From: Tetramitus jugosus | Taxonomy: Eukaryota; Heterolobosea; Eutetramitea; Acrasida; Vahlkampfiidae | DNA: 64,000 bases | Reading direction: 5' to 3' | Assembly: GCA_937625935.1 (NCBI GenBank) | Contig: OW569381.1 | Coordinates: 62,001 to 126,000, forward strand | Part shown: piece by piece, positions 1 through 64,000 of the stretch | How positions within the stretch are numbered: the first letter of the stretch is position 1 | How the letters are laid out: each line of letters opens with the position of its first letter | The notes under the pieces: generated by a model | What the model was told of the DNA's origin: nothing | Databases searched by the model: none | The model's input: only the letters and a program-made list of their open reading frames with translations | Translations under genes and position numbers: made by a program

Positions 1-329
1 ATATGGAATTGGTTGTCAGAGAAGAGCTCATTCCCATTCTCGTCAATGTCCTGAGAGGATAGACCTTGTTGTTGCTTGTTTGCTAATGGCTTCTTCCTCA
101 CTGCAGAGTACGCACCAAGCAGAGCATTCCGTATCGTAGTTTTCTTTCCGACCGCGCCAGTTTTGGCGGAGTTTCGGGTTTCGCTCCCGACAAGTGAAGC
201 CGATTCAATATTGAGGAGTGCTTGGTCACGTTGCCTTTTGTTTGTAGTCTGATGATTGTCACTAAAGTCATTTGACTCGTTTTCATCTTCGTCGTTGTTG
301 TTACCAATGTGATCAAGCTTTCTTTTCAT
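1..329 (-). CDS. K/R-rich protein of unknown function, 3' part outside window
   Basis: An open frame runs from an ATG at 329 on the minus strand to the left edge without a stop, about 109 codons. It opens with M-K-R-K-L-D-H, continues into an N/D/E-rich stretch, then a basic segment containing KKTTIRNALLGAYSAVRKK. Nothing identifies a family. The lysine/arginine clusters could serve nuclear localisation, but that is inference. It follows the tRNase Z gene on the same strand by 108 bp, the usual spacing here. The frame stays open upstream of the ATG, so the start is only the first ATG seen. Confidence 0.55.
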   Translation of the reverse strand, partial: MKRKLDHIGNNNDEDENESNDFSDNHQTTNKRQRDQALLNIESASLVGSETRNSAKTGAVGKKTTIRNALLGAYSAVRKKPLANKQQQGLSSQDIDENGNELFSDNQFH

Positions 330-437
330 ATCCCTTTTGAGTTCTTTTTTTTTGGGCAAGGATTGGATGGAAATTTTCAGACAAGGATGACATTTGAAGG
401 TCCATTTTTTATTATGCAAGCCAGAAGATGTGAGGTT

Positions 438-1940
438 TTAGTCTTGAGCGACAGAGTTCTCACTGTCCTCTGTGATCACCTCTTGTTGTTCTTGTTTGAT
501 AGACTTGTCCTTGCTGAGAATAAAACTACGGAAGTCATTTGCCAGGTACACTGTTCCATCCTGTGGAGTAAACACCTGCTCTGCTTCCATCTTCAACAGA
601 TCAACACTGTCGACTCTCTCCTTCTGGACGCCCTCCAGAGAGAAACGAGCAGAAAAGTGAGTGAGAATCAAGTTTTTGGCACCAATCTTCTTTGCAAAAG
701 AAGCAGCCATCGATGGACAACTGTGTCCTCTCTCTTCAGCCATACTCTGTTGACTATCGGAGAGTGTAGCCTCATGCGTAATAATATCACAGTCCTTTGC
801 AATGTGAGCGATAGGAGTCGGGTCGTGCGTATCACCCAAAACAACAATCTTTCTGCCCTTTTGAGGCTCTCCCAGTACTTGACTCGATTTCACAACCGTT
901 CCATCGTCCAGTGTCACATCTTGACCTGACTTGAGCTTGCTGAGCATGGGACCTCTTGGCACTCCCAATTGCTTTGCCTTTTCGAGATCCAACTTTCCCA
1001 CAGATTCCTGTTCTTCAATGACGTAACCCACAGTGAACACTCGATGATAAATGGGAGCAGCTCTAACAGAAACACCATCCTTGGAGTACACGTGATAACA
1101 CTGATTCTCTGCATCGTACGGTATTAATCCTCCATAGGCAACCATTGTGCCATCAATAGGTTCTCTACTATAATTGACACAATCACTCACAACATTAACA
1201 TTGTGATTACTATAGTGTTGGTCATTGTCCAATGATGAAAGAGTGGATGACAGATGAGGAGGAGCCATCTCAAATATACGAATCACAAAACTCGCATGAG
1301 AATCACTCAATTTCAAAGAACTGTGAACATAGTCATAGATGCCCACTGGTCCATAGATTTGAATCTCTGTTCTCGTTGGAGGATTATTGCCCGATAATGT
1401 ACATAGGAAACCAGGTAATCCAAACACGTGATCACCGTGCAAATGAGTAATGAAAATGGTTGAAATTTTTCCACTCTTCAAAGAACTTTTTCTGTATTGG
1501 TTCTGAGTGCCCTCACCACAGTCAAACATCAAGATGCTACCATCAGTGTCACCCAGTGATAAATTAATGTTGGATACGCTACGATCAAATGTGGGAACTC
1601 CACTACTTGTGCCTAAAAATGTAAGTTTCATGTCGTTGTTATGTTTTTTTCGAATAATGTTATATGTTAAAAAATCTGTTGTTGTTGGTTGTTGGAGATT
1701 TTCTAGCAGGGAAAGATTTTTTGATTTTAAAGCGACCGTTGTTGGTGTCGCGTAAATTGCGAAATTGTGTGTTCGATGAGGTGAGAACTTGTTTGTCCTT
1801 TGAGTGGCGTTCAAGATGGGACTTGAGTTCCTGGAAAAAGAGCGGAGTTTACAAGAGGCACGAGGATGCAAAAATGGGAGATGAGAGAAGAGGGTTGTTG
1901 TAGTTGACGGCCGAAGGTAGGTGTGATGGAGCAGTAGCAT
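438..1940 (-). CDS. tRNase Z (ribonuclease Z), short form with N-terminal extension
   Basis: Metallo-beta-lactamase-fold endonuclease that trims the 3' trailer of precursor tRNAs. The 500-residue product shows FDCGEGTQ at 139-146, the zinc motif HLHGDH at 166-171, GDT at 369-371, HEATL at 389-393 and HFSARF at 428-433. The stretch around 325-350 (GVPRGP..KLKSGQ) is where the tRNA-binding exosite of short forms lies. The catalytic core begins at M104 (MKLTFLGTSSG). The 103 residues before it are rich in S, T, R and H and poor in acidic residues, suggesting a mitochondrial presequence or two initiation sites giving mitochondrial and cytosolic/nuclear forms. Residues near 225-255 form an N/H/S-rich insertion. 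Family is certain; localisation is inferred. Confidence 0.93.
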   Translation of the reverse strand: MLLLHHTYLRPSTTTTLFSHLPFLHPRASCKLRSFSRNSSPILNATQRTNKFSPHRTHNFAIYATPTTVALKSKNLSLLENLQQPTTTDFLTYNIIRKKHNNDMKLTFLGTSSGVPTFDRSVSNINLSLGDTDGSILMFDCGEGTQNQYRKSSLKSGKISTIFITHLHGDHVFGLPGFLCTLSGNNPPTRTEIQIYGPVGIYDYVHSSLKLSDSHASFVIRIFEMAPPHLSSTLSSLDNDQHYSNHNVNVVSDCVNYSREPIDGTMVAYGGLIPYDAENQCYHVYSKDGVSVRAAPIYHRVFTVGYVIEEQESVGKLDLEKAKQLGVPRGPMLSKLKSGQDVTLDDGTVVKSSQVLGEPQKGRKIVVLGDTHDPTPIAHIAKDCDIITHEATLSDSQQSMAEERGHSCPSMAASFAKKIGAKNLILTHFSARFSLEGVQKERVDSVDLLKMEAEQVFTPQDGTVYLANDFRSFILSKDKSIKQEQQEVITEDSENSVAQD

Positions 1941-2186
1941 GATGAGTGAATGTGTGTTGTAGTGATGGTGGTGACGTTGGTTTGTTTTTCACACTCGGGT
2001 GTCATCGCAGCAGATCAGAAAATGCAAATAATTCACCGATAAAAAATGGAAGCAGCAGTGGATTCGGTTGTATTCGTTATGTGGCCAATCTGGAAAATTC
2101 CACATCAGACAAGTCTTGCTGTTCTGTGGTACTATTGAGGTATGAATGGTTTATTGTGTTTCTTTGGGTGACTCCTTGTGCATTAA

Positions 2187-2651
2187 TCAGAATGGACCTT
2201 CATCCCAGTCAATCCATTGCATTTCTGCTTCAGTCTTGCCCTTTATCTGAACTTCGACTCTTTGATTTGCGTAGCGAATTCTATGCATTCGCATATGGTC
2301 GTATGCAAAAACATTGGGATGGTCTTCCGTGATGGCTTCAAAGACAGGACTAGTGTTTGTAAGTTCGTTATGCTTGCTCCTCCACCTTAACTTGCCACTC
2401 GCGAACCACCAATCGACTCTCCTTCCAGATGCATCTCCACACACATCACAATTAAAGCGGTAGCAGTGTTCTTCACGATTCATCACCACAAAGTGAGGAT
2501 AACCACGACCATACTTTTTGAGCACTTGTAAAATTATGGTGTATTTGATGTCGTCGTCCATTGTTGTGGTTGTCTCGATATCTTTTACTTTCTTTGGGAG
2601 CTCTGTGTCTTTTCCTTTGAGAGAGCAGTTATTCTCGTGAAGGAAGTGCAT
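2187..2651 (-). CDS. Orphan protein with CxxC pair, start uncertain
   Basis: An open frame of 154 residues from the ATG at 2651, or 124 from the ATG at 2561. It contains YGRGYPHFVVMNREEHCYRF, a CDVCGD pair, two WW/W-rich beta-like stretches and ends WIDWDEGPF. I recognise no family. The compact aromatic-rich C-terminal 120 residues look like a folded domain. The frame remains open upstream of 2651 without an ATG. An ATG at 2821 in another frame begins a short basic, hydrophobic peptide; splicing from about 2748 to 2672 (gtactg..tttcag) would join it in phase, giving a presequence-like N-terminus. That intron is speculative. Confidence 0.5.
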   Translation of the reverse strand: MHFLHENNCSLKGKDTELPKKVKDIETTTTMDDDIKYTIILQVLKKYGRGYPHFVVMNREEHCYRFNCDVCGDASGRRVDWWFASGKLRWRSKHNELTNTSPVFEAITEDHPNVFAYDHMRMHRIRYANQRVEVQIKGKTEAEMQWIDWDEGPF

Positions 2652-2944
2652 CTCTGTGAAGGAAGCTGTGGCTCGCTGAAATGAAAGCTTTTGTTGAACT
2701 TTCGCAGGATTGTTGATGCACCAGGTGCGCAAGTTCTCAGTACAACCAAATGTGGTGTTGTAAAAAGTGATATCCGTCGGTTAAAAAGTTGTTGTTTACA
2801 AATACAAAATAAATTGTTCATTCTTAGAGAGATTAATCAGTTGATTGATCAAGGGAAAGGACATGTCCCGTAAATGATCATTCCCACACGCACACACACA
2901 CCTATGCCAAGCAGTAGTAGCAGCAGTCAGTCAGTCATATCCAT

Positions 2945-3796
2945 TTATGAGTTCTTCTTGACAACCTTCTTAATATTTGCAATGATTGAATTGGCATCCA
3001 ACACCTTGATACCAAACGCTTCCAAAATACCTCTCAACACAATGGCCGTCACAGCCAACAACATTAAAATAATAATGATGAGAATAATGACCTTGGAGCA
3101 CACAATATTTCTATAAAAGCTTGCCATTTCCTTCTTTGCTCTCTTGAGACCACTTCCAATCTCATCAACCTCTGCTTGAATAATGTGAAGCTTCTCTGTT
3201 TGTTCCTTGAGTCTTGCTGCAGCTTTTTGACCAATCTGTATCGTTTCTTCGTTCAATCCAACCAACTCTTCTAGCTTATCTAGATTTTTCTGTTGTAGAT
3301 CGATCACCTCTTGTGTATGCTTGTCAAATGTTTGAACTTGAACTTGATTGCCATCAGTAGCCTCCTCTGCTTTTCTGTCTCTTCTCTTCTTCTTTTTGCC
3401 GTTGCCATCCTTGTCCGCACCATCTTTTTTCTTGTCGTTCAACAGTTCATTTCTTGCGCTCTCACCCGTAGATTTTCCCGATTTGGCGCTCTCGAAATCT
3501 TTCTTGTACTTGTTGAATTTTTTTTTCATGCGCTCAAAGTCGTCCGTATATTGACGCTTTTCGGACGCGTCCGCCTGGTTGAGAGAACTCTGGAAGAGGT
3601 TCATTGTTTCTTGAGTGTTGTTCAACACTTTTTCAGCCTCCTTTTGTTTACTTGACTTTTCAGATGTCTTGGCATTTTTTAGATCGTTAATTCTCCGATT
3701 GAGTTTCTTCAGTTGAGAACGGAGATCGTCAAAGTAGTAGGCTAGGCCTTCACCTCCATCTTGGAGAAAGTCATCATCGGTTGGGTGTGGTGTCAT
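2945..3796 (-). CDS. Qb-SNARE of the NPSN type
   Basis: A 283-residue tail-anchored SNARE. The N-terminal half is charged and coiled-coil-like; a K-rich linker (about 120-145) follows. The SNARE motif covers roughly 165-230 (QQKNLDKLEELVGLNEETI through AEVDEIGSGLKRAKKE), with the probable zero-layer glutamine in LKEQTEKL. A hydrophobic anchor VIILIIIILMLLAVTAIVL then precedes a 30-residue tail. The order and the KKAKKEM-like run before the anchor resemble plant/protist NPSN proteins, which act in cytokinesis and vesicle fusion. Vti1-type Qb-SNAREs are the alternative. A luminal tail this long is unusual for a SNARE. The start ATG is the first in frame. Confidence 0.75.
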   Translation of the reverse strand: MTPHPTDDDFLQDGGEGLAYYFDDLRSQLKKLNRRINDLKNAKTSEKSSKQKEAEKVLNNTQETMNLFQSSLNQADASEKRQYTDDFERMKKKFNKYKKDFESAKSGKSTGESARNELLNDKKKDGADKDGNGKKKKRRDRKAEEATDGNQVQVQTFDKHTQEVIDLQQKNLDKLEELVGLNEETIQIGQKAAARLKEQTEKLHIIQAEVDEIGSGLKRAKKEMASFYRNIVCSKVIILIIIILMLLAVTAIVLRGILEAFGIKVLDANSIIANIKKVVKKNS

Positions 3797-4043
3797 TGTG
3801 ATGTTTTATGATATAATAATTATTATTGTTATTATTATGCCTGTTGTTTGTTGGTGCTTGTTGTTGGATTTTTTGTTCGAACGAGGCACAATTTTTTTTT
3901 GACCGACGAGTCAAACGTTGGATTCGTCGGGATATTGGGATGCGGAATCTGGAAATGAATTTGGAGGTTTCCAATGGAACGACCGGCCAAAAAGTTTACG
4001 AAGAAAAGGAGATGAGTGTCCTTTTCGTCTTACGGCTCTCAGC

Positions 4044-7000
4044 TCAGTTCTTTCTCATAAAGGTTCGGACATTGAGTAAAAACTTTTCCAAATTCTCCAA
4101 GAATTTCTTCTCGTTTGCTCTGGATGTTTTCTCTTGTGGATTCACACCCTCGAACAATAGTCCAAATGCTGACAACAGTCTCTGCTGCTTCTCTGGAGAA
4201 CCATTCTCTCCTTGAACCAGCTTGTTCACCATTTGTCTGTACTTCTCCTCGTCCCAGAGGATCAGAGGCAATAGAGCCTCGGCAGCTGCTTCCACCATGT
4301 CATCGCTGAAAGCTTCGAACAAGAGCAGTGAAAATACATTCTCGAGCAAAAAGGAGACAAAGTTTGGATTTTGCAGTTCCTGCTGTCTAAATGTCTCTCT
4401 GTTCTGTTGCACGTTACGGATGCACATTGACCTGAGAGCGTCGAAACTTAATCTACAAATCTTTGCCTTGTGATGCTTAATACCGAAAACAATAGAGGAT
4501 ACAAGCTGTTGGAACAAATTAGGTGGCAATTGGGCAGCCTTTTCCGGATACATCTCAAACATAAATGTAACCAATGTAAAGTATTGCAGGCAAAGCTTTG
4601 GGAATTGAAGCATCTCTTGCGTGATCAGTGGCAATATTAGATTCAATCCCTGGAAAACAACCATCGAAATGTCCAACAAATCAGGATCATTGGTCTGATC
4701 TGGTCCTGCAAAGTCCAAAAAGTCCTTTGAGACAACATGTGTTCCAATGCTAATCAATGTCAACACATCTTGGAATTGTTCTTCTTCAGCATTGGAGCCC
4801 AAAACGCCCGTAAATGTTCTACCAGCATTATATTTTCTGTATGTTTCCATGATAGCCAAGCAGGCATGGCACAGATGCTTACTCTCTGCAATTGATAAGT
4901 GGACAAGCTGATTCTTGACACATTCTTCAAAGAACGAGAGAACTACATTCACAACATTGGAATGATTGTGATACTTGTCAGTTAGAGCTGCTAATTTCTC
5001 GAACAGTTGATTAGAGGTGAAGAAGGAGAATAGGAATTTCACATTCGAGTGGGATGATGCCTTGACAATACCAATAAACTTCTCCAAACAGTATGATACC
5101 TGAGCAATGGCAGGCGCAGACTGGAATAAGGTAGCAAATTGTGGGTTATCAACAATAGATAAAAATTGATTTCTCAGTGGAGTCAACAATTGCGTCAGAT
5201 AGTTGAGCAAATCTTGTTCGTTCAATCCATGTGTTCCACCAACAATCAAACATTGCAACATGATGGCCTTCACTGAATCTTGTTGATTTCCGAGAGTTGA
5301 AAAAGTGTCCTTGTCAGCATTCATTAGTTGTTTCCATGCATCTAATGAGAGCAAGCCTCGGCAAGCTTCCTTGTTTTTCACCAATGTGCTCAATAGAGCG
5401 CATGTGTCTGATGCCAGATCGGCTTCTCCTTGCCACTTGAAGAGATTGAGCATGATTTTGTTAAGTAAGAAGGCAACAAGTTGTTTACCACTCTCTGATC
5501 CATACTTTTGACTCAACGCAGGGCTAAAGTTTGAATAAAAGGTGGTATTTGGCATCAGGTAAGATTTTGACCATCGATTCAATAACCACATGAGTCTTTG
5601 GCCCATGTATGGACTCAACTTGTCTGTTTGTCCATTTGTTATGTACATTGACTCGAATTCAACATATTTGAAGATACTGTCCATGAGTTCAAACAGAATT
5701 TGACCATTTGGTGCTTGCGTCACTTGATTAATCGAGTTAGGAATCACAGGTGTCTCACCTTCATCGTCATCAGCCAAAACAAAACCAATCAATTGCAAGA
5801 TCGTATCCAAATCATTCCACAATGAATCAGACTGCGAGCCATTCGAACCCAACACTTGCGGCAATACGTTTAATCGCTCTAACAATCTCGCCTTCAACAA
5901 ACTCAATGTCTGAACAGGGTCCTGTCTCGCCAACACACCCAGAGAAGTCAATTGCTCCTCTAATCTTTGACTGTCGTCTTCTTCATCCTCATAATCATCA
6001 TCATCACTGCTGGCATTGGAAGTATTTGTGCCAAACTTGAGTCGTGATTCTAAATAAGCAGAGAAAATGGCAGTAGAGCAGTTTCTGAGCAGAGACACAG
6101 CATTCTGAGGAATAGTGCCTGCTGACACTTCGAGCGCAAGCACCAAAAGAGACCAAGAATCGAGCAAGTGCTCCAACGCATCAAAGAACCACTCATCATA
6201 ACTGTTGGCACTCAATCGTGTCACTTGAATAGTAGCGGCAGATAAATTGTTCATGATTTCGGCACATGACGGAACTTGCACAAACATATCGAGTCCAAAA
6301 TTACCCACAATTCTGAAGATACACAGTGCCAAGTGATAAATCTCGTGACCAGCAGTGTTCGATGCACCGGACAATGGCTGTTGCAAGAGACTGAAGATTC
6401 CGTTCATGATATGTGGAATGAACTGCAGACGTGACGAGTCATCAAAGAAGCATCTCTGAGACACAGAGCACAGCTGAACCAGTGATTGCAAAGTCAAGTG
6501 CGGCATCAACCGATCAGAGCGGAACTTTCCATGCAATTGAATGACTGTTGTAACCAACTCGGGATTCGTCAACACTCGTCTCCAATACTCGTTCGATGTG
6601 ACAATAATCGCAGGCAAGTCTTTTTTGCTCGGTTTTGCAGATGCGCGTCTGAGGACACTCCTGAGATCAAATGGCGAAAAATCCCAAGTCAAAATTTCGT
6701 TCAACAATTTGAATGCGGCATTTGCAATCGTCGGTACACTTGCTGCATCACTCAATCGCTGATCTCTCACATCATTTAACACTGTGATTGCAAATTGGAA
6801 GCACTGTGGCAACAAATCCTTTTGAAATGCGACTCGACATCTCTCATGAAACTCCCAGGATTGTCCAATTTTGGTCGTACGGTTCATTTGACCTGAAAAC
6901 TCTGAAACAAGTGTGCACAAAATATTCATTCCGACCAATCGAACCGATAAATCATTGGATTGGAGCAGTTGTGTAATGGTTTCGAGTGCACTTGACTTGA

Positions 7001-7510
7001 TTTGAACACTCTTTGGCTCTAACCACGACAGTTTGAGCATCATGGCATAACAGGCCAACAATTGTCCTCTAATCTGATTCTGCAAGTTGGTACTGAGAGA
7101 ACACAAGACAAACGTTTTCAATCACATTGCAAAAAAAAACATTGAAAATGTCAGATACAGCAATTCATCATGACAAAAAACAACATCAACGATCATACGC
7201 AATAAATAACATACCCCTGATTCATGACATATTGAATAATATAAACAGTCAAATTGTACTTGACATCTTCTGGTAGAATGACCCATTCTCTCGTGACAGC
7301 TTTACGCAAGATATTGGCAGCATGAAATCGATGTAATTGAGAAGTACATTTTTCGAGTGCAGTCGTACAGAATTCATAGGGTTGATTCGATGCTTCAATC
7401 GACTGCAAAAAATTTTCAGATTCGATGCGATGAGCTCCACCAAGATTGTTGCATGCTTGTTCAAATTTGGCCAACAATTCCTGTGTTGATGTTGTTGATG
7501 TGGTGTTCAT
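4044..7510 (-). CDS. XPO4: Exportin-4, two exons
   Basis: Karyopherin-beta nuclear transport receptor. Exon 1 is 7510-7215, exon 2 is 7092-4044. The 122-bp intron has gtatgt at its donor and ctctcag at its acceptor, joined in phase 2 to give YVMNQG-TNLQNQIRGQLLACY. The 1,114-residue product matches exportin-4 in length (human about 1,150) and in colinear landmarks: VTREWVILPE near 75-85, NILCTLVSEFS..IGQSWEFHERCR near 155-185 and LLNEILTWDFSPFD near 225. An acidic insertion of D/E residues lies near 475. The rest is helical HEAT-like repeat. Family knowledge: it exports eIF5A and Smad3-type cargo with RanGTP. It is divergently arranged with the DNAAF5 gene over about 185 bp. Confidence 0.9.
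7093..7214 (-). other. Intron of the exportin-4 gene
   Basis: GT-AG intron of 122 bp. Splicing restores the conserved reading frame across YVMNQG/TNLQNQ; unspliced, the first frame stops within a few codons. Confidence 0.88.
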
Positions 7511-7596
7511 CCTTTTGCTTTTTTCTTATTGTTGTTGATTTTTTTTAGTTAGAGGATTTTTGGGACAAGTTCAATCAAAAATTTGACCTTGGAATT

Positions 7597-7606
7597 TTGG
7601 CGCCAA
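7597..7606. promoter_or_regulatory. TTGGCGCCAA palindrome, E2F-like site
   Basis: A 10-bp perfect palindrome between the divergent exportin-4 and DNAAF5 genes, matching the core of an E2F/DP site (TTTSGCGC). The same decamer occurs at 41400, 41791 and 58876. Its place 90 bp before the ATG at 7696 argues that the downstream ATG is the real start. Confidence 0.45.
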
Positions 7607-7695
7607 TGCGCGTGTTGTATTTACGGAATTTCGAAGTGAAAAATGTCCGCATCAACAACAACAAAGAAGAGCACACAACAAAACGCGCAACAAAA

Positions 7696-10680
7696 ATGAG
7701 TGGAAACGATGTAGATGCATTCTTTGCTGATATGCTCGCCGAAGAAAACAAAAAGATACGTCACGTACTATCCACATTGGACGAAAAGCAGAAAAAACGT
7801 CAAAAGCTTGAAAAAACTTCTTCTCCTCACAACAATAATAACAATAACAACAATGAACCTCTCATTTCACAACCATCAAAATCATCATCATCATCATCAC
7901 AACAACATCATCAACAACATCATCAACAACATCAGTATCAAATGAATGGTACTCCACTTGATTTACTTCAGAGTATGCAGAGAGACATCAATGCTCTTAC
8001 AAGTCATGATCGATCCACTCGTCTTCAAAGCTTTCAACGCTTAAACAGTGCTATTCTCAATCAAAATACAAGTAATCAAACAAGAGTATTCTTGTTACCT
8101 CACATGATTCATCAATTGTTGAAATGTATGAGCAATGATAGTGTTGAATCATGTAGAGAACAATCCGCTTCTCTATTGCTTCACTTGTTGTCATCCATTG
8201 ATACCAACAATAATACTCCGACTAGTAGCGGTGGTGAAATGAGTGATGAATGGCTCAGTTTCTTGATTCCTGTTTTGGATTCAAGATTAAACGATAAAAA
8301 GAAGAGTAAGAATAGTCATATGGAAGGTGATTTGAATTATCATAGTGAGGAAAGTGCGAATTCAACTAGTGCTGCTGCTTCTGTTGTTGTTATTGAACCG
8401 AGTGAGGAAGTGAGATTGATTTTGGCAAAAATTTTGACAACTGTGGTTGAAAAATGTGCAAATCGTGCAGGTGATCTATTGTTGAACTATTTGGACACAA
8501 TCAGTGAGGTTATAAAGAAGGGATACGATGATTTCCACAATATTAAGGTCGAGATGTGCAAGTGTACGGTGCTATTGTGTCAATTGTTGCCTCAAAAGTT
8601 GGTCAGTTTGTTCTCTCCTGCTCTGGTGACTCATTTGAAGCCATGTTTGAGTCATCAACGATCTCTTGTGAGAGAGAATAGTGTACGGGCACTCAACGAA
8701 CTCGTCATGAATGGTGCACATGATTCTATTGAAGAATTGTTCAAGGATGGTGTATTGAGACAATTGATTGTTGATCATTCGTCCAGTGTTCGTCGTCTCA
8801 TGATGGAAACAGTTCAAAATTGGGCGATTAATCTCTCTGATCGTTGGTCCTATCAGTTCCAATTGGTATACATTGTTTGTGTAGCAATGACTGATGAGAT
8901 ACAGAGTATACAGCTTCTGGCAAAGGAGACATTGGATATATTGGGCAAAATGCACGAACAAGACAACGAACAAGAGGTGAATGATATCAAGGTGTATGAC
9001 ACTGACTATCAATTGCGACACTATGCCAATATTCCATTGCCCGAGCCTTATCACGAACGACCAGAACTAGGTTGTCGTATGATCATCTCGAAACACGCCA
9101 AAAAAATTATTGAAACAATTCTAGAAGAGATGAAGGATTGGAATATTCCAAAGCGAATGGTGGCTGTTCGAACGTTACAGAGAGTTATTATTCTCTGTGA
9201 ATCGAGCATTACTCAACACTTGCACCGTCTTGTGCACGAGTTCTTCAGTGCCAGTGACGAAGATGAATTAGATATATTGAGACAGGTACACACTGCAGTG
9301 CAATTGACTGGATATTTTGTTGAGCCAGAGACTTATATTCCTATTGTTTGGTCCTTTATGAAATCAGAGTACGCCACGTCTCCTGTGCTAGTTTCCAATG
9401 TTTTGAAAGTGTTTGCTCGTTTGTTGCAAGGCACCAACCCAAATACTATTAACTGGCAAGTATTGATCGAGGGTATCATGTCCAAGCTCTCATCATGCAA
9501 TTTCTTGATTTATGGAGATTCGAACATGATGAAACAAGCATGCCTCGAAGTGGTACAAGCACTGTTGAAATGCTCTAAAGAAAATGGAATCGCACTGAAC
9601 AACGATGTTAGCTTGCCTTTGTTTGTATTCATTGTGCGACTGTGTGCCCAGAGAGGAGTACCAAAGGAAATTGCTGAATTGGGTGTTCAATGCCTTGATC
9701 AAGTACGAGCACTGAAGAATTTATCGAACATGGCTGAACTATACTCGGTGCATTTCGAGCGAGCATTGGATGAAATCACGCGAGATGTTGCATCCTGGGA
9801 TAAAACATCCCCTAACTTGTATAGCTTCGAGGCACTAATCAAGCATGGACCTCATGCAGCTGCCAAGCATTTGGATGCTGTGTTGAGTGTCTTTAGTCGA
9901 CACATAGTAGATGATGCCAGAGATCTAACAGTTGTATTAGTGCTGTTTGCTGGTATGAATGGGCTGTTGTCTAACATTGCTTCCTCTATTTCTCGGACTC
10001 ACATTGACCGCCTCGTTCGTCTCATTGGTCCAAATTTGATATGGAAGATTGGTCCGATGAAAGCTCACATTCGTAAGGCAGCTGTAGCCTGCTTTAGTTG
10101 CATTTTGCGTCAAAAAGCAATTGCCAGCGATGATGTGCAGCTACTTCGATATATTTCCAGTGACATGTTGACTCATTTGAGATCGTGCTTGGATTCAGAC
10201 GAAGATATGGAAACCCGTGTTATTACTGTCAAATTGTTTGAAGATCTCATTCCTCTGATTCATCAGAACTTGGTCGATGAACAATGGGAAGCAATCACAA
10301 AGGACTTTACGGATCGACAATTAGAGGAAGGAATCGAAATATTGAGTAGTGACTCTGTCAAAGTGTTATTCCAGATCATTCTGCTCGTGCCGTGCGATGG
10401 AGATGTCCAAAGGGAGAAGTCAATCGTTGAGCTCATTGTGAATGCACTTGTTTTGCATCTTGACACTCCAAATACGAAAATCCGGACAAGCATTTATCAA
10501 TGTCTATCCAGCATACTCCAACGAGCTTGTGCTGAGCAGTCTTCGCCAACATCAATCTACGCAGCAAAGAGCGAATGGATACTGGATGCCTTTAGAAACA
10601 AAGCAGACAAAACAAAGAAAGTTGTAAGAGACTGCGGAGTTGAATTGTCACAGTTGTGTGCAATGATTGACAATAGATAG
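7696..10680 (+). CDS. DNAAF5: Dynein axonemal assembly factor 5 (HEATR2)
   Basis: HEAT-repeat cytoplasmic factor for pre-assembly of ciliary and flagellar dynein arms. The product has 994 residues from the ATG at 7696 (MSGNDVDAFFADML). It begins with a helical segment and an N/S/Q/H-rich linker (about 40-85), then HEAT repeats to the end. The most family-specific stretch is PYHERPELGCRMIISKHAKK followed by helices with SSITQHLHRLVHEFF, which aligns with the central region of vertebrate HEATR2. Family proteins are about 850 residues; the excess is the low-complexity linker. An earlier ATG at 7606 is in frame, but it overlaps the TTGGCGCCAA site. The gene fits an organism that builds flagella. 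Identification rests on remembered similarity, not a search. Confidence 0.78.
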   Translation: MSGNDVDAFFADMLAEENKKIRHVLSTLDEKQKKRQKLEKTSSPHNNNNNNNNEPLISQPSKSSSSSSQQHHQQHHQQHQYQMNGTPLDLLQSMQRDINALTSHDRSTRLQSFQRLNSAILNQNTSNQTRVFLLPHMIHQLLKCMSNDSVESCREQSASLLLHLLSSIDTNNNTPTSSGGEMSDEWLSFLIPVLDSRLNDKKKSKNSHMEGDLNYHSEESANSTSAAASVVVIEPSEEVRLILAKILTTVVEKCANRAGDLLLNYLDTISEVIKKGYDDFHNIKVEMCKCTVLLCQLLPQKLVSLFSPALVTHLKPCLSHQRSLVRENSVRALNELVMNGAHDSIEELFKDGVLRQLIVDHSSSVRRLMMETVQNWAINLSDRWSYQFQLVYIVCVAMTDEIQSIQLLAKETLDILGKMHEQDNEQEVNDIKVYDTDYQLRHYANIPLPEPYHERPELGCRMIISKHAKKIIETILEEMKDWNIPKRMVAVRTLQRVIILCESSITQHLHRLVHEFFSASDEDELDILRQVHTAVQLTGYFVEPETYIPIVWSFMKSEYATSPVLVSNVLKVFARLLQGTNPNTINWQVLIEGIMSKLSSCNFLIYGDSNMMKQACLEVVQALLKCSKENGIALNNDVSLPLFVFIVRLCAQRGVPKEIAELGVQCLDQVRALKNLSNMAELYSVHFERALDEITRDVASWDKTSPNLYSFEALIKHGPHAAAKHLDAVLSVFSRHIVDDARDLTVVLVLFAGMNGLLSNIASSISRTHIDRLVRLIGPNLIWKIGPMKAHIRKAAVACFSCILRQKAIASDDVQLLRYISSDMLTHLRSCLDSDEDMETRVITVKLFEDLIPLIHQNLVDEQWEAITKDFTDRQLEEGIEILSSDSVKVLFQIILLVPCDGDVQREKSIVELIVNALVLHLDTPNTKIRTSIYQCLSSILQRACAEQSSPTSIYAAKSEWILDAFRNKADKTKKVVRDCGVELSQLCAMIDNR

Positions 10681-10717
10681 AAGATTTTGTGCAATTATCA
10701 TAAGTGTATTCTGTATT

Positions 10718-12874
10718 CTACAAGCCCAGTTTGCCCCTGACGGATGAAAATCGGGACTCTTCCTTCTTGGCTGGGCGATCTCTGCCATACTTCTTGTACA
10801 ATTCATCCAGTTTTCTGTTGGTCTTTCCGCCGTTCTTGTCCTCTCCTTCGTCAAAATCGTCCACTCTCATCTCCAAATCGTCCAAGTCTGCCTCATCCAA
10901 GTGAATATCGTGAATTCCAATGGTGGCCAACTCTTGTTGCAGCTCTGATTGACGGATTTTGCGCGCAGTGGCGAGAATACGTCTGCCTTCCTCAATTGTC
11001 TCATCATCAACCTTTGGATTAAATTTGAATCGCTTCACATCAAACAGAGCACCCAGCAGTCCACATACATTGAACAAAGTGAGCAGCACAATCACCGGCA
11101 ACAACAGTGGGAAAAAGTTGGTGAAACCACCGGCAATCACCTCCAGGAATCCCGTTGTCTTGAACATTTCCTTGAGACCGTCCACACGCAACACACCCAT
11201 CACAAGATAGTACGCAACACCATCGTCCTTGGTCACACCAGTCAACTGAAGGTAATTGTAGCACAGTGTAGGAACAATACGGCACAGGAAAACTGCAGTG
11301 TACAGAATACTGCCCGCATCCGAGTAATGAGGCACCAACTTGTACAGCGAATAAATTTCAATTCTAAACAGTGCAAACAGTGCAATCACTGCCATCAACA
11401 CAATAATGCCCAGTGACACGATTTGCAAAACGATTCGAGAAGGTGCCAACCAACGCACCAACAAACTCAACACGGAAATATCCTTGCTCTTGGTACCCTT
11501 GGACACATACAATTGCATCGTTTTGATAAATGGAGTAAATTCGGAATAAATGAGCACCAGGGCAAACAGCAACACGAGCACTGCACACACACGGTACAAG
11601 ATGATTCTAAAGAATCGATAATAGAGCCACTGAGGATAATCCAACAAGGTTTTTTTCCATCCGCGACGTGGTGGTCTATACATGGTACGAATTCTCTTAT
11701 CGGATGCGTCCATTGACTCTGCAATATCCTGCAAATAGAAATAACTGTCATAGAGGTACTTTAGTTGATACTGAGCACGTCTATATTGATTAATCGCATT
11801 AATGACATTCTTGTGAATCTTGACGAGTGAACTTCGTTGTAATCCACTGACTTCTTCTCTCGTAAATTTCGCAGGTGACAATCGAGGGTATCGATTCAAC
11901 TCTGCCTGACTCGTCTTCAATATCTGATCCACATATTTTCTCAAATGAACCTTGTCTGATGCCTCTCCTGAACCTCCTGATCTTCTATTTTCATCACTAT
12001 CATCCTCATCATCATCATCACCACCACCATTAGATCGTCTTCTTCCTGATTGTTCTTGATCACCAATCGATGGAATCAATTGATCCAGGGCCAACACTTG
12101 AGCCAACTGATCCTTCAAATCCGCTTCCATCGTATCCACAGTCTCCTCTCGTTCCACTGCTTGAAACTCGTAATACTTTAATGTTCGTTGCTTGTGCGCA
12201 TGTTGCCACAAGTACCTCGGTAAATCCACAATACCGTATCCCAACAATGAAATCAACAAAAACAGTCCATACATGTTGGATAAGCTCTGCGCCACACCAA
12301 TCACCGATTCCTTTGTAAGAGAAACTCCGGTCGGAATTCCCCGATGAACAATCAAAATATAGACAGCAACAGCAACACCTGCCAATCCACCGACAAGTGC
12401 CATAATACCATACATGATTGCATTATCAAAAACAGAGCGCAACAACCTACGCCAAACACTAAATTCACCATTCCAATATGATTGCCACAATGGCACACCG
12501 AACCATGCTAATAACTGAATGGACCAGTACATGAATTGCCAAAAAACAACGAGATAAACAGGAGGATGATTGTCATCATCAGTGTCCATGGTTGATTTCG
12601 CATAGAGACCAGATGATAAATCAATGGTGACCAATGAAAGTGCACTGAATAAAATCCAATAGGTTAAAAAGAGTGTGAGATAGGCCATCCAGGGCAATTG
12701 ACTCTTTTTGGCATAGTGACGCAAAATGAGGAAAACAACGAGTGCACTGAGACCAATGTAGATGGGTATGGAGAAGAGAACTACGAGATCGAGTGGTCTA
12801 GGAGTCGTGGTGTTGCTGTTGTTGATGTCAGTGTTGTTGTTTTGTTGAAAGAGCAAAAAATCATCACTCGTCAT
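10718..12874 (-). CDS. LMBRD2: LMBR1-domain membrane protein, LMBRD2-like
   Basis: A 718-residue multi-pass membrane protein. Transmembrane segments lie near 28-50, 65-85, 108-130, 150-175 and 200-220. A long cytoplasmic coiled and acidic loop (about 225-400) follows, then four further segments. Landmarks shared with LMBRD2 are the FWQFMYWSIQLLAWFGVPLWQSY stretch region, GYGIVDLPRYLW, and a C-terminal FNVCGLLGALF hairpin before a basic tail. LMBRD2 proteins are linked to adrenergic receptor signalling in animals; the role in protists is unknown. The loop holds a D/E/S cluster and GGGDDDDED. It converges on the DNAAF5 gene with 37 bp between stops. Confidence 0.8.
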   Translation of the reverse strand: MTSDDFLLFQQNNNTDINNSNTTTPRPLDLVVLFSIPIYIGLSALVVFLILRHYAKKSQLPWMAYLTLFLTYWILFSALSLVTIDLSSGLYAKSTMDTDDDNHPPVYLVVFWQFMYWSIQLLAWFGVPLWQSYWNGEFSVWRRLLRSVFDNAIMYGIMALVGGLAGVAVAVYILIVHRGIPTGVSLTKESVIGVAQSLSNMYGLFLLISLLGYGIVDLPRYLWQHAHKQRTLKYYEFQAVEREETVDTMEADLKDQLAQVLALDQLIPSIGDQEQSGRRRSNGGGDDDDEDDSDENRRSGGSGEASDKVHLRKYVDQILKTSQAELNRYPRLSPAKFTREEVSGLQRSSLVKIHKNVINAINQYRRAQYQLKYLYDSYFYLQDIAESMDASDKRIRTMYRPPRRGWKKTLLDYPQWLYYRFFRIILYRVCAVLVLLFALVLIYSEFTPFIKTMQLYVSKGTKSKDISVLSLLVRWLAPSRIVLQIVSLGIIVLMAVIALFALFRIEIYSLYKLVPHYSDAGSILYTAVFLCRIVPTLCYNYLQLTGVTKDDGVAYYLVMGVLRVDGLKEMFKTTGFLEVIAGGFTNFFPLLLPVIVLLTLFNVCGLLGALFDVKRFKFNPKVDDETIEEGRRILATARKIRQSELQQELATIGIHDIHLDEADLDDLEMRVDDFDEGEDKNGGKTNRKLDELYKKYGRDRPAKKEESRFSSVRGKLGL

Positions 12875-13112
12875 TATTTGTGTGTGTGTTTAGTTGATGA
12901 TGGTGATGGTTTTTTTGTTGTGTATTTTATATTGTTGCTGTTGTTGTGAATGTGAGAGATTTTTTTGTTGGGTTGGAGGCTTTTTTTTGGGGCGTGGATT
13001 TTGATGATGGAAGTTTTTTCGCGTCCAATCAGATTCGACCTTCCAACCTCCCAACGGTTCCCTACAAGGAGAAGAACACTCCAAGAACTGGAACTCCCAA
13101 CAACAATCATGC

Positions 13113-15257
13113 ATGATTTTGAGATATTTCCCCATTATCGCCTTGAACAACAAACAACAAACAAAAAGCACATCAGGCATGACAGAGGATCACATCAAAG
13201 ATGCATCCTCATCCATCGAAGAACATCTTCAACAACAACAAACGAACCTCGTCGAACTACATCAAGAACAACAACAAGTTCAAGAAGCTTCAACAACAAC
13301 AACAACAACAGTAGCCGAAAAAGATGTAGAAATAATTCATAAAGGTAGTCCTACCATAGAAGTGAATAGGATAACTCTTTCAAAGGATAACGACAATCGT
13401 AGTCATGAACACGATGGAGATGATGATGATGATGCCGTTGAAAATAATGAGCATAAAGTCATGAGAGAACAAGTGAATGAGATGATGGCCTTTTCTAGTA
13501 GTAATGTTATTCCACAACAAGAGGATGATGATGATAATGAAGAAACAATAGAGCTAGAAATTGAAGTTGAAGAGCATCCTCAGAGACCTCGGTCCTCTTC
13601 TTCTTCTTCGTCGTCGTCGTCTGATTCTGACAACGACGAAAAATCTGTTGATTATCATGCGAATGGTCGATCTGTAGCTACGGAAGCCGCAGCGGCAGCA
13701 AGAGAGAAACGAAAAAAACGAGAAGCGGCAATGTATGTACCGCCCGAGGTGCTCACGTTTGAGAATTGTCCAGAGATGAGACCTCCACGTCAGATGACGA
13801 CAACAGAGACAATGAATGGTGATTATAGGATAGTAGATTTGGATTCAGATACAACGTCTCTTGTGCTGTCATATCTGGACAGGAGGAATGTGTTGAGTCT
13901 GGCTGAAACCAATCGATACTTTTATCATCGAACAAGCGACAATGCACTGTGGAGTAATTTGCTCACTCAAAACGAAAAATCAAGAGTGAAAGGAATGTGG
14001 TTAGCATCCAAAAAATTAACAAAAACTTATAAGAACATTGCAATGACAACGCATCGTCATGATGACCCTGAATTGGAACCAATTGAGATTAATCACGTGG
14101 ACCATACAGGATCTATACCCTATATTAAGGCACAGGTGAGACAGTTGCTTCATTTGGAGCCTCTATACACACGTATTGAGAATGTACCTACTTGTGCGAA
14201 AGATGGATACCATTCACGGTCAACTTCAGTGTTTGATCCTGCGATCATGAAAGACACAAACATTAAGCAGTTGTATGCAGAGGCTACACACAGAATGAAA
14301 TCTCACGGAAACTATTATCGTTTTGATAATTACACGACCCGGGCTCAAGTACCAGGAGATGAGCCTATTACTCAGTATTGGTACTTTTTCTTGGCAATCG
14401 GTATTATTTGGGTGCTCGCACTCCTCTATTTTGGAATATTTTTGCCATTGACAGTTGACAGATACATTCCCCGGCACAATCACATATGGTTGGTGCCGTT
14501 CATGCCTCCAGCTACAGTGATATGTCTCCTCTATGGAGTCTTTTTCGCTTTTCTCATGAAGAAGTACAACTATGTACCAATATTTACTCGCAGGAAGTTG
14601 GATGAGGCCGATAGATGTAACTATACGCTTCTCTTTGCTTCACTATTGATACCCATTCCTGTGACAATACTCATGTATGGATTGAAGTTAGGACTGTATT
14701 TCAGCGCACCGAACTTTCTATGGTCGTATATGATGATCCCCATTGTCGCATCCCTCTGGATCACTCTAGTCAATGGAGCATCATTGCACGTGATACGATG
14801 GGATCACCAACGTTATTATCTAACAATCCTAGGATTCATATTGATATATGTGCTGTTGACAGCAGGAATCGTGTTGAATGCTCTGAAAGCAGATGGATTC
14901 CTACCACGAGCTTTTCTCTATTCCTACGTTTTCTTCCTGTACTATGCGGCATTGGTCATGTTTGCTATCACTATGGCAGCCACGATAATTATGAAAATTG
15001 ATTTACACATTCGTTGGATTGTTTATGGTGGATTTTGTACAATGTTATGCTTTGCCATTGGATTGGCACCAATTTATTCAACTTTGATCCTTGGTGGACT
15101 CAGATTAGATAGAGTCATTACAATGCCGTACATTGCTGTTTTTGCACCCTTTTATGGTGGAATTGTCGTTCTCGTTGCGTTGGTAATGTTGGTTGCAGTG
15201 GGAATTTATGGCTTCTTTCACTGTCTCCAATGTCTTGGTATCTCTGAAGATGACTAA
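13113..15257 (+). CDS. F-box-like protein with eight transmembrane segments
   Basis: A 714-residue protein (or 692 from the ATG at 13179, which directly precedes MTEDHIKD). The first 240 residues are disordered, with Q/T, D/E and poly-S runs and an A-rich basic helix. An F-box-like motif follows at about 243-285 (DSDTTSLVLSYLDRRNVLSLAETNRYFYHR...LWSNLL). After a linker, eight hydrophobic segments run from about 420 to 705. F-box domains recruit substrates to SCF ubiquitin ligases. Coupling one to a polytopic membrane domain suggests a membrane-anchored adaptor, but the membrane part matches nothing I recognise. The neighbour at 15270 converges with 12 bp between stops. Confidence 0.72.
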   Translation: MILRYFPIIALNNKQQTKSTSGMTEDHIKDASSSIEEHLQQQQTNLVELHQEQQQVQEASTTTTTTVAEKDVEIIHKGSPTIEVNRITLSKDNDNRSHEHDGDDDDDAVENNEHKVMREQVNEMMAFSSSNVIPQQEDDDDNEETIELEIEVEEHPQRPRSSSSSSSSSSDSDNDEKSVDYHANGRSVATEAAAAAREKRKKREAAMYVPPEVLTFENCPEMRPPRQMTTTETMNGDYRIVDLDSDTTSLVLSYLDRRNVLSLAETNRYFYHRTSDNALWSNLLTQNEKSRVKGMWLASKKLTKTYKNIAMTTHRHDDPELEPIEINHVDHTGSIPYIKAQVRQLLHLEPLYTRIENVPTCAKDGYHSRSTSVFDPAIMKDTNIKQLYAEATHRMKSHGNYYRFDNYTTRAQVPGDEPITQYWYFFLAIGIIWVLALLYFGIFLPLTVDRYIPRHNHIWLVPFMPPATVICLLYGVFFAFLMKKYNYVPIFTRRKLDEADRCNYTLLFASLLIPIPVTILMYGLKLGLYFSAPNFLWSYMMIPIVASLWITLVNGASLHVIRWDHQRYYLTILGFILIYVLLTAGIVLNALKADGFLPRAFLYSYVFFLYYAALVMFAITMAATIIMKIDLHIRWIVYGGFCTMLCFAIGLAPIYSTLILGGLRLDRVITMPYIAVFAPFYGGIVVLVALVMLVAVGIYGFFHCLQCLGISEDD

Positions 15258-15269
15258 GTTAGTAAAGGC

Positions 15270-16946
15270 TCACTTTGTTTTTTGTAATGATTGCTTGTAT
15301 CTCTCTTTTTCGGCGTACAAACGACGATTCTTGTACATGAGAACAAGCCCAACCATAAATGCCAGAGTACAGAGACCAGTGTTGATCATAAATGTGACTC
15401 CAAAGCATGCCTTACCGTGGCATTCCTTGCCTGATCCCTTAATATGATTCTGGTACACCTTGCCAGCTAGTAGTGTAGAGATGATATACGATGCGAGTGC
15501 AGGAGAAACACTGCACACTGTGGAATTAACTGCAAAGAACTTTGCACCAAATCTCTCACTCACAAAGGCGGGACTACTGACGAGGATACATCCGTACATG
15601 AAACCAGTGAATATGATGAGAGGCAAAAACAATTTCAATGGAGCAAAAATGAAGGAATAACTGGCAACCCCAATCATCAACACACCAAAGACAAAGAATG
15701 TCGTTCTCTGGGCCATCCACGAAAATCTGTCAGACAAGTAACCAAACACAATTCTACCAAGACAATTTCCAATACTGTAGAAGAGCACGAGTATATCCTG
15801 ATCACCATCCTTACCTCCATACGAAATGACAACACTACCCAGATTATTCACAATGGTCAAGCCTGCACCTGCACCTGCAAAATAGCAAAAACAAAACAAC
15901 CAGAAGTCGAGCGTACACATCATTTGAATCGCATTCACATCATTCTCTGGTGGAGCAAGAACTGCAGCAACTGCCGCTGCTTCTGTCTTATCGGCGGAGA
16001 TGGAAAAGGACTTTTCAATCTCTTCTGTTTGTTCGAGCAGCGCTTGTTGGTCCAACTCACTCTTGTACTGTGCATCGAGGTGATTGCCACCCAACAGTGA
16101 ATCTTGTTCAGTTGCAACCGGTGCCAATGTATTCTCCCCTTCTTCCTCAATCAATTCACCATCTGTCTTCTTTCGTTGTTCAGAAATGACATTCATAAAT
16201 ATTGTTCCTAGCACGAGAGGAATACATCCACCGAAAATGGCCAAGAACATGATAAAAGGCGTCAGTTTCTCCTTGAAAATGTATCTGAATACCAGTGTAA
16301 AGATGGCCGAACTGATACCAAAGCATGCCGAATGCAATCCAACAAGTTTTCCTCTGTGCTCTGAACTAAAATTCTTAATGTTGGTCGAAATGGCAGTCAC
16401 ATAGCACCCAGAGCTTCCATTACCCATAATACCAAAGCAAATGGCAAGCAAAATGTAATTGGACGGAATTGCCTTGCACAAGATGAGAAAAGACAGAAAA
16501 TAACCAACGAAAATCAGACTACCAGACAATATAGAGTTCGGACGTGCACCAAACATGTCATGAATCACACTGGGGCCAATACCAGCATAGGAACCAACAT
16601 TGGCAAATGTTCCGACGAGATTGATCTGAGTTTGATCATAATCCATCGCCTTCTTGATCTTGGGACTCAATGAACCAAACATCTACATTCATTTTAGTTA
16701 TGGTAGTAATGTTTTAGTAGTGGTCCAATTTGAAAACAATCAAAAACAACAACTTGTGTGAAAAATAAACAAAAAATGTGCACAAACAAAAAAACAAAAA
16801 CAACAACAATGCATGGGACATACATATTGAGTTCCAGAGCAAACCATCATTAAAAGACCAACAATCAATGAGAGCCATCGATTCACAGTGATGATATTCC
16901 TTGTTGGAAAGGGCCACTTTTGCTTGAGACGATCTAGGGACGACAT
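15270..16946 (-). CDS. Nodulin-like major facilitator transporter, two exons
   Basis: Exon 1 is 16946-16824 (41 codons), exon 2 is 16682-15270. The 141-bp intron has a gtatgt donor and a gaatgtag acceptor in phase 0. Splicing joins VNRWLSLIVGLLMMVCSGTQY to MFGSLSPKIKKAMDYDQTQI, the typical start of nodulin-like MFS proteins (NRW..., Y.FGS.SP.IK...Y.Q.Q). The product has 511 residues with about 12 membrane segments. A charged central loop (about 215-275) separates the halves, and a second conserved block lies near 300-340 (FWLFCFCYFAGAGAGLTIVNN). Substrate is unknown. Without exon 1 the first membrane helix would be missing, which supports the intron. Confidence 0.88.
16683..16823 (-). other. 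Intron of the MFS transporter gene
   Basis: 141-bp GT-AG intron, phase 0. A CATAACTAAAATG stretch near the 3' end could hold the branch point. Confidence 0.85.
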
Positions 16947-17923
16947 TTTTTTGTTGTTGTTGCTCAAAAGCTTTCGTGTTGTTTCACAGTGGGGGTTTGA
17001 TTTCACACTGGTGTTTTTGACTTGGGGTCTTTCTTGAAATTCAAGATGACACGCAGCAAGCTTTTCACATTTGGAAAACTTGTGTCCGCACAAGAAATTT
17101 CGTTGCTGCTCGTGGAATTGGAACGGAGTTGTCTAGGAGACACCAACACCACGATATGGAATGGAGTTTATGTGAACCTAGGAACAGGTTTCCTTGAAGC
17201 TGTTTGAGCAAAGAATGATCAGTTCCACGTTGCATGAACTTGCGCAGTTATGAATTTATGTACGACTCAAGCCTCTTGTCTCGGATCACAATCTTCGTTT
17301 AAGGTTTAACCATGCTATTCAATATTGATTCTCAAAACCAGCACGGTTGGAGTTTGGCAGATTCGCTAGCCCAGATGTCCCATTCCCGAAAAGAAGATGT
17401 CATCATAAATTTGTTGTGGATGTACATGATTGGAAGAGCCCCAGCTCATTATTGCAGCCCAGATGATCCTACCATTTTTTTGTCCAGGGGAATCATCCTC
17501 CTTTGTCCTCCGGCCACAGATCTGTGTTGGGACAGTTAGGATGGATGTTGGAGGCAAATCTAGATTGTAAAAATATTCAAACAAAGTTTTCAATGAAATT
17601 CTCTTCACCCAAACGATTCAATCAGCAATGTCCATGTCTTCGAGCGAAAAGGCAGTGAATTGAATGTTCCAAGTCTACAACCCCAAAAAGAACACGATTC
17701 ATAATCGAACATGATATATTCTTCTTGGTCGAAGTTGTGTCTCTTTGGTTCGAATTGGACCACGAGCTCATTTCAGATTCACCAGAACTTTACAAAAGTC
17801 GGTTATGCGAAGATCCTGAAGTGTGATGTGTGAACGCCACGCAATTTTTTCCCCAGAACTTGCGAACCCTCCGACAATACGCTCAACTTTGAAACCAAAG
17901 TGAACCAAACAAACTCGAACCTA
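16947..17923. other. Intergenic region without a supported gene
   Basis: Nearly 1 kb between the MFS transporter (leftward) and the methyltransferase (rightward). Only short frames without family resemblance are present. It should contain both promoters, but I see no repeat, RNA gene or clear motif. Confidence 0.6.
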
Positions 17924-18733
17924 ATGAGAAAGTCTGTGGATTATCGTCTCGTAGTGGTTATTGCCCTCGTGCTCATTGCTTTTATCACGGTTGCCTATGT
18001 GCTTCGTGTTCAACAAGACAGCACTGACTCAAACGTTGTCTTGTCAGACGCCACAACAAGCACAACAAGCAGCAAACCAGCAGTAAAGAGACAAAAGAGA
18101 AACGTCTTTTTTGATTTTGGTGCCAATTTCGGTGACTCTATCGAATCATTTGTTGGCAACGAAGGTGCCATTGGTGGCAAAGGACTCACTGGTCTGGGCA
18201 AGCAAGGAAAGTGGGATATTTGGGGCTTCGAAGCCAATCCATTCTTCAATGAAAAATTAGCATTGTTGGATCAACGATTATCTGCCATTACACTTCCTTC
18301 TGGTGAGAAACAATACAATGTGTATATGAAGCCAGAGTCGGCCATTACGACAAAGGACGGTAAAGTGAGTTTTTATTTGGATACGGTGAATGACGGATGG
18401 AGAAATTTCTGGGGTTCTTCACTGTTGGCCAATCACAGAGATGTCGTTCAGAGTGAGAAGGAAGGAAAGAAGAAGATTGTGACAGTGGACGGATATGGTA
18501 TTAGTGATTTGATTATGAAGAATTATGATATTGATGATTATATTGTGGTCAAGATGGATGTCGAAGGTGTAGAGTATGAAATGTTGATTGATATGATTCG
18601 CACGGGTGCCATTCACTATGTGGATTTGCTGTTGTGTGAGTATCATGACTGGATTGAGCCACAGCCTGGTCTAACAAAGAGCTTAAAGTACATTCTGTCA
18701 AAGATGGGTGTCAAGGAAGATGTTTGGACATAA
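17924..18733 (+). CDS. FkbM-family SAM-dependent methyltransferase, membrane-anchored
   Basis: A 269-residue protein from the ATG at 17924. Residues 10-28 (LVVVIALVLIAFITVAYVL) form a signal anchor with short cytosolic basic N-terminus, so the enzyme should face the secretory lumen. Motif I is FFDFGANFGDS at about 61-71, the acidic post-I loop is FEANP near 101, and KMDVEGVEYEML near 210 is the FkbM signature. FkbM enzymes O-methylate sugars or polyketides; in a lumenal setting a glycan is the likeliest acceptor, but that is inference. The gene lies 170 bp before a lumenal glycosidase on the same strand. Confidence 0.82.
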   Translation: MRKSVDYRLVVVIALVLIAFITVAYVLRVQQDSTDSNVVLSDATTSTTSSKPAVKRQKRNVFFDFGANFGDSIESFVGNEGAIGGKGLTGLGKQGKWDIWGFEANPFFNEKLALLDQRLSAITLPSGEKQYNVYMKPESAITTKDGKVSFYLDTVNDGWRNFWGSSLLANHRDVVQSEKEGKKKIVTVDGYGISDLIMKNYDIDDYIVVKMDVEGVEYEMLIDMIRTGAIHYVDLLLCEYHDWIEPQPGLTKSLKYILSKMGVKEDVWT

Positions 18734-18902
18734 ATTTATGAGAATCTGATTAACCATTCATGAAGGAACCATGGAGCTAACTTCAAAAGTGTGAGAGTCC
18801 TCCACAATAAATGTAACAACTCAATGCCATCTGAAGAAGAGACCAGTCTTTGGTGCGTTTCAAAAAATCAGATCACCACTCCAACACCGAAAAAAAAAAC
18901 GC

Positions 18903-21104
18903 ATGACAGCACTGAAAACGACACTTGTGCTACTGTCGGCACTGATCGCACTCTTTGCTCTTCTGATCTCTCGGTTTCACTTGGATTCGTCACTCCTTCA
19001 AGATTCTCCAACCCCAACTGGATCTACACTGGCAGAGTTAACACGATTGTTCAAGGAGTTGTTTTCAATGAACATGGATCACACCTTTTATGATTCTGCA
19101 TCATTGACGAACAACGAACCAAGCCGGTTTGATCCATTGGAGGGTGATGTGTCGACACATGATGGAATTTCATATGACATGAAAAAGAGAGCTGAAAAGA
19201 TTCCATTGTACTTGATTCCAAAACCAAAGTTTATACAAGTCAATGCCGGTGGTGAAGGCAGTGGTACCATTGGTGTCACTTTGCCTGTGAACCCTCAATT
19301 GAATGTCGTGTTTTTCAAGGATCAATCTGCGACTGTAGATGTTGTGGCGCGCTCCCTGTGCACCATGATTTCCTTCTATTTGGATCATGATACGAGAATG
19401 GAGCAGATAGAGGCTGATGCGAGCAATCGAATAAGTGGTGCAATTCAATTGGTACATTTGAACAAGAATCCGTTCGTAGCACAGGATCAAGATGAGAATT
19501 ATGAGGTGATTGTTAAGAATGATAAGATTTTGGTGCAAGCGTACAGTCCAAGAGGATTATTTAGAGGAGCCATGACTGTCCTTCAATTGATATTTAGTGC
19601 AAGGGATGCCAACGAATGGGATGCTGACAATCAAGTCATGAGCAATAGAGAAGCAGGTTGGTTGAAGAAGCAAGATCTAGTGCTGCCTGAGATCCATATT
19701 CGTGATGAGTCCAAGTTTAAGTGGCGTGGTATGCTCCTGGATGTATGTCGTCACTTTTTCGACAAACATTTTGTGAAAAAGTACATTGACTTGCTGGCTC
19801 TGTACAAGATGAATGTATTCCACTGGCATTTGACGGAAGATCAAGCATTCCGTATTGAAATCAAAAAATATCCTAGATTGACATCAGTGGGTGCTTACAG
19901 AGAGTTGAGAGCTGATGAGCTCGCTGATCAGGAGTTTTTAGAGAAGAATAAGGATTTTATCACGCTGCGAGACGAAAAATTGTACTATGGTGGTTTTTAC
20001 ACGCAAGAGGATATTAAGGAGATTGTTCAGTATGCAGCCGATAGATTTATTCAGGTTGTTCCTGAAATTGAGCTACCAGGTCATGCAGTAGCCTCTCTTG
20101 CAGGATATCCCGAGCACTCATGCACTGGTAAGGATCACTTTGACGTGGAGAAGAACTGGGGGGTTCACAAGGATGTTTATTGCGCAGGTAACGAAAAAAC
20201 TTTTAGTTTCTTAGAAGATGTGCTTACGGAGGTGATTGAACTGTTTCCCAATAGCACTCATATACACATTGGAGGTGATGAATGTCCAAAGGACCGATGG
20301 CGCCGTTGTCCTAAATGTCAAAAGCGCATAAAGGAAGAAAAATTAAGGAACGAACATGAATTACAGAGTTATTTCATACGGAGAATAGGACAGTTCCTTG
20401 CTAGCAAGAACCGAAAGTTTATCGGATGGGATGAGATTCTAGAAGGTGGCTTGGCACCTGGTGCGATTGTACAAGCTTGGAGAAGTATGGATGGGGCAGT
20501 GACTGCAGTGCGTCTGGGTCATGATGCCATTGCATCACCACTTAGTCACTGTTATTTAGACTATGATATTAATACTATTGATCTGGAGCATATTTACAGT
20601 TTTAAGCCAGAGCAACATGCTTCGAGGGGAAAGGGAAATATCCTTGGAGGTGAAGTGAACTGCTGGACAGAGCACATGAGAACCGAAGAAAGAGTGAATT
20701 ACATGGTCTTTCCAAGATTGTTGGCCATGAGTGAGGTGTTGTGGACTGTTGGTACGAGGGACAGGTACTACGAGTTCTTGAAACGAGTACAACAACAAAG
20801 ATCGATCCTACAAGACTTGTTCGATGTTGAAATGGGACCAGAGACCGATCTACTGACTATCAGTACTCGAATAGGTTCCAATCGAAACATTATCGTTCGT
20901 GCGCAGTTGAAAAAGCCTGGAACTACTGTGCCTCGTGAGCTCATCAAAGTTTATTTCAGCACAGATGGATCTGAGCCCAAGCCAGACCCTAACAAAACAA
21001 TAACCCTGGGACGAGAGGTTTCCATACCTTATTCACAAACTCTTCTACTGCAGGGATTTGTAGATGGGATTTCATACGGTAAGAGCTACCTCATCCAGCA
21101 ATAA
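18903..21104 (+). CDS. Beta-N-acetylhexosaminidase, GH20
   Basis: Glycosidase removing terminal GlcNAc/GalNAc from glycans or chitin fragments. The 733-residue product has an N-terminal hydrophobic signal or anchor (about 6-25) and a GH20 N-terminal domain (about 65-260). The catalytic TIM barrel carries FHWHLTEDQAFRIE (H307 region) and GGDE with the catalytic pair D459-E460, plus GWDEILEGG and LGGEVNCWTEH further on. The last 90 residues contain YFSTDGSEPKPDP and GFVDGISYGKSYLI, a chitobiase-type C-terminal domain rarely seen on animal lysosomal forms. It is probably lysosomal or secreted. Confidence 0.93.
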   Translation: MTALKTTLVLLSALIALFALLISRFHLDSSLLQDSPTPTGSTLAELTRLFKELFSMNMDHTFYDSASLTNNEPSRFDPLEGDVSTHDGISYDMKKRAEKIPLYLIPKPKFIQVNAGGEGSGTIGVTLPVNPQLNVVFFKDQSATVDVVARSLCTMISFYLDHDTRMEQIEADASNRISGAIQLVHLNKNPFVAQDQDENYEVIVKNDKILVQAYSPRGLFRGAMTVLQLIFSARDANEWDADNQVMSNREAGWLKKQDLVLPEIHIRDESKFKWRGMLLDVCRHFFDKHFVKKYIDLLALYKMNVFHWHLTEDQAFRIEIKKYPRLTSVGAYRELRADELADQEFLEKNKDFITLRDEKLYYGGFYTQEDIKEIVQYAADRFIQVVPEIELPGHAVASLAGYPEHSCTGKDHFDVEKNWGVHKDVYCAGNEKTFSFLEDVLTEVIELFPNSTHIHIGGDECPKDRWRRCPKCQKRIKEEKLRNEHELQSYFIRRIGQFLASKNRKFIGWDEILEGGLAPGAIVQAWRSMDGAVTAVRLGHDAIASPLSHCYLDYDINTIDLEHIYSFKPEQHASRGKGNILGGEVNCWTEHMRTEERVNYMVFPRLLAMSEVLWTVGTRDRYYEFLKRVQQQRSILQDLFDVEMGPETDLLTISTRIGSNRNIIVRAQLKKPGTTVPRELIKVYFSTDGSEPKPDPNKTITLGREVSIPYSQTLLLQGFVDGISYGKSYLIQQ

Positions 21105-21409
21105 ATGTACGACCAAAAGTTCGTGTCACAGAAACAATTTCCGAGCAGGGAGAAACTCACTATATTCAATATCCGGTGAGTATGATCATCAAGAGGCAAT
21201 TTTTGAATATGGCGCGTTTTTGGTGACTCTGACAGACAAACGGTCAGGCAACAAAGATCAATACCGCTTCCAGCACCTTTTGCAGTTTTCTTCCTCGTGT
21301 CAAACGTCAGTAGCTCTTCTTTTGAACGGAACAAGAGTATGCTTACCTTGTTCATTTTGTCGGAAAAAACAGTTATCAACAGGCAAAATACCTTCTTCAT
21401 ATAGCCATA
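21105..21409. other. Intergenic, nothing recognised
   Basis: About 300 bp between two rightward genes; it presumably holds the hexosaminidase 3' end and the promoter of the next gene. No feature stands out. Confidence 0.5.
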
Positions 21410-23068
21410 ATGTCCTCACAGGGTTCAGTTCTGTTGTTCTTGTTATTACTAACACTCTCACTTCTTTTGCTCTGTACAGATGCCAAGAGTAGTGCCATCG
21501 TTGGAGGATCCAATGGACCTGATACCATTGGTTTCATCACACAAGGTACTTCACTACCGGATGACACTCGATTCGTCATCAGTGGCAAGGACAACCAATT
21601 GTACATGACGGGTACTTTTAGCTCCAGTATCACTCTCGGATCTTATCACTTTACATCCAATGGTGATACCGATATTGTGCTGGCAAAGATGAACTCTACC
21701 AGTGGACAAGTCATTTGGGCAAAGACCTTTGGTAATGCTAATAACGACCTTGCAAGTGATGTTGCATGTAGTTCAATCAACAAGTATTGCTATTTGACTG
21801 GTTCGTTCAACGGTACTCTCCTGTTCAGTCCAAGCATGGCGATTACCAGTGAGTCTCCCAGCAGCAACGATGCATTCATTATCAAAGTCGATTCTACAAA
21901 TGGAAATGTGATTTGGGTGCTTAGAGCCACTCAGTTGTATTCTCCAATGCTCTTTCTCGATCCAAAGAGCGACGCGTTGACATTGCTGGGAAAAGCAAAG
22001 CCTTCGCTGAGTTTCTTCAATGTGGATGGTACCAAAATAGCTGGTTTGACAATCAGCAATGATTTCGAAGGTTGTTTAACACGAATTGTTACCAGTGGTG
22101 CCGGTGGTGTATCATGGGTACGTAGCATCATCTCTGATGCAAACACTTTGAGTTACTTCTCCTTCTCAGGTCATAATGGAACAACATTGTACATCACTGG
22201 AAGTTTCAATGGTGAAATGGTGATAGACGGAACACAGAATTTGGTTTCCAAGGGATATGATGCATTCCTGCTCAAGCATGATGCCAGTACCGGTGTATTG
22301 CATTGGGCTGTCACAGGCGGTGGCTCAAGTAACGACGAGTCTGCAGTTATTTCCATCGATTCCAATGGATACCCTTACATCACAGGATATGCAGTCTACG
22401 ACAATATCACATTTGGTAATTGCCAATTGCCTGGTGTTTCCGGGTCAGTAACCATGTTTACTGTCAAGTATAATCCTGAGAATGGTAACTGCATCTGGTT
22501 GTCCAGTCCTAAATCAGTTGGAGATTCAGTGTTCCCTTATGGTGCAGTTGTAACCAAGGATTCTCTGTATGTGACTGGTCAGTTCTCTATCTCTTTGGAT
22601 CTCGGAGGTTCACTTCAACTCACCGCTGAAAGTGCTCTGTTCATTGCGAAGATGAATCTCGAAAATGGAACTTTTTCATGGGCTCTCTCCGCTGGTGCTT
22701 CTTCAGACAACTATGGTTCTCAACTAAGTGTTGGGTATGATAACACGTTGTACGCTGTTGGATACATCGGAGCGAATGCGACCGTCGGAGAGTATACACT
22801 GCCCAAGACTACCACCTATTTGTTCAGCGCACTAGTATCGCCTTACTGCAATGGAACTAAGGCCAATGATCCATCAGTATGTTCTGGCAATGGTGTCTGC
22901 AAAGCAACCAATACTTGTGTGTGTCACAACAACACTGAATTTTCAAGTGACAAGTACTGTGCCAAGATTGAAGTATCTGAGACGAGTGTCAGTGGTTCAG
23001 ACAGAGTTGCTTTACCAAGTTTGGTCTTGAGCTCCTTCATCTTGTTCCTTCTTCCTCTGTTCCTCTAA
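21410..23068 (+). CDS. GPI-type surface protein with SBBP beta-propeller repeats and EGF-like module
   Basis: 552 residues. The N-terminus is a signal peptide (VLLFLLLLTLSLLLLCTDA). Residues about 45-470 repeat a unit of roughly 45-60 residues containing YLTGSFNG / YITGYAVYD, NDxxxIKVDSTNGxVIW and similar, the pattern of SBBP/beta-propeller repeats. A cysteine module near 480-522 (CSGNGVCKATNTCVCHNN) resembles an EGF domain. The C-terminus ends with a hydrophobic tail preceded by small residues (SGSDRVALPS...LPLFL), as in GPI-anchored proteins. About a dozen NxS/T sites suit a glycosylated surface protein. The ligand is unknown. Confidence 0.78.
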   Translation: MSSQGSVLLFLLLLTLSLLLLCTDAKSSAIVGGSNGPDTIGFITQGTSLPDDTRFVISGKDNQLYMTGTFSSSITLGSYHFTSNGDTDIVLAKMNSTSGQVIWAKTFGNANNDLASDVACSSINKYCYLTGSFNGTLLFSPSMAITSESPSSNDAFIIKVDSTNGNVIWVLRATQLYSPMLFLDPKSDALTLLGKAKPSLSFFNVDGTKIAGLTISNDFEGCLTRIVTSGAGGVSWVRSIISDANTLSYFSFSGHNGTTLYITGSFNGEMVIDGTQNLVSKGYDAFLLKHDASTGVLHWAVTGGGSSNDESAVISIDSNGYPYITGYAVYDNITFGNCQLPGVSGSVTMFTVKYNPENGNCIWLSSPKSVGDSVFPYGAVVTKDSLYVTGQFSISLDLGGSLQLTAESALFIAKMNLENGTFSWALSAGASSDNYGSQLSVGYDNTLYAVGYIGANATVGEYTLPKTTTYLFSALVSPYCNGTKANDPSVCSGNGVCKATNTCVCHNNTEFSSDKYCAKIEVSETSVSGSDRVALPSLVLSSFILFLLPLFL

Positions 23069-23147
23069 ACACGAAATTGCAACTTCAAGAAGAATAAAAT
23101 TTTCTCCGATTGAATCATCAAGCAAAGAAAATTGAACAAACGATAAA

Positions 23148-25010
23148 ATGCAAGTGCTGAGACTGGGCCGAACAGGCAACCTCAGATCACCACCATCCAT
23201 CCACGGTTCTTTGATATCGTCATCTAGACCGTTGAGTGGTTTGCTCAATGTTCATGAAAAGTCATATCTCCGCCTCTTTCACTCTTCATTCTCCACAATG
23301 TTGAGAGACGAAGCAAAGGTCATTGCCATTGTAGGAGGTGGTGCTGCAGGTCTCATGTGTGCCCTCTCTGCCCAACAAGCCGCGATCCAACAATACATGA
23401 GAAGTGAACAAAAGACGTCGCCGAAACAAAAAATTAAAATTTTCTTACTGGAGAGAAAGGAGCAATGTGGACGAAAGATTCTCATGTCAGGTGGAACTCG
23501 GTGCAACATTATGCCTCATATTAGCAAGTGGCCAACAGAGCTGTTGACTGATGAAGATTGGGCTAAAGCTGCACAGCAGAACATTGTTGAAGACAACAAG
23601 AGTAGTTCTGCTGCTGCTCATCACGTGGCTCAATCCGCGTTTGTTCCCTTTTCAAACCGCTTCTTCTCACAGCAACCAGAGCTATTGAAGCGAATTTTGC
23701 GGCATTGGCCCATTGTAGATCAGAAACAGTTTTTTGAGCGCGAATTGGGTATTGAGTTGAGTTTGGAAGTTGATACTGGCAAGTACTTTCCAAAGTCCAA
23801 TGATGCTAGACAGGTAGTCGAAGCATTTCTTTCCAAGATTAAGTCTAATAATCAACGGTACTCTGACTTTGTCAATGTAACCATTATTAACAATGCCAAT
23901 GTCGATGCCTTGGACAGGATAGATACAAGCACTGAGAACCGGAACTCCTCGTGGAACATTAGATATCGAAGAGATGAATCCTCCGATATTTCCAAACTCA
24001 AATATTCCAATAACAAAAATTTGGCTGTTCAAGAGCTGAAGTGCGATCGACTTGTGATTGCATCAGGCGGCCTATCAGTGATTAACAAGGATGGAGCCGG
24101 AATTCAACTATTGTACAAGTTGGGACATCGTATCATACCATTGTATCCTGCTCTGACACCACTGCTTTCGCACAGCGATGTTAAGCCATTGCATAAGGAG
24201 CTATCTGGGTTGTCTTCTCAGCGAGTTAAGATAGCTGCTGTTTGGTTGAGTGATCCAGAATCGCTAGAGAAAGGTGATATGATTCATAGGTTAGTTGATG
24301 CGAATGCGTTTCTATTCACGCACAGAGGATATTCGGGACCAGCAGCATTGAACATTTCTCATCATACGATTATAGGTGGGAGCAAGCTGGATCACGTTAC
24401 ACAAGCCACTTCAGGTGATACTGGAAAAAACTCTAGCAATTATCAAGTATCGGTTGTTGTGGATGAGCAAAATGATTCCGTTGATCGGCTCATGTACCAT
24501 CAATCCGTTGCTGAGAGCTCTACTCACCAAAAGAAGTTATACATTGAAGTTAATTGGACTCCAGACATCACCTATCAAGATTGGGATCATTTGTTCACTG
24601 TTGCTCGGAACAAGGGCTCAAAACAACAAGTGAGGAACTTTGTTCACAAACACAGTAACAATAACTTCTTGCCAAGTCGGTTAATTCAACTATTGTTTGA
24701 CTCGAACCAAGAAAAGCTGGGCGATCAGATTGTTTGTCAATTAACAAAGGATCAAAAACAGAAGATTATTAATCGCATGGTTCGGTATCGTATTCCTATT
24801 TCAGGTAATGAAGGACTCAAGAAGGCGGAAGTTACTGGTGGAGGTGTAGACTTGCGAGATGTGGACACTGAGACACTGAAGAGCAACGTTCAACCAAACT
24901 TGTACATTTGTGGAGAGGCACTAGATGCATTTGGTTGTATTGGCGGATTTAATTTTTCAATTGCTTGGGTGACAGGCTCTATTGCCGGTCATTCGAGTGT
25001 GGTAGATTAA
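23148..25010 (+). CDS. HI0933/YhiN-family FAD-dependent oxidoreductase
   Basis: 620 residues. The FAD-binding Rossmann motif VAIVGGGAAGLMCA sits at 57-72 and the family motif GRKILMSGGTRCN at about 107-120. The C-terminus has AEVTGGGVDLRDVD and ICGEALDAFGCIGGFNFSIAWVTG, also diagnostic. This is mostly a bacterial family of flavoproteins of uncertain substrate. The 50 residues before M51 are rich in R, S, L and H without acidic clusters (LRLFHSSFSTM at the end), consistent with a mitochondrial presequence and with organellar or bacterial ancestry. Low-complexity insertions (K/N/S) lie near 270-300 and 420-450. Function is inferred only at family level. Confidence 0.88.
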   Translation: MQVLRLGRTGNLRSPPSIHGSLISSSRPLSGLLNVHEKSYLRLFHSSFSTMLRDEAKVIAIVGGGAAGLMCALSAQQAAIQQYMRSEQKTSPKQKIKIFLLERKEQCGRKILMSGGTRCNIMPHISKWPTELLTDEDWAKAAQQNIVEDNKSSSAAAHHVAQSAFVPFSNRFFSQQPELLKRILRHWPIVDQKQFFERELGIELSLEVDTGKYFPKSNDARQVVEAFLSKIKSNNQRYSDFVNVTIINNANVDALDRIDTSTENRNSSWNIRYRRDESSDISKLKYSNNKNLAVQELKCDRLVIASGGLSVINKDGAGIQLLYKLGHRIIPLYPALTPLLSHSDVKPLHKELSGLSSQRVKIAAVWLSDPESLEKGDMIHRLVDANAFLFTHRGYSGPAALNISHHTIIGGSKLDHVTQATSGDTGKNSSNYQVSVVVDEQNDSVDRLMYHQSVAESSTHQKKLYIEVNWTPDITYQDWDHLFTVARNKGSKQQVRNFVHKHSNNNFLPSRLIQLLFDSNQEKLGDQIVCQLTKDQKQKIINRMVRYRIPISGNEGLKKAEVTGGGVDLRDVDTETLKSNVQPNLYICGEALDAFGCIGGFNFSIAWVTGSIAGHSSVVD

Positions 25011-25304
25011 GTAAATCAAATAACCCACAAATCATTGTTTCGACGATAAAGCTGTTTCGTTCTTCGAATACACATTGAATCCACTTGCTGACTTAGTAAC
25101 GATGCCGCTCTGCACCGGTATCCACCTTTCACTGGTTCAGGTCCATACGGACTCAGTTATGATGCAAATGGAGGGAAACGGATATACGATGATGCGACAA
25201 TTTGCCTTCCATCAGTCGCAAGTTGTCAAGCCATCAGTCGATATAACTCTTATCGTCGTCAAAAATTAGAATTATGCCTGTTTCAGCCCCTCCTAACACA
25301 ACAA

Positions 25305-25386
25305 GCTCATTTGGCCGAGTGGTTAAGGCGGCGCACTGCTAATGCGTTGGGTTCATCCCGCGTAGGTTCGAATCCTACAGTGGGCG
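25305..25386 (+). tRNA. tRNA-Ser(GCT)
   Basis: 82 nt. Acceptor GCTCATT pairs with AGTGGGC, the D arm is GCCGAGTGGTTAAGGC, the anticodon loop CTGCTAA gives anticodon GCT, a long variable arm (TGGGTTCATCCCG) is as expected for serine, and the T arm is GTAGG-TTCGAAT-CCTAC. A T6 run at 25389 is the RNA polymerase III terminator. No intron. Confidence 0.95.
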
Positions 25387-25694
25387 ACTTTTTTGTGACA
25401 AAAAGAAGCCAGCCACTTAAGGATTTCCGTGGTGGAGTGAGCGAACTAAAAACGATCAAATTCCAAACAATTAACATTTCATTTGTCCCGAAGGTGAGGA
25501 ATGTTCTGGATCGTATTATGAACTCTGACAGATCTACCACCATCATACTTAAGCGGTTCCAATGTGGAATCCTCTTTCTTCAATTGTCTAACTGGAAGCT
25601 TTCGTTCTCAACATTGGAAAAACCATGCAAAAAACCTTGGAATGCCGAACAACTCAATAAAAACAACCAACCACAAAACAACATTTCTCTCACC
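25387..25694. other. Gap between tRNA-Ser and next CDS
   Basis: Contains the pol III terminator. The reading frame of the next gene is open through here and even through the tRNA, but that is chance: its first sensible ATG is at 25695. An in-frame ATG at 25518 is the alternative start. Confidence 0.5.
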
Positions 25695-27674
25695 ATGTGG
25701 CCAACAACAACAACCATAACAACTCGAAGAACCCATAACATCAACAAATTAAAAATCACACCACCACACTATCCAACAACAACAACAACACCACTTCTCC
25801 CACTGTTACTGCTACTATTCATTTTTCATTTCATTCCGCTTGTTCAATCCTATTCACAATGTGTCGTCAATAAACCAATGAATCCCTATGCAGCTGCACT
25901 CTCAAAGTTTCGAACAAGTGTTCAATTGAGTCATGTGACTATTCCTCCTAGATCCATGCTCAATATCACTTGTCTGACAAAGAATGATTTTAGGCACAAG
26001 TATGAACTGTCTATCCAGTACGATCAACCATCGTCGCGAATCGAAGGAGCTTACATTTTGGATCAAAATTTGAATTTAATGTCGGGGAAATACTATCGGA
26101 TTGTGGGCGCTTCACCGAGCATATCTGGCTCGTTCAAGGTGAAACGGAATCGTTTCGTGGTGTTTGTTGTGTCGAATAGTGAGGATGTTCCTGTGAGTCT
26201 TGCGTTGAAGTTAAACTTTCGAACTGGGTTATCCAATTGGGCCTATGTCATGTGTTGGATCGGTGGCATTGTAGGCGCACTTGTGTTGGTAGTCAATCTA
26301 CCCAATATATTGCAAGTCGTCTTTGAACTTTGTAGACGTGTGTGGCTGCTTGTTTCTTATATTTTCAACGGTATCACGTATCTGTATCAATTTGGCAGAA
26401 ACTTGCTCTTGTCGTCCTACTCACAATTGAACGACATTGATTCAGAGTTGGGATTGCATAGTATGTTGGACGAACCACTGGAATATTCATTACAGGATTT
26501 ACCACCAGGTTGTGTCATACACATTTTGGACTATTTAACGCTGGCAGTTGAGAATCCATCCAAGTGGACTGCTCAATCGCAAAACAAACAAGTGCTGGAA
26601 CGGTACATGATGGGACAATTGTTTGGAAAATTTGTGAGGAACGATGTAGGATGTGACATCGATCGTCCATTGCTACTCTATTCAACCATTGATTTTACAT
26701 TGGTTCATCTCACATTATTATCCATTCCTCACACGCTTAGACTGAGGGAGGTAAAGAGCATGAGTATTCTCTACTGGTATAGTAAGTCTTGGTCGACGAA
26801 GTATTACAATCCGAACCTGAAAGAAGTTAGAATCACCAACTTCAGTTATCTATCGGCGGATCAAGTGCAAGAATTCATTGAAGCCGCCCAGCACTTAAAC
26901 GTGCTTGAGACATTTGTATCTACTTCAGGTGTGCTTCCATATTTACTCAACTTGAAGAAGATTTCCTGGAACTCCTTAAGCTTGGAAGACGCAACAGCAC
27001 TCGCCCACTTGCCAAACAAGCTTACCAAAATTACAATCAACAACATTGAGCCAATAGTATTTTCGATGATCACACAAATACCTTCTGTGGAATCATTTGA
27101 TTTATCAGTCAGAGACCTGCCAAAGTCAGCCTGGGATAACGTGGACTTCACCGTTGAAAAATCATTCCGATTCAGAGAAGTGTATAGCACACTCGCCCAC
27201 ACTGTTTATGTTCCACTGTATCGATACTATCTCAGAAATGTCGAATTGAGCGGAAACACGTTCTTGGCTCCTGAGTCATTTGATGACGAATCTGCACCAA
27301 ATTCTCAGTCCCATCTGAAGAGTTTGAGAGTCGAGAACGAAATGCCTGCTCAATTCTTCTACAATCTATCCCGATTTACTGATCTCAAGGAGTTGTTTAT
27401 CTCTGTAGCACCACCAATGTTTTGCTTCTTGAAACTGCTTCACGCTCTGCCCTCATTGGAAAAGCTGAAGATAGAACTGAGACCAGAAACAATTGAAAAG
27501 TATCCTAGTGTACCCTTAACGTTCAAACTTCAACGAAATGACATGTTAGAGCTACGGAACAAATGTCGTAAACTAACCTACGTCTGTTTCTTGGGTGCAG
27601 TTGAATTCTCCAACACAGGGAGCGGGTGGGAAGAAAATATTTTGGAACAGAGTCCTTTCATAAACAATGCTTGA
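25695..27674 (+). CDS. Signal peptide, single-TM protein with F-box-like and repeat region
   Basis: 659 residues from the ATG at 25695. A hydrophobic signal (LLPLLLLLFIFHFIPLVQS) at about 39-57 is followed by a roughly 120-residue lumenal beta-rich domain with NIT. A transmembrane segment (YVMCWIGGIVGALVLVVNL) lies near 187-205. The remainder should be cytosolic: an F-box-like stretch near 265-300 (SLQDLPPGCVIHILDYL) and leucine-rich helices/strands resembling divergent LRRs (LKKISWNSLSLEDATALAHLP). I know no such architecture. If the topology is right, it would be a type I receptor-like protein carrying a cytosolic F-box. A start at 25518 would add a presequence-like N-terminus and is less likely. 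Confidence 0.6.
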   Translation: MWPTTTTITTRRTHNINKLKITPPHYPTTTTTPLLPLLLLLFIFHFIPLVQSYSQCVVNKPMNPYAAALSKFRTSVQLSHVTIPPRSMLNITCLTKNDFRHKYELSIQYDQPSSRIEGAYILDQNLNLMSGKYYRIVGASPSISGSFKVKRNRFVVFVVSNSEDVPVSLALKLNFRTGLSNWAYVMCWIGGIVGALVLVVNLPNILQVVFELCRRVWLLVSYIFNGITYLYQFGRNLLLSSYSQLNDIDSELGLHSMLDEPLEYSLQDLPPGCVIHILDYLTLAVENPSKWTAQSQNKQVLERYMMGQLFGKFVRNDVGCDIDRPLLLYSTIDFTLVHLTLLSIPHTLRLREVKSMSILYWYSKSWSTKYYNPNLKEVRITNFSYLSADQVQEFIEAAQHLNVLETFVSTSGVLPYLLNLKKISWNSLSLEDATALAHLPNKLTKITINNIEPIVFSMITQIPSVESFDLSVRDLPKSAWDNVDFTVEKSFRFREVYSTLAHTVYVPLYRYYLRNVELSGNTFLAPESFDDESAPNSQSHLKSLRVENEMPAQFFYNLSRFTDLKELFISVAPPMFCFLKLLHALPSLEKLKIELRPETIEKYPSVPLTFKLQRNDMLELRNKCRKLTYVCFLGAVEFSNTGSGWEENILEQSPFINNA

Positions 27675-27700
27675 CCCAGTTCCTGAAAAAAGTCAAAACG

Positions 27701-27773
27701 TACACCATATGGGAGTCGAACCCATGACCCCTGGATCCGAAGTCCAGTGCTCTATCCACTGAGCTAAAGGCGC
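27701..27773 (-). tRNA. tRNA-Arg(TCG)
   Basis: 73 nt on the minus strand. D arm GCTCAGTGGATAGAGC, anticodon stem CTGGA/TCCAG with loop CTTCGGA (anticodon TCG, decoding CGA), T arm ATGGG-TTCGACT-CCCAT. Acceptor GCGCCTT against ATGGTGT is weak: two G-U pairs and a T-T mismatch at 6-67. TTTT follows downstream. No intron. Confidence 0.85.
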
Positions 27774-27865
27774 TGTACATTAAAACTCCGACTAAAATTA
27801 CTAAAGTAATTTAAAGCGTGGTTTGACAAATTACGTTTCTGATTCAGTCGAGCAGAGAGTACCTC

Positions 27866-27979
27866 ATGGGAATGATGGGATTAGAGAATGACGCTGTCGA
27901 CCAGGTGGCGGATGCGCTGATGAAAAATGGGATGAAACAAGAAGTAGCGCAGCGACGTGTTGTATTAAAAAAACAATAA
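27866..27979 (+). CDS. Possible 37-residue ORF or terminal exon
   Basis: ATG to TAA, encoding an amphipathic, helix-like peptide (DAVDQVADALMKNGMKQEVA). The frame continues upstream to a TTTCTGATTCAG acceptor-like sequence, so this could be a last exon of something unseen. No homology is recognised and the opposite strand is also open. Weak. Confidence 0.15.
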   Translation: MGMMGLENDAVDQVADALMKNGMKQEVAQRRVVLKKQ

Positions 27980-28080
27980 TTTAAAAACAATTTGCAGATC
28001 TTACATCTGGTTTGACAACCACCGGTTGTAGTAAAAAAGGTTGGTTCACATAATTTATCCATACTCATTGACCAACCAAC

Positions 28081-28752
28081 TTATTCCTTTGTTATTTTCT
28101 TTCTTCTTCTTGGCCTCATGACGGATGGTTGTTCAGATTGTTCAGATTGTTCTTCAGAATCATTCTCCCTTTTTCTTTTTGTGGACTTCTTGCCCTTTCT
28201 CTTGTCCAAAAACTTCTTGGTCTTTTCAAGCAACTCTCCAGTCATCAAATCCAATGGTGTTCGGCCATGCAAGTCAGTGAGTTCAGTGCTTGCACCAAAC
28301 TCTAACAAGTCTGGCAGAATAGCTTGCAAGGAATTCTCTGCGACATGATGCAGACAAGTTCGACCCACCTCATTTTGAGTGTTTATAAAGTTTGCAAATT
28401 CTGTCTCCTTTAGAGTGCCAATAGAAGGACGTTTTGCCTTGATGATTGTTGCTCGTCTAGGTTCCACACTACTATCAATCATGAAAAGTTGAGAAATAGA
28501 GAACATGATAGAAGGCAATTCACTACTCTCAACTTTTGAGCGCAAATTGTTGGTCAGTAAGTGTAAGAGAGTGTTTCCTGTTTTGGGATCCACAGCTTTT
28601 ACTTCACTCTCCAACAGTGGATCTCTTTCATAATGACGAACAAGCCAATTGAACATGAGACTCGCCGCTTCACACACCAACAGTTGCAATGTACTCAAAA
28701 ATGAATAAGAGTTGATTTCTCCTTTCATTTCAGATGGTGTCTGAGCCATCAT
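28081..28752 (-). CDS. Ankyrin-repeat protein, probably the 3' part of the upstream F-box/ankyrin gene
   Basis: 223 residues with ankyrin units DPKTGNTLLHLLTNN, NEVGRTCLHHVAENSLQAILPDLLEFGAS and DLHGRTPLDLMTGELL, ending in a lysine/arginine-rich, nuclear-signal-like tail. Its ATG overlaps the end of the preceding ankyrin ORF by 4 nt (ATGA), and its frame stays open upstream of that ATG. Since eukaryotes do not normally use overlapping cistrons, this is most simply the C-terminus of that gene, separated by a frameshift, an assembly error or an unrecognised short intron. Confidence 0.6.
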   Translation of the reverse strand: MMAQTPSEMKGEINSYSFLSTLQLLVCEAASLMFNWLVRHYERDPLLESEVKAVDPKTGNTLLHLLTNNLRSKVESSELPSIMFSISQLFMIDSSVEPRRATIIKAKRPSIGTLKETEFANFINTQNEVGRTCLHHVAENSLQAILPDLLEFGASTELTDLHGRTPLDLMTGELLEKTKKFLDKRKGKKSTKRKRENDSEEQSEQSEQPSVMRPRRRKKITKE

Positions 28753-31700
28753 TTCAAGCCATGATGGTTTTGTTTCTTTTCAGCTTCAATCATGAGGTTG
28801 ACAAACTTGCGCTCATCCTCCGCATTCATTCTGTGCCTCGACAAACAAAATCGTATGATTCGATGTAACTGATCCTTTGATGGAATAATCTTGTGCCGAA
28901 GAACAGCCACTGATGCGAAATGATAATTATCGTTCGCCAGAGCAATTTCAACCGGGCTATCGAATTGTTCGGCAAATGAACTAGTATATGGCCATAGAAC
29001 CGAAAACACGTCAAGAAGATTCGCTTCGCAAGCAAGAATGGCAGCATTTCTAGGTTTTCTTCCATCGACAACGTCATTCTCTAATGGCTGACTAATTATT
29101 TTGGATAATTCTGCCTTCTTCTTATACGTTTTCTTCAACTGATTGATGATGCACCGACATTGATCCCCACTCCGTTTTGCAGCAATGTGCAAAAGGTTAG
29201 GCTTAGTATCTTGTGATTCATCTCTGAGCAGTAAGTTGTGGGTATAAAGCATCAATGGTTCAAATATAGGATTATCAACTGCCACGTGTGTGACAACATA
29301 TAAAATGGGCAGAGGAACAAATTCAGTAGGATGTTTGCTTGTATACACTGGCTTGTTTGCAATAGCAGTCAACTTGATCGATAAATCATTCAATATCTGT
29401 AATCCTTTAGTAGCTTTGAGCAATATTTGGAGAGGACTCAAACCAGAAATATCTTTAAAATCGCCCTCTGTCAATGCTTCTGACTTTTCATGGAGCATCT
29501 CAGGATGATTCTCAAGGCATTGAAGGGCACAGTGTCTTGCAACAGGAAATGCCCCGAGTTTGCGCATATTCGTGTTGGCAATTATATTCATTTCATTTGT
29601 CAACTCTATTAAATCTCTGAATAGTATGTGCAAAGCGTTGAAACCATGCTTCATTCTCGGACTCAAGAGCTCTGACAGAGGCTTGGAAGAGCACGATGGA
29701 TTCAACATGATGAAGTTAATCAGTGGATAGTTGTAATTACAAAGAGCAGCTGTGACGACCGAGTACCCCTCATTGTTTTGAACATCGACTCGAGCACCAG
29801 AGTTGATTAACATCATACCAATCAGTTCAACAAATTGTGGTTGAGAGTAACAATCTCGGGCAAGTTTCTGTAAAAGGGATGGATTCTGTTGGATATAAAA
29901 GAGTGCATTTTCGCCCTTCTCATTCACTGAATTAGCATCAAAATCATTGTCCAGAAGCCATCGGATCGTCTCAGTTGAAAGAGTCGCCATTGAAGCATGA
30001 AGCAAATTTCCTTTTGATGTTTGATAGCTGGGCAACGATCGTTTCTGATTGAAGTAAGCACCCCTTGCTGTTTGAAGGAAATCAACAATAGCATTGCGGC
30101 TGCTAAAGGAACTTCTGACTACTTTGGACAAGAAAATCAGCTCAAGAGGCGTTTGATCGTTATTGTTCCTTGCAAATAGAAAATCTTCAGAACACTTTGC
30201 AAGAAGGTACTCCAAGGTGCTTAATTGGGTAGCAAGGCAAGCTGAGTGGATAACATTGTTACCACATTTATCCAAATGTGTGAGTGAGGCTCCTTCTTCC
30301 ACCAAATGTTTGACATCGCCACAATTATTGTCTCCCTGATCCTGTGATAATATTAACTGAATGATGGGAAGATCTCTCTGATTATCTCTTATAACTCCTT
30401 CTGAGTCTCCAAGAGATATTAACTCTGGCTTTAATGACAACAAGTACTTGATCAATTCTAAGCGCTGAAAAAAGCGAGATTTCTTCGTGGTTAGAGCCTC
30501 AACCAGAAAATTTCGAACCCCATTCACTGCTAGCTCAGGTGAATGCTCCTCGATGATTGATTTCAGAGCAGAGAACGAGTTGTTAGTTGTACACTTCGAA
30601 ATCAAGAGACTCAAGAGAGTACATGATCCATGATATCCAGGATAATCAAACGTATTATCAATATCGAGAACTAGCTCTGGATACTTCATTCTGCCTGGGT
30701 TTGTCAGCAATTTCAAGACATGGGAAACAACATTGACATGTTCCAACACAAATTTCGAAGCTGGCTTAACGTATGTAGATAACTGGTAAATGTGATTGCT
30801 CTGTGGCAAGCCAAGTAAATGATGGAAAGAGGAATACTCTCGAACAATTGCATCGATTTCTTCTTCGACAGTGCTTTCTGTGACTACTCTAGCTTGTTTA
30901 TCCATGTGCGACAAAACAATTCCTTCTTTTGTGGACATGAACTTGACGTAATCACCATACGAAACGACTTGAGGAAAATTCTCTAACGAAGTGTGACGAG
31001 CATCGCCTACTATTGACACCTCAAAGTTTGAGAATGACTCTTTGAGTTCTTGCCAATAGGCTTTGCTAGGTCCGTGGGTAAAAAATAAGTGCGACAAAGT
31101 TAAACTTTGTATGTCCACTTTGATTGAATCTATATGAATAGGGAACCACGCATAAGGCACCGTTATGTTCTCCCTTCCTTTTCTTGAGAAAACGGATAAA
31201 TGTTTTGAGGCGGGGCTCGACATCGGCATACCAATAATGTTAAGGTTCTTTGTCGAGCTTGGCAATGAAAGTGCAAGTATGTGAAAGTCTTCGAATACAT
31301 CCCAGCTCGTCCAACGACTACTACGATAGACTTGCTTCGTACCCAGAATATCCAACGTTTCTAGTTGAGTCAACTTTGGCAACAAACATTTCACACATGA
31401 AAGAAAATCCCCTTTGCTGAGGAAGGAACCAAATCCCAACTTTAGGTGCTTCACATTGGAAAACACATGGCCCAAGAAGTCAAATATTGGATCTCTACAA
31501 AAATACCCGAAAGACTCTTCAGTCATTCGCTGTCGCTTTCCCGTTCCACCAATTGGCTTATACTGAACAATTTGATTGTCATCCCTCATGTAATACTTTG
31601 GCTTTCCATCATCCACCAGATTCAAAAAAGTGACATTGCCATACACTTGTTCTTGAAATTCATAGAGCCATTGGGAACAAACAGATCTCAACACGAAATA

Positions 31701-31931
31701 ATAGGGAAAAGCCGGAACAAACGACATGATCAAATGAAAGATGTCTCTGGAAATGGGCTTATTATCCAGCATGAAAAAACCCAAAAGTTTATCTCGTTCT
31801 CTCTCTACATTCCGTTGCCAAGCTTGCTTGAAGGGAAACAACTCACAGTTATCATCATCATCATCTCTATTTTCAGTCTTTTGTGCGACAACAGAATCGT
31901 AGTTGTTGCACATGGACTCATCATCCTCCAT
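28749..31931 (-). CDS. F-box/ankyrin-repeat protein
   Basis: 1,060 residues from the first ATG (31931); the frame is open a further 48 codons upstream without ATG. After an acidic N-terminus an F-box-like motif appears near 50-95 (ISRDIFHLIMSFVPAFPYYFVLRSVCSQWL). A divergent middle region follows, then ankyrin repeats from about 500 on (CGNNVIHSACLATQLSTLEYLLAKC, NDQTPLELIF, KGENALFYI, NNEGYSVVTAALCNY, KPNLLHIAAKRSG). F-box proteins with C-terminal repeat arrays usually present substrates to SCF ligases. The natural protein probably continues into the 28081-28752 frame, which would add three ankyrins and a basic tail. Confidence 0.72.
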   Translation of the reverse strand: MEDDESMCNNYDSVVAQKTENRDDDDDNCELFPFKQAWQRNVERERDKLLGFFMLDNKPISRDIFHLIMSFVPAFPYYFVLRSVCSQWLYEFQEQVYGNVTFLNLVDDGKPKYYMRDDNQIVQYKPIGGTGKRQRMTEESFGYFCRDPIFDFLGHVFSNVKHLKLGFGSFLSKGDFLSCVKCLLPKLTQLETLDILGTKQVYRSSRWTSWDVFEDFHILALSLPSSTKNLNIIGMPMSSPASKHLSVFSRKGRENITVPYAWFPIHIDSIKVDIQSLTLSHLFFTHGPSKAYWQELKESFSNFEVSIVGDARHTSLENFPQVVSYGDYVKFMSTKEGIVLSHMDKQARVVTESTVEEEIDAIVREYSSFHHLLGLPQSNHIYQLSTYVKPASKFVLEHVNVVSHVLKLLTNPGRMKYPELVLDIDNTFDYPGYHGSCTLLSLLISKCTTNNSFSALKSIIEEHSPELAVNGVRNFLVEALTTKKSRFFQRLELIKYLLSLKPELISLGDSEGVIRDNQRDLPIIQLILSQDQGDNNCGDVKHLVEEGASLTHLDKCGNNVIHSACLATQLSTLEYLLAKCSEDFLFARNNNDQTPLELIFLSKVVRSSFSSRNAIVDFLQTARGAYFNQKRSLPSYQTSKGNLLHASMATLSTETIRWLLDNDFDANSVNEKGENALFYIQQNPSLLQKLARDCYSQPQFVELIGMMLINSGARVDVQNNEGYSVVTAALCNYNYPLINFIMLNPSCSSKPLSELLSPRMKHGFNALHILFRDLIELTNEMNIIANTNMRKLGAFPVARHCALQCLENHPEMLHEKSEALTEGDFKDISGLSPLQILLKATKGLQILNDLSIKLTAIANKPVYTSKHPTEFVPLPILYVVTHVAVDNPIFEPLMLYTHNLLLRDESQDTKPNLLHIAAKRSGDQCRCIINQLKKTYKKKAELSKIISQPLENDVVDGRKPRNAAILACEANLLDVFSVLWPYTSSFAEQFDSPVEIALANDNYHFASVAVLRHKIIPSKDQLHRIIRFCLSRHRMNAEDERKFVNLMIEAEKKQNHHGLK

Positions 31932-32154
31932 TTTGTTTTGGAATTTCTGTTTTCGTGGCGATTTTTCCCCGCCCTCCTCTATTTTTTCTGAAGGAACGTC
32001 ATGATCCTTCAGACAACTTTCAGTTTTCTGCACATGAACCTGTATTCCACTCCCCAGGAAACTATTTAACCACACCGTCGGTGACGACGTCTGTCAAAGA
32101 AACAAAAGAACCAACAATAACACAACAAGTAAACCAACGAACCTTTGTGAAATT

Positions 32155-33270
32155 ATGAACAACACAAACAACAAGAAACGAACTCGATCAAATTCCCCGA
32201 CTACGACAGAAGAAGAGGAACGTTATCAAAAAAGATTAAAGCTCGTTCCCGTTTTGGCAGACACTAGTACTCACAAGAAGAAAAAGAATAAGAAGAATAA
32301 GAGGCGAAAGAATGTATATTTTTTGAGATCACTGTTTGTTCATCTTTCCATTGATGGTGATGATGGCGATGAGGAAAAGATTGATTTTCCCGAAATTTTC
32401 GCGGCGGACGGTGAAGTTTACGACAAGGCTGACGAATTTGACAATGTGTATTTTCTGGAACTGCTCAAGCGTGCTAGAGAAAATGCGGCAAAATCATCAC
32501 AATTGGTGAAGCCATCTATTTTTCATGCCAACCTGAAGCAAGGAGAGTTTTTCTCAATGGTACCTCCACAACCACAAGTATCAGATCAGGATAGAAATGA
32601 ATGGAGCGAGAGACCTTACGATTACATGAATTTGTTGGCCAACACTGAATACACCTTTTTTTTCCAGTTGAGAAAAATACCGCGCATGTGCTCCAGGCTC
32701 TTACAAAACACGGAAACGGGCGCTTTTCTGGTGTGTGATCGAATGGACATGGAACTAAAGCTACAAAATAAGAACAATTATCCCATAAGAGTCATGCTCG
32801 CAGTGTACAATCCTCATCCCATAATTCCAAGCGATGAAGATGAGAGTGATGAGGAGGAGGATGACAACGACAATGACAATACAACTGACTCTACTGAGAA
32901 ATTAAAAGGGGCCGAAGGAGAAGAATCTGGTGAAGAATATCTACTTGAAGGAGAAGTCAAAAGCATTTACCCAAAGGAATCATTGACAATTAGTAATGTT
33001 GAAACTGATTTTGTGAGATTACCACCAGGAAAAACAGAAATGATTACCATTTTGGCAAGTCAGTTTGGTCACTTAAAGGACGGAGAGCGATCACAGCTCA
33101 TGCTCATTGTGATTGATGATAGAGAGGGTGACACAATACGAAGTGTAGCTGAGAGAATTCAGGCACTGCACTTCCCGTTGGACATGTCTGCAAAGTACGC
33201 TCTGTGCGACACTGGTGCCTCCATCACCAATTTTATATTTGAAAAGTTTACAAAGAGGAGAAACAACTGA
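32155..33270 (+). CDS. Orphan nuclear-looking protein with basic N-terminus and acidic loop
   Basis: 371 residues. Residues 1-58 hold two basic clusters (NNKKRTRS; KKKKNKKNKRRK). A central part (65-225) contains NVYFLELLKRAREN and TEYTFFFQLRKIPR. An E/D/N-rich insertion spans about 222-255, then a beta-like C-terminus. No family recognised. It could be mistaken for an FKBP or nucleoplasmin because of the acidic tract, but no motif of those is present. Divergent from the F-box/ankyrin gene and convergent with the SNF2 gene. Confidence 0.65.
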   Translation: MNNTNNKKRTRSNSPTTTEEEERYQKRLKLVPVLADTSTHKKKKNKKNKRRKNVYFLRSLFVHLSIDGDDGDEEKIDFPEIFAADGEVYDKADEFDNVYFLELLKRARENAAKSSQLVKPSIFHANLKQGEFFSMVPPQPQVSDQDRNEWSERPYDYMNLLANTEYTFFFQLRKIPRMCSRLLQNTETGAFLVCDRMDMELKLQNKNNYPIRVMLAVYNPHPIIPSDEDESDEEEDDNDNDNTTDSTEKLKGAEGEESGEEYLLEGEVKSIYPKESLTISNVETDFVRLPPGKTEMITILASQFGHLKDGERSQLMLIVIDDREGDTIRSVAERIQALHFPLDMSAKYALCDTGASITNFIFEKFTKRRNN

Positions 33271-33402
33271 TTGCAATGTGCAACACTTCAAGTGAGGGTC
33301 ACTGTAGGCTGAGCATTTCGGTTGATCAACCTCCCTACTAAGTTTTTGTCCCAAGAAGTCATGAAAAATAAAATTTTTGTTTTGAAATTGGATTTTACAA
33401 AA

Positions 33403-36400
33403 TCAGAATCCGAACAGATAGTTGACATCTTTGAGCCTAATGTTCTGAGCATCACGTTTCGTCATACCAAAGCCCATACCTGCTCCAAAATCGTCTTCTT
33501 CATCAGCGAGAGCACTCTCATACATGTCATCTTCGTCTTCCTGTGTTACGGTTGGCTGTCCACTGGAGGATTGTCTGACTGTAACAGTGGTGCTACTCTC
33601 TTCGAATTCTTCTTCCTCCTCCTTTGTAAACTCGTTCTCTGGATCATAGTCGTTCTCGTTGTCTCTGTTTGAAATGTCCAGAGCATCTGTGGCAATCTTT
33701 GTTTTCGTTTTCTGGAGTGTCATAATACGTTCCTCAACAGTACCCTTGATCACAAACCGGATCACAGTGACCGGTTCTTCTTGTCCAATTCTATGCACAC
33801 GATCGATGGCTTGTTGTTCAATGGCGGGGTTCCACCAAGGGTCCAGCAAGAACACATGGGTGGCCCAAACGAGATTGAGACCAATTCCACCAACCTTCAG
33901 AGAAATCAAACAGACGGATACGTCCTTGTCATTCTTAAAGTTGTCCACTGCAATTTCTCTGTCCTTTCTCTGCATCCGACCATCAAGTCGCACATATTTG
34001 ATACCGGCACGTTGCAGTGCAATTTCAACCAAATCCAACATGGAGGTCCACTGTGAGAACACTACACTCTTTGTCGTATCTGAGACCTTGTGCTTCAAAT
34101 AGTCTACCAGAGCGCCGGTCTTGGACGAATCTCTCCATTTGTTCTTCATGAACTGCGTGACTTCAATCATACCAGTGGGGGTCGAATCACTGCCACAACT
34201 CTCTCGCTTTGCGTTGTACTTTAACACAGCTGGCAGCATTGGTAGAATACTGTCATAGTAGTCAAAGGAGGTGTTCTTAGAAAATTCCTCTAAAAAGCCC
34301 TTCATGGTTGACCTCTCAGATTTCTTTTGGAAAGAGTTAATAATCAGAGCAGGGTGATCACACACCTGTCTCAAATGAAGCAACATCTCCAAAATGTTTG
34401 CATAATTTTTGAGAACAGTTCCACTTTGAACAAACTCATTGAACTTGCCCTTAGCATAATCATATAAACTATTGTAAAAGTGAGCCTCAGGATCAGAAAA
34501 CTCCAACTCCATAATCGTAATCCTCTTCGGTGGGAGCTTAACAATTCTAACACCATTGATCCTCTTGTCCTTTGTACGTCTAATCACAAGCTCACCAATA
34601 ACAGACTGAAGTTCTTGAGCAGCCTTCTTGTCCTTCTTTTCGAATGGCTTACCAATGTTCTTTGCCCACCATCTCCAATCACCATGTGGTGTCACACGCA
34701 AAAAGTGGAACAGAGAAAACAAGTCGTCAATATGATTTTGAATTGGTGTACCAGTGACAGCCCATCTCCGATTGGCTTCAACAGCAGTGGTTGCTCTTGC
34801 TTGTAGAGACTTCCGATTCTTGATATTGTGAGCTTCATCGAGAACAACTCTAAAGAACTCCATCTGGAAAATGGGACTCGGAGTAGTGTCCTTTGGAGTT
34901 GTAGGCTCCTTAACAGCCTTCTTCTTTTTCCTAGTACTCTCAGCACCTAAAAACGTCTGACTGTATTCGAAAGATAGGGTGTTGTATGTGGTGATGATCA
35001 CATCATACTGCAACAGCTGTACGATATCTCTATTTCTTCTGTTGCCTTGATAGATGTATGCCTTCAGAGGAGGGTTCGTGTGTCTCTCAATTTCAGATTT
35101 CCACTGATCGACAATAGTCAGCGGTGTGACTACAAGTGTGGCACGTGATAGATACTTCTTCTCCTTGGAGTCACCTCGTGAAACAGGTGCATACGACTGA
35201 GGGTCAGCCATACGGTTCGAGCAAACCAGTGAAATCACTTCGACAGTCTTACCCAGACCCATCTCATCGGCCAATATTCCACCTCTGGGTTCTGGAGGTG
35301 CAGGCACGAAGCGTAGAGTTAACACACCGATATCAACACTGTAATAATACTTTGTCTGCTTGGTGTCAGGGAAAGTCCTCTCTTCGAACAGTGGATGAAG
35401 TTGTGGCTTGGCCGAAGCTTGTTCGGCATCCTTACCCTTCTTTTCTCTATTGAGCATCCATCGTAGAGCTGTTTGTTGGTATGGACGTAGTTTTGCAGTT
35501 AATATTTCTGGCGTGGCCATCTCTTCCACCTTGTGCTTGCGTCTCTTCTTCTTTTTCTTTTGCTTCTCCTTCTTGACCTTTGAAGAACTCCGACCGTACA
35601 ATCCATCTGACTCCCAATCTGAATCAGAGTTCGAATCGGACTCTGATTCGTCGTCAGAGCTTTCATCATCGTCATCTTCATCTTCGTCATCGTCTTCATC
35701 ATTGTTGTCCTTGTCTTCATCTTCATCGTCGTCAAACTCGCTCGAAAACTTGCCTGATCCTGAGGTCATGGCATCATAAAAGAGTTTCAATCCATCCTCG
35801 TCAGTCTCTTCGGTCGGTGCTGTTTCTTGATTAATGTACTCATCTAAATCAGCGTCGTCTACATCACCCAAATCTTCTTCTTTCTTCACACTCGCTGATA
35901 CGTCACCAAAACCCAACTTTCTGAGTTTGCTGTTGCCATTCGTACCAACTCCTCCTGTTTGGTCTGCGTATTGGTCAAACTTCCGCACAGATCCAACAGG
36001 AACATAATACGATTCATCCGATCCATCTTCTCTATCGACTTCACCATCAATAATGTCAAATAAATCCCTTAGACTCGATCTCATTGGATCATCCATAATT
36101 GATGATTCCTTAGTATCGTCTTGCTCTGCAGCAATTTTCATCTGAAGCGAATCTGGATCATTGTCAAACGCTCTCTTGATCATGTACAAGTGCAGTGAGA
36201 CAAATCTTCTCTGTTGTCGATTTGCGTCACTTGCCTCCTGTAATCGAACACCAATCACATCCTTCTTTCTCAACAATGGAAGTAAACATTGATTCACCTT
36301 ATCGGTCACAATGTTTGCCATGTGCTTTCCTTGACAACATATAATCATTTGACAATCTGGATCATGATTCACCAGGACTTGATACACTGGTTTCTTTGCT

Positions 36401-37362
36401 TGCTCTTCTTGCGATGTGCTACTGTTCAACTCTGAAGCAAATTGCCAAAGTGGCATATCGATAATTGCTACATCAGCACGCAACTCTCCTAAAAACTTTG
36501 GCCAACTCTTACCGAGTCGAGCAGATACGTCAATCATATTATTCAATGATTGAGGCATATAAATGGCGCGCCTTGGTTGAATTGGCTGCTGTTGTTGCTG
36601 TTGATGTTGCATCTGCTGTTGTAATTGCATTTGTTGCTGAAGTTGTTGAAAGTGTTGCATTTGCTGTTGATACATTTGTGGATTTGCGAAAAATGCCTTG
36701 TTTTGTACATTGGGAAACGATTGGAATGGCATCATTGTGATACCACCTGCTGATTGACCATAAGCAGCAAATAATGATTGCTGCTGTTGTTGTTGTTGTA
36801 GTCCTTGTTGTGAATGTAAAGCGAACAAATTGGTCAAGTTAGTCGATGGTGTCTGCGGCTGTTGCGATTGTGGTGGTTTTGATATTGACATGAGGGAGAG
36901 TGGTGTGCTGGGTGTGGAGGGAACTGGTGTGGTCGTCGAAGCAGCAGGAATACCAGAGAGAAAAATGGAGGTTGGTGTAGAAGTCGGTGGTGCCTGTTGG
37001 GGAGTCATTGGAGTCCCAGGAGTGTTAAAAACGAGCTTGCGTATCATGTTATTATTGTTGTTAATAGTGTTTGGAGTAGAGGGTTGTGAGGGAATCATGA
37101 AAGCGCCACCACCAACACTACCAGGAGTGCTCGCAGAGTTTATGGTAGTAATGTGCAAGCGAGAAGAAGGATTGTTTGAGTTGATCGCCAATGGAACTGG
37201 TGAGTTAGGTAGAGTGGGTTGTGTGGTAATTGATGTGACCATTGGTGTGGTGGTTGATGGTAAAGATGAATTCATGAGCGTTGAGTCAATAATACTGCCA
37301 ATGTCGTCATCTCCAATATCATCCAATACACTATCCAAATCAAAATCATCATCGAAACTCAT
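33403..37362 (-). CDS. SNF2-family ATPase of the Rad5/HLTF/TTF2 group, lacking a RING finger
   Basis: 1,319 residues from the ATG at 37362. The first 280 residues are P/T/S/Q-rich with long poly-Q. Residues 280-420 form a conserved-looking N-domain, then a D/E/S acidic block and a lysine-rich run (about 540-640). The helicase core follows: RPYQQTALRWML, GGILADEMGLGKT (Walker A), VLDEAHNIKN (DEAH, Walker B), RRWAVTGTPIQN, and in the second lobe SVVFSQWTSML, LISLKVGGIGLNLVWAT, IDRVHRIGQ. The spacing and TPIQN/WWNPAIEQQA wording are Rad5/Rad16-like. The stretch between the lobes, where Rad5, HLTF and SHPRH have their RING, contains only a single cysteine. TTF2/Lodestar also lacks RING, so transcription termination or remodelling is an alternative to DNA damage tolerance. 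Confidence 0.88.
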   Translation of the reverse strand: MSFDDDFDLDSVLDDIGDDDIGSIIDSTLMNSSLPSTTTPMVTSITTQPTLPNSPVPLAINSNNPSSRLHITTINSASTPGSVGGGAFMIPSQPSTPNTINNNNNMIRKLVFNTPGTPMTPQQAPPTSTPTSIFLSGIPAASTTTPVPSTPSTPLSLMSISKPPQSQQPQTPSTNLTNLFALHSQQGLQQQQQQQSLFAAYGQSAGGITMMPFQSFPNVQNKAFFANPQMYQQQMQHFQQLQQQMQLQQQMQHQQQQQQPIQPRRAIYMPQSLNNMIDVSARLGKSWPKFLGELRADVAIIDMPLWQFASELNSSTSQEEQAKKPVYQVLVNHDPDCQMIICCQGKHMANIVTDKVNQCLLPLLRKKDVIGVRLQEASDANRQQRRFVSLHLYMIKRAFDNDPDSLQMKIAAEQDDTKESSIMDDPMRSSLRDLFDIIDGEVDREDGSDESYYVPVGSVRKFDQYADQTGGVGTNGNSKLRKLGFGDVSASVKKEEDLGDVDDADLDEYINQETAPTEETDEDGLKLFYDAMTSGSGKFSSEFDDDEDEDKDNNDEDDDEDEDDDDESSDDESESDSNSDSDWESDGLYGRSSSKVKKEKQKKKKKRRKHKVEEMATPEILTAKLRPYQQTALRWMLNREKKGKDAEQASAKPQLHPLFEERTFPDTKQTKYYYSVDIGVLTLRFVPAPPEPRGGILADEMGLGKTVEVISLVCSNRMADPQSYAPVSRGDSKEKKYLSRATLVVTPLTIVDQWKSEIERHTNPPLKAYIYQGNRRNRDIVQLLQYDVIITTYNTLSFEYSQTFLGAESTRKKKKAVKEPTTPKDTTPSPIFQMEFFRVVLDEAHNIKNRKSLQARATTAVEANRRWAVTGTPIQNHIDDLFSLFHFLRVTPHGDWRWWAKNIGKPFEKKDKKAAQELQSVIGELVIRRTKDKRINGVRIVKLPPKRITIMELEFSDPEAHFYNSLYDYAKGKFNEFVQSGTVLKNYANILEMLLHLRQVCDHPALIINSFQKKSERSTMKGFLEEFSKNTSFDYYDSILPMLPAVLKYNAKRESCGSDSTPTGMIEVTQFMKNKWRDSSKTGALVDYLKHKVSDTTKSVVFSQWTSMLDLVEIALQRAGIKYVRLDGRMQRKDREIAVDNFKNDKDVSVCLISLKVGGIGLNLVWATHVFLLDPWWNPAIEQQAIDRVHRIGQEEPVTVIRFVIKGTVEERIMTLQKTKTKIATDALDISNRDNENDYDPENEFTKEEEEEFEESSTTVTVRQSSSGQPTVTQEDEDDMYESALADEEDDFGAGMGFGMTKRDAQNIRLKDVNYLFGF

Positions 37363-37811
37363 TTTGTGATTTCTAATCAATTAATGAATCTGTGTAGGTT
37401 GTTTGTTGTTGATGTGATGGTTGTTGGTTCTCTAGGGTGAACAAAAAACTTCAAAAAAAATGCAGCAAATCAACTTGTGTGATGATGCTAGAAGTTTATG
37501 CGAACAATAGGTTGTTGAAAAGCTAGGTTGGAATACGTATCAATAACAGTAGTCCGTAATGATGGATTGATTGCTTGTTCAATGAAAATATATCAACACT
37601 ATAGTCATAGATGATGGTACTAACCAAGTGTGTGATTTGCGCACGCACACCACTTCAAATTGCTCCACATTTTATCTGTTTATTGTAAACTTGTTGAATC
37701 GAATCGCGAAAATAGTATTCTTACAAGATTGAACTTCATCGGGGAAAAATACTTGCTCGGAGATAATGCGCACCCAACAGAAGACCAAACAATACATTTC
37801 ACATAGCAGTC
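37363..37811. promoter_or_regulatory. Divergent intergenic region
   Basis: About 450 bp between the leftward SNF2 gene and rightward SDHAF2. It must contain both promoters; no specific element is recognisable. Confidence 0.4.
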
Positions 37812-38342
37812 ATGAGAAGAATCCTCAGCTCACGAGTAACTCAATTGTCTCGACGTCAATCAACTCCACATTACTATGCAACTCCATCACCATGCACTCC
37901 CCTTCTGACTCAACAAAGATTCTTCACTTCCACCATAACAACAACAAATGGAGCTTCACAACAAAAAGAGATTGAAAAATTGAATAACAAGCGCCGACAA
38001 TTGCTATTGAACAGCAGAAATCGTGGAAGAGTCGAAACTGAGCTTTTTCTAGGTGGATACGCACAAGAACACATTTGGCAAATGAGTCAAGAGCAATTGG
38101 AGCAGTATGACAAGATTTTGAATGAGACAGACGCAGATTTGTTCTTGTGGATGACTGGTATGAACGAGTTGCCAGATGATTTGAAAGAAAATCCAATCAT
38201 GACTCATGTTCTAGATTATATCAAACAAAAGAGAAACACGCACTATAATCAAGTCAATGCAAAGAGCTTTACTTCGGATTATGAGGATACGGATTTGGCG
38301 CCTCCTTCGGTACAACAAACGACGTCATCTTCCAGCAATTAA
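37812..38342 (+). CDS. SDHAF2: Succinate dehydrogenase assembly factor 2 (Sdh5/SdhE family)
   Basis: Mitochondrial matrix factor that promotes covalent FAD attachment to the succinate dehydrogenase flavoprotein. 176 residues: an R/S/T-rich presequence (1-55, MRRILSSRVTQLSRRQS) then the helical Sdh5 domain at about 58-145. The hallmark RNRGRVETELFLGGYA contains the conserved R-G pair, followed by MSQEQLEQYDKILNETDADLFLWM. Domain length agrees with the family. The C-terminus adds a D/S-rich tail. The start ATG is the one beginning the presequence. Confidence 0.88.
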   Translation: MRRILSSRVTQLSRRQSTPHYYATPSPCTPLLTQQRFFTSTITTTNGASQQKEIEKLNNKRRQLLLNSRNRGRVETELFLGGYAQEHIWQMSQEQLEQYDKILNETDADLFLWMTGMNELPDDLKENPIMTHVLDYIKQKRNTHYNQVNAKSFTSDYEDTDLAPPSVQQTTSSSSN

Positions 38343-38535
38343 TTCCATCATGTGATGTGATTGGATTTGTTGGTGCACTGTATAAAATCATGAGTAAGGT
38401 CCATGAATTTGGTTCTTGGGTCCACAATCTTCGAAGTTCAACCGATGAGTGGAATAAAAAAATTTTAGCCAAAAACAACACAAAAAGAAGATTGTTATCA
38501 GCACATCCATTGCAGCTGCGAATCACAACACAACA

Positions 38536-40447
38536 ATGATGAGCAATCGCCTTAGATTGGGATTGGCCATTCGACACAACAATAACCTCTTCTCAAAAAC
38601 CATTCACAAGAACCATTCTTTTCTTACTCATTCTCAACAACAACAACAACAACAACACATTTCACACAACAACATAAGCTCATCTCTTTCTCACCAACTA
38701 CGACACAAATCATCATCCACTTTATCATCATCAAAAAAGCAGAAGACTACTACTCGCCCAAAAATTCTTCCTCCACTCTTCTCTTCTTCCTTTTTCAATA
38801 ATAAAAACAAGAGCTCTAATAGTAACAATGATGAGAGCAACAATAATGAGAGCAACAGTAAACGAAGAAAGTACATAAAGTATGGAATAGGATCACTTGG
38901 ATTCCTACTGGTCGTATCGCTGTTGGATGTGTTTGAACCTGTCATTTCACAAAAATTGTTTGTTCGAATAGAGTTGGACGAGCATGATGAGGCATTTGAT
39001 TGGGTCATGAATTGGCTCAACCAACATGACTATACGCAACAATGTACAAATCTTACAGTGTTCTCTGGTTCACAATATCACAAGGGAATGAATGGATTTT
39101 TGAGTGCGTTGATGCAAGTGACTTTTAGTCCTTCCATGACAACTGCCAATAAAGATGGTGATGAAGATGATAGTGAAAATGAAGATGATAGTAGCAAAAG
39201 TGATGAAACAAAGAAGAAAAAGAGGGATCAAGTGTTGTTTGTGCCCGGTCAAGGAAGACATTTCTTGTTTTACAATGGATATTTCATGTGGATCGATTAT
39301 AGTAAGGAGAAGAATAGTAGTAGTAGTTCCTCGTCTGGTGATTCATCAGGTGGAAAGGATCATTTGCGCAATTTGACCATTACTATTTGGAATCCGAACA
39401 TTATTGGTGGAGCACGAGTCGATGCACAGCGAAGAAAACTGGTGACTGATATTATTCTTGAGGCAAAGGAGCAGTACAATGCGCACAAGGTTGGTAAAAC
39501 AACGATACATTGTCCTGATCGATACTGTGAACGATGGGAGGAAGTTGTCAGGAAACCAAAGAGACCACTGTCCAGTGTTATCTTGCAACAACCAGAGACA
39601 TTGACTGGTCTATTGGGCGATGTGAAGGACTTTGTAGCTAATGAAAAATTTTATTCCGAGAGAGGCATACCGTATCGGAGAGGATATTTACTGTATGGAC
39701 CTCCAGGATCTGGAAAGGTAACACTGATTATTTACTTTTTTTGCTTTACGTTCGGTTTGTTTGGCAATTTTGTTCACTAACAACAATCAATTTGATAATT
39801 AGACCTCGACGGTTCAAGTGATTGCTGGAGAGTTGGGTTTTGATATATACATGCTGAATGTGAGCAGCACACAGATGACTGATGAAAAATTGAATTACCT
39901 GTTGCATCAAGCACCTCGAAAGAGTATTGTCTTGTTGGAGGATGTCGATTCATGCGTGTCGGCCACTGAGCGAAGCATTGACGCATCTGATTTGCCAGAT
40001 GATTATGAAGAGTTCCATGCTGGCAGCTATGGGATGAACATGGAGAAAGAGAAGGTTACTGTGAGTGGATTGTTGAATGCAATTGATGGAGTAGGAGCAC
40101 AGGAAGGTCGAATTTTGTTCTTTACCACGAATCATGCGAATCGGTTACAAAAGGCATTGATGAGACCAGGAAGAATTGACATTAAGAGAGAAATTGGATA
40201 CATTACTGATGTTCAGGCCAAAAACTTGTTCTTGTCTTTCTACAGAGACTGCTCCAACACTGCCAATGTGAATGAAATTGCAGACACATTTGTCAACGAG
40301 CTTCGACAAATAGAGCCAGTTGTTGGTGGAGTGACACCTGCTCTTCTCCAAGGACTGTTCATGGAGAATAGAAATCATCCAGAGAACACAGTTGAAAGAT
40401 TGCCGACTTATTTGGCAGAGAATATGCGAATTGTTGAACACGAGTAG
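38536..40447 (+). CDS. BCS1: BCS1-type mitochondrial AAA ATPase, two exons
   Basis: Inner-membrane translocase that inserts the Rieske iron-sulphur protein into complex III. Exon 1 is 38536-39717, exon 2 is 39803-40447, 608 residues in total. The 85-bp intron splits the Walker A motif: GPPGSGK ends exon 1 and T-S-T begins exon 2 (GPPGSGKT at 388-395). N-terminus: H/Q/S-rich presequence, then a single transmembrane helix (about 116-131, GIGSLGFLLVVSLLDVF), as in BCS1. The BCS1_N domain follows, carrying a D/E/S insertion and a poly-S loop. Walker B is IVLLEDVDS and the sensor region FTTNHANRL..ALMRPGRID. Unspliced, the frame stops 21 codons into the intron. Confidence 0.93.
39718..39802 (+). 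other. Intron of the BCS1 gene
   Basis: 85-bp GT-AG intron in phase 0. CACTAAC lies about 25 nt before the acceptor AG, a branch-point-like motif. Confidence 0.9.
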
Positions 40448-40532
40448 TAAATTGCGTTTTGATATTTTACATGATAGTATATTTACAACTGATTTGGCTG
40501 GTCATTGGAATCAGTAGTGTACCTAAGGCGAC

Positions 40533-41264
40533 TTAAGAGTGAGTCGCAAGGCTTCGAACGATATCGTTCATGCCTCTGACAATCTCCATTTGCTTTAATC
40601 TCGATACTCCTCTGAAGAACATTGCTGATTGATGGTTGGGATTCAATTCCAAGGCCGAATTGAAATCTTCTATGGCTTGTTCATCGTTATCCATTCTCCG
40701 CTTGGCGATTCCTCTGTTGTAATAGGCTTCAGAGTTTCTTGGGTTGAGCTGAATGGCACGCTCATAGTCTTGGCATGCTTCTTCGAATAATTTCTTTTGT
40801 GAGTAAGCATTGCCTCGATTGACAACAGCACTTGAGCTATTGGGTTTCAGTTGAACTTGTCGCGAGAAGTCAAGTATGGCATCGTCGAACTGTTCGAGCT
40901 TTGCTAATGAACTCGCTCTATTGTTGAGAGCCGAGCAATCATCTGGATTCATGTCTATTATTTGGGTATAGTCTTGAATGGCTTGTTTCGTGTCTCCCTT
41001 CTTCATGAAAGCCACTGCTCTGTTATGGAGCAGAGTCATTCTGTTGTCGGATTGTTCTTGTTCCATGTTGAGCATCCCAATCGTGTACTCCTGAATGGCC
41101 TGATCATACTTTCCTTTTCTCACAAACTCGTTACCTCTTGTGAGGGATGGGTTGTTCGATTTCGTATTGTAATCCTCGGTAAAGGAGTTGTTAACAAACT
41201 CCGATCGTTGTTGCGGGATAGGGAAGGGAGTTGTTCCGGCAGTTTTGTCTTTCACTTGTTTCAT
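40533..41264 (-). CDS. Tetratricopeptide-repeat protein
   Basis: 243 residues from the ATG at 41264. A disordered N-terminus (1-40) is followed by five to six tandem TPR units (GNEFVRKGKYDQAIQEYTIG; NRAVAFMKKGDTKQAIQDYTQII; NNRASSLAKLEQFDDAILDF; NRGNAYSQKKLFEEACQDYE; NRGIAKRRMDNDEQAIEDF). TPRs mediate protein-protein contacts. The pattern is closest to co-chaperone/adaptor TPR proteins, but no clamp-specific residues settle a partner. Convergent with BCS1, divergent from the discoidin-like gene. Confidence 0.82.
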   Translation of the reverse strand: MKQVKDKTAGTTPFPIPQQRSEFVNNSFTEDYNTKSNNPSLTRGNEFVRKGKYDQAIQEYTIGMLNMEQEQSDNRMTLLHNRAVAFMKKGDTKQAIQDYTQIIDMNPDDCSALNNRASSLAKLEQFDDAILDFSRQVQLKPNSSSAVVNRGNAYSQKKLFEEACQDYERAIQLNPRNSEAYYNRGIAKRRMDNDEQAIEDFNSALELNPNHQSAMFFRGVSRLKQMEIVRGMNDIVRSLATHS

Positions 41265-41399
41265 ATTCAATGGAGTAGAATGTTGTGTTGGGTACTATCT
41301 GGAAAAAGGACTTGTTAATTGCTTTCTTGGACTGCGCTCAATCCACAACAAGCTTTACTTTTGGGCACAAAAACTGATTGTATTTTTAGTCATGTATTT

Positions 41400-41409
41400 T
41401 TGGCGCCAA
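41400..41409. promoter_or_regulatory. TTGGCGCCAA palindrome, E2F-like site
   Basis: Lies in the 174-bp divergent gap between the TPR gene and the discoidin-like gene, 30 bp before the ATG at 41439. Identical to the site before DNAAF5. Confidence 0.45.
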
Positions 41410-41438
41410 CACACGGAGTTTCACACAAAAACAAAAAA

Positions 41439-42845
41439 ATGATCCCAAGAACAACAAGCAATCACAACAACCAGAGGAGACGACACGATCACAATCGTAT
41501 TCAACCCATTGACCACAACAATTTCGAACAACAACAACGACAACGTAGAATTCCCATCTCTGACAATCCAAATTTTTCATCTCACACACGAAACAGGAAC
41601 AACAACAACAATATCATCAACCATCGCAACACGAACAACAGTTATGGTGGATTATTGTACAATGCAACTACTTCTCTACTCGGTCAATACATGTTACCTG
41701 TAGCCGTAACATCATCACCCATCGTATCCACTCTTGCACTGACTGCCTTTCGACAATTGGTCAAAAATATAAATATGGCTGATGCGAAATTTGGCGCCAA
41801 ATGCTATGAAATTGTAAAATTATCCAATGACAATGATATCACTGAATCAACACAAGAACAACAAGAACAACAGAAGCAAAAACCATTCGTAACGAGTACA
41901 GTGCGTAAAACAATTGATTTGAACAATGATGAAAAGATTGAAATTAGTGCCATTACCGATCAATTACTCGCTTCTTCTTCAACAACAAACAAGAGTGGTA
42001 GTAGTGATCAACAGCAAACGAGTAAAGTGTATCGATGTACTGCAGATCGTATACCAGTGACTCTGCTCATTGAACTCTCGTTTGTCTGTTCTGTGCAGAG
42101 CATTGTTTTGCAGAGTGATCAATTTGTGCCTCAAAAATTGATTATTCAATTGTCGGAGAATGGATACTCCCAATCGTTTCGAACGGTCAAGGTGATGAAT
42201 CAGGCCATGAGAAAAGGAAAACCCTATCGCATTGATTTTCCAGAACCCATCAGAGCCAAATGGATTCGATTGATTGTAACAGAGGGAAGAGCAAAATCGG
42301 GTGCAAGCAGTGGTGGACGTGGATGGTTGACTCGATCGAATCAAGAGGAAAAGGGTAGCAACAACAAGCAGAAACCATTTGGTAGTTTTACACTCAAGAG
42401 TGTTCAAGTGTATGGTCCACCAGTACTCGAAGCAGATAATTTGAGTAATTTGATGGCAGTAGAGCCATTTGCTTCATGGCTCAAAAAATGGAATATTGGT
42501 AGTGCGTTTGGTGTCGGAGGAAACGGTGCAGTGGATGCTGATGTAAACTCTGAAGATGAGAGCAGTGGTGATGATGAAAGTGAAAGAGAAGAAGAAAATG
42601 ATAAAGCTGATGCAAGCAAGAATGGGAACGAACAACAGTCAACACAAAATGATGAGATCAGTTCGGACACATCATCCATACAGTTTGAAGAATTGGATTC
42701 AGATGATGAAGGAGATCAGGGCAGTGGTGAACAGCAGTCACCTGTTCATGGCTTTGCAGGTCAAACCAAACATGTTGATGAGGCATCTGTTTCATCAACT
42801 GCTCGATCACAGAGAGATTCACATTTTCTTAGATCGAAGTTGTAA
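41439..42845 (+). CDS. Galactose-binding-like (discoidin/F5-8C-type) domain protein
   Basis: 468 residues from the ATG at 41439. An R/N/H/Q-rich N-terminus (1-70) precedes a short hydrophobic helix. Residues about 105-330 look like a jelly-roll: FGAKCYEIVKLSND, a Q-rich insertion, then IPVTLLIELSFVCSVQSIVLQSDQFVPQ, SQSFRTVKVM, IDFPEPIRAKWIRLIVTEG and SFTLKSVQVYGPP, the strand order of discoidin, SUN or XRCC1-N modules. The C-terminal 120 residues are acidic. The partner or ligand cannot be deduced. A later in-frame ATG (41776) exists, but the long N-terminus has the same low-complexity style as neighbouring genes. Confidence 0.62.
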   Translation: MIPRTTSNHNNQRRRHDHNRIQPIDHNNFEQQQRQRRIPISDNPNFSSHTRNRNNNNNIINHRNTNNSYGGLLYNATTSLLGQYMLPVAVTSSPIVSTLALTAFRQLVKNINMADAKFGAKCYEIVKLSNDNDITESTQEQQEQQKQKPFVTSTVRKTIDLNNDEKIEISAITDQLLASSSTTNKSGSSDQQQTSKVYRCTADRIPVTLLIELSFVCSVQSIVLQSDQFVPQKLIIQLSENGYSQSFRTVKVMNQAMRKGKPYRIDFPEPIRAKWIRLIVTEGRAKSGASSGGRGWLTRSNQEEKGSNNKQKPFGSFTLKSVQVYGPPVLEADNLSNLMAVEPFASWLKKWNIGSAFGVGGNGAVDADVNSEDESSGDDESEREEENDKADASKNGNEQQSTQNDEISSDTSSIQFEELDSDDEGDQGSGEQQSPVHGFAGQTKHVDEASVSSTARSQRDSHFLRSKL

Positions 42846-42896
42846 AATTTACAAGTTGGATTAGAAATACAGTGCCAAGCAAGGCATCCAGATCAT

Positions 42897-44395
42897 TCAG
42901 TGGTGATGATGATGGTGCTTGTGAGCTTTTTCAATGCCCATGGTTCGTTTCAACACCTCAAATGAGGCATAGAGAATACCATGTGCAGGGACCGACTTGA
43001 GGAAAGATGGATTCTTGATGATCAATCTAGCCTTGATCGTATGCAAAGGATAGAATACAAATTGTGACAGAGTGGAAGAAGTCATACCAGCTACCATTAG
43101 TCCAACCACATTGTTTTGATCAGGTTCTGGATCCTCGCCCACAATCAGTCGCTTGCATGTCTCATAGGCCATCAGATTGAAACCAGAATGAGGAATAGTC
43201 GAGGCCAAGGAAACAGATAAACCGCGGTAGAACGGAAAGAACTTACCTTCGTTCTTCACGATATCTGAGACGAGTTGAGTTACTGAAACTGTAGAGTGTG
43301 ATGCAGACAATCGAGTTTTGATCACTTCTAATGGGAAGAAGCAACTATGGGCAGCAACACCAGCAGATGCACCAGCCACGAACAGCTGGAACGATGTCAA
43401 GTCACTATCATTTTCGCTGAACGTTCTCTTGACAGCCTCGAACGTTAAGAATTTCACAGCCGTTTCGGGACTATCCAAATTCAATTCGATGATTAGTACT
43501 AAGAGATCACATTCACAATAATTTAAATATTCACATACGCAATTTTCAAACAATTCACTCCATTTCCTCTCCATAGTCCCTTGATTCCACCATCTCTGTA
43601 CATGGTTCTCAATCCTTCAACAATGGTAGGTGATTTTCCGGTATTGATCTGGAACAAAATCTTCAGTCTTTCTAATGGAGCTGTACCAGTTCTCGATGCA
43701 GCACCTGCGATCGCACCAGCAGTCAAATGAATGAGTGCTTTTGTGCCCTTGCTTTGCGGAGGAGGAGGTGGAACACCATCGTCGATATCGAACACTGCTG
43801 CCTCCTTCCAATACTCCAACAATGAGTGCACATTAGCAATAGGTATCATCATCAACAACTCACTCCATTCTTCAAAGTCAATACCACCAGACTGATTTCT
43901 GTCCAACAATCTGACCAATCTGTTCACATTTCTCTCATCAGTCTGATCCATCATACCCATCTTCTCCAGCATTCTCTTCACTTCAGAAGCATCAATCAAA
44001 CCATCTCCATTCTCATCAAACTCTGCAAACAACTGATACAACTGCTTGTACTTGTTCACCACAAAGATTCTAAACTCATCGTACGAAATGTTGTGAATCT
44101 CTTCTGTTGGTGTCACTGCCGTCGTAGCAGGATGACGATGATTATGGTTCGATGCTGTTCCAACCACCTTGATACTCTCCATGACATCACGAACATACTT
44201 TTCACTACTGGGCAAACCCAATCGAAACAATGCCTTTTGTACCTCTGCACTCGTCAATTGTCCATCCTTGTCCAGATCCAGTTTATTGAACAGTTCGTGC
44301 AACACTTTTTCATCAATGGTAGAGTTGGGAACGATTGCATGATTCTTGTCAGTTGTAGTCAGTATGGGAACAACTTTTTCGTTGGTCTCTGTCAT
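42897..44395 (-). CDS. EF-hand mitochondrial carrier (SCaMC/APC type), two exons
   Basis: Calcium-regulated ATP-Mg/phosphate-type carrier of the mitochondrial inner membrane. Exon 1 is 44395-43539, exon 2 is 43470-42897; the 68-bp intron (gtatgtg..tggatag) joins CLKIA to PETAVKF, the conserved motif after the first repeat. 476 residues. EF loops at D40-E51, D127-E138 and D165-E176. Carrier repeats carry PLERLKILFQ, PLEVIKTRLSAS and PLHTIKARLI. The third repeat is short: only about ten residues separate KARLI from FLKSVPAHGI, so the matrix helix and its loop are missing, and the usual acidic residue of the signature is histidine. The protein ends in six histidines. Confidence 0.88.
43471..43538 (-). 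other. Intron of the EF-hand carrier gene
   Basis: 68-bp GT-AG intron. TACTAATC, close to the consensus branch point TACTAAC, occurs about 28 nt before the acceptor. Confidence 0.9.
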
Positions 44396-44589
44396 TGATT
44401 TGTTACTATTGTTATCTTCTGGGTGGTTTTTCAGATCTCGCGTTCTTTGTTATCCTGAAAAAAGTGGTTCTTGACGAGAGGTTGATTTCTCCTCTCTCGA
44501 TCTTCTGGATCAAGAACAAAGCTTCGTTCGAGAAGAGATCATTTCGCATCAAAATCATCAGAGAGAAATAAAAATATTGAGAGCGAGAG

Positions 44590-47253
44590 ATGAGAAGAGC
44601 AACAACAGGATCCATGATGATCAAATCCACCAACCGAACAAGAGCATGTGCTACTCTCTTCTCCTCACTCCCATCACATCATCATCTTTCTCATGTTTGT
44701 CACTATCATAACAGAAAAAGCATGCTTGATCATGATTTTACTATCAACATCAACAACAACAAGACCAATCAACAAAAACATGCATTGTTCAACTCTAGAC
44801 TCAATCAATATCATCACAATCACAACAATCTACAACAACTACATGCTGAAAAACAAGAACATAAAAAAGTCAATGGACATTTACAAGATGAATTCATGCA
44901 TCAATTCATATGGAGTCACTGTGATTTTTTGATACGTGAAGCTCACACCATCCTAACTCTCACTACTCCTTCCACTACTACTACTGCTCTTCACACGAAT
45001 GATGATGATAATGATACGATGATTTGTAAGAAAATAGCACGGGGATCGAATCTTGTCACTGCTGCATTCAACCATCACGATCATCATCATCATGGTCAAA
45101 AGAGTGGTATGAGCAATGATTTGTTGATTGCTTCTTCGTCGAGTGCCATTATGATTCCTCAGTTCACAGATCGATTTCAAATGTTGTTTAGTGTGATTGA
45201 TTGTGTGATTCGATTGACTAGTTGGAATGAGAGACAAGTGTTGAACATGAGTCATTCATTATTGTTTGATAATGATAATGATAATGATGATGAGAAGAGA
45301 AACATGAAGAGTAGTCATGGTAGTCATGGATGGTTCAAGGATTATGAAAATTTGTTTTGTCATGTGGCAAAGGGTGATGTGTTCTATGATGATTCACTGT
45401 TGTTGGGCAAGGATATATCGTCTTCTACAGCAGTATCGGATGACGCCATTTCGAGGGACCAGATAACAAGAGACAAACAACAATTGATGTTTCAGAGGTT
45501 TATGAGACGGCAGATGAATCATGCCATGAATAATGGATTGGGAAGTGGAGGCGGATGGAAGAAGGAGATTCAGAGAATGTACAAGTTGCGTGGACCGAGT
45601 GTCATGGCACACTTGAAGCAGCAGTTTCAAATGGTAATTCAAGTTTTGAGCAGAATGGAGACTGCTGTGCCATCGTACTGTCACGAAACACAACAAGTGG
45701 TTTATTTGGATGCGAGAATTGTGGCTGCTTTTGTCGACTTGATTCTAGAGTCTGAAGTGTTTGCGAATCATGGGGCCATTATTGAAAAGTGTGATCGTTT
45801 GATGAGCTTGATTAAAGAAGTGAAGAAGAATGAGAGACACGGTGCAGCGAAACGAGTAGTTGATTATTATTTGATTGAGCGATTGTCTGTTGCGTTGAAG
45901 CGCGAAAGAGAGATATCGGATCGTTTGGACGAGCTGAGTCCAATGTTGGATGCACAGGGTGAGAATGACGTCGTAGATGATGTCTTGAAAGGGAAGATGG
46001 AAGATCTGACAAATCTTGTTCAATCATATATTCATCAAGAACCGATCATACCTCTTTATTATTCCTTGAGAAGAGTACTCACTTTGCAAATGTCATGGAA
46101 TACAGAACAACAAGCAAAACAAATGAAGAAGGATTGTGATACTCTGATTGATCGATTGGGACAAAAGGGTGACGTGGATGCTTATATTGATCGAGCAATA
46201 GCGTTGGCAGAGATGAAACGATATGATGAAGCTGAGCGGGATTGTCTCACTGCATTGTCTTTGAACCCTGTTTTACCTGACGTGTACTTTTATCTCGTGT
46301 CGTTTGATCTGATTCGAGGCCACTTTATCAATGGTCTTTTGTTGGTCAATGAGGCAATATTTGCACTACAGCACCTTTTACATAGCAGACCAGGTTACAT
46401 TGAAATGTTGGAAGAGTTTAAAACAGAGTGCTTAAGTATTTGCAAGGAAGGCATCAAAAATCATTCGCTGTACGAAATTATATTGAATTTGATCGAGTGT
46501 AGAGTGTTGCTCGTTACAACGCCGATTGTTGATTCGGAGCAGTTTTGTCATCTGTTCGAACGATTGATCGATCACTGTCGAGTCAAAATCATGTCTCAAT
46601 TCCCGAACAACATTGAACTCATCTGTGCAGTTCACATGTTGAACGTCATGTATGAAGTCCAGGTTCTGCGGAAAACAACCGACGTGTTTCATAAGCTGAT
46701 GCACATCCAATCATTGATGCCGAATCATCCAGGTGTGCAACACTTTATCGGTGTTACATACTTTCATGCCTATGGCTGCTTGGTCGATAATGAAGAATAT
46801 TACGCAGAGGCTTACATGTTGTTGGAACAATCGTCCAACTCTTTCAACAAAGCTCTCTCATTGTCCCAGAATCAACCTGTAAAGAAGTACAGGTTCACAC
46901 CTTACCGTACAATGTCAAGTTTAGCAGCTGTTACGGCATACATGGAACAGGAGAATGATGCGTATCGTATCCGAGTTTGTACAGATGCCCTGGAGAAGCT
47001 CAAGGATCAACCAAACAATTTGGCTGTATCAAAATTGTTGATGTATCGATCGTCTTTTGCTGAGCATGGTGGTCTCTACATGGAAGCACTCAAAGACCTG
47101 GACAAGATTCTAGTCTACAATCCATTCAATGTGAATGCACTTCGCAGGCGAAGAGACTTGCTAAACAGGCTGAATATCCGTCCAGAGATTGCTCAAGAGG
47201 ATGACCGCCTCATCTCCATTCTCGTCCAGGAATCCAATGCCATTATTGAATAA
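44590..47253 (+). CDS. Large helical protein with TPR motifs, presequence-like N-terminus
   Basis: 887 residues. The first 55 residues are basic/hydroxylated (MRRATTGSMMIKSTNRTRACATLF) and could target mitochondria. N/H-rich and D/N-rich insertions lie near 60-100, 140-155 and 225-245. The rest is helical. TPR motifs are clear near 535-570 (VDAYIDRAIALAEMKRYDEAERDCLTALSLNP) and near 845-880 (YMEALKDLDKILVYNPFNVNAL). No catalytic motif is visible. I do not recognise a family beyond TPR. Divergent from the carrier gene over 194 bp. Confidence 0.68.
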   Translation: MRRATTGSMMIKSTNRTRACATLFSSLPSHHHLSHVCHYHNRKSMLDHDFTININNNKTNQQKHALFNSRLNQYHHNHNNLQQLHAEKQEHKKVNGHLQDEFMHQFIWSHCDFLIREAHTILTLTTPSTTTTALHTNDDDNDTMICKKIARGSNLVTAAFNHHDHHHHGQKSGMSNDLLIASSSSAIMIPQFTDRFQMLFSVIDCVIRLTSWNERQVLNMSHSLLFDNDNDNDDEKRNMKSSHGSHGWFKDYENLFCHVAKGDVFYDDSLLLGKDISSSTAVSDDAISRDQITRDKQQLMFQRFMRRQMNHAMNNGLGSGGGWKKEIQRMYKLRGPSVMAHLKQQFQMVIQVLSRMETAVPSYCHETQQVVYLDARIVAAFVDLILESEVFANHGAIIEKCDRLMSLIKEVKKNERHGAAKRVVDYYLIERLSVALKREREISDRLDELSPMLDAQGENDVVDDVLKGKMEDLTNLVQSYIHQEPIIPLYYSLRRVLTLQMSWNTEQQAKQMKKDCDTLIDRLGQKGDVDAYIDRAIALAEMKRYDEAERDCLTALSLNPVLPDVYFYLVSFDLIRGHFINGLLLVNEAIFALQHLLHSRPGYIEMLEEFKTECLSICKEGIKNHSLYEIILNLIECRVLLVTTPIVDSEQFCHLFERLIDHCRVKIMSQFPNNIELICAVHMLNVMYEVQVLRKTTDVFHKLMHIQSLMPNHPGVQHFIGVTYFHAYGCLVDNEEYYAEAYMLLEQSSNSFNKALSLSQNQPVKKYRFTPYRTMSSLAAVTAYMEQENDAYRIRVCTDALEKLKDQPNNLAVSKLLMYRSSFAEHGGLYMEALKDLDKILVYNPFNVNALRRRRDLLNRLNIRPEIAQEDDRLISILVQESNAIIE

Positions 47254-47370
47254 GTTGATCCGTAAAACAACACGTTTCCTTCAGATCAGACACCGTCTTC
47301 GAAACTGAAAAGAAACACCCAGATCACACCAAAAAAAAGAAATCATTTCAATTTTCATGCAGATCTGACC

Positions 47371-48417
47371 ATGAACTACAAACAGATGGATGAATTGCCA
47401 AACGATATACTCGTTTCCATACTATCGTATCTTCCCGCTCACACCATTATCAACTGTTGTGGTGGTGTCTCTGTTCGGTGGCACCAATTGATTCATTATG
47501 GCGCGATTGAACCTAATGGGCAACAAAAGGACAATGTTGGTGAAGGCTATCACTTTCATTCGGATTGGTTGTGGGAGGATATATTTATGGCACGATGGAT
47601 GAAAAATCAACTGTCGACAACTGCAACTACGACTGCTCCCTCAGCAACAACAACACCACTGGTTGAAAGTGAACAAGTGACCCGTGATCTTTGTTGGAAG
47701 GAGAAATTTGAGGTACAGTTGGCTCATTTGTACACTTGTAGAGTATGTCATGAACGTAGATCGCTCAATGATAGGATACGGGAGCATACTGTGGTTCACC
47801 CTTGCGAATGCCCTGGTTTCGTTGATCAAAGTTGTTTGGATCAAAGTGAGCGAAGTGGATTCGGTATCTTTCGTATGCCGTACAAGTACTGTAGTGCATG
47901 CAAGTCGTTTTATTGCTTGGAACGATCAAAGGATACTATTGTTCATCCTGCATTGTCCTCAATGGTTCAATTGAGTGTGGAACTAAGTTTATTGTTTGCG
48001 CTATATGTATTTGTTTGTTGGATGAGTTGGTGGTTGCTAGGAAAACCCTTGCTATTGGTGAATGCACCGAGTGAGAGCTCATACTTGGACAAGTTGACGA
48101 TGTACTCGCATGCCGCATCGATCATGGGGTTCTTCTTGTTTTGTGTCATTGTTATACTGTTGGATGTTGCAATAGTCTTATCTGGGAATGTAACAACCAA
48201 TTCATTTTCCGATCTGTTATTCAATTGGCAAGACAGTGATCAGGACTTGTTTACGGTCGCTCCTGGTGACCACTACTCCTTTGTTGGTTACACAATGATG
48301 GTAGTGGCTGTTTGTACCGTATTGAGCATTATCACCTATCGAAACACTGTAACGTACAACAGACGAATGACGCGCTACTATCAAGCCAAGGATTCTCAAC
48401 ACAGTCTCATAAATTGA
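47371..48417 (+). CDS. F-box plus RING-CH-like zinc finger plus two TM segments
   Basis: 348 residues. A canonical F-box at 7-45 (LPNDILVSILSYLPAHTIINCCGGVSVRWHQLI). A cysteine cluster at about 124-178 has the spacing of a RING-CH (MARCH) finger at both ends: CRVC, later CEC and CSAC. The middle ligand that should be histidine is absent and the CEC-to-C distance is short, so it is degenerate or a different zinc fold. Two hydrophobic segments lie near 205-225 and 255-280, with a third near 308-325. MARCH proteins are membrane E3 ligases and F-box proteins are SCF adaptors; both in one chain suggests a membrane-bound ubiquitin-ligase component. Confidence 0.7.
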   Translation: MNYKQMDELPNDILVSILSYLPAHTIINCCGGVSVRWHQLIHYGAIEPNGQQKDNVGEGYHFHSDWLWEDIFMARWMKNQLSTTATTTAPSATTTPLVESEQVTRDLCWKEKFEVQLAHLYTCRVCHERRSLNDRIREHTVVHPCECPGFVDQSCLDQSERSGFGIFRMPYKYCSACKSFYCLERSKDTIVHPALSSMVQLSVELSLLFALYVFVCWMSWWLLGKPLLLVNAPSESSYLDKLTMYSHAASIMGFFLFCVIVILLDVAIVLSGNVTTNSFSDLLFNWQDSDQDLFTVAPGDHYSFVGYTMMVVAVCTVLSIITYRNTVTYNRRMTRYYQAKDSQHSLIN

Positions 48418-48513
48418 GTTTGTTCATAACAACTTTTGTAAATGTTCGTCTTTAACATTTACAAAATGAATTAGCCACATAAAGAAGACTCCCCTTTGAA
48501 CCAAAACTCAGTA

Positions 48514-48586
48514 CTCCTCCAGTTGGGCTCGAACCAACGACCTGCAGGTTAACAGCCTGACGCTCTACCAACTGAGCCATGGAGGA
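48514..48586 (-). tRNA. tRNA-Asn(GTT)
   Basis: 73 nt on the minus strand. Acceptor TCCTCCA/TGGAGGA fully paired, D arm GCTCAGTTGGTAGAGC, anticodon loop CTGTTAA (GTT), T arm GTTGG-TTCGAGC-CCAAC. A TTTT terminator lies downstream. No intron. The first retroelement starts 31 bp upstream of its 5' end, in the opposite direction. Confidence 0.95.
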
Positions 48587-48659
48587 CACATTTCTGTGAC
48601 ATCAGCAAAAAAAGATAGGGTTCTACTTGCCTAAAAAACGCAGAAAAAAACGGAATCAC

Positions 48660-49808
48660 ATGTCTGGTGATTCAACAAATTTGGTGAAGGAATACGGCAA
48701 CAGCCGTTACGCAGTGTGGACCACTGCACGGAAAGGCTCTAGGCCAAGTGACAGAGAGGTGGTCATTACTGGCAACGGTAATGGTGTCTCTCAGTCATCT
48801 TTGGCAAGAAAGATAGGAGCGGAGTTTGGTGACTGGCTCAACCGAGTCCAGGTCATCAAGAGGAAAGGCCAGCAACGCTTTGTTGCATGGGTGACGGTCA
48901 AAGGCGACCGCATCTATGACTTTGTTGAGTTGTTCAACAAAGAGAGGAGGATTGGCAACAGCACTGCTGCACCCAAGCGCAGTGTTGATTGTACAAGAAA
49001 GGTGGTCGTCCATGGCATGAAGAACATGTCAGTGGACGACATCAAGAAGCTACTGGGACCTGAGAAGGTTGCCAGTGTGCTCAAGAAGCGTGACACTGCT
49101 TTCGTGGTCATGGGTGATGAAACCTATGCACGAGCAGTGCTCAGCGGAGAGAACAAGGTAAAGGCCACGGTCACTCGATACGTCGAGAGACCACATGATC
49201 CTCTCAAGGCTGTCAACAGGAGGTTGACGAAGATGTACGAGGAGCTGCTGACGGTGGTTGACGCACTGCGTCTACAGGTCACAGAACTCACCAAGGAATT
49301 GACAAAGACAAAGGGTCAAGAGAGCAACAAACCGGTTCCGATACCGGAACCAGAAGTTGCACAAAGTACTGCTCCTGATCTAATGGAGGCAGAAGAACAA
49401 AGGAGTGCAACACCACTGCCAACAGTGCCTGTTGTACAGCTCAGCGCTGAAAATCGGCAAATCCTGGAGCAAGTGAATACCACTTCTCCAGTGTTTGCAA
49501 GAGTGAAGAAGGAAATTGCTGCATTGGCACTGGCTGCTGCACGCAAAAGGTATGGTTTGACTGAGGACGAACCAGTCATTGTGGATGTGGATGATGACTC
49601 CGAAAAGGAGATTCAGAGCCCACAACTCAATGACAACAAGAAGAGGAGTGCCAGGATCACACTGGGTGATCTGATGAGCAACAAGGCCCAAAACAAGAAA
49701 ACAACAACAGATGGCTCTGTGTCCATCGACGGTCCTACTACAAGGTTACGCTCTTTGATGAAGGGCATCAACCAAAACACTCACCAGAGTGATTCTTCCA
49801 ACCTGTAG
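48660..49808 (+). CDS. ORF1-like protein of element 1
   Basis: 382 residues from the ATG at 48660; a basic stretch encoded just upstream (KKRRKKRN) is in frame but lacks ATG. Domain order: first RRM-like unit at about 12-90 (REVVITGNGN, helix, WLNRVQVIKRKGQQRFVAWV, DRIYDFVELFN). A second RRM-like unit at about 110-180 (RKVVVHGMKN, DDIKKLLG, DTAFVVMGDETYARAVL). A coiled coil at about 185-235 (DPLKAVNRRLTKMYEELL), a P/E/S linker, an alanine-rich helix, an acidic VDVDDDSEKE and a basic tail (QLNDNKKRSARITLGDL). LINE ORF1 proteins commonly combine RRM and coiled-coil regions and bind element RNA. The RRM assignment is by strand/helix pattern only. Four diverged relatives follow within 8 kb. Confidence 0.75.
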   Translation: MSGDSTNLVKEYGNSRYAVWTTARKGSRPSDREVVITGNGNGVSQSSLARKIGAEFGDWLNRVQVIKRKGQQRFVAWVTVKGDRIYDFVELFNKERRIGNSTAAPKRSVDCTRKVVVHGMKNMSVDDIKKLLGPEKVASVLKKRDTAFVVMGDETYARAVLSGENKVKATVTRYVERPHDPLKAVNRRLTKMYEELLTVVDALRLQVTELTKELTKTKGQESNKPVPIPEPEVAQSTAPDLMEAEEQRSATPLPTVPVVQLSAENRQILEQVNTTSPVFARVKKEIAALALAAARKRYGLTEDEPVIVDVDDDSEKEIQSPQLNDNKKRSARITLGDLMSNKAQNKKTTTDGSVSIDGPTTRLRSLMKGINQNTHQSDSSNL

Positions 49809-49837
49809 GTGCACCGTCGGGGACAACAAGAGAAGAA

Positions 49838-49867
49838 GAGTGAATGACGCCCTACGGGTCGTCACTC
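49838..49867 (+). other. Hairpin after ORF1 of element 1
   Basis: Imperfect stem (GAGTG..ACG-CCC / GGG-T-CGT..CACTC) beginning 30 nt after the ORF1 stop, followed by ACAAAACA and AATAAA. Element 2 has a different-sequence hairpin in the same place. Confidence 0.55.
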
Positions 49868-49894
49868 ACAAAACAAGTCAATAAATGAGCAATC

Positions 49895-49914
49895 GTGTGC
49901 TTGCGCAAGCACAC
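49895..49914. repeat. Terminal palindrome of element 1
   Basis: A perfect 20-bp palindrome just before GGTTGTAT and the A-tract. As RNA it would be a stem of up to 8 bp with a GCGC loop. It occupies the place of the TGGTGC/GCACCA hairpin of element 2. Confidence 0.7.
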
Positions 49915-49980
49915 ATGGTTGTATGGAACAAAAAAAAAATAAAAAAAAAAAAGGGTTCTACTTGCCTTAAAAAAACGCCG

Positions 49981-51224
49981 ATGAAAAAACGAACACACAC
50001 CCCTGTTGTTCGTGAGTATGAGAATCCACGCTATGCTGTGTGGACCACAGCACCAAGAGGAACTGCACCAAGCAAGGAGGTCATCATCACTGGAAAGTGT
50101 GATGACTCTCCCAAGGCTGCCTTGGCCAAGAAGATTGGCTTGGATTTTGGTGATTTGCTCACCAGGGTTCAAGTCATCAAGAAGGGCCCTTCCCCAAGAG
50201 GTTTGTTGCGTGGGTAACTGTTGTTGATGACAACATTTACCCATTTGTTGAATCCTTCAACCACAACAAGAAGATGAGTGGCTGCAAGGCAGCACTCAAG
50301 CACAACGTAGATTGTGCCAAGAAGGTCGTCCTCCACGGTGTCAAAGGTAAGACGGAGGACGACATCAAGGCCATGCTTGGCACAACAAAGGTCAAGAACG
50401 TGCTCAAGAAGCACGACACTGCCTTTGTTGTGATGGAGTCCGAAACGTATGCCGAAGCTTTGCTTCGGAACGTTCAATCCATGCCAGTGGAGGTGGAAGC
50501 AAAGCGCTTCCTTCCACGCCCACGTGATCCCGTCAAGGCTGTCAGCAAGAGGCTGACCAAGATGTACCAAGAGCTACTGGCTGTGGTGGACGACCTGCGC
50601 CATCAAGTCAGTGTGTTAAGAGATATGGCTTCCGTCAACCGGATTCCCCTCGCATCCCCGTCCCCAAGGACGGAGCGAATCCCCGAATTCGAACCTTCGA
50701 CTCCGTCTACGACCGATGACTGGGAGTCGATCATGCCGGAGTCCCATCCCGCCACTCCAACTACGGTCAACCAAGAGCCAACCAACAACACCATTGATGA
50801 GGATGCTCGTAACAGAGCAATCCTCGAGCTAGTATTGAACACCTCCGAGGTGTTCAAGAAAGTCAAGAAAGAGATTGCTGCCCGAGCAATCATGGTGGAT
50901 CGTGCAAGAAGCACAACCACCGAAGAAGATCCAGTTGAGTTGGATCTCAGTAACCCCGACTGTGAGTTACAGAGTCCCCAACTCAACGAACACAAGAAGC
51001 GATCAGCACGTGTCACCGTTGGTGACACTGCTGTCAACAAGATCCCGGCCAGGTTGGCCAGTATCAAGTCAGGTGCTCTCCGTAGGTCCTACCAACTGGC
51101 TAGGACTACGGATCCATCTGACCTCACCAGTGGTGCTCCAGATGGTAGTGGAGGCCCTCGCAACGAATCCCTAAAGAAGGGATCAAAACAACATTCCAAG
51201 AAGAGAATGAATCCTGTTGCGTAG
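49981..51224 (+). pseudogene. ORF1-like gene of element 2, one frameshift
   Basis: About 410 codons from ATG 49981 to TAG 51224. The first frame (VREYENPRYAVWTTAPRG...LTRVQVIKKG) fails near 50195-50205, around CCCTTCCCC. The correct continuation (RFVAWVTVVDDNIYPFVESFN) is one base out of register, and from there the frame is clean to the end. Domain order copies element 1: two RRM-like units, coiled coil (DPVKAVSKRLTKMYQELL), P/T/S linker, acidic stretch, and basic QLNEHKKRSARVTVGD. A single indel in an otherwise intact frame points to recent activity or to an assembly error. Confidence 0.75.
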
Positions 51225-51268
51225 GCCTGCCACTCCACTGGGCAAGCACCACATCATGTTAGACAATT

Positions 51269-51290
51269 GAGAGCAGGCAAGCCTGCTCTC
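51269..51290 (+). other. Perfect hairpin after ORF1 of element 2
   Basis: Stem GAGAGCAGGC / GCCTGCTCTC, 10 bp with a 2-nt centre (or 9 bp with loop CAAG), 45 nt after the ORF1 stop. It is followed by ACACAAAA and AAATAAA, the same order as in element 1. Confidence 0.75.
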
Positions 51291-51324
51291 ACACAAAAGA
51301 CAAATAAAAGTTCAGCAACGTGGT

Positions 51325-51338
51325 CTTTAGAAAAAAAT
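51325..51338 (+). repeat. Left terminal inverted repeat
   Basis: CTTTAGAAAAAAAT, an exact inverted match of 52923-52936. Confidence 0.75.
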
Positions 51339-51364
51339 ATGAACGGCGATTGAAGTCTCTCTGA

Positions 51365-51570
51365 CCGGCACCGGTCAAGCGGAGGGTTCAAAATGTCGCT
51401 CAAGGGTTGTCGAGTCAAGAAAGAGTGACCGGAGAATGAACACAGGGGTCAATCATCAATGAACCCACATGACCACGAGCGGTCAGACAAGGGTCACTCG
51501 AGCGTCTGACCTGGCTGTGGTCAAGTTGCGATCCAAGCACGTTTGATCAACCGCTCAGACCTCTTTGGCC
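51365..51570. repeat. Left subterminal GGTCA-type repeat cluster
   Basis: Within 200 bp there are about ten copies of TGACC/GGTCA or close variants in both directions, among them ACCGGTCA, TGACCGG, GCGGTCAGAC, GGGTCACTC and GTGGTCAAG. Such arrays are typical transposase-binding regions. Confidence 0.55.
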
Positions 51571-52108
51571 TGTATCGGACTTGTCAATAAAGGGAACTTG
51601 GATCCATCTACTTCAGTAGAATTGTCATTCATTCTTGTTTTCAAGTTTTTGCCTCGTTTTGCCGTAGCTCTGTGCTTCACGACCTCTCAATTTTGAGATA
51701 CAAAAATTGAAAACCAAAACCATACAAAATCACAACAACTAACAAACAAATTAACATTATGTATACAGACCACCAACTGCAAACTCCACAAACAAGTGGT
51801 CAAGCTGATACAACACCACAACAAGCCATCTACTCTCAAGGTTTCTCCCAAGTACAGAACGGATCTCCCTACAACCATATTGCAAGTGTCCACGGCAATC
51901 CTATGGTTTTTACTCAAGCTCTGTCTCCTGGGTATCAAGCCATCCATCAACAACAGCAGCAGACTCCTCCAAGAGGCTTCCAAAAGTTGATGGAGATAGA
52001 GATGCATGGATTGACGATGCCTGGATGTCAAACAAGTCCAAATTCTTGGAACTGCTGCCAGAGTGGTCCAATGGCTCCTCTGCACTGAAAGAGGATAGAT
52101 TATCAGTG

Positions 52109-52169
52109 GTAATGTAGAACATTTTATTGTATTTTGTTTCAACAACAAACAATGCTAACTTTTGAGTAG
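52109..52169 (+). other. Intron in the TIR-element gene
   Basis: 61 bp, GTAATG..GAGTAG, with GCTAACTTTTG 10 nt before the acceptor. Splicing is phase 0 and joins two open segments. Confidence 0.6.
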
Positions 52170-52350
52170 TGGAAGCATATTCTAAAGCACTACTATTTGT
52201 GTAGATACATGAGGGATGTGAGCATGTACACCAATCCCGAACAAACAAGCAATTTGGTTCAAGTAGATGCTGAACAGTTTGAACTGTTCAAGAAGAAGAT
52301 GCTATTCTAGTCCTTAACAGAGGAAAATTTCAAGCAATGGAGGAATTCAG

Positions 52351-52430
52351 GTGAGAATGACCAAGCTGTAGGATTGGTATGTAGTGTTTATTGAAGTTGT
52401 TAACAATGGTACTAACTTTTGTATACCTAG
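52351..52430 (+). other. Second intron in the TIR-element gene
   Basis: 80 bp, GTGAGA..ACCTAG, with ACTAACTTTTG before the acceptor, the same motif as in the first intron. Confidence 0.55.
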
Positions 52431-52664
52431 TGATACGACAAGTGGGTGGAATTCTTTATGGATTCTTCAATGACTCTCAAGCAGTTGAAGATGAACGCTC
52501 CTGCAATCAGGAAGAACAAGGATTTGTGTCATGATAGCTCTGGAAGTGAAGAGAGCCAACAAACAGTGGTTTGATTGGTGTATTGATTTTGTCATTGAAT
52601 AAATTTTTACAATTCTCCTGCAATTACTTTACAATCATTTTTATAGTCAATACAACCATTACAA

Positions 52665-52920
52665 CAAACACCGGAGCGGACCAATCGGATCCTTTGAGAC
52701 ATAGGAGCAGACCAATTATACTCTGCGGTCATCACGATTTGACACAATGTGGACCGTCGCCCAAGAATTGTTCATCGCCGGTTCAAGCTCATCCGGTCAC
52801 TCCCAGTTCCTGGTTCGGTCAGACATTCCCCCCAAGCTGACCGGTCAGTGACCGAACACCTGACCGATGCTCATTGAACGGCGAGTGAACGAAAAATGAG
52901 CGGAGGTCAAGAAATCGGTC
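52665..52920. repeat. Right subterminal GGTCA-type repeat cluster
   Basis: At least ten copies of GGTCA/TGACC variants, including CCGGTCACTCC, GGTTCGGTCAGAC, GACCGGTCAGTGACCG and TGACCGATG, mirroring the left cluster. TTGAACGGCGA..TGAACG is also shared in direct orientation with 51340-51352. Confidence 0.55.
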
Positions 52921-52922
52921 CA

Positions 52923-52936
52923 ATTTTTTTCTAAAG
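52923..52936 (-). repeat. Right terminal inverted repeat
   Basis: ATTTTTTTCTAAAG, the reverse complement of the left terminus. Confidence 0.75.
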
Positions 52937-52970
52937 GTGCGCGAGCACCATTTGTTGTATTAAAAAAAAA

Positions 52971-53653
52971 CAAAAACAACGCGAAAACAGATGCAAACAA
53001 ACGAAATCACGTAATTTTCCATCCTCTCAAGGAGTGCGCGAGTATGTCAAGAACAGGCATGCTGTATGGACTACACTTCCCACAGGAGGTACAGTCAACA
53101 AACATGAAGTCATTCAGGGCAACAACCAACAGGGCTCGGTCATGGAGGTTGCGAGACATGTCGCAAACAGGTGTTCACCTTGGGCAACTAGAGTCCAGGT
53201 GATCAAATGGGAGAAAGATGAGTATATTGCATGGTTCAACCTCAAGAAAGACGAGATCTATGAGTTTGTGGAGCATTTCAACACCACAGTGTGTGAAAAA
53301 TGCCAAGGCATCCATCAAGAGAGGATTAGAAAATGACAAGAAGCTTGTTATGCACGGTGTTGAAGGAAAAACTACGGAGGAGATTGCAAGACTTGTTGGA
53401 ACTGAGAGTACAGCAAGTGGTGAAGAACAACAATACGGCCTTTGTGACAATGAGGTCGCCGACATACGTGCAAGCACTGATTGGAGATTCTAGTCTCAGT
53501 GTGAAGGTGAGCAAGTACAAAGGAGGGATGAACGAATCATGGTGGTTAACCGAAGATTGGAAACCACTAGAAAACAACTAACTCTAATGGTCGAGATTGT
53601 ACCTTGAATGACACCAAAGCAAGATTGCTCCTCAATCGTTGCATTCAAGGTAC
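52971..53653 (+). mobile_element. Element 3: decayed ORF1-only copy
   Basis: Begins directly after the A9 tail of element 2 with AACGCG..AACGAAATCACG, resembling the leader of element 1. The ORF1 relics are REYVKNRHAVWTT, EVIQGNNQQGS, WATRVQVIKWEKDEYIAWFNLKKDEIYEFVEHFN (from 53034), then after a shift KKLVMHGVEGKTTEEIARLVG, then another shift NTAFVTMRSPTYVQALIG, stopping at 53581. The coiled coil and tail are gone. A 12-bp stem hairpin follows the stop. Confidence 0.65.
53599..53653. other. Hairpin after ORF1 relic of element 3
   Basis: GTACCTTGAATG (53599-53610) and CATTCAAGGTAC (53642-53653) form a perfect 12-bp stem with a 31-nt loop, starting 18 nt after the relic stop. Position matches the hairpins of elements 1 and 2. 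Confidence 0.65.
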
Positions 53654-53809
53654 ACGTATAAAATATCTTTATGAAGTGTACACTATTTACAAACAGTTGA
53701 ATCCTCTGAAGTCAGTGGGACGAAAAAGATATAGATTATCCATCCATCCAATATTGATCTGAAAGATACAGTATAGAGGTCCCAGGTCAATTCGATGAGA
53801 AAAAATCTT

Positions 53810-53880
53810 CTCGAGCACCGGGAATCGAACCCGGGTCGCCAGAGTGACAGTCTGGAATGCTACCCCTATACCATGCCCGA
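53810..53880 (-). tRNA. tRNA-Asp(GTC)
   Basis: 71 nt on the minus strand. Acceptor TCGGGCA/TGCTCGA, D-arm region GTATAGGGGTAGCAT, anticodon stem CCAGA/TCTGG with loop CTGTCAC (GTC), T arm CCGGG-TTCGATT-CCCGG. A T6 terminator follows (AGATTTTTTC). Element 4 begins about 50 bp from its 5' end. Confidence 0.95.
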
Positions 53881-53935
53881 TGTGTTCCTTAGTTTCATCT
53901 TTCAAAATGCACCTCTGGAGAAGTTTCAAAAAAAC

Positions 53936-54674
53936 ATGGGCACAAATGCAAACACTCCATCCTCTCTGGGGGCAAAGGAGTACTCGCGTGACGGGTATGG
54001 ACAGTACAGAACATTGGAAGTAGCATCAACAAAAAAGAAGTCGTGATCAAGGGTACACAGTTCTGTGATGATTGGCTCAAGGTACAAGGAGTGGGTGACT
54101 CGTGCACATGTCAGAAGATGGGAGAAAGGCCAGTTTATTGCGCGGGTAAACGTGAAGGACGATAAACTCTACGAGTTTGCTGAGATGTTCAATGAGTCAA
54201 GAAGAATCGCAAACGCTCATGCATCAAGAGAGGTCTTGACTCAGAGAAAAAACTTGTGGTTCACAAGGTCCTCGGCAGTTCAAAGGACGACATCGTTAAA
54301 CTCATTGGAGAGGATAGAGTGCATCATGTAGAAGTTAAGGGCAGCACTGCATTTGTCACGATGACATCTCAATCATATACACATACTGTCATTGAAAACA
54401 AGCAGATTCAAAGAGAAGAAGGTGAAATATCTGGTGAGTCAGTCTTAATTGCTGCCAAGTGTTGATTGAAGATGACATTTTAATGCTAGGAGATGAAACA
54501 ATCTCTGAACAAAAGGCTCAGACGCTGGAGAACAAACTACAAGTGGTTCGGCTGACAGATATGATTGATATTGTTCAGGCCAGTAAGGAAGTGGCGCGTG
54601 TAGTGACAAGCCATGTGATACACAGCAATGAGGTGTCTCAACCCCAGTCGGACCACACATCTCAATTATGTTGA
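53936..54674 (+). pseudogene. ORF1 relic of element 4
   Basis: Opens MGTNANTPSSLGAKEYSRDGY. After shifts come EVVIKG, YKEWVTRAHVRRWEKGQFIARVNVKDDKLYEFAEMFNESRRIANAHA, then KVLGSSKDDIVKLIGEDRVHHV and STAFVTMTSQSYTHTVIEN (second RRM-like unit), and a coiled-coil relic (QTLENKLQVVRLTDMID). At least three frameshifts. Alignment with element 1 is colinear. Confidence 0.68.
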
Positions 54675-54695
54675 AGGGTGATGTAACTGCTGTGT

Positions 54696-55375
54696 AAAAT
54701 CATCACATCCGCTATCATCAAACACGCTAAAGTGTTTGAAGTGGAAAGAACAGCGAAGATGTGGAGCAACAATCGTAATGTCAAGAGGTTGTTGATAAAC
54801 ACAGTGGGTAATTTGGCTGCCGAGTACTTTGAAGGTGCCTTCTCCACTATGTTGATAATCTAAGAGCTTTAAAAAGTGATGGGTACAGAGCAACAATACA
54901 CAAAGCGTTCACCCCAATCACTACCGAGGAAGTTAGCAAAGCCATTGGGTGGCTGAGAAACCGAAAATGTCCCGGTGTTGACAAAATACATAACGAAATG
55001 CTGAAAGTCCCCATCACAGAGATCCTTGCTGATTTCTTTAACAAAATCACCAGGCAAGGATGTTCCCCAAAATGTGGAAAGAGGGGATAATTATCACAGC
55101 GTTCAAGAAGGGAGATACTTCTAATCCTGCCAACTACAGACCAATTTGTCTGTTGAGTACTGTATCAAAGCTGTACACCAAGTTAATCAACGGCAGAATC
55201 TCCAAGGCTGCAGAGGGAACAAAAGACGATTGTTTCTGTTGCTGACAGATATATCAAAAGCCTTCGACTCGGTACCTCACAACGCTATCCGGTCTATCTA
55301 TGAGTTTTTCGAGCTCCCGGACAACATCGTGAGGCTGACTTCTGGACTATATTGGAGTAGAGCAATAATACCACT
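54696..55375 (+). pseudogene. Non-LTR reverse transcriptase relic (ORF2)
   Basis: Three frames together give AAEYFEGAFSTM, TPITTEEVSKAIGWLRNRKCPGVD, then WKEGIIITAFKKGDTSNPAN and YRPICLLSTVSKLYTKLING (RT motifs 0-2), then LTDISKAFDSVPHNAI with the first catalytic aspartate region (motif A). Motif 2 is joined to motif A with about 30 residues deleted, and the YxDD part is absent. These motifs are typical of LINE-type reverse transcriptases. Inactive. Confidence 0.8.
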
Positions 55376-55421
55376 GTGCTTTCTCCTTATGCCCGAATGT
55401 TGTACCACATTACTGCGATAC

Positions 55422-56152
55422 TCATTCAAAGTCACTGTCGCTCACGTGTTCAATAATCACTGCTGGTACAGTCTTGTGAACATGAACTGTGCCCTTTGGT
55501 GTAGCGGATTCATGAACTTTGTTGGGTTCCTCTTCTCTCTCATTTTCTTCGGTATCCCTCTTCTTACCTCGCCTTTCAGGAGTCTTCAAATTGGGGAACA
55601 TCTTAGTGATTGCTGTCTCACGATTCTTGAATCCCCTCAATCTATAAGAAGCTCGGACCTCGGTTTCTCCAATGTCTTCACTTTGTTGAACTGATGGTTC
55701 ACTCTGGCGCACTGGTAGTTCATTTCGAGTAGCTGAGCTCTTTGTCAACCCTCTGAACAGTCCATGCAACTTAGAGACTTCTCTCTTAAGTGCATGGATG
55801 TCCTTCATACACATTCTGTACTTGTTAGTCATGTCGTTGAGTTGCTGCTGAAGTGATGCCGTAGAGTGTTTCATCTGTAGCGCTCTATCAGGCTCTGGGT
55901 GAACAAATGGTCTCACTCTTGTGTTCTCCAAGGGCTGCTTCTCCGTCATCACCTTTGTTGAATTCATGGATGAATTCCCACTCCTTGCCCTCCTACCCAG
56001 GCTATATCTCCAATTCTGTAGACTTGCGTCTTTGAATCAACTACCTTCAAGAGTGCCATTGGTCTTTGCGGCTGCTTCTTTAGACTGATAAGCGATCACG
56101 CTGAATAGTGGTTGCGACGTATCACCATCGCCTGTACGGCCCTTGAGTGTTT
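55422..56152 (-). pseudogene. Element 5: ORF1-like relic on the minus strand
   Basis: The best frame is 181 codons from 55967 (ATG) to 55422: RVRPFVHPEPDRALQMKH (compare RYVERPHDPLKAV of element 1), a coiled coil (ASLQQQLNDMTNKYRMCMKDIHAL), a basic stretch (RASYRLRGFKNRE) and an acidic end (EHVSDSDFE). Further upstream (to 56152) frames give PLFSVIAYQSKEAAAKTNG, comparable to the second RRM-like unit, but broken by stops. More diverged than elements 1-4. Before the later insertion at 56171, its 5' side would have lain directly upstream of tRNA-Tyr. Confidence 0.5.
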
Positions 56153-56170
56153 GACATCGTTTTTAGTTTT
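56153..56170 (+). repeat. Target-site duplication, left copy
   Basis: GACATCGTTTTTAGTTTT, identical to 56928-56945, flanking the truncated LINE on both sides. Confidence 0.85.
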
Positions 56171-56927
56171 TTTTATTTTTTTTTTTTAATACAACCATTG
56201 CGGTTGCTCACTTTATTATCAATACATTTTCATCAGCCATCGCTCATTGAGCGATGGCTCTTGGTCTTCTGATTAATTCCCAATGACGCTCGCAGACGCT
56301 TTTCCATCTTGCCGTCCTTCAGTCTCACATTATCGAACCATATGTCGATACAGCTGTTGGCTGACACGCCCATTCTGATCAGCTCCTTACTGACTGTCAA
56401 GGCTAGACATCTTCTTGCATACACAGTCCTTGGACATCGAATGAGACAGTGCAACACACTTTCGGGCTCTTTGTTGCACCAGACACACTTTGTGGGCTCA
56501 TCACAAGTGTTGTACAGACATCGAACAACATCCTCCGTATGTAGAGTCCCACTTCTGACCTGAAGCTGGAACCATTCCAGCCTTCTGTCAACAGAGTGTG
56601 GGTACTTGAGAAAGCAGAAGTCTGCTCCACTGTAGTTGGCATCCTTTTGAATCCACCAACGCTCACTCTTCTCTACTCGTGCATTCCTCTCCTGATCGAA
56701 TAAGGATTGAAGATGTTCCCTACTCTCGACTCGGAGGTTACCCTTGTACAGAGCCGGTTCATCTTTAGTGGAGTTTTGGTTTATGGGACACTGACATGTC
56801 CTCATCTGCGCAATCAAAATGTTCAGTATTTGGTGCGATTTTGCACCTATCTTACATGTTGGGAATAGTTGCTTGAATTCTTTGAAACACAGAGGCTGTT
56901 CCTCCACAAGCAGTTGATTGCGGCTTA
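56171..56927 (-). mobile_element. 5'-truncated LINE insertion with poly(A) tail and 18-bp target duplication
   Basis: On the minus strand the copy begins inside ORF2 at 56927, ends with AATAAAGTGAGCAAC, CGCAATGGTTGTATT and A12TA8 (56171-56190), and is bracketed by the 18-bp duplication. These are the marks of target-primed reverse transcription. The 3' end matches those of elements 1 and 2, which lack ORF2. The insertion point is about 40-55 bp upstream of tRNA-Tyr. Confidence 0.85.
56233..56927 (-). CDS. C-terminal fragment of LINE ORF2 with zinc-knuckle-like motif
   Basis: The frame is open from the 5' end of the truncated copy to a stop at 56233, about 230 codons; no native start. It contains CVWCNKEPESVLHCLIRCPRT, a C-x2-C-x8-H-x4-C arrangement found at the C-terminus of many LINE ORF2 proteins after the RT domain (RRCLYNTCDE and RSGTLHTEDVVRC lie just before). 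The frame is not broken, so the insertion is young. As a fragment it should have no activity. Confidence 0.72.
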
Positions 56928-56945
56928 GACATCGTTTTTAGTTTT
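56928..56945 (+). repeat. Target-site duplication, right copy
   Basis: Exact copy of 56153-56170; lies 38 bp before tRNA-Tyr. Confidence 0.85.
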
Positions 56946-56982
56946 GCTTTTTTTATTGAAGCGAACTCGGTTGACACATCCT

Positions 56983-57055
56983 CCTCTGATAGCTCAGATG
57001 GTAGAGCATGAGACTGTAGATCTTGTGGTCGCGTGTTCGAGTCACGCTCGGAGGA
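56983..57055 (+). tRNA. tRNA-Tyr(GTA), intronless
   Basis: 73 nt. Acceptor CCTCTGA/TCGGAGG, D arm GCTCAGATGGTAGAGC, anticodon stem TGAGA/TCTTG with loop CTGTAGA (GTA), T arm GCGTG-TTCGAGT-CACGC. TTTT follows. Eukaryotic nuclear tRNA-Tyr genes usually carry an intron after the anticodon; here there is none. Confidence 0.93.
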
Positions 57056-58318
57056 ACCTTTTGCTTTTGACCAAGGGGCAATTTGATGTTACCAAAAAGC
57101 CAATTCTACTCGCTCCACTTTCTTAAACATGGACAGAAGTCAATATGGCCTAGGACACTTCGTGGCTCCACTATATCACTAATCTCGAGAAAGAAAAAAC
57201 ACCAGTCAATTTGCTGAATTGTGATGCAATCTCTAATTTTTCGTTTCGCTTTTTCGGACTTGGCGGTATTCATACTCTTTATGAAGAGCGAGCCGGTGAA
57301 GGAGAGACGCTGCAAGACATATTTGCAAGAATATCACCTCAAGCACGTTCTGCCAACCCACATGGATCAAAACATCCCTCCTTTTAAAAGAAGAATTTCA
57401 ATCTCTGTGACTACTTTGAAATCAACCCCCGAACGAAGTGCAAGAAATGCTAGAGGACTCAAGTGAAAGTTGGGAATCGGTAATACATCACTACACCCAT
57501 TGAGTACCCCACACAAGACCACATTGGGCGAACACCATTAATGATGGTACATAGACCGAACCCTCCCTAATAGTTTATGCGTGGTTTGGTACAATCTACC
57601 TGTAAACATGATCTTTGTTATTAATTCGCTCTTGTTCTTACCCGAGTTTTCAGTGCGAAGTTCTTCTTGCACCTTGATGAACAATTCGGCTCCATCTATT
57701 GTCTAGTTCCATAATCACTCCATACACAGGATTCATATATCTCTACATTGATGTCTTGCAACTCCATTTTTTCTTTTCCAAGTTTACAAAACAAGTTTGA
57801 CGTACATCGAAGAGGTATCATTAACGGTATGTGTTGGTATTCTACTCGCGGTTCTGGCATTGATGGTGGTATCGGAGTCGACTCGACCTCTTTGTATCAC
57901 ACCATCTGATGTGACAGTCTCCATCTGAAGGAATATGGTCGTGATGTAGTCTGTAGAGCGACTATACAAAAAAGAAAGAGAAATTATCGAACGTCAAATA
58001 GACTATAAGAAAAACATCTTCCTTGATTAATGGTCTTGATATTCGGTCTCCTTTTATTTCGTGTTTTTAAGAGAAGGTTGAGTCAACATTGGAAAGTAAA
58101 ATGAGTGTGTATGTTGTTCAGAAAATGTGTGTCGAAGAATCCAGATATTTCGAAAAGTATTTATCACCTCAAATATAATAATATAATTGTCTATTGACCC
58201 TCAATTGACATGAATAGATTTAGGATCCCTCTCTCTCTCAAATGTTTTATGAATAGCTTCAATATTAGAACAAGTCTTGAATAAGTCCAGCGATGTCTTC
58301 GAAGTTGATCAAGACACT
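57056..58318. other. Intergenic region with at most a minor ORF
   Basis: About 1.26 kb between tRNA-Tyr and the first ATG of the phosphatase gene. The only frame of note is 57221-57466 (+), 81 codons starting M-M-Q-S-L-I-F-R-F-A-F, without recognised homology. The 58099-58175 stretch has a short ATG frame (MSVYVVQKMC) that could be a 5' exon of the phosphatase. The remainder shows no repeat or RNA gene. Confidence 0.45.
57221..57466 (+). CDS. Possible small basic protein
   Basis: 81 residues with a hydrophobic N-terminus (LIFRFAFSDLAVFILF) and a basic remainder ending SARNARGLK. It might be a small signal-anchor protein or chance. No family and no supporting context. Confidence 0.2.
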   Translation: MMQSLIFRFAFSDLAVFILFMKSEPVKERRCKTYLQEYHLKHVLPTHMDQNIPPFKRRISISVTTLKSTPERSARNARGLK

Positions 58319-59778
58319 ATGTCACTTCATTCTTTTCTCGCACCCGTGAATAAACTCGAGAGTGAACTCAATGGAGAGAAACTTCATAAATATAGAGAAG
58401 ACTCTGGTCAAGCTTATCATGAAAATCTATGGAACTTTACTCCTTGCGTTGAAAATTTAGAATTAAGGAAAACTAATTCCACGCAACATCTTTTTGGTCT
58501 CTCCGCTCGAACAGACCAAAAAGAACTGTTTTTGCTCGAGAGCGACATTTCTTCACAACAAACAAAACCAAACAAACATCACCGATCGATCATGAAAGTA
58601 CAAAATTTAAGACATCACTTTACTCAACTAGGAAAGATCCACAAGTTACCCAACTCTGGAGGTCGCACAACAGGATGGGAGTACGAATGGGAAGAGTGCA
58701 GAAAGTCCGACTATGCACATAAAACTCCGGATTTTGCAACATCAATGAACAATATGCATCTGAACCGATACTCTGATATTTTAGCAAGTAGGTTGTTGTT
58801 TGATTTGTGTGCACATTATGCATAATTGTCCGCGATAGTTGTGATTGTATCCAAACTAACATTGATTTTTCCATTTTGGCGCCAAAATTTTTTTTGTATT
58901 TTACTGTGAAAGATGAACATTCACGCATCAAGCTCCTGGACTACAAGGAACCAAGAAACGACTACATCAATGCCAACTACATACCAAGCTCCATGTTTCC
59001 TCACACTCACACCAATTACATTGCCACTCAAGGACCCAAGGACTCTACCATCGCTGATTTTTGGTACATGATTTTGCAGCAAAATGCCGCTCTCATTGTC
59101 ATGCTGTGCAATGAACTAGAGTGTGGCAGGCCAAAATGTGCTCAATATTGGCCAAAGTTATCTGAGAGCTACCAATTTGAGAACAATCATGTGACTCTGG
59201 GTGGAAAGCTTACTGTGACGACCATCAAGGATGAATTCGTGCCAAACTGCAACGAAAAAATTATTCATCGTCAGATACAACTCTCTACGAGCTCTACCAA
59301 CTCTACCACGAGTGATGATGAGACAACAACAAGAACTACAATTGTGGATCAATTACAGTATGTAGAGTGGCCAGATCACGGCGTTCCTGATCAAACCAAG
59401 AACTTTAGGCTGTTGTGTGAACAGTGTGACGATTTGAGAACATTAAAAACAAAAGATGCACCTGTCGTGGTGCACTGTAGTGCTGGTATTGGAAGAACAG
59501 GCACATTTATGACAGTGTGCATCTTGACGGAACAAATGAGACATCATTTGGCTGTGAAGAATGGTAGTAGTGATGGAGCAGAGAATGGTGATGATGTGGA
59601 TCAACCATTTGTGTTTGAAATTAAGGAAACAGTGATGAAGCTCAAGAGCTTGCGAAGAGGCATGGTGCAGACCATGGGTCAATATCAGTATGCTTATGAG
59701 GCAATTCTGGAAGAGGCAGAGAGTTTAGGATTTAACTTTAGTACGATGCGAAAGAATCAATCGTGTTCACTCATGTAA
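58319..59778 (+). CDS. Classical protein tyrosine phosphatase, two exons
   Basis: Removes phosphate from phosphotyrosine. Exon 1 is 58319-58787, exon 2 is 58913-59778; the 125-bp intron (gtaggt..gtgaaag) is in phase 1 and joins NRYSDILA to N-EHSRIKLLD, the classical KNRY..HxRVKL block. 444 residues from the first ATG; the frame extends upstream without ATG, so a further 5' exon is possible. Motifs in order: NDYINANYI, ATQGP, TIADFWYMI, WPDHGVPD (D311 general acid), HCSAGIGRTG (C345 nucleophile, R351), and GMVQTMGQYQYAYEAI (Q loop). All catalytic residues are present. The N-terminal 130 residues are not recognisable; the C-terminus ends NQSCSLM, a possible prenylation (CaaX-like CSLM) site. 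Confidence 0.9.
58788..58912 (+). other. Intron of the phosphatase gene
   Basis: 125-bp GT-AG intron, phase 1. It contains TTGGCGCCAA at 58876-58885, followed by a T-rich tract before the acceptor. Confidence 0.88.
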
Positions 59779-59825
59779 ATCTAGATTATTTGTTGTCAAC
59801 AGACAAGATGGTGTCGTTTATTTGC

Positions 59826-62354
59826 TTATTCGTAACGGAAATCCAGTTCGTTTTCTTCCTCAATGAAACAGTGCTCATTGTCGAGGAACAAATTGAGAAA
59901 TGCCTGTTCGTCTTGATGAATGACTTCAACGTTGTTGAGAAATGATAGAGTCGGAGTGACGGGCACAAGCTCATCCAGTTTCGACATGTATTCATTATGA
60001 TCTTTCACTTGTTGCTTGATTTGGATGGACAATTTCTTAATATCTTCAACATGAATCTTTGCCTCAATACCATCCATAATCAAGCAATAAGTCTTTAAAC
60101 ACGATAAGCATTCTGATAATTCCCTCTTGTTTCTTGATCGACTCTTGCACAATCGAGCAGATTGTTCAATATGGATGCGACATGTAAACCTGAAAATGGT
60201 CAAGATACGAGCTCCGGCCGTAATACCAATTCCAACGTTCCTGCTCATAAAAGAATTGACAATGTTTGCTGATTCGAGCTGTAATTGCCACACGCTATCA
60301 CACACTTCTTGGTCCTTGCATATCTCAGCTCTATAAGCAGCAATCTCCAGCGCAAAAATCTCGTATGAAAATGTGAAAAACTGCCAACCCTTGGCTAATC
60401 CAGTTCCATGATTTCTGCCTCTCATCTCGCGACACTCGCTCAAAAAATCATTCAATTGGTCTATGTCCGGTGGCCCCACATCTAACATATTTCTCTGCAC
60501 AATTTTCTTCATTTTCTTCAATCGCTTGATCGTGTCTTGCGTATGAGGCACGTGCTTGCACGTCCGTATCGACAATTTTATATATTTTCGCAATGATTTC
60601 TGATTGTATAATCGGCCATCGCGCGGCGCAAAATTCAACCACATGAACGACTTGAGTCCAGAATGAACAACATGCAATTGACTAACGAAATACTGTCTCT
60701 GTTCTTTGCCTCTCTCAGACTCATCCGAAAATGCTGTTTTGGCATGCATCTTCAAATACACCTTGACACAATTCATGAACAATCGTGCCTCACTCAATCC
60801 CTCATCCGTCACACCAAACGACAACAAAAACACAACTAATAGCTGTGATGCATACGCCAATTTCAAATGAGATGAAACGCGAGAAAAAACTCGTTCATCC
60901 AACAATGTTTCTCTTGCCTGAGAGAGCATAAATTTCGACACTTGAATCAAACACTGTTTTGGCAGTTTACAAAAGAGCCCAAACCACTGCTCAAAATCCT
61001 CGGTTGTATTCTCCGCTTTTTCTTCTTCTTCTCCACCATCGTCGTCGGAGTCTGTATTTTCTCCGAATCGTAAAATTTGTCGGATGTCTTGTAATTTTTG
61101 CGACATGATTTCAATGACTTGTTTTTGACGATTGGAGTCAAAGTAGGGCAATTGTTCGAGACTTGGCATATTGAACAGTGCCAATCCAGTGACTGAGAAC
61201 CACAATGCACGATTCGCCATTTGTTCTACCCACGCTTCATCATCTTTCTTGTCTTGTGCTTCTGCTTCTTCACTATTGTTCTTTTTTTGTTCCTTTAATC
61301 GAGTTGCAAAATGATGATTGAGCAATTTTGCAATGAGCATTTGTTCGAATTGTGAAGTTTCATCATCATCATCATCATTCTGACTATTACTACTATTACT
61401 ACTATTGTCACTATTGCTACTATTATCACTATTGTTATTACCGGTGTTGTGATTAGTAACAGATGGCAATTCTTCTTCTTCTTGTTGTTGTTGTTGTTGT
61501 TGTGGTTGTGGTGGTGGTGGTTGTTGTTTAGGTGGTGGATACATGTAAAAACAGGCATCAATCATGTGACGAATCATTTCACTCGTTGATTGTTCCTTTT
61601 CACTGTTCAACAATGTATTTTCAACATTTTCATTCCTTGTATTACCTATAGTTGCTGTTGTTTCTGTAGTTGCAGTTGTTGCTGCTGAAGTTGTTGTCAG
61701 AGTTGGTTGATGATATTGATGATTGATTTTGGCATGTTTCAATGGTCGGTCAAAAGTGTTGTTATCAGTGGGAGATGGTGGAACATGTAACGATGATGGT
61801 TGAGGAGCATTGTTGATCAACAATTCCGTAGTCGAACTTTGATTGTTATTTTCAGTGAAAGCATGCGGACGTTTTTTCGGTGTCGGATAATGACATTTAA
61901 TTCCCCGATCGAGACAGGAAGTGCAAGAAGGGAGTAACCGAGAGCATTTTTTGTGATCTTCTCTGCATTGTGCACATGATATAGTTGAAGTTTTCATTAC
62001 TTGTTGTTGTTGTTGTTCAAAAGCTGATGATGATGATGATGTAGAAGATGATACTGTCATGTTTCGATAAAATTGTTGAGTTTGTTGTTGCAAAAGCTCG
62101 AATTGTTGTCGAAGGAATTGTTGTTGAAGAAGGAGTTGTTGTTGTTGTTTGAGCAGTGCTTCTTGTTGTTGCTCCCAACTTTGTTCATGTGCTTGCATGG
62201 GATGATTGTTTTGTTGTTGTTCGTGTGGTTGAGTTGAAGGAGGTGGAACAGAATACATTGGAGGGAACATGTTGTTGTTGGTGAGGATATTCTTTTTGAT
62301 TGGTTTTTCAATGTAAGTTTGGCCACCAAGAACTTTTGAAGAATTGTTGCGCAT
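59826..62354 (-). CDS. Zn2Cys6 (fungal-type) transcription factor
   Basis: 842 residues from the ATG at 62354. A Q/N-rich N-terminus with long glutamine runs precedes a binuclear zinc cluster at 127-154 with spacing C-x2-C-x6-C-x6-C-x2-C-x6-C and a following basic linker (PTPKKRPH), as in Gal4-type DNA-binding domains. Residues about 155-380 are T/N/Q/S-rich with D/E blocks. From about 380 onward a helical region (FSVTGLALFNMPSLEQLPYF; SQLLVVFLLSFGVTD) resembles the middle regulatory region of such factors. Zn2Cys6 factors bind CGG-type half sites. They abound in fungi and are known sporadically in amoebae. Regulated genes are unknown. Confidence 0.85.
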   Translation of the reverse strand: MRNNSSKVLGGQTYIEKPIKKNILTNNNMFPPMYSVPPPSTQPHEQQQNNHPMQAHEQSWEQQQEALLKQQQQLLLQQQFLRQQFELLQQQTQQFYRNMTVSSSTSSSSSAFEQQQQQVMKTSTISCAQCREDHKKCSRLLPSCTSCLDRGIKCHYPTPKKRPHAFTENNNQSSTTELLINNAPQPSSLHVPPSPTDNNTFDRPLKHAKINHQYHQPTLTTTSAATTATTETTATIGNTRNENVENTLLNSEKEQSTSEMIRHMIDACFYMYPPPKQQPPPPQPQQQQQQQEEEELPSVTNHNTGNNNSDNSSNSDNSSNSSNSQNDDDDDETSQFEQMLIAKLLNHHFATRLKEQKKNNSEEAEAQDKKDDEAWVEQMANRALWFSVTGLALFNMPSLEQLPYFDSNRQKQVIEIMSQKLQDIRQILRFGENTDSDDDGGEEEEKAENTTEDFEQWFGLFCKLPKQCLIQVSKFMLSQARETLLDERVFSRVSSHLKLAYASQLLVVFLLSFGVTDEGLSEARLFMNCVKVYLKMHAKTAFSDESERGKEQRQYFVSQLHVVHSGLKSFMWLNFAPRDGRLYNQKSLRKYIKLSIRTCKHVPHTQDTIKRLKKMKKIVQRNMLDVGPPDIDQLNDFLSECREMRGRNHGTGLAKGWQFFTFSYEIFALEIAAYRAEICKDQEVCDSVWQLQLESANIVNSFMSRNVGIGITAGARILTIFRFTCRIHIEQSARLCKSRSRNKRELSECLSCLKTYCLIMDGIEAKIHVEDIKKLSIQIKQQVKDHNEYMSKLDELVPVTPTLSFLNNVEVIHQDEQAFLNLFLDNEHCFIEEENELDFRYE

Positions 62355-62394
62355 GACAGGGTCAAATCGAATCAATTGTTTGGTTTACGCATTG

Positions 62395-64000
62395 TTAGTG
62401 CGTGCAGTGAACCAAGCACTTTTTGTTGAAATCGTACAGCCTGGAGTAATAGAAATGTTTGTCACCAGATCCAGCAGATGCTTGGGATGATGTGTTATCT
62501 TCACCAAACTTCCATTGAAGGTAGTCATCGTAGGTCATCACGTGCACCTTCTCAACAATGTTCCTCACATCAATACGCTCTAATTCGTTCGTTGAATAGA
62601 GTTCATCTTCCCCGAATGGCTCTTGAGCCTGACGGTTAGACAAAATAATATCCCTTGACTGTGGATGCAGGAACTGTTTGACTTCAATCAAGCACTCACC
62701 CTTGTCTTCGATCACAGAATGGATCTGACCAATGAATTCACCTTTTGTTCCCGGTTTCCGATACAAGACGCCTTCTTTCACTTCGTAGTTCACGCTACTT
62801 ATCGTAACAGATGAATAGTATTCCAAACCATTGGATGTTGATTTACCTAACGAACCAAACAACAACCACGGTTTTCGGGCACTTCGTTTGTTCTCATTTT
62901 TTGTTGTTCCTGTTGTTGTGCGGCTCAGAGCTGATTGAGCAGTTGATTCGGATGAAGTGCTTGCTTGTTGTGCGACATACTCTTCACCATCAGATTCAGA
63001 TACAGTTGATTGCTGAGAGTCTGCCTGAGCCAACTCGGTTGCAAACTTCAAATCAGCTTCCAGTTGCTCCTGCTCTCTTCTCCGTCGATCTTCAATGAAA
63101 GCATCATGGGAGTTGATGACACGGGCGGGCAATGATGGATTTGTCAATAGAAAACCCAGTCGATTGGTATCAATCAACGGTGTATCATCACGTGCAACGA
63201 GCTCATTGATTGCATCCTCAGACATGTGCCGCATCAGAAACGCACGTTGCTTTCTAATCTTTTTCTGCAATTGTTCATTTGATCGCTTTAAAATTTTCAA
63301 ATCCTGTTGCAACGATCTCCCATTCTGAACAATAGAATTCTTCCAGAATGAGAACAGAAATGATTGATACTGAGAACGGAGAAATATAGATTGAAGGCCA
63401 GTTTCGTTTGACGCATAAGGAGTCAATTCGTTCGGGCTATGGTTACATTGATGGCGACTATACTTTTTGTTCAAATTGATAAATGTTTCACAATTTTCCA
63501 AGAATGCAGTATGGAGTGTGTTTTGCATCTCGACACGAATCTCTGGCGTAATCAATGGCTGATGATTCACAGTGCACATGACACTAATCGCTTCCAATGA
63601 TTGTCGATCGCCATTGTCATTCACTCCGGCAGCACAAGTAGCACCTTGATCCATCACATTGCTACCTGTTTGCCGCGTTCGAAAACAGTTAAAATAAAAC
63701 GAATGCTTATCACTACTGTTACTACTCGTACTCTCATCATAATACGCCGAACAAATAATTCCAAGTGCATACGGTGCTTGCATTTGCATTTCATGTTGCA
63801 TATTCAAGTCTTTCACACTGGGGAATGGAGGTATGCGCGGATGAGAGTGATACCATCCCACAAAAATCAATCCCTTTTCTGAAAAATTGTTCTGAGCCTT
63901 GACAACTTCGTTTCCGTCACACTCTACACCATCAATAGCCATATTGTTCACATCTCTCACACTGGCACAATAATGTTTAATGTGAACAATGTTGTGTTCA
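62395..64000 (-). CDS. JAMM/MPN+ isopeptidase fused to a BAH domain, 5' end missing
   Basis: The frame is open to the right edge (about 534 codons visible), so the N-terminus lies outside. GWYHSHPRIPPFPSVKD carries the JAMM zinc ligands in H-x-H-x7-S-x2-D form, closest to MPND/MYSM1-type histone H2A deubiquitinases. The glutamate upstream should be in the missing part. A helical middle (about 180-350, with coiled coil around RRREQEQLEADLKFA) and an S/T/Q-rich linker follow. The last 130 residues read GEFIGQIHSVIEDKGECLIEV, ELYSTNELERIDVRNIVEKVHV and FYYSRLYDFNKKCL, the pattern of a BAH domain, which binds nucleosomes or modified histone tails. Together they suggest a chromatin deubiquitinase. 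Confidence 0.8.
   Translation of the reverse strand, partial: EHNIVHIKHYCASVRDVNNMAIDGVECDGNEVVKAQNNFSEKGLIFVGWYHSHPRIPPFPSVKDLNMQHEMQMQAPYALGIICSAYYDESTSSNSSDKHSFYFNCFRTRQTGSNVMDQGATCAAGVNDNGDRQSLEAISVMCTVNHQPLITPEIRVEMQNTLHTAFLENCETFINLNKKYSRHQCNHSPNELTPYASNETGLQSIFLRSQYQSFLFSFWKNSIVQNGRSLQQDLKILKRSNEQLQKKIRKQRAFLMRHMSEDAINELVARDDTPLIDTNRLGFLLTNPSLPARVINSHDAFIEDRRRREQEQLEADLKFATELAQADSQQSTVSESDGEEYVAQQASTSSESTAQSALSRTTTGTTKNENKRSARKPWLLFGSLGKSTSNGLEYYSSVTISSVNYEVKEGVLYRKPGTKGEFIGQIHSVIEDKGECLIEVKQFLHPQSRDIILSNRQAQEPFGEDELYSTNELERIDVRNIVEKVHVMTYDDYLQWKFGEDNTSSQASAGSGDKHFYYSRLYDFNKKCLVHCTH

Follow-up and report, generated by a model that had tools for sequence, protein, structure and literature searches.

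Retroelements and tRNA genes of the window

The stretch of Tetramitus jugosus DNA analysed here (64 kb, hereafter the window) is gene-dense, with long adjacent ORFs, and contains five tRNA genes. An earlier sequence-only reading had three of these genes occupied by retroelements, a count that had to be raised to four of five. The tRNA-Asn(GTT) gene (48514..48586, reverse strand) is the target gene of elements 1 to 3, all of them on the forward strand. Element 1, as had been proposed, lies just upstream of this gene: its 16-bp target site duplication occupies 48617..48632, at a distance of 31–46 bp from the gene, and is followed by the element body from 48633 onward. This element (48633..49951) is a complete ORF1-only element of type a, composed of a short A-rich leader, an ORF1 of 382 aa (48660..49808) predicted to encode two RRM-like domains and a coiled coil, a 3′ hairpin and a poly(A) tract. 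The second copy of the 16-bp duplication (49952..49967) abuts element 2, an ORF1-only element of type b (49968..52968, the 3′ end being approximate and placed by eye) with coding pieces at 49966-50190 and 50274-51224. A DNA-transposon-like insert (51325..52936), bounded by 21-nt terminal inverted repeats that are 86% complementary, interrupts the 3′ hairpin of element 2. Element 3 (53016..53595) is a broken ORF1 of the type found in the full-length element L070, preserved in two pieces with 89% and 59% identity.

The tRNA-Asp(GTC) gene (53810..53880, reverse strand) is the target gene of element 4 (53928..55349, forward strand), a degraded copy with ORF1 (53927-54396) and ORF2 (54693-55349) pieces. 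Its opening A-run starts at 53928, 48 bp from the gene, in agreement with the distance of about 50 bp given previously. The tRNA-Tyr(GTA) gene (56982..57058, forward strand) is the target gene of two reverse-strand elements, whose placement beside it was also borne out. The first is element 5, an ORF1 piece related to that of L072 (55473..55979, 28% identity), and the second is a 5′-truncated ORF2 copy (56167..56927) that retains the C-terminal part of ORF2 with a zinc finger resembling zf-RVT (56236..56907; E 0.01, below the Pfam cut-off) and the 3′ hairpin, including the start of the poly(A) (56180-56207). A 14-bp repeat (56928-56941 and 56153-56166) flanks the truncated copy; this copy therefore entered at the 5′ edge of element 5, which is the older of the two.

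The two remaining tRNA genes had been taken as empty sites. This stands for tRNA-Ser(GCT) (25305..25386, forward strand), upstream of which no element was found, and fails for tRNA-Arg(TCG) (27700..27773, reverse strand), upstream of which lies a 5′-truncated relic of the 3′ end of an ORF2 (27830..28007, forward strand; 87% identity over 27845-27958), flanked by an 11-bp repeat (27819-27829 and 28008-28018).

Anatomy and classification of the elements

Pfam searches of the three full-length ORF2s (L070, L071 and L072) detected RVT_1 in all of them, with E values of 7e-29 to 5e-24. At the ORF2 N-terminus, Exo_endo_phos was above the cut-off in one of the three (L070, 25.0 against 24.5) and below it in L071 (22.1), and Exo_endo_phos_2 scored under its cut-off in both L070 and L072. 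No RNase H family was found at E 0.1 in any of the three ORF2s. The reverse transcriptase, the endonuclease, the poly(A) and the variable-length target duplications identify the elements as APE-type non-LTR retrotransposons (LINEs).

ORF2 lies in the –1 frame and has its own ATG, which overlaps the ORF1 stop codon as ATGA in L071 and L072 and as ATGTTAG in L070. The ORF1 protein matched no Pfam family above the cut-off, and it is predicted to consist of two RRM-like domains and a coiled coil. Besides the elements with both ORFs, there are ORF1-only families of two types (a and b), and a 3′ hairpin is common to the element families. Purifying selection was detected on the ORF1 of one ORF1-only family, of type a, the type for which selection was measured.

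Association with Pol III genes across the genome

The distances and orientations of family copies were inspected genome-wide for 50 ORF1 copies with near-complete 5′ ends, namely the best 30 of 110 matches and 20 of the 26 others for which no Pol III gene was known at the expected place. The direct divergent neighbour was a tRNA gene in 39 of the 50, a dispersed 5S rRNA gene in three and a tRNA relic in one, and the other seven copies stood in tandem behind another element. In all 50, the 5′ end is thus turned either to the 5′ end of a Pol III gene (43 copies) or to an element in between (7 copies), and random placement was not seen. The divergent orientation, stated earlier for the window and true throughout it, was found in 43/43 of the copies directly at Pol III genes. 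The three full-length elements L070, L071 and L072, whose ORF2s are well diverged, are also all located at tRNA genes. The probability of a random divergent match within 60 bp was 2.1e-4 per insertion, considering the 186 Pol III genes known at that stage, and 43 of 50 by chance would have a log10 P of about –131 if 500 such genes are assumed; both figures were derived from gene number and genome size and not from shuffled positions.

Before the blind test, 54 of the 110 ORF1 matches and 84 of the 150 ORF2 matches listed had none of the Pol III genes known by then within 6 kb. The blind test drew only on ORF1 copies from such matches and comprised 20 copies for which no Pol III gene arranged as expected had been known beforehand up to 6 kb away. 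It revealed a tRNA gene right at the 5′ end in 19 and a tandem position in one; one of the blind copies (L077) starts only 6 bp from the tRNA. Thirteen matches (7 ORF1 and 6 ORF2) were within 6 kb of one of the Pol III genes listed at that stage but appeared in another arrangement to it. Four of the ORF1 exceptions (C24:420583, C23:190466, C7:595315 and C14:499097) proved in the blind test to have a tRNA gene right at the 5′ end, and C7:594246 lies in tandem behind one of these four. Two ORF2 exceptions (C11:364880 and C52:232620) are in tandem behind an ORF1 match. The remaining six apparent exceptions are C23:197166 and C8:323849 (ORF1) and C10:117486, C20:69401, C15:80646 and C40:280568 (ORF2). 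Two copies of ORF2 terminate close to a 5S gene, on its 3′ side.

An independent set based on the 3′ hairpin comprised 100 listed ends of 241; for 46 of those listed, a Pol III gene was known at a distance of up to 2 kb, on the 5′ side and divergent in 42 of them. Starting from the genes, 136 tRNA genes were known, one of them a relic; for 63 of these a divergent element start lay no more than 1.5 kb upstream, and for only one did any lie no more than 1.5 kb downstream. Among 53 nuclear tRNAs identified independently of the elements, the corresponding numbers were 14 upstream and divergent versus none downstream. The 5S rRNA targets are dispersed over the chromosomes, and two U6 genes had no element within 1.5 kb, a number too small to speak for or against a TFIIIB model. 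Targeting upstream of Pol III genes therefore holds genome-wide in T. jugosus and for several LINE-type families. That 5S rRNA genes are also targets, and that several distinct families have the same habit, goes beyond what had been read from the window.

Target site duplications and insertion distances

The insertion spot lies about 30–45 bases upstream of tRNA and 5S rRNA genes, with the elements pointing away from them. Among the first 30 loci, exact target duplications of 12–19 bp were found in 24/24 of the directly adjacent ones, and an element poly(A) was present in 29 of the 30. Upstream of tRNA genes, the duplications span from 27–36 to 40–51 bp, the distal end being at 40–51 bp in 20/20 tRNA loci with a target duplication. 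Upstream of 5S genes, they span from 22–25 to 38–40 bp, with the distal end at 38–40 bp in 3/3 loci. The target window is thus about 5–6 bp nearer to 5S genes than to mature tRNA ends, on only three 5S loci, an offset expected if the distance counts from the transcription start.

The constant adjacency of a tRNA gene might suggest a composite in which this gene belongs to the element and moves along with it. This idea is scarcely credible and was rejected, because a target duplication separates the gene from the element and because the genes vary between copies, with 5S in place of tRNA at some loci. Sequence-specific targets are known for some APE-type LINEs, and an endonuclease reading a DNA motif common to the flanks would be a precedent-based alternative; nevertheless, comparison of the 24 target duplications by eye showed no obvious sequence in common, and the loci in question belong to 15 tRNA anticodon types, to 5S and to one tRNA relic. 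On this comparison by eye and this spread of loci, motif-directed cutting was discarded as very improbable. The use of 15 anticodon types together with 5S requires a common factor.

It could also be proposed that insertion occurs anywhere in a compact genome and that only copies near tRNA genes persist, since purging would be expected in a stretch as gene-dense as the window. Nevertheless, purging leaves unexplained a distance fixed to a few bases, the invariable orientation of the direct cases and the nearly empty downstream flanks, and copies with intact ORF1 also have their duplications at the same place. Such survivorship was rejected on account of the fixed distance, the orientation and the downstream flanks, and we consider it slightly less probable still than motif-directed cutting.

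Proposed mechanism of targeting

On the observed position, orientation, target duplications, gene classes and element anatomy we base the reading, to which we assign a probability of about 0.83, that these LINEs select sites upstream of Pol III genes (tRNA and dispersed 5S) through a TFIIIB tether, and that the ORF1-only families are mobilised in trans. The target is the Pol III promoter, probably recognized via TFIIIB, and ORF1 may be the targeting part. The ORF1 of TRE5-A from Dictyostelium has been described as binding TFIIIB subunits. A ribonucleoprotein of ORF1 and ORF2 would most likely be tethered to TFIIIB on the promoter, and the ORF2 endonuclease would cut twice, at about 30 and about 45 bp before the start of the mature tRNA, which would produce the 12–19 bp target duplications and the fixed orientation. 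Each new copy would land between the gene and older copies, generating tandem arrays with the newest copy nearest to the gene. The ORF2 of autonomous relatives may mobilise the ORF1-only families in trans through the common 3′ hairpin.

The tether might instead be TFIIIC or Pol III itself, considering that TRE5-A is described as requiring the TFIIIC site, the B box, to be intact, and Ty1 as using Pol III subunits. TFIIIC is placed differently on 5S and tRNA genes, whereas TFIIIB occupies a similar position on both and would be expected upstream of the start, which is also where the cuts fall. This alternative is unlikely, although it deserves more weight than the three rejected above, and TFIIIB is preferred as the tether.

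It was further considered, more tentatively, that Pol III targeting in one lineage of Discoba might have evolved independently of that in dictyostelids, with the double-RRM ORF1 as adaptor and with a division of labour in which ORF1-only families, their ORF1 maintained by selection, depend on autonomous ORF2 via the common 3′ hairpin; we regard this fuller scenario as possible but rather doubtful.

The findings support the idea that compact genomes favour safe-site elements. Starts of elements may mark Pol III promoters in vivo.

Comparison with known systems

Mammalian HAL1 half-LINEs are ORF1-only LINE derivatives, from which T. jugosus differs in having two target-specific ORF1-only types (a and b). 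Ty3 of yeast, Tj1 of Schizosaccharomyces japonicus and DGLT-A of Dictyostelium also target Pol III genes, in the case of Ty3 reportedly through TFIIIB, but these are LTR elements with an integrase that insert about 1–33 bp from the start or the gene. NLTR-B of Polysphondylium pallidum is more similar, being described as a non-LTR element found 39–64 bp upstream of tRNA genes, but it has an RNase H domain; this domain, which follows the RT in NLTR-A and NLTR-B, was not found in the three T. jugosus ORF2s tested.

The closest parallel is TRE5 of Dictyostelium, to which the sequence-only reading had already likened the insertion preference, and the duplication ends reported above are near the TRE5 distances of 40–54 bp for tRNA and 37–41 bp for 5S genes (PMC5911963, Table 1). 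The T. jugosus elements thus work like TRE5 at nearly the same distances, a likeness that concerns behaviour. TRE5-A.1 is likewise described as a non-LTR element with two ORFs, an APE-RT-zinc finger organization and a 5′ end oriented toward that of the tRNA, and TRE5-A.2, described as lacking ORF2 and mobilised in trans, resembles the T. jugosus ORF1-only families. In contrast, the TRE5 host belongs to Amoebozoa and T. jugosus, a free-living amoeboflagellate only very remotely related to it, to Discoba (Heterolobosea), and the 5S targets are chromosomal and dispersed in T. jugosus, whereas those of Dictyostelium are on the extrachromosomal rDNA element. TRE5-A ORF2 is said to need a –1 frameshift, whereas in T. 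jugosus the ORF1 stop is overlapped by an ATG of ORF2, and TRE5-A ORF1 is said to be unlike any other ORF1, whereas a double RRM and a coiled coil are predicted for that of T. jugosus. With two unlike ORF1 proteins available for comparison, it becomes testable which part of a LINE reads the Pol III promoter. The same distances and orientation in Heterolobosea suggest that this solution arose repeatedly or is much older than assumed.

Integration upstream of Pol III genes across the genome

The targeting of RNA polymerase III (Pol III) genes by retroelements in T. jugosus is real and strong. The sequence-only reading had described elements placed just upstream of tRNA genes and divergent from them in the window (C38:62001-126000), and the distances and orientations of family copies throughout the genome (26,348,746 bases, 56 contigs) upheld this arrangement, since 24 of the 30 best loci lay directly at a Pol III gene or tRNA relic and 19 of 20 loci in a blind test at a tRNA gene. 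The search with ORF1 of element 1, the complete type-a element upstream of tRNA-Asn (window 48633..49951), returned matches at no fewer than 110 places, the 30 best of which were examined closely with flanks of 1.5 kb each. At 20 of these 30, the 5′ end of a tRNA gene was found 34-52 bp from the start of the ORF1 match, divergent in every case. Rfam placed a 5S rRNA gene in that same divergent position at three loci (L012, L015, and L034) and a truncated tRNA-Ile in the target position at one (L020). Six loci (L017, L024, L025, L027, L033, and L038) lay behind another element, and a tRNA gene followed past the intervening element at L017, L024, L027, and L033.

When 110 ORF1 matches were scored against the Pol III genes then known, an incomplete list, 34 lay upstream and divergent within 120 bp, 5 within 1 kb, and 10 within 6 kb, while 7 showed another arrangement within 6 kb and 54 had no known gene within that distance. 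Scored against the same incomplete list, the 150 ORF2 matches listed were distributed as 13, 24, and 23 upstream and divergent within 120 bp, 1 kb, and 6 kb, respectively, with 6 otherwise arranged within 6 kb and 84 with no known gene in that range. A blind set was drawn from further ORF1 copies whose 5′ end was nearly complete, the match beginning no later than residue 17. None of these copies had a listed Pol III gene lying in the expected arrangement up to 6 kb away, or another match on the same strand in the preceding 3 kb. Reading about 240 bases at each of 20 of the 26 qualifying copies revealed a divergent tRNA gene immediately there in 19, the twentieth (L082) adjoining the 3′ end of another element. 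The distance from the tRNA to the first recognisable element motif, a less exact measure than the target duplications, ranged from 6 to 62 bp at these 19 loci and was at least 24 bp in 18.

Target duplications and a possible mechanism of site choice

Exact direct repeats of 12-19 bp bounded the element at all 24 directly adjacent loci among the 30 best, and their targets comprised 15 tRNA anticodon types, 5S genes, and the tRNA-Ile relic; at the six tandem loci, the repeat search was reliable for L025 only. At 20 tRNA loci, the near end of the duplication was 27-36 bp (median 29.5) and the far end 40-51 bp (median 43.5) upstream of the mature tRNA, with an uncertainty of 1-2 bases because the elements open with A-runs. 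At the 5S loci, of which there were just three, the duplications extended from 22-25 to 38-40 bp upstream, and these positions differed from those at tRNA genes (Mann-Whitney p 0.006 and 0.007). Inspection by eye of L009, L021, L026, and L036 revealed that the next element begins, with its 5′ end, 0-15 bp beyond the 3′ duplication, and therefore one spot was reused by successive insertions, the newest being closest to the gene.

What tRNA and 5S genes share is TFIIIB, positioned just upstream of the start. Since tRNA precursors carry a short leader, the 5-6 bp shift of the target between 5S and tRNA genes fits a transcription-start anchor, and the target window may thus be fixed relative to that point. 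ORF1 would then link the element to TFIIIB, a role as adaptor that is likely by analogy with ORF1 of the Dictyostelium element TRE5-A, for which binding to TBP, Brf1, and Bdp1 is described (PMC5911963). In many of the tRNA genes at L075-L094, inspection by eye showed an AAATAT-like A/T-rich stretch in the roughly 10 bp that precede the mature 5′ end, and it is perhaps a start-site or TFIIIB feature.

Occupancy of Pol III genes

ARAGORN and Rfam identified five tRNA genes in the window, four of which are occupied. The elements upstream of and divergent from tRNA-Asn, tRNA-Asp, and tRNA-Tyr were confirmed, and none was recognised at tRNA-Ser in the window, as had been noted. The earlier view of tRNA-Arg as unoccupied did not hold: a 5′-truncated ORF2 end lies upstream of it (window 27819-28018 including flanking repeats; match 27845-27958, 87% identity), 72 bp from the tRNA 5′ end and with an 11-bp repeat on both sides. 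This relic is less certain than the other three insertions, because its repeat lies 46-56 bp upstream of the gene and a clean poly(A) junction is missing. Element 2, the type-b element beside element 1, is split within its 3′ hairpin by a 1.6-kb insert (window 51325-52936) with 21-nt inverted terminal repeats; the first 376 bases of this insert matched the genome in full only at the insert itself, besides one 90-base match (83%).

Among 136 known tRNA genes, one of them a relic, 63 had a divergent element match that begins in the 1.5 kb upstream, versus a single gene (tRNA-Val, C52) with a match of any kind beginning in the 1.5 kb downstream, and that ORF2 piece stands in tandem behind the element of the adjacent tRNA-Arg (L029). 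Because part of the 136 genes had been found via the elements, the 53 nuclear tRNA genes located independently of the elements form the fair subset, in which 14 had an upstream divergent element versus none downstream. Of 47 5S genes, 10 had an element upstream and 3 a match starting downstream, one of the latter (L028) having its own tRNA-Gln at 43 bp. The other two matches, at C10:117486 and C20:69401, belong to ORF2 copies (C10:117486-118723 and C20:68627-69922) whose ends lie near a 5S gene, on its 3′ side, which could reflect chance or a TRE3-like downstream preference. No element was found within 1.5 kb of either of two U6 genes. The true occupancy is at least as high as these figures, because protein searches miss short relics of the kind present at tRNA-Arg. 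The 5S genes, at least 50, are scattered across many contigs, mostly singly; contigs C54 and C56, both of 49,460 bp with tRNA genes at matching places, are apparently the mitochondrial genome present twice, its size being given as 49.46 kb for paTetJugo1.1 in the part of the source consulted.

Element structure and proposed mobilization

In all four regions chosen for long ORF2 frames (L069-L072), a tRNA gene was present at the element 5′ end; ORF1 and ORF2 were both found in L070, L071, and L072, while L069 had no ORF1. Pfam identified RVT_1 in ORF2 of these three full-length elements, an APE-type endonuclease above cut-off in L070 only, and a zinc finger below cut-off in L072. Compared with ORF2 of L071, the ORF2s of L070 and L072 showed 45% and 42% identity, respectively, and the matches of one ORF2 to PDB sequences included R2 retrotransposon reverse transcriptases, among others. 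The ORF1 stop is overlapped by the ORF2 ATG (ATGA in L071 and L072, ATGTTAG in L070), which suggests termination-reinitiation of ORF2. ORF1 is predicted, with modest confidence, to contain two RRM-like domains and a coiled coil (mean pLDDT 62; residues 11-160 mostly 69-89), and its top Foldseek matches were tandem RRM proteins with low TM-scores (0.16-0.24 by query, 0.22-0.45 by target).

In type a, poly(A) starts 117-135 bases past the point where the ORF1 stop codon begins at 29 of 30 loci, the end of L027 being missing, and so early a tail means that type a has no ORF2. Mean dN over mean dS was 0.25 for the 29 of 30 copies with a full-length frame (406 non-independent pairs; L011, cut by a stop, was left out), and thus ORF1 has been retained under selection. 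A small hairpin precedes poly(A) in the element types examined: GCAAC...GTTGTAT or near variants occur in nine ORF2 types and type b, including a weakly folding GTAAC variant at L057, and the stem is longer in type a. A search pattern for the hairpin occurred 241 times in the genome versus 0 for the reversed control. We infer that ORF2 of autonomous elements would recognise the common 3′ hairpin and mobilise the ORF1-only elements in trans, by analogy with the ORF2-less TRE5-A.2, whose mobilisation in trans is reported in the literature excerpts consulted.

Comparison with known systems

In the sections consulted of open-licence papers, including those on Naegleria and Tetramitus, no description of Pol III-gene-targeting retroelements in the heterolobosean lineage was found, and the main text of the T. 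jugosus genome note had no occurrence of 'transpos', 'repeat' or 'trna'. The literature drawn on, in excerpts, comprised PMC5006619, PMC11106597, PMC5391098, PMC5911963, PMC5633606, and PMC4007536. The host, T. jugosus CCAP 1588/3C (assembly paTetJugo1.1), is assigned in the source excerpts to Discoba, Heterolobosea, Vahlkampfiidae. The T. jugosus elements work like TRE5, sit in a different eukaryote supergroup, and have parts of their own.
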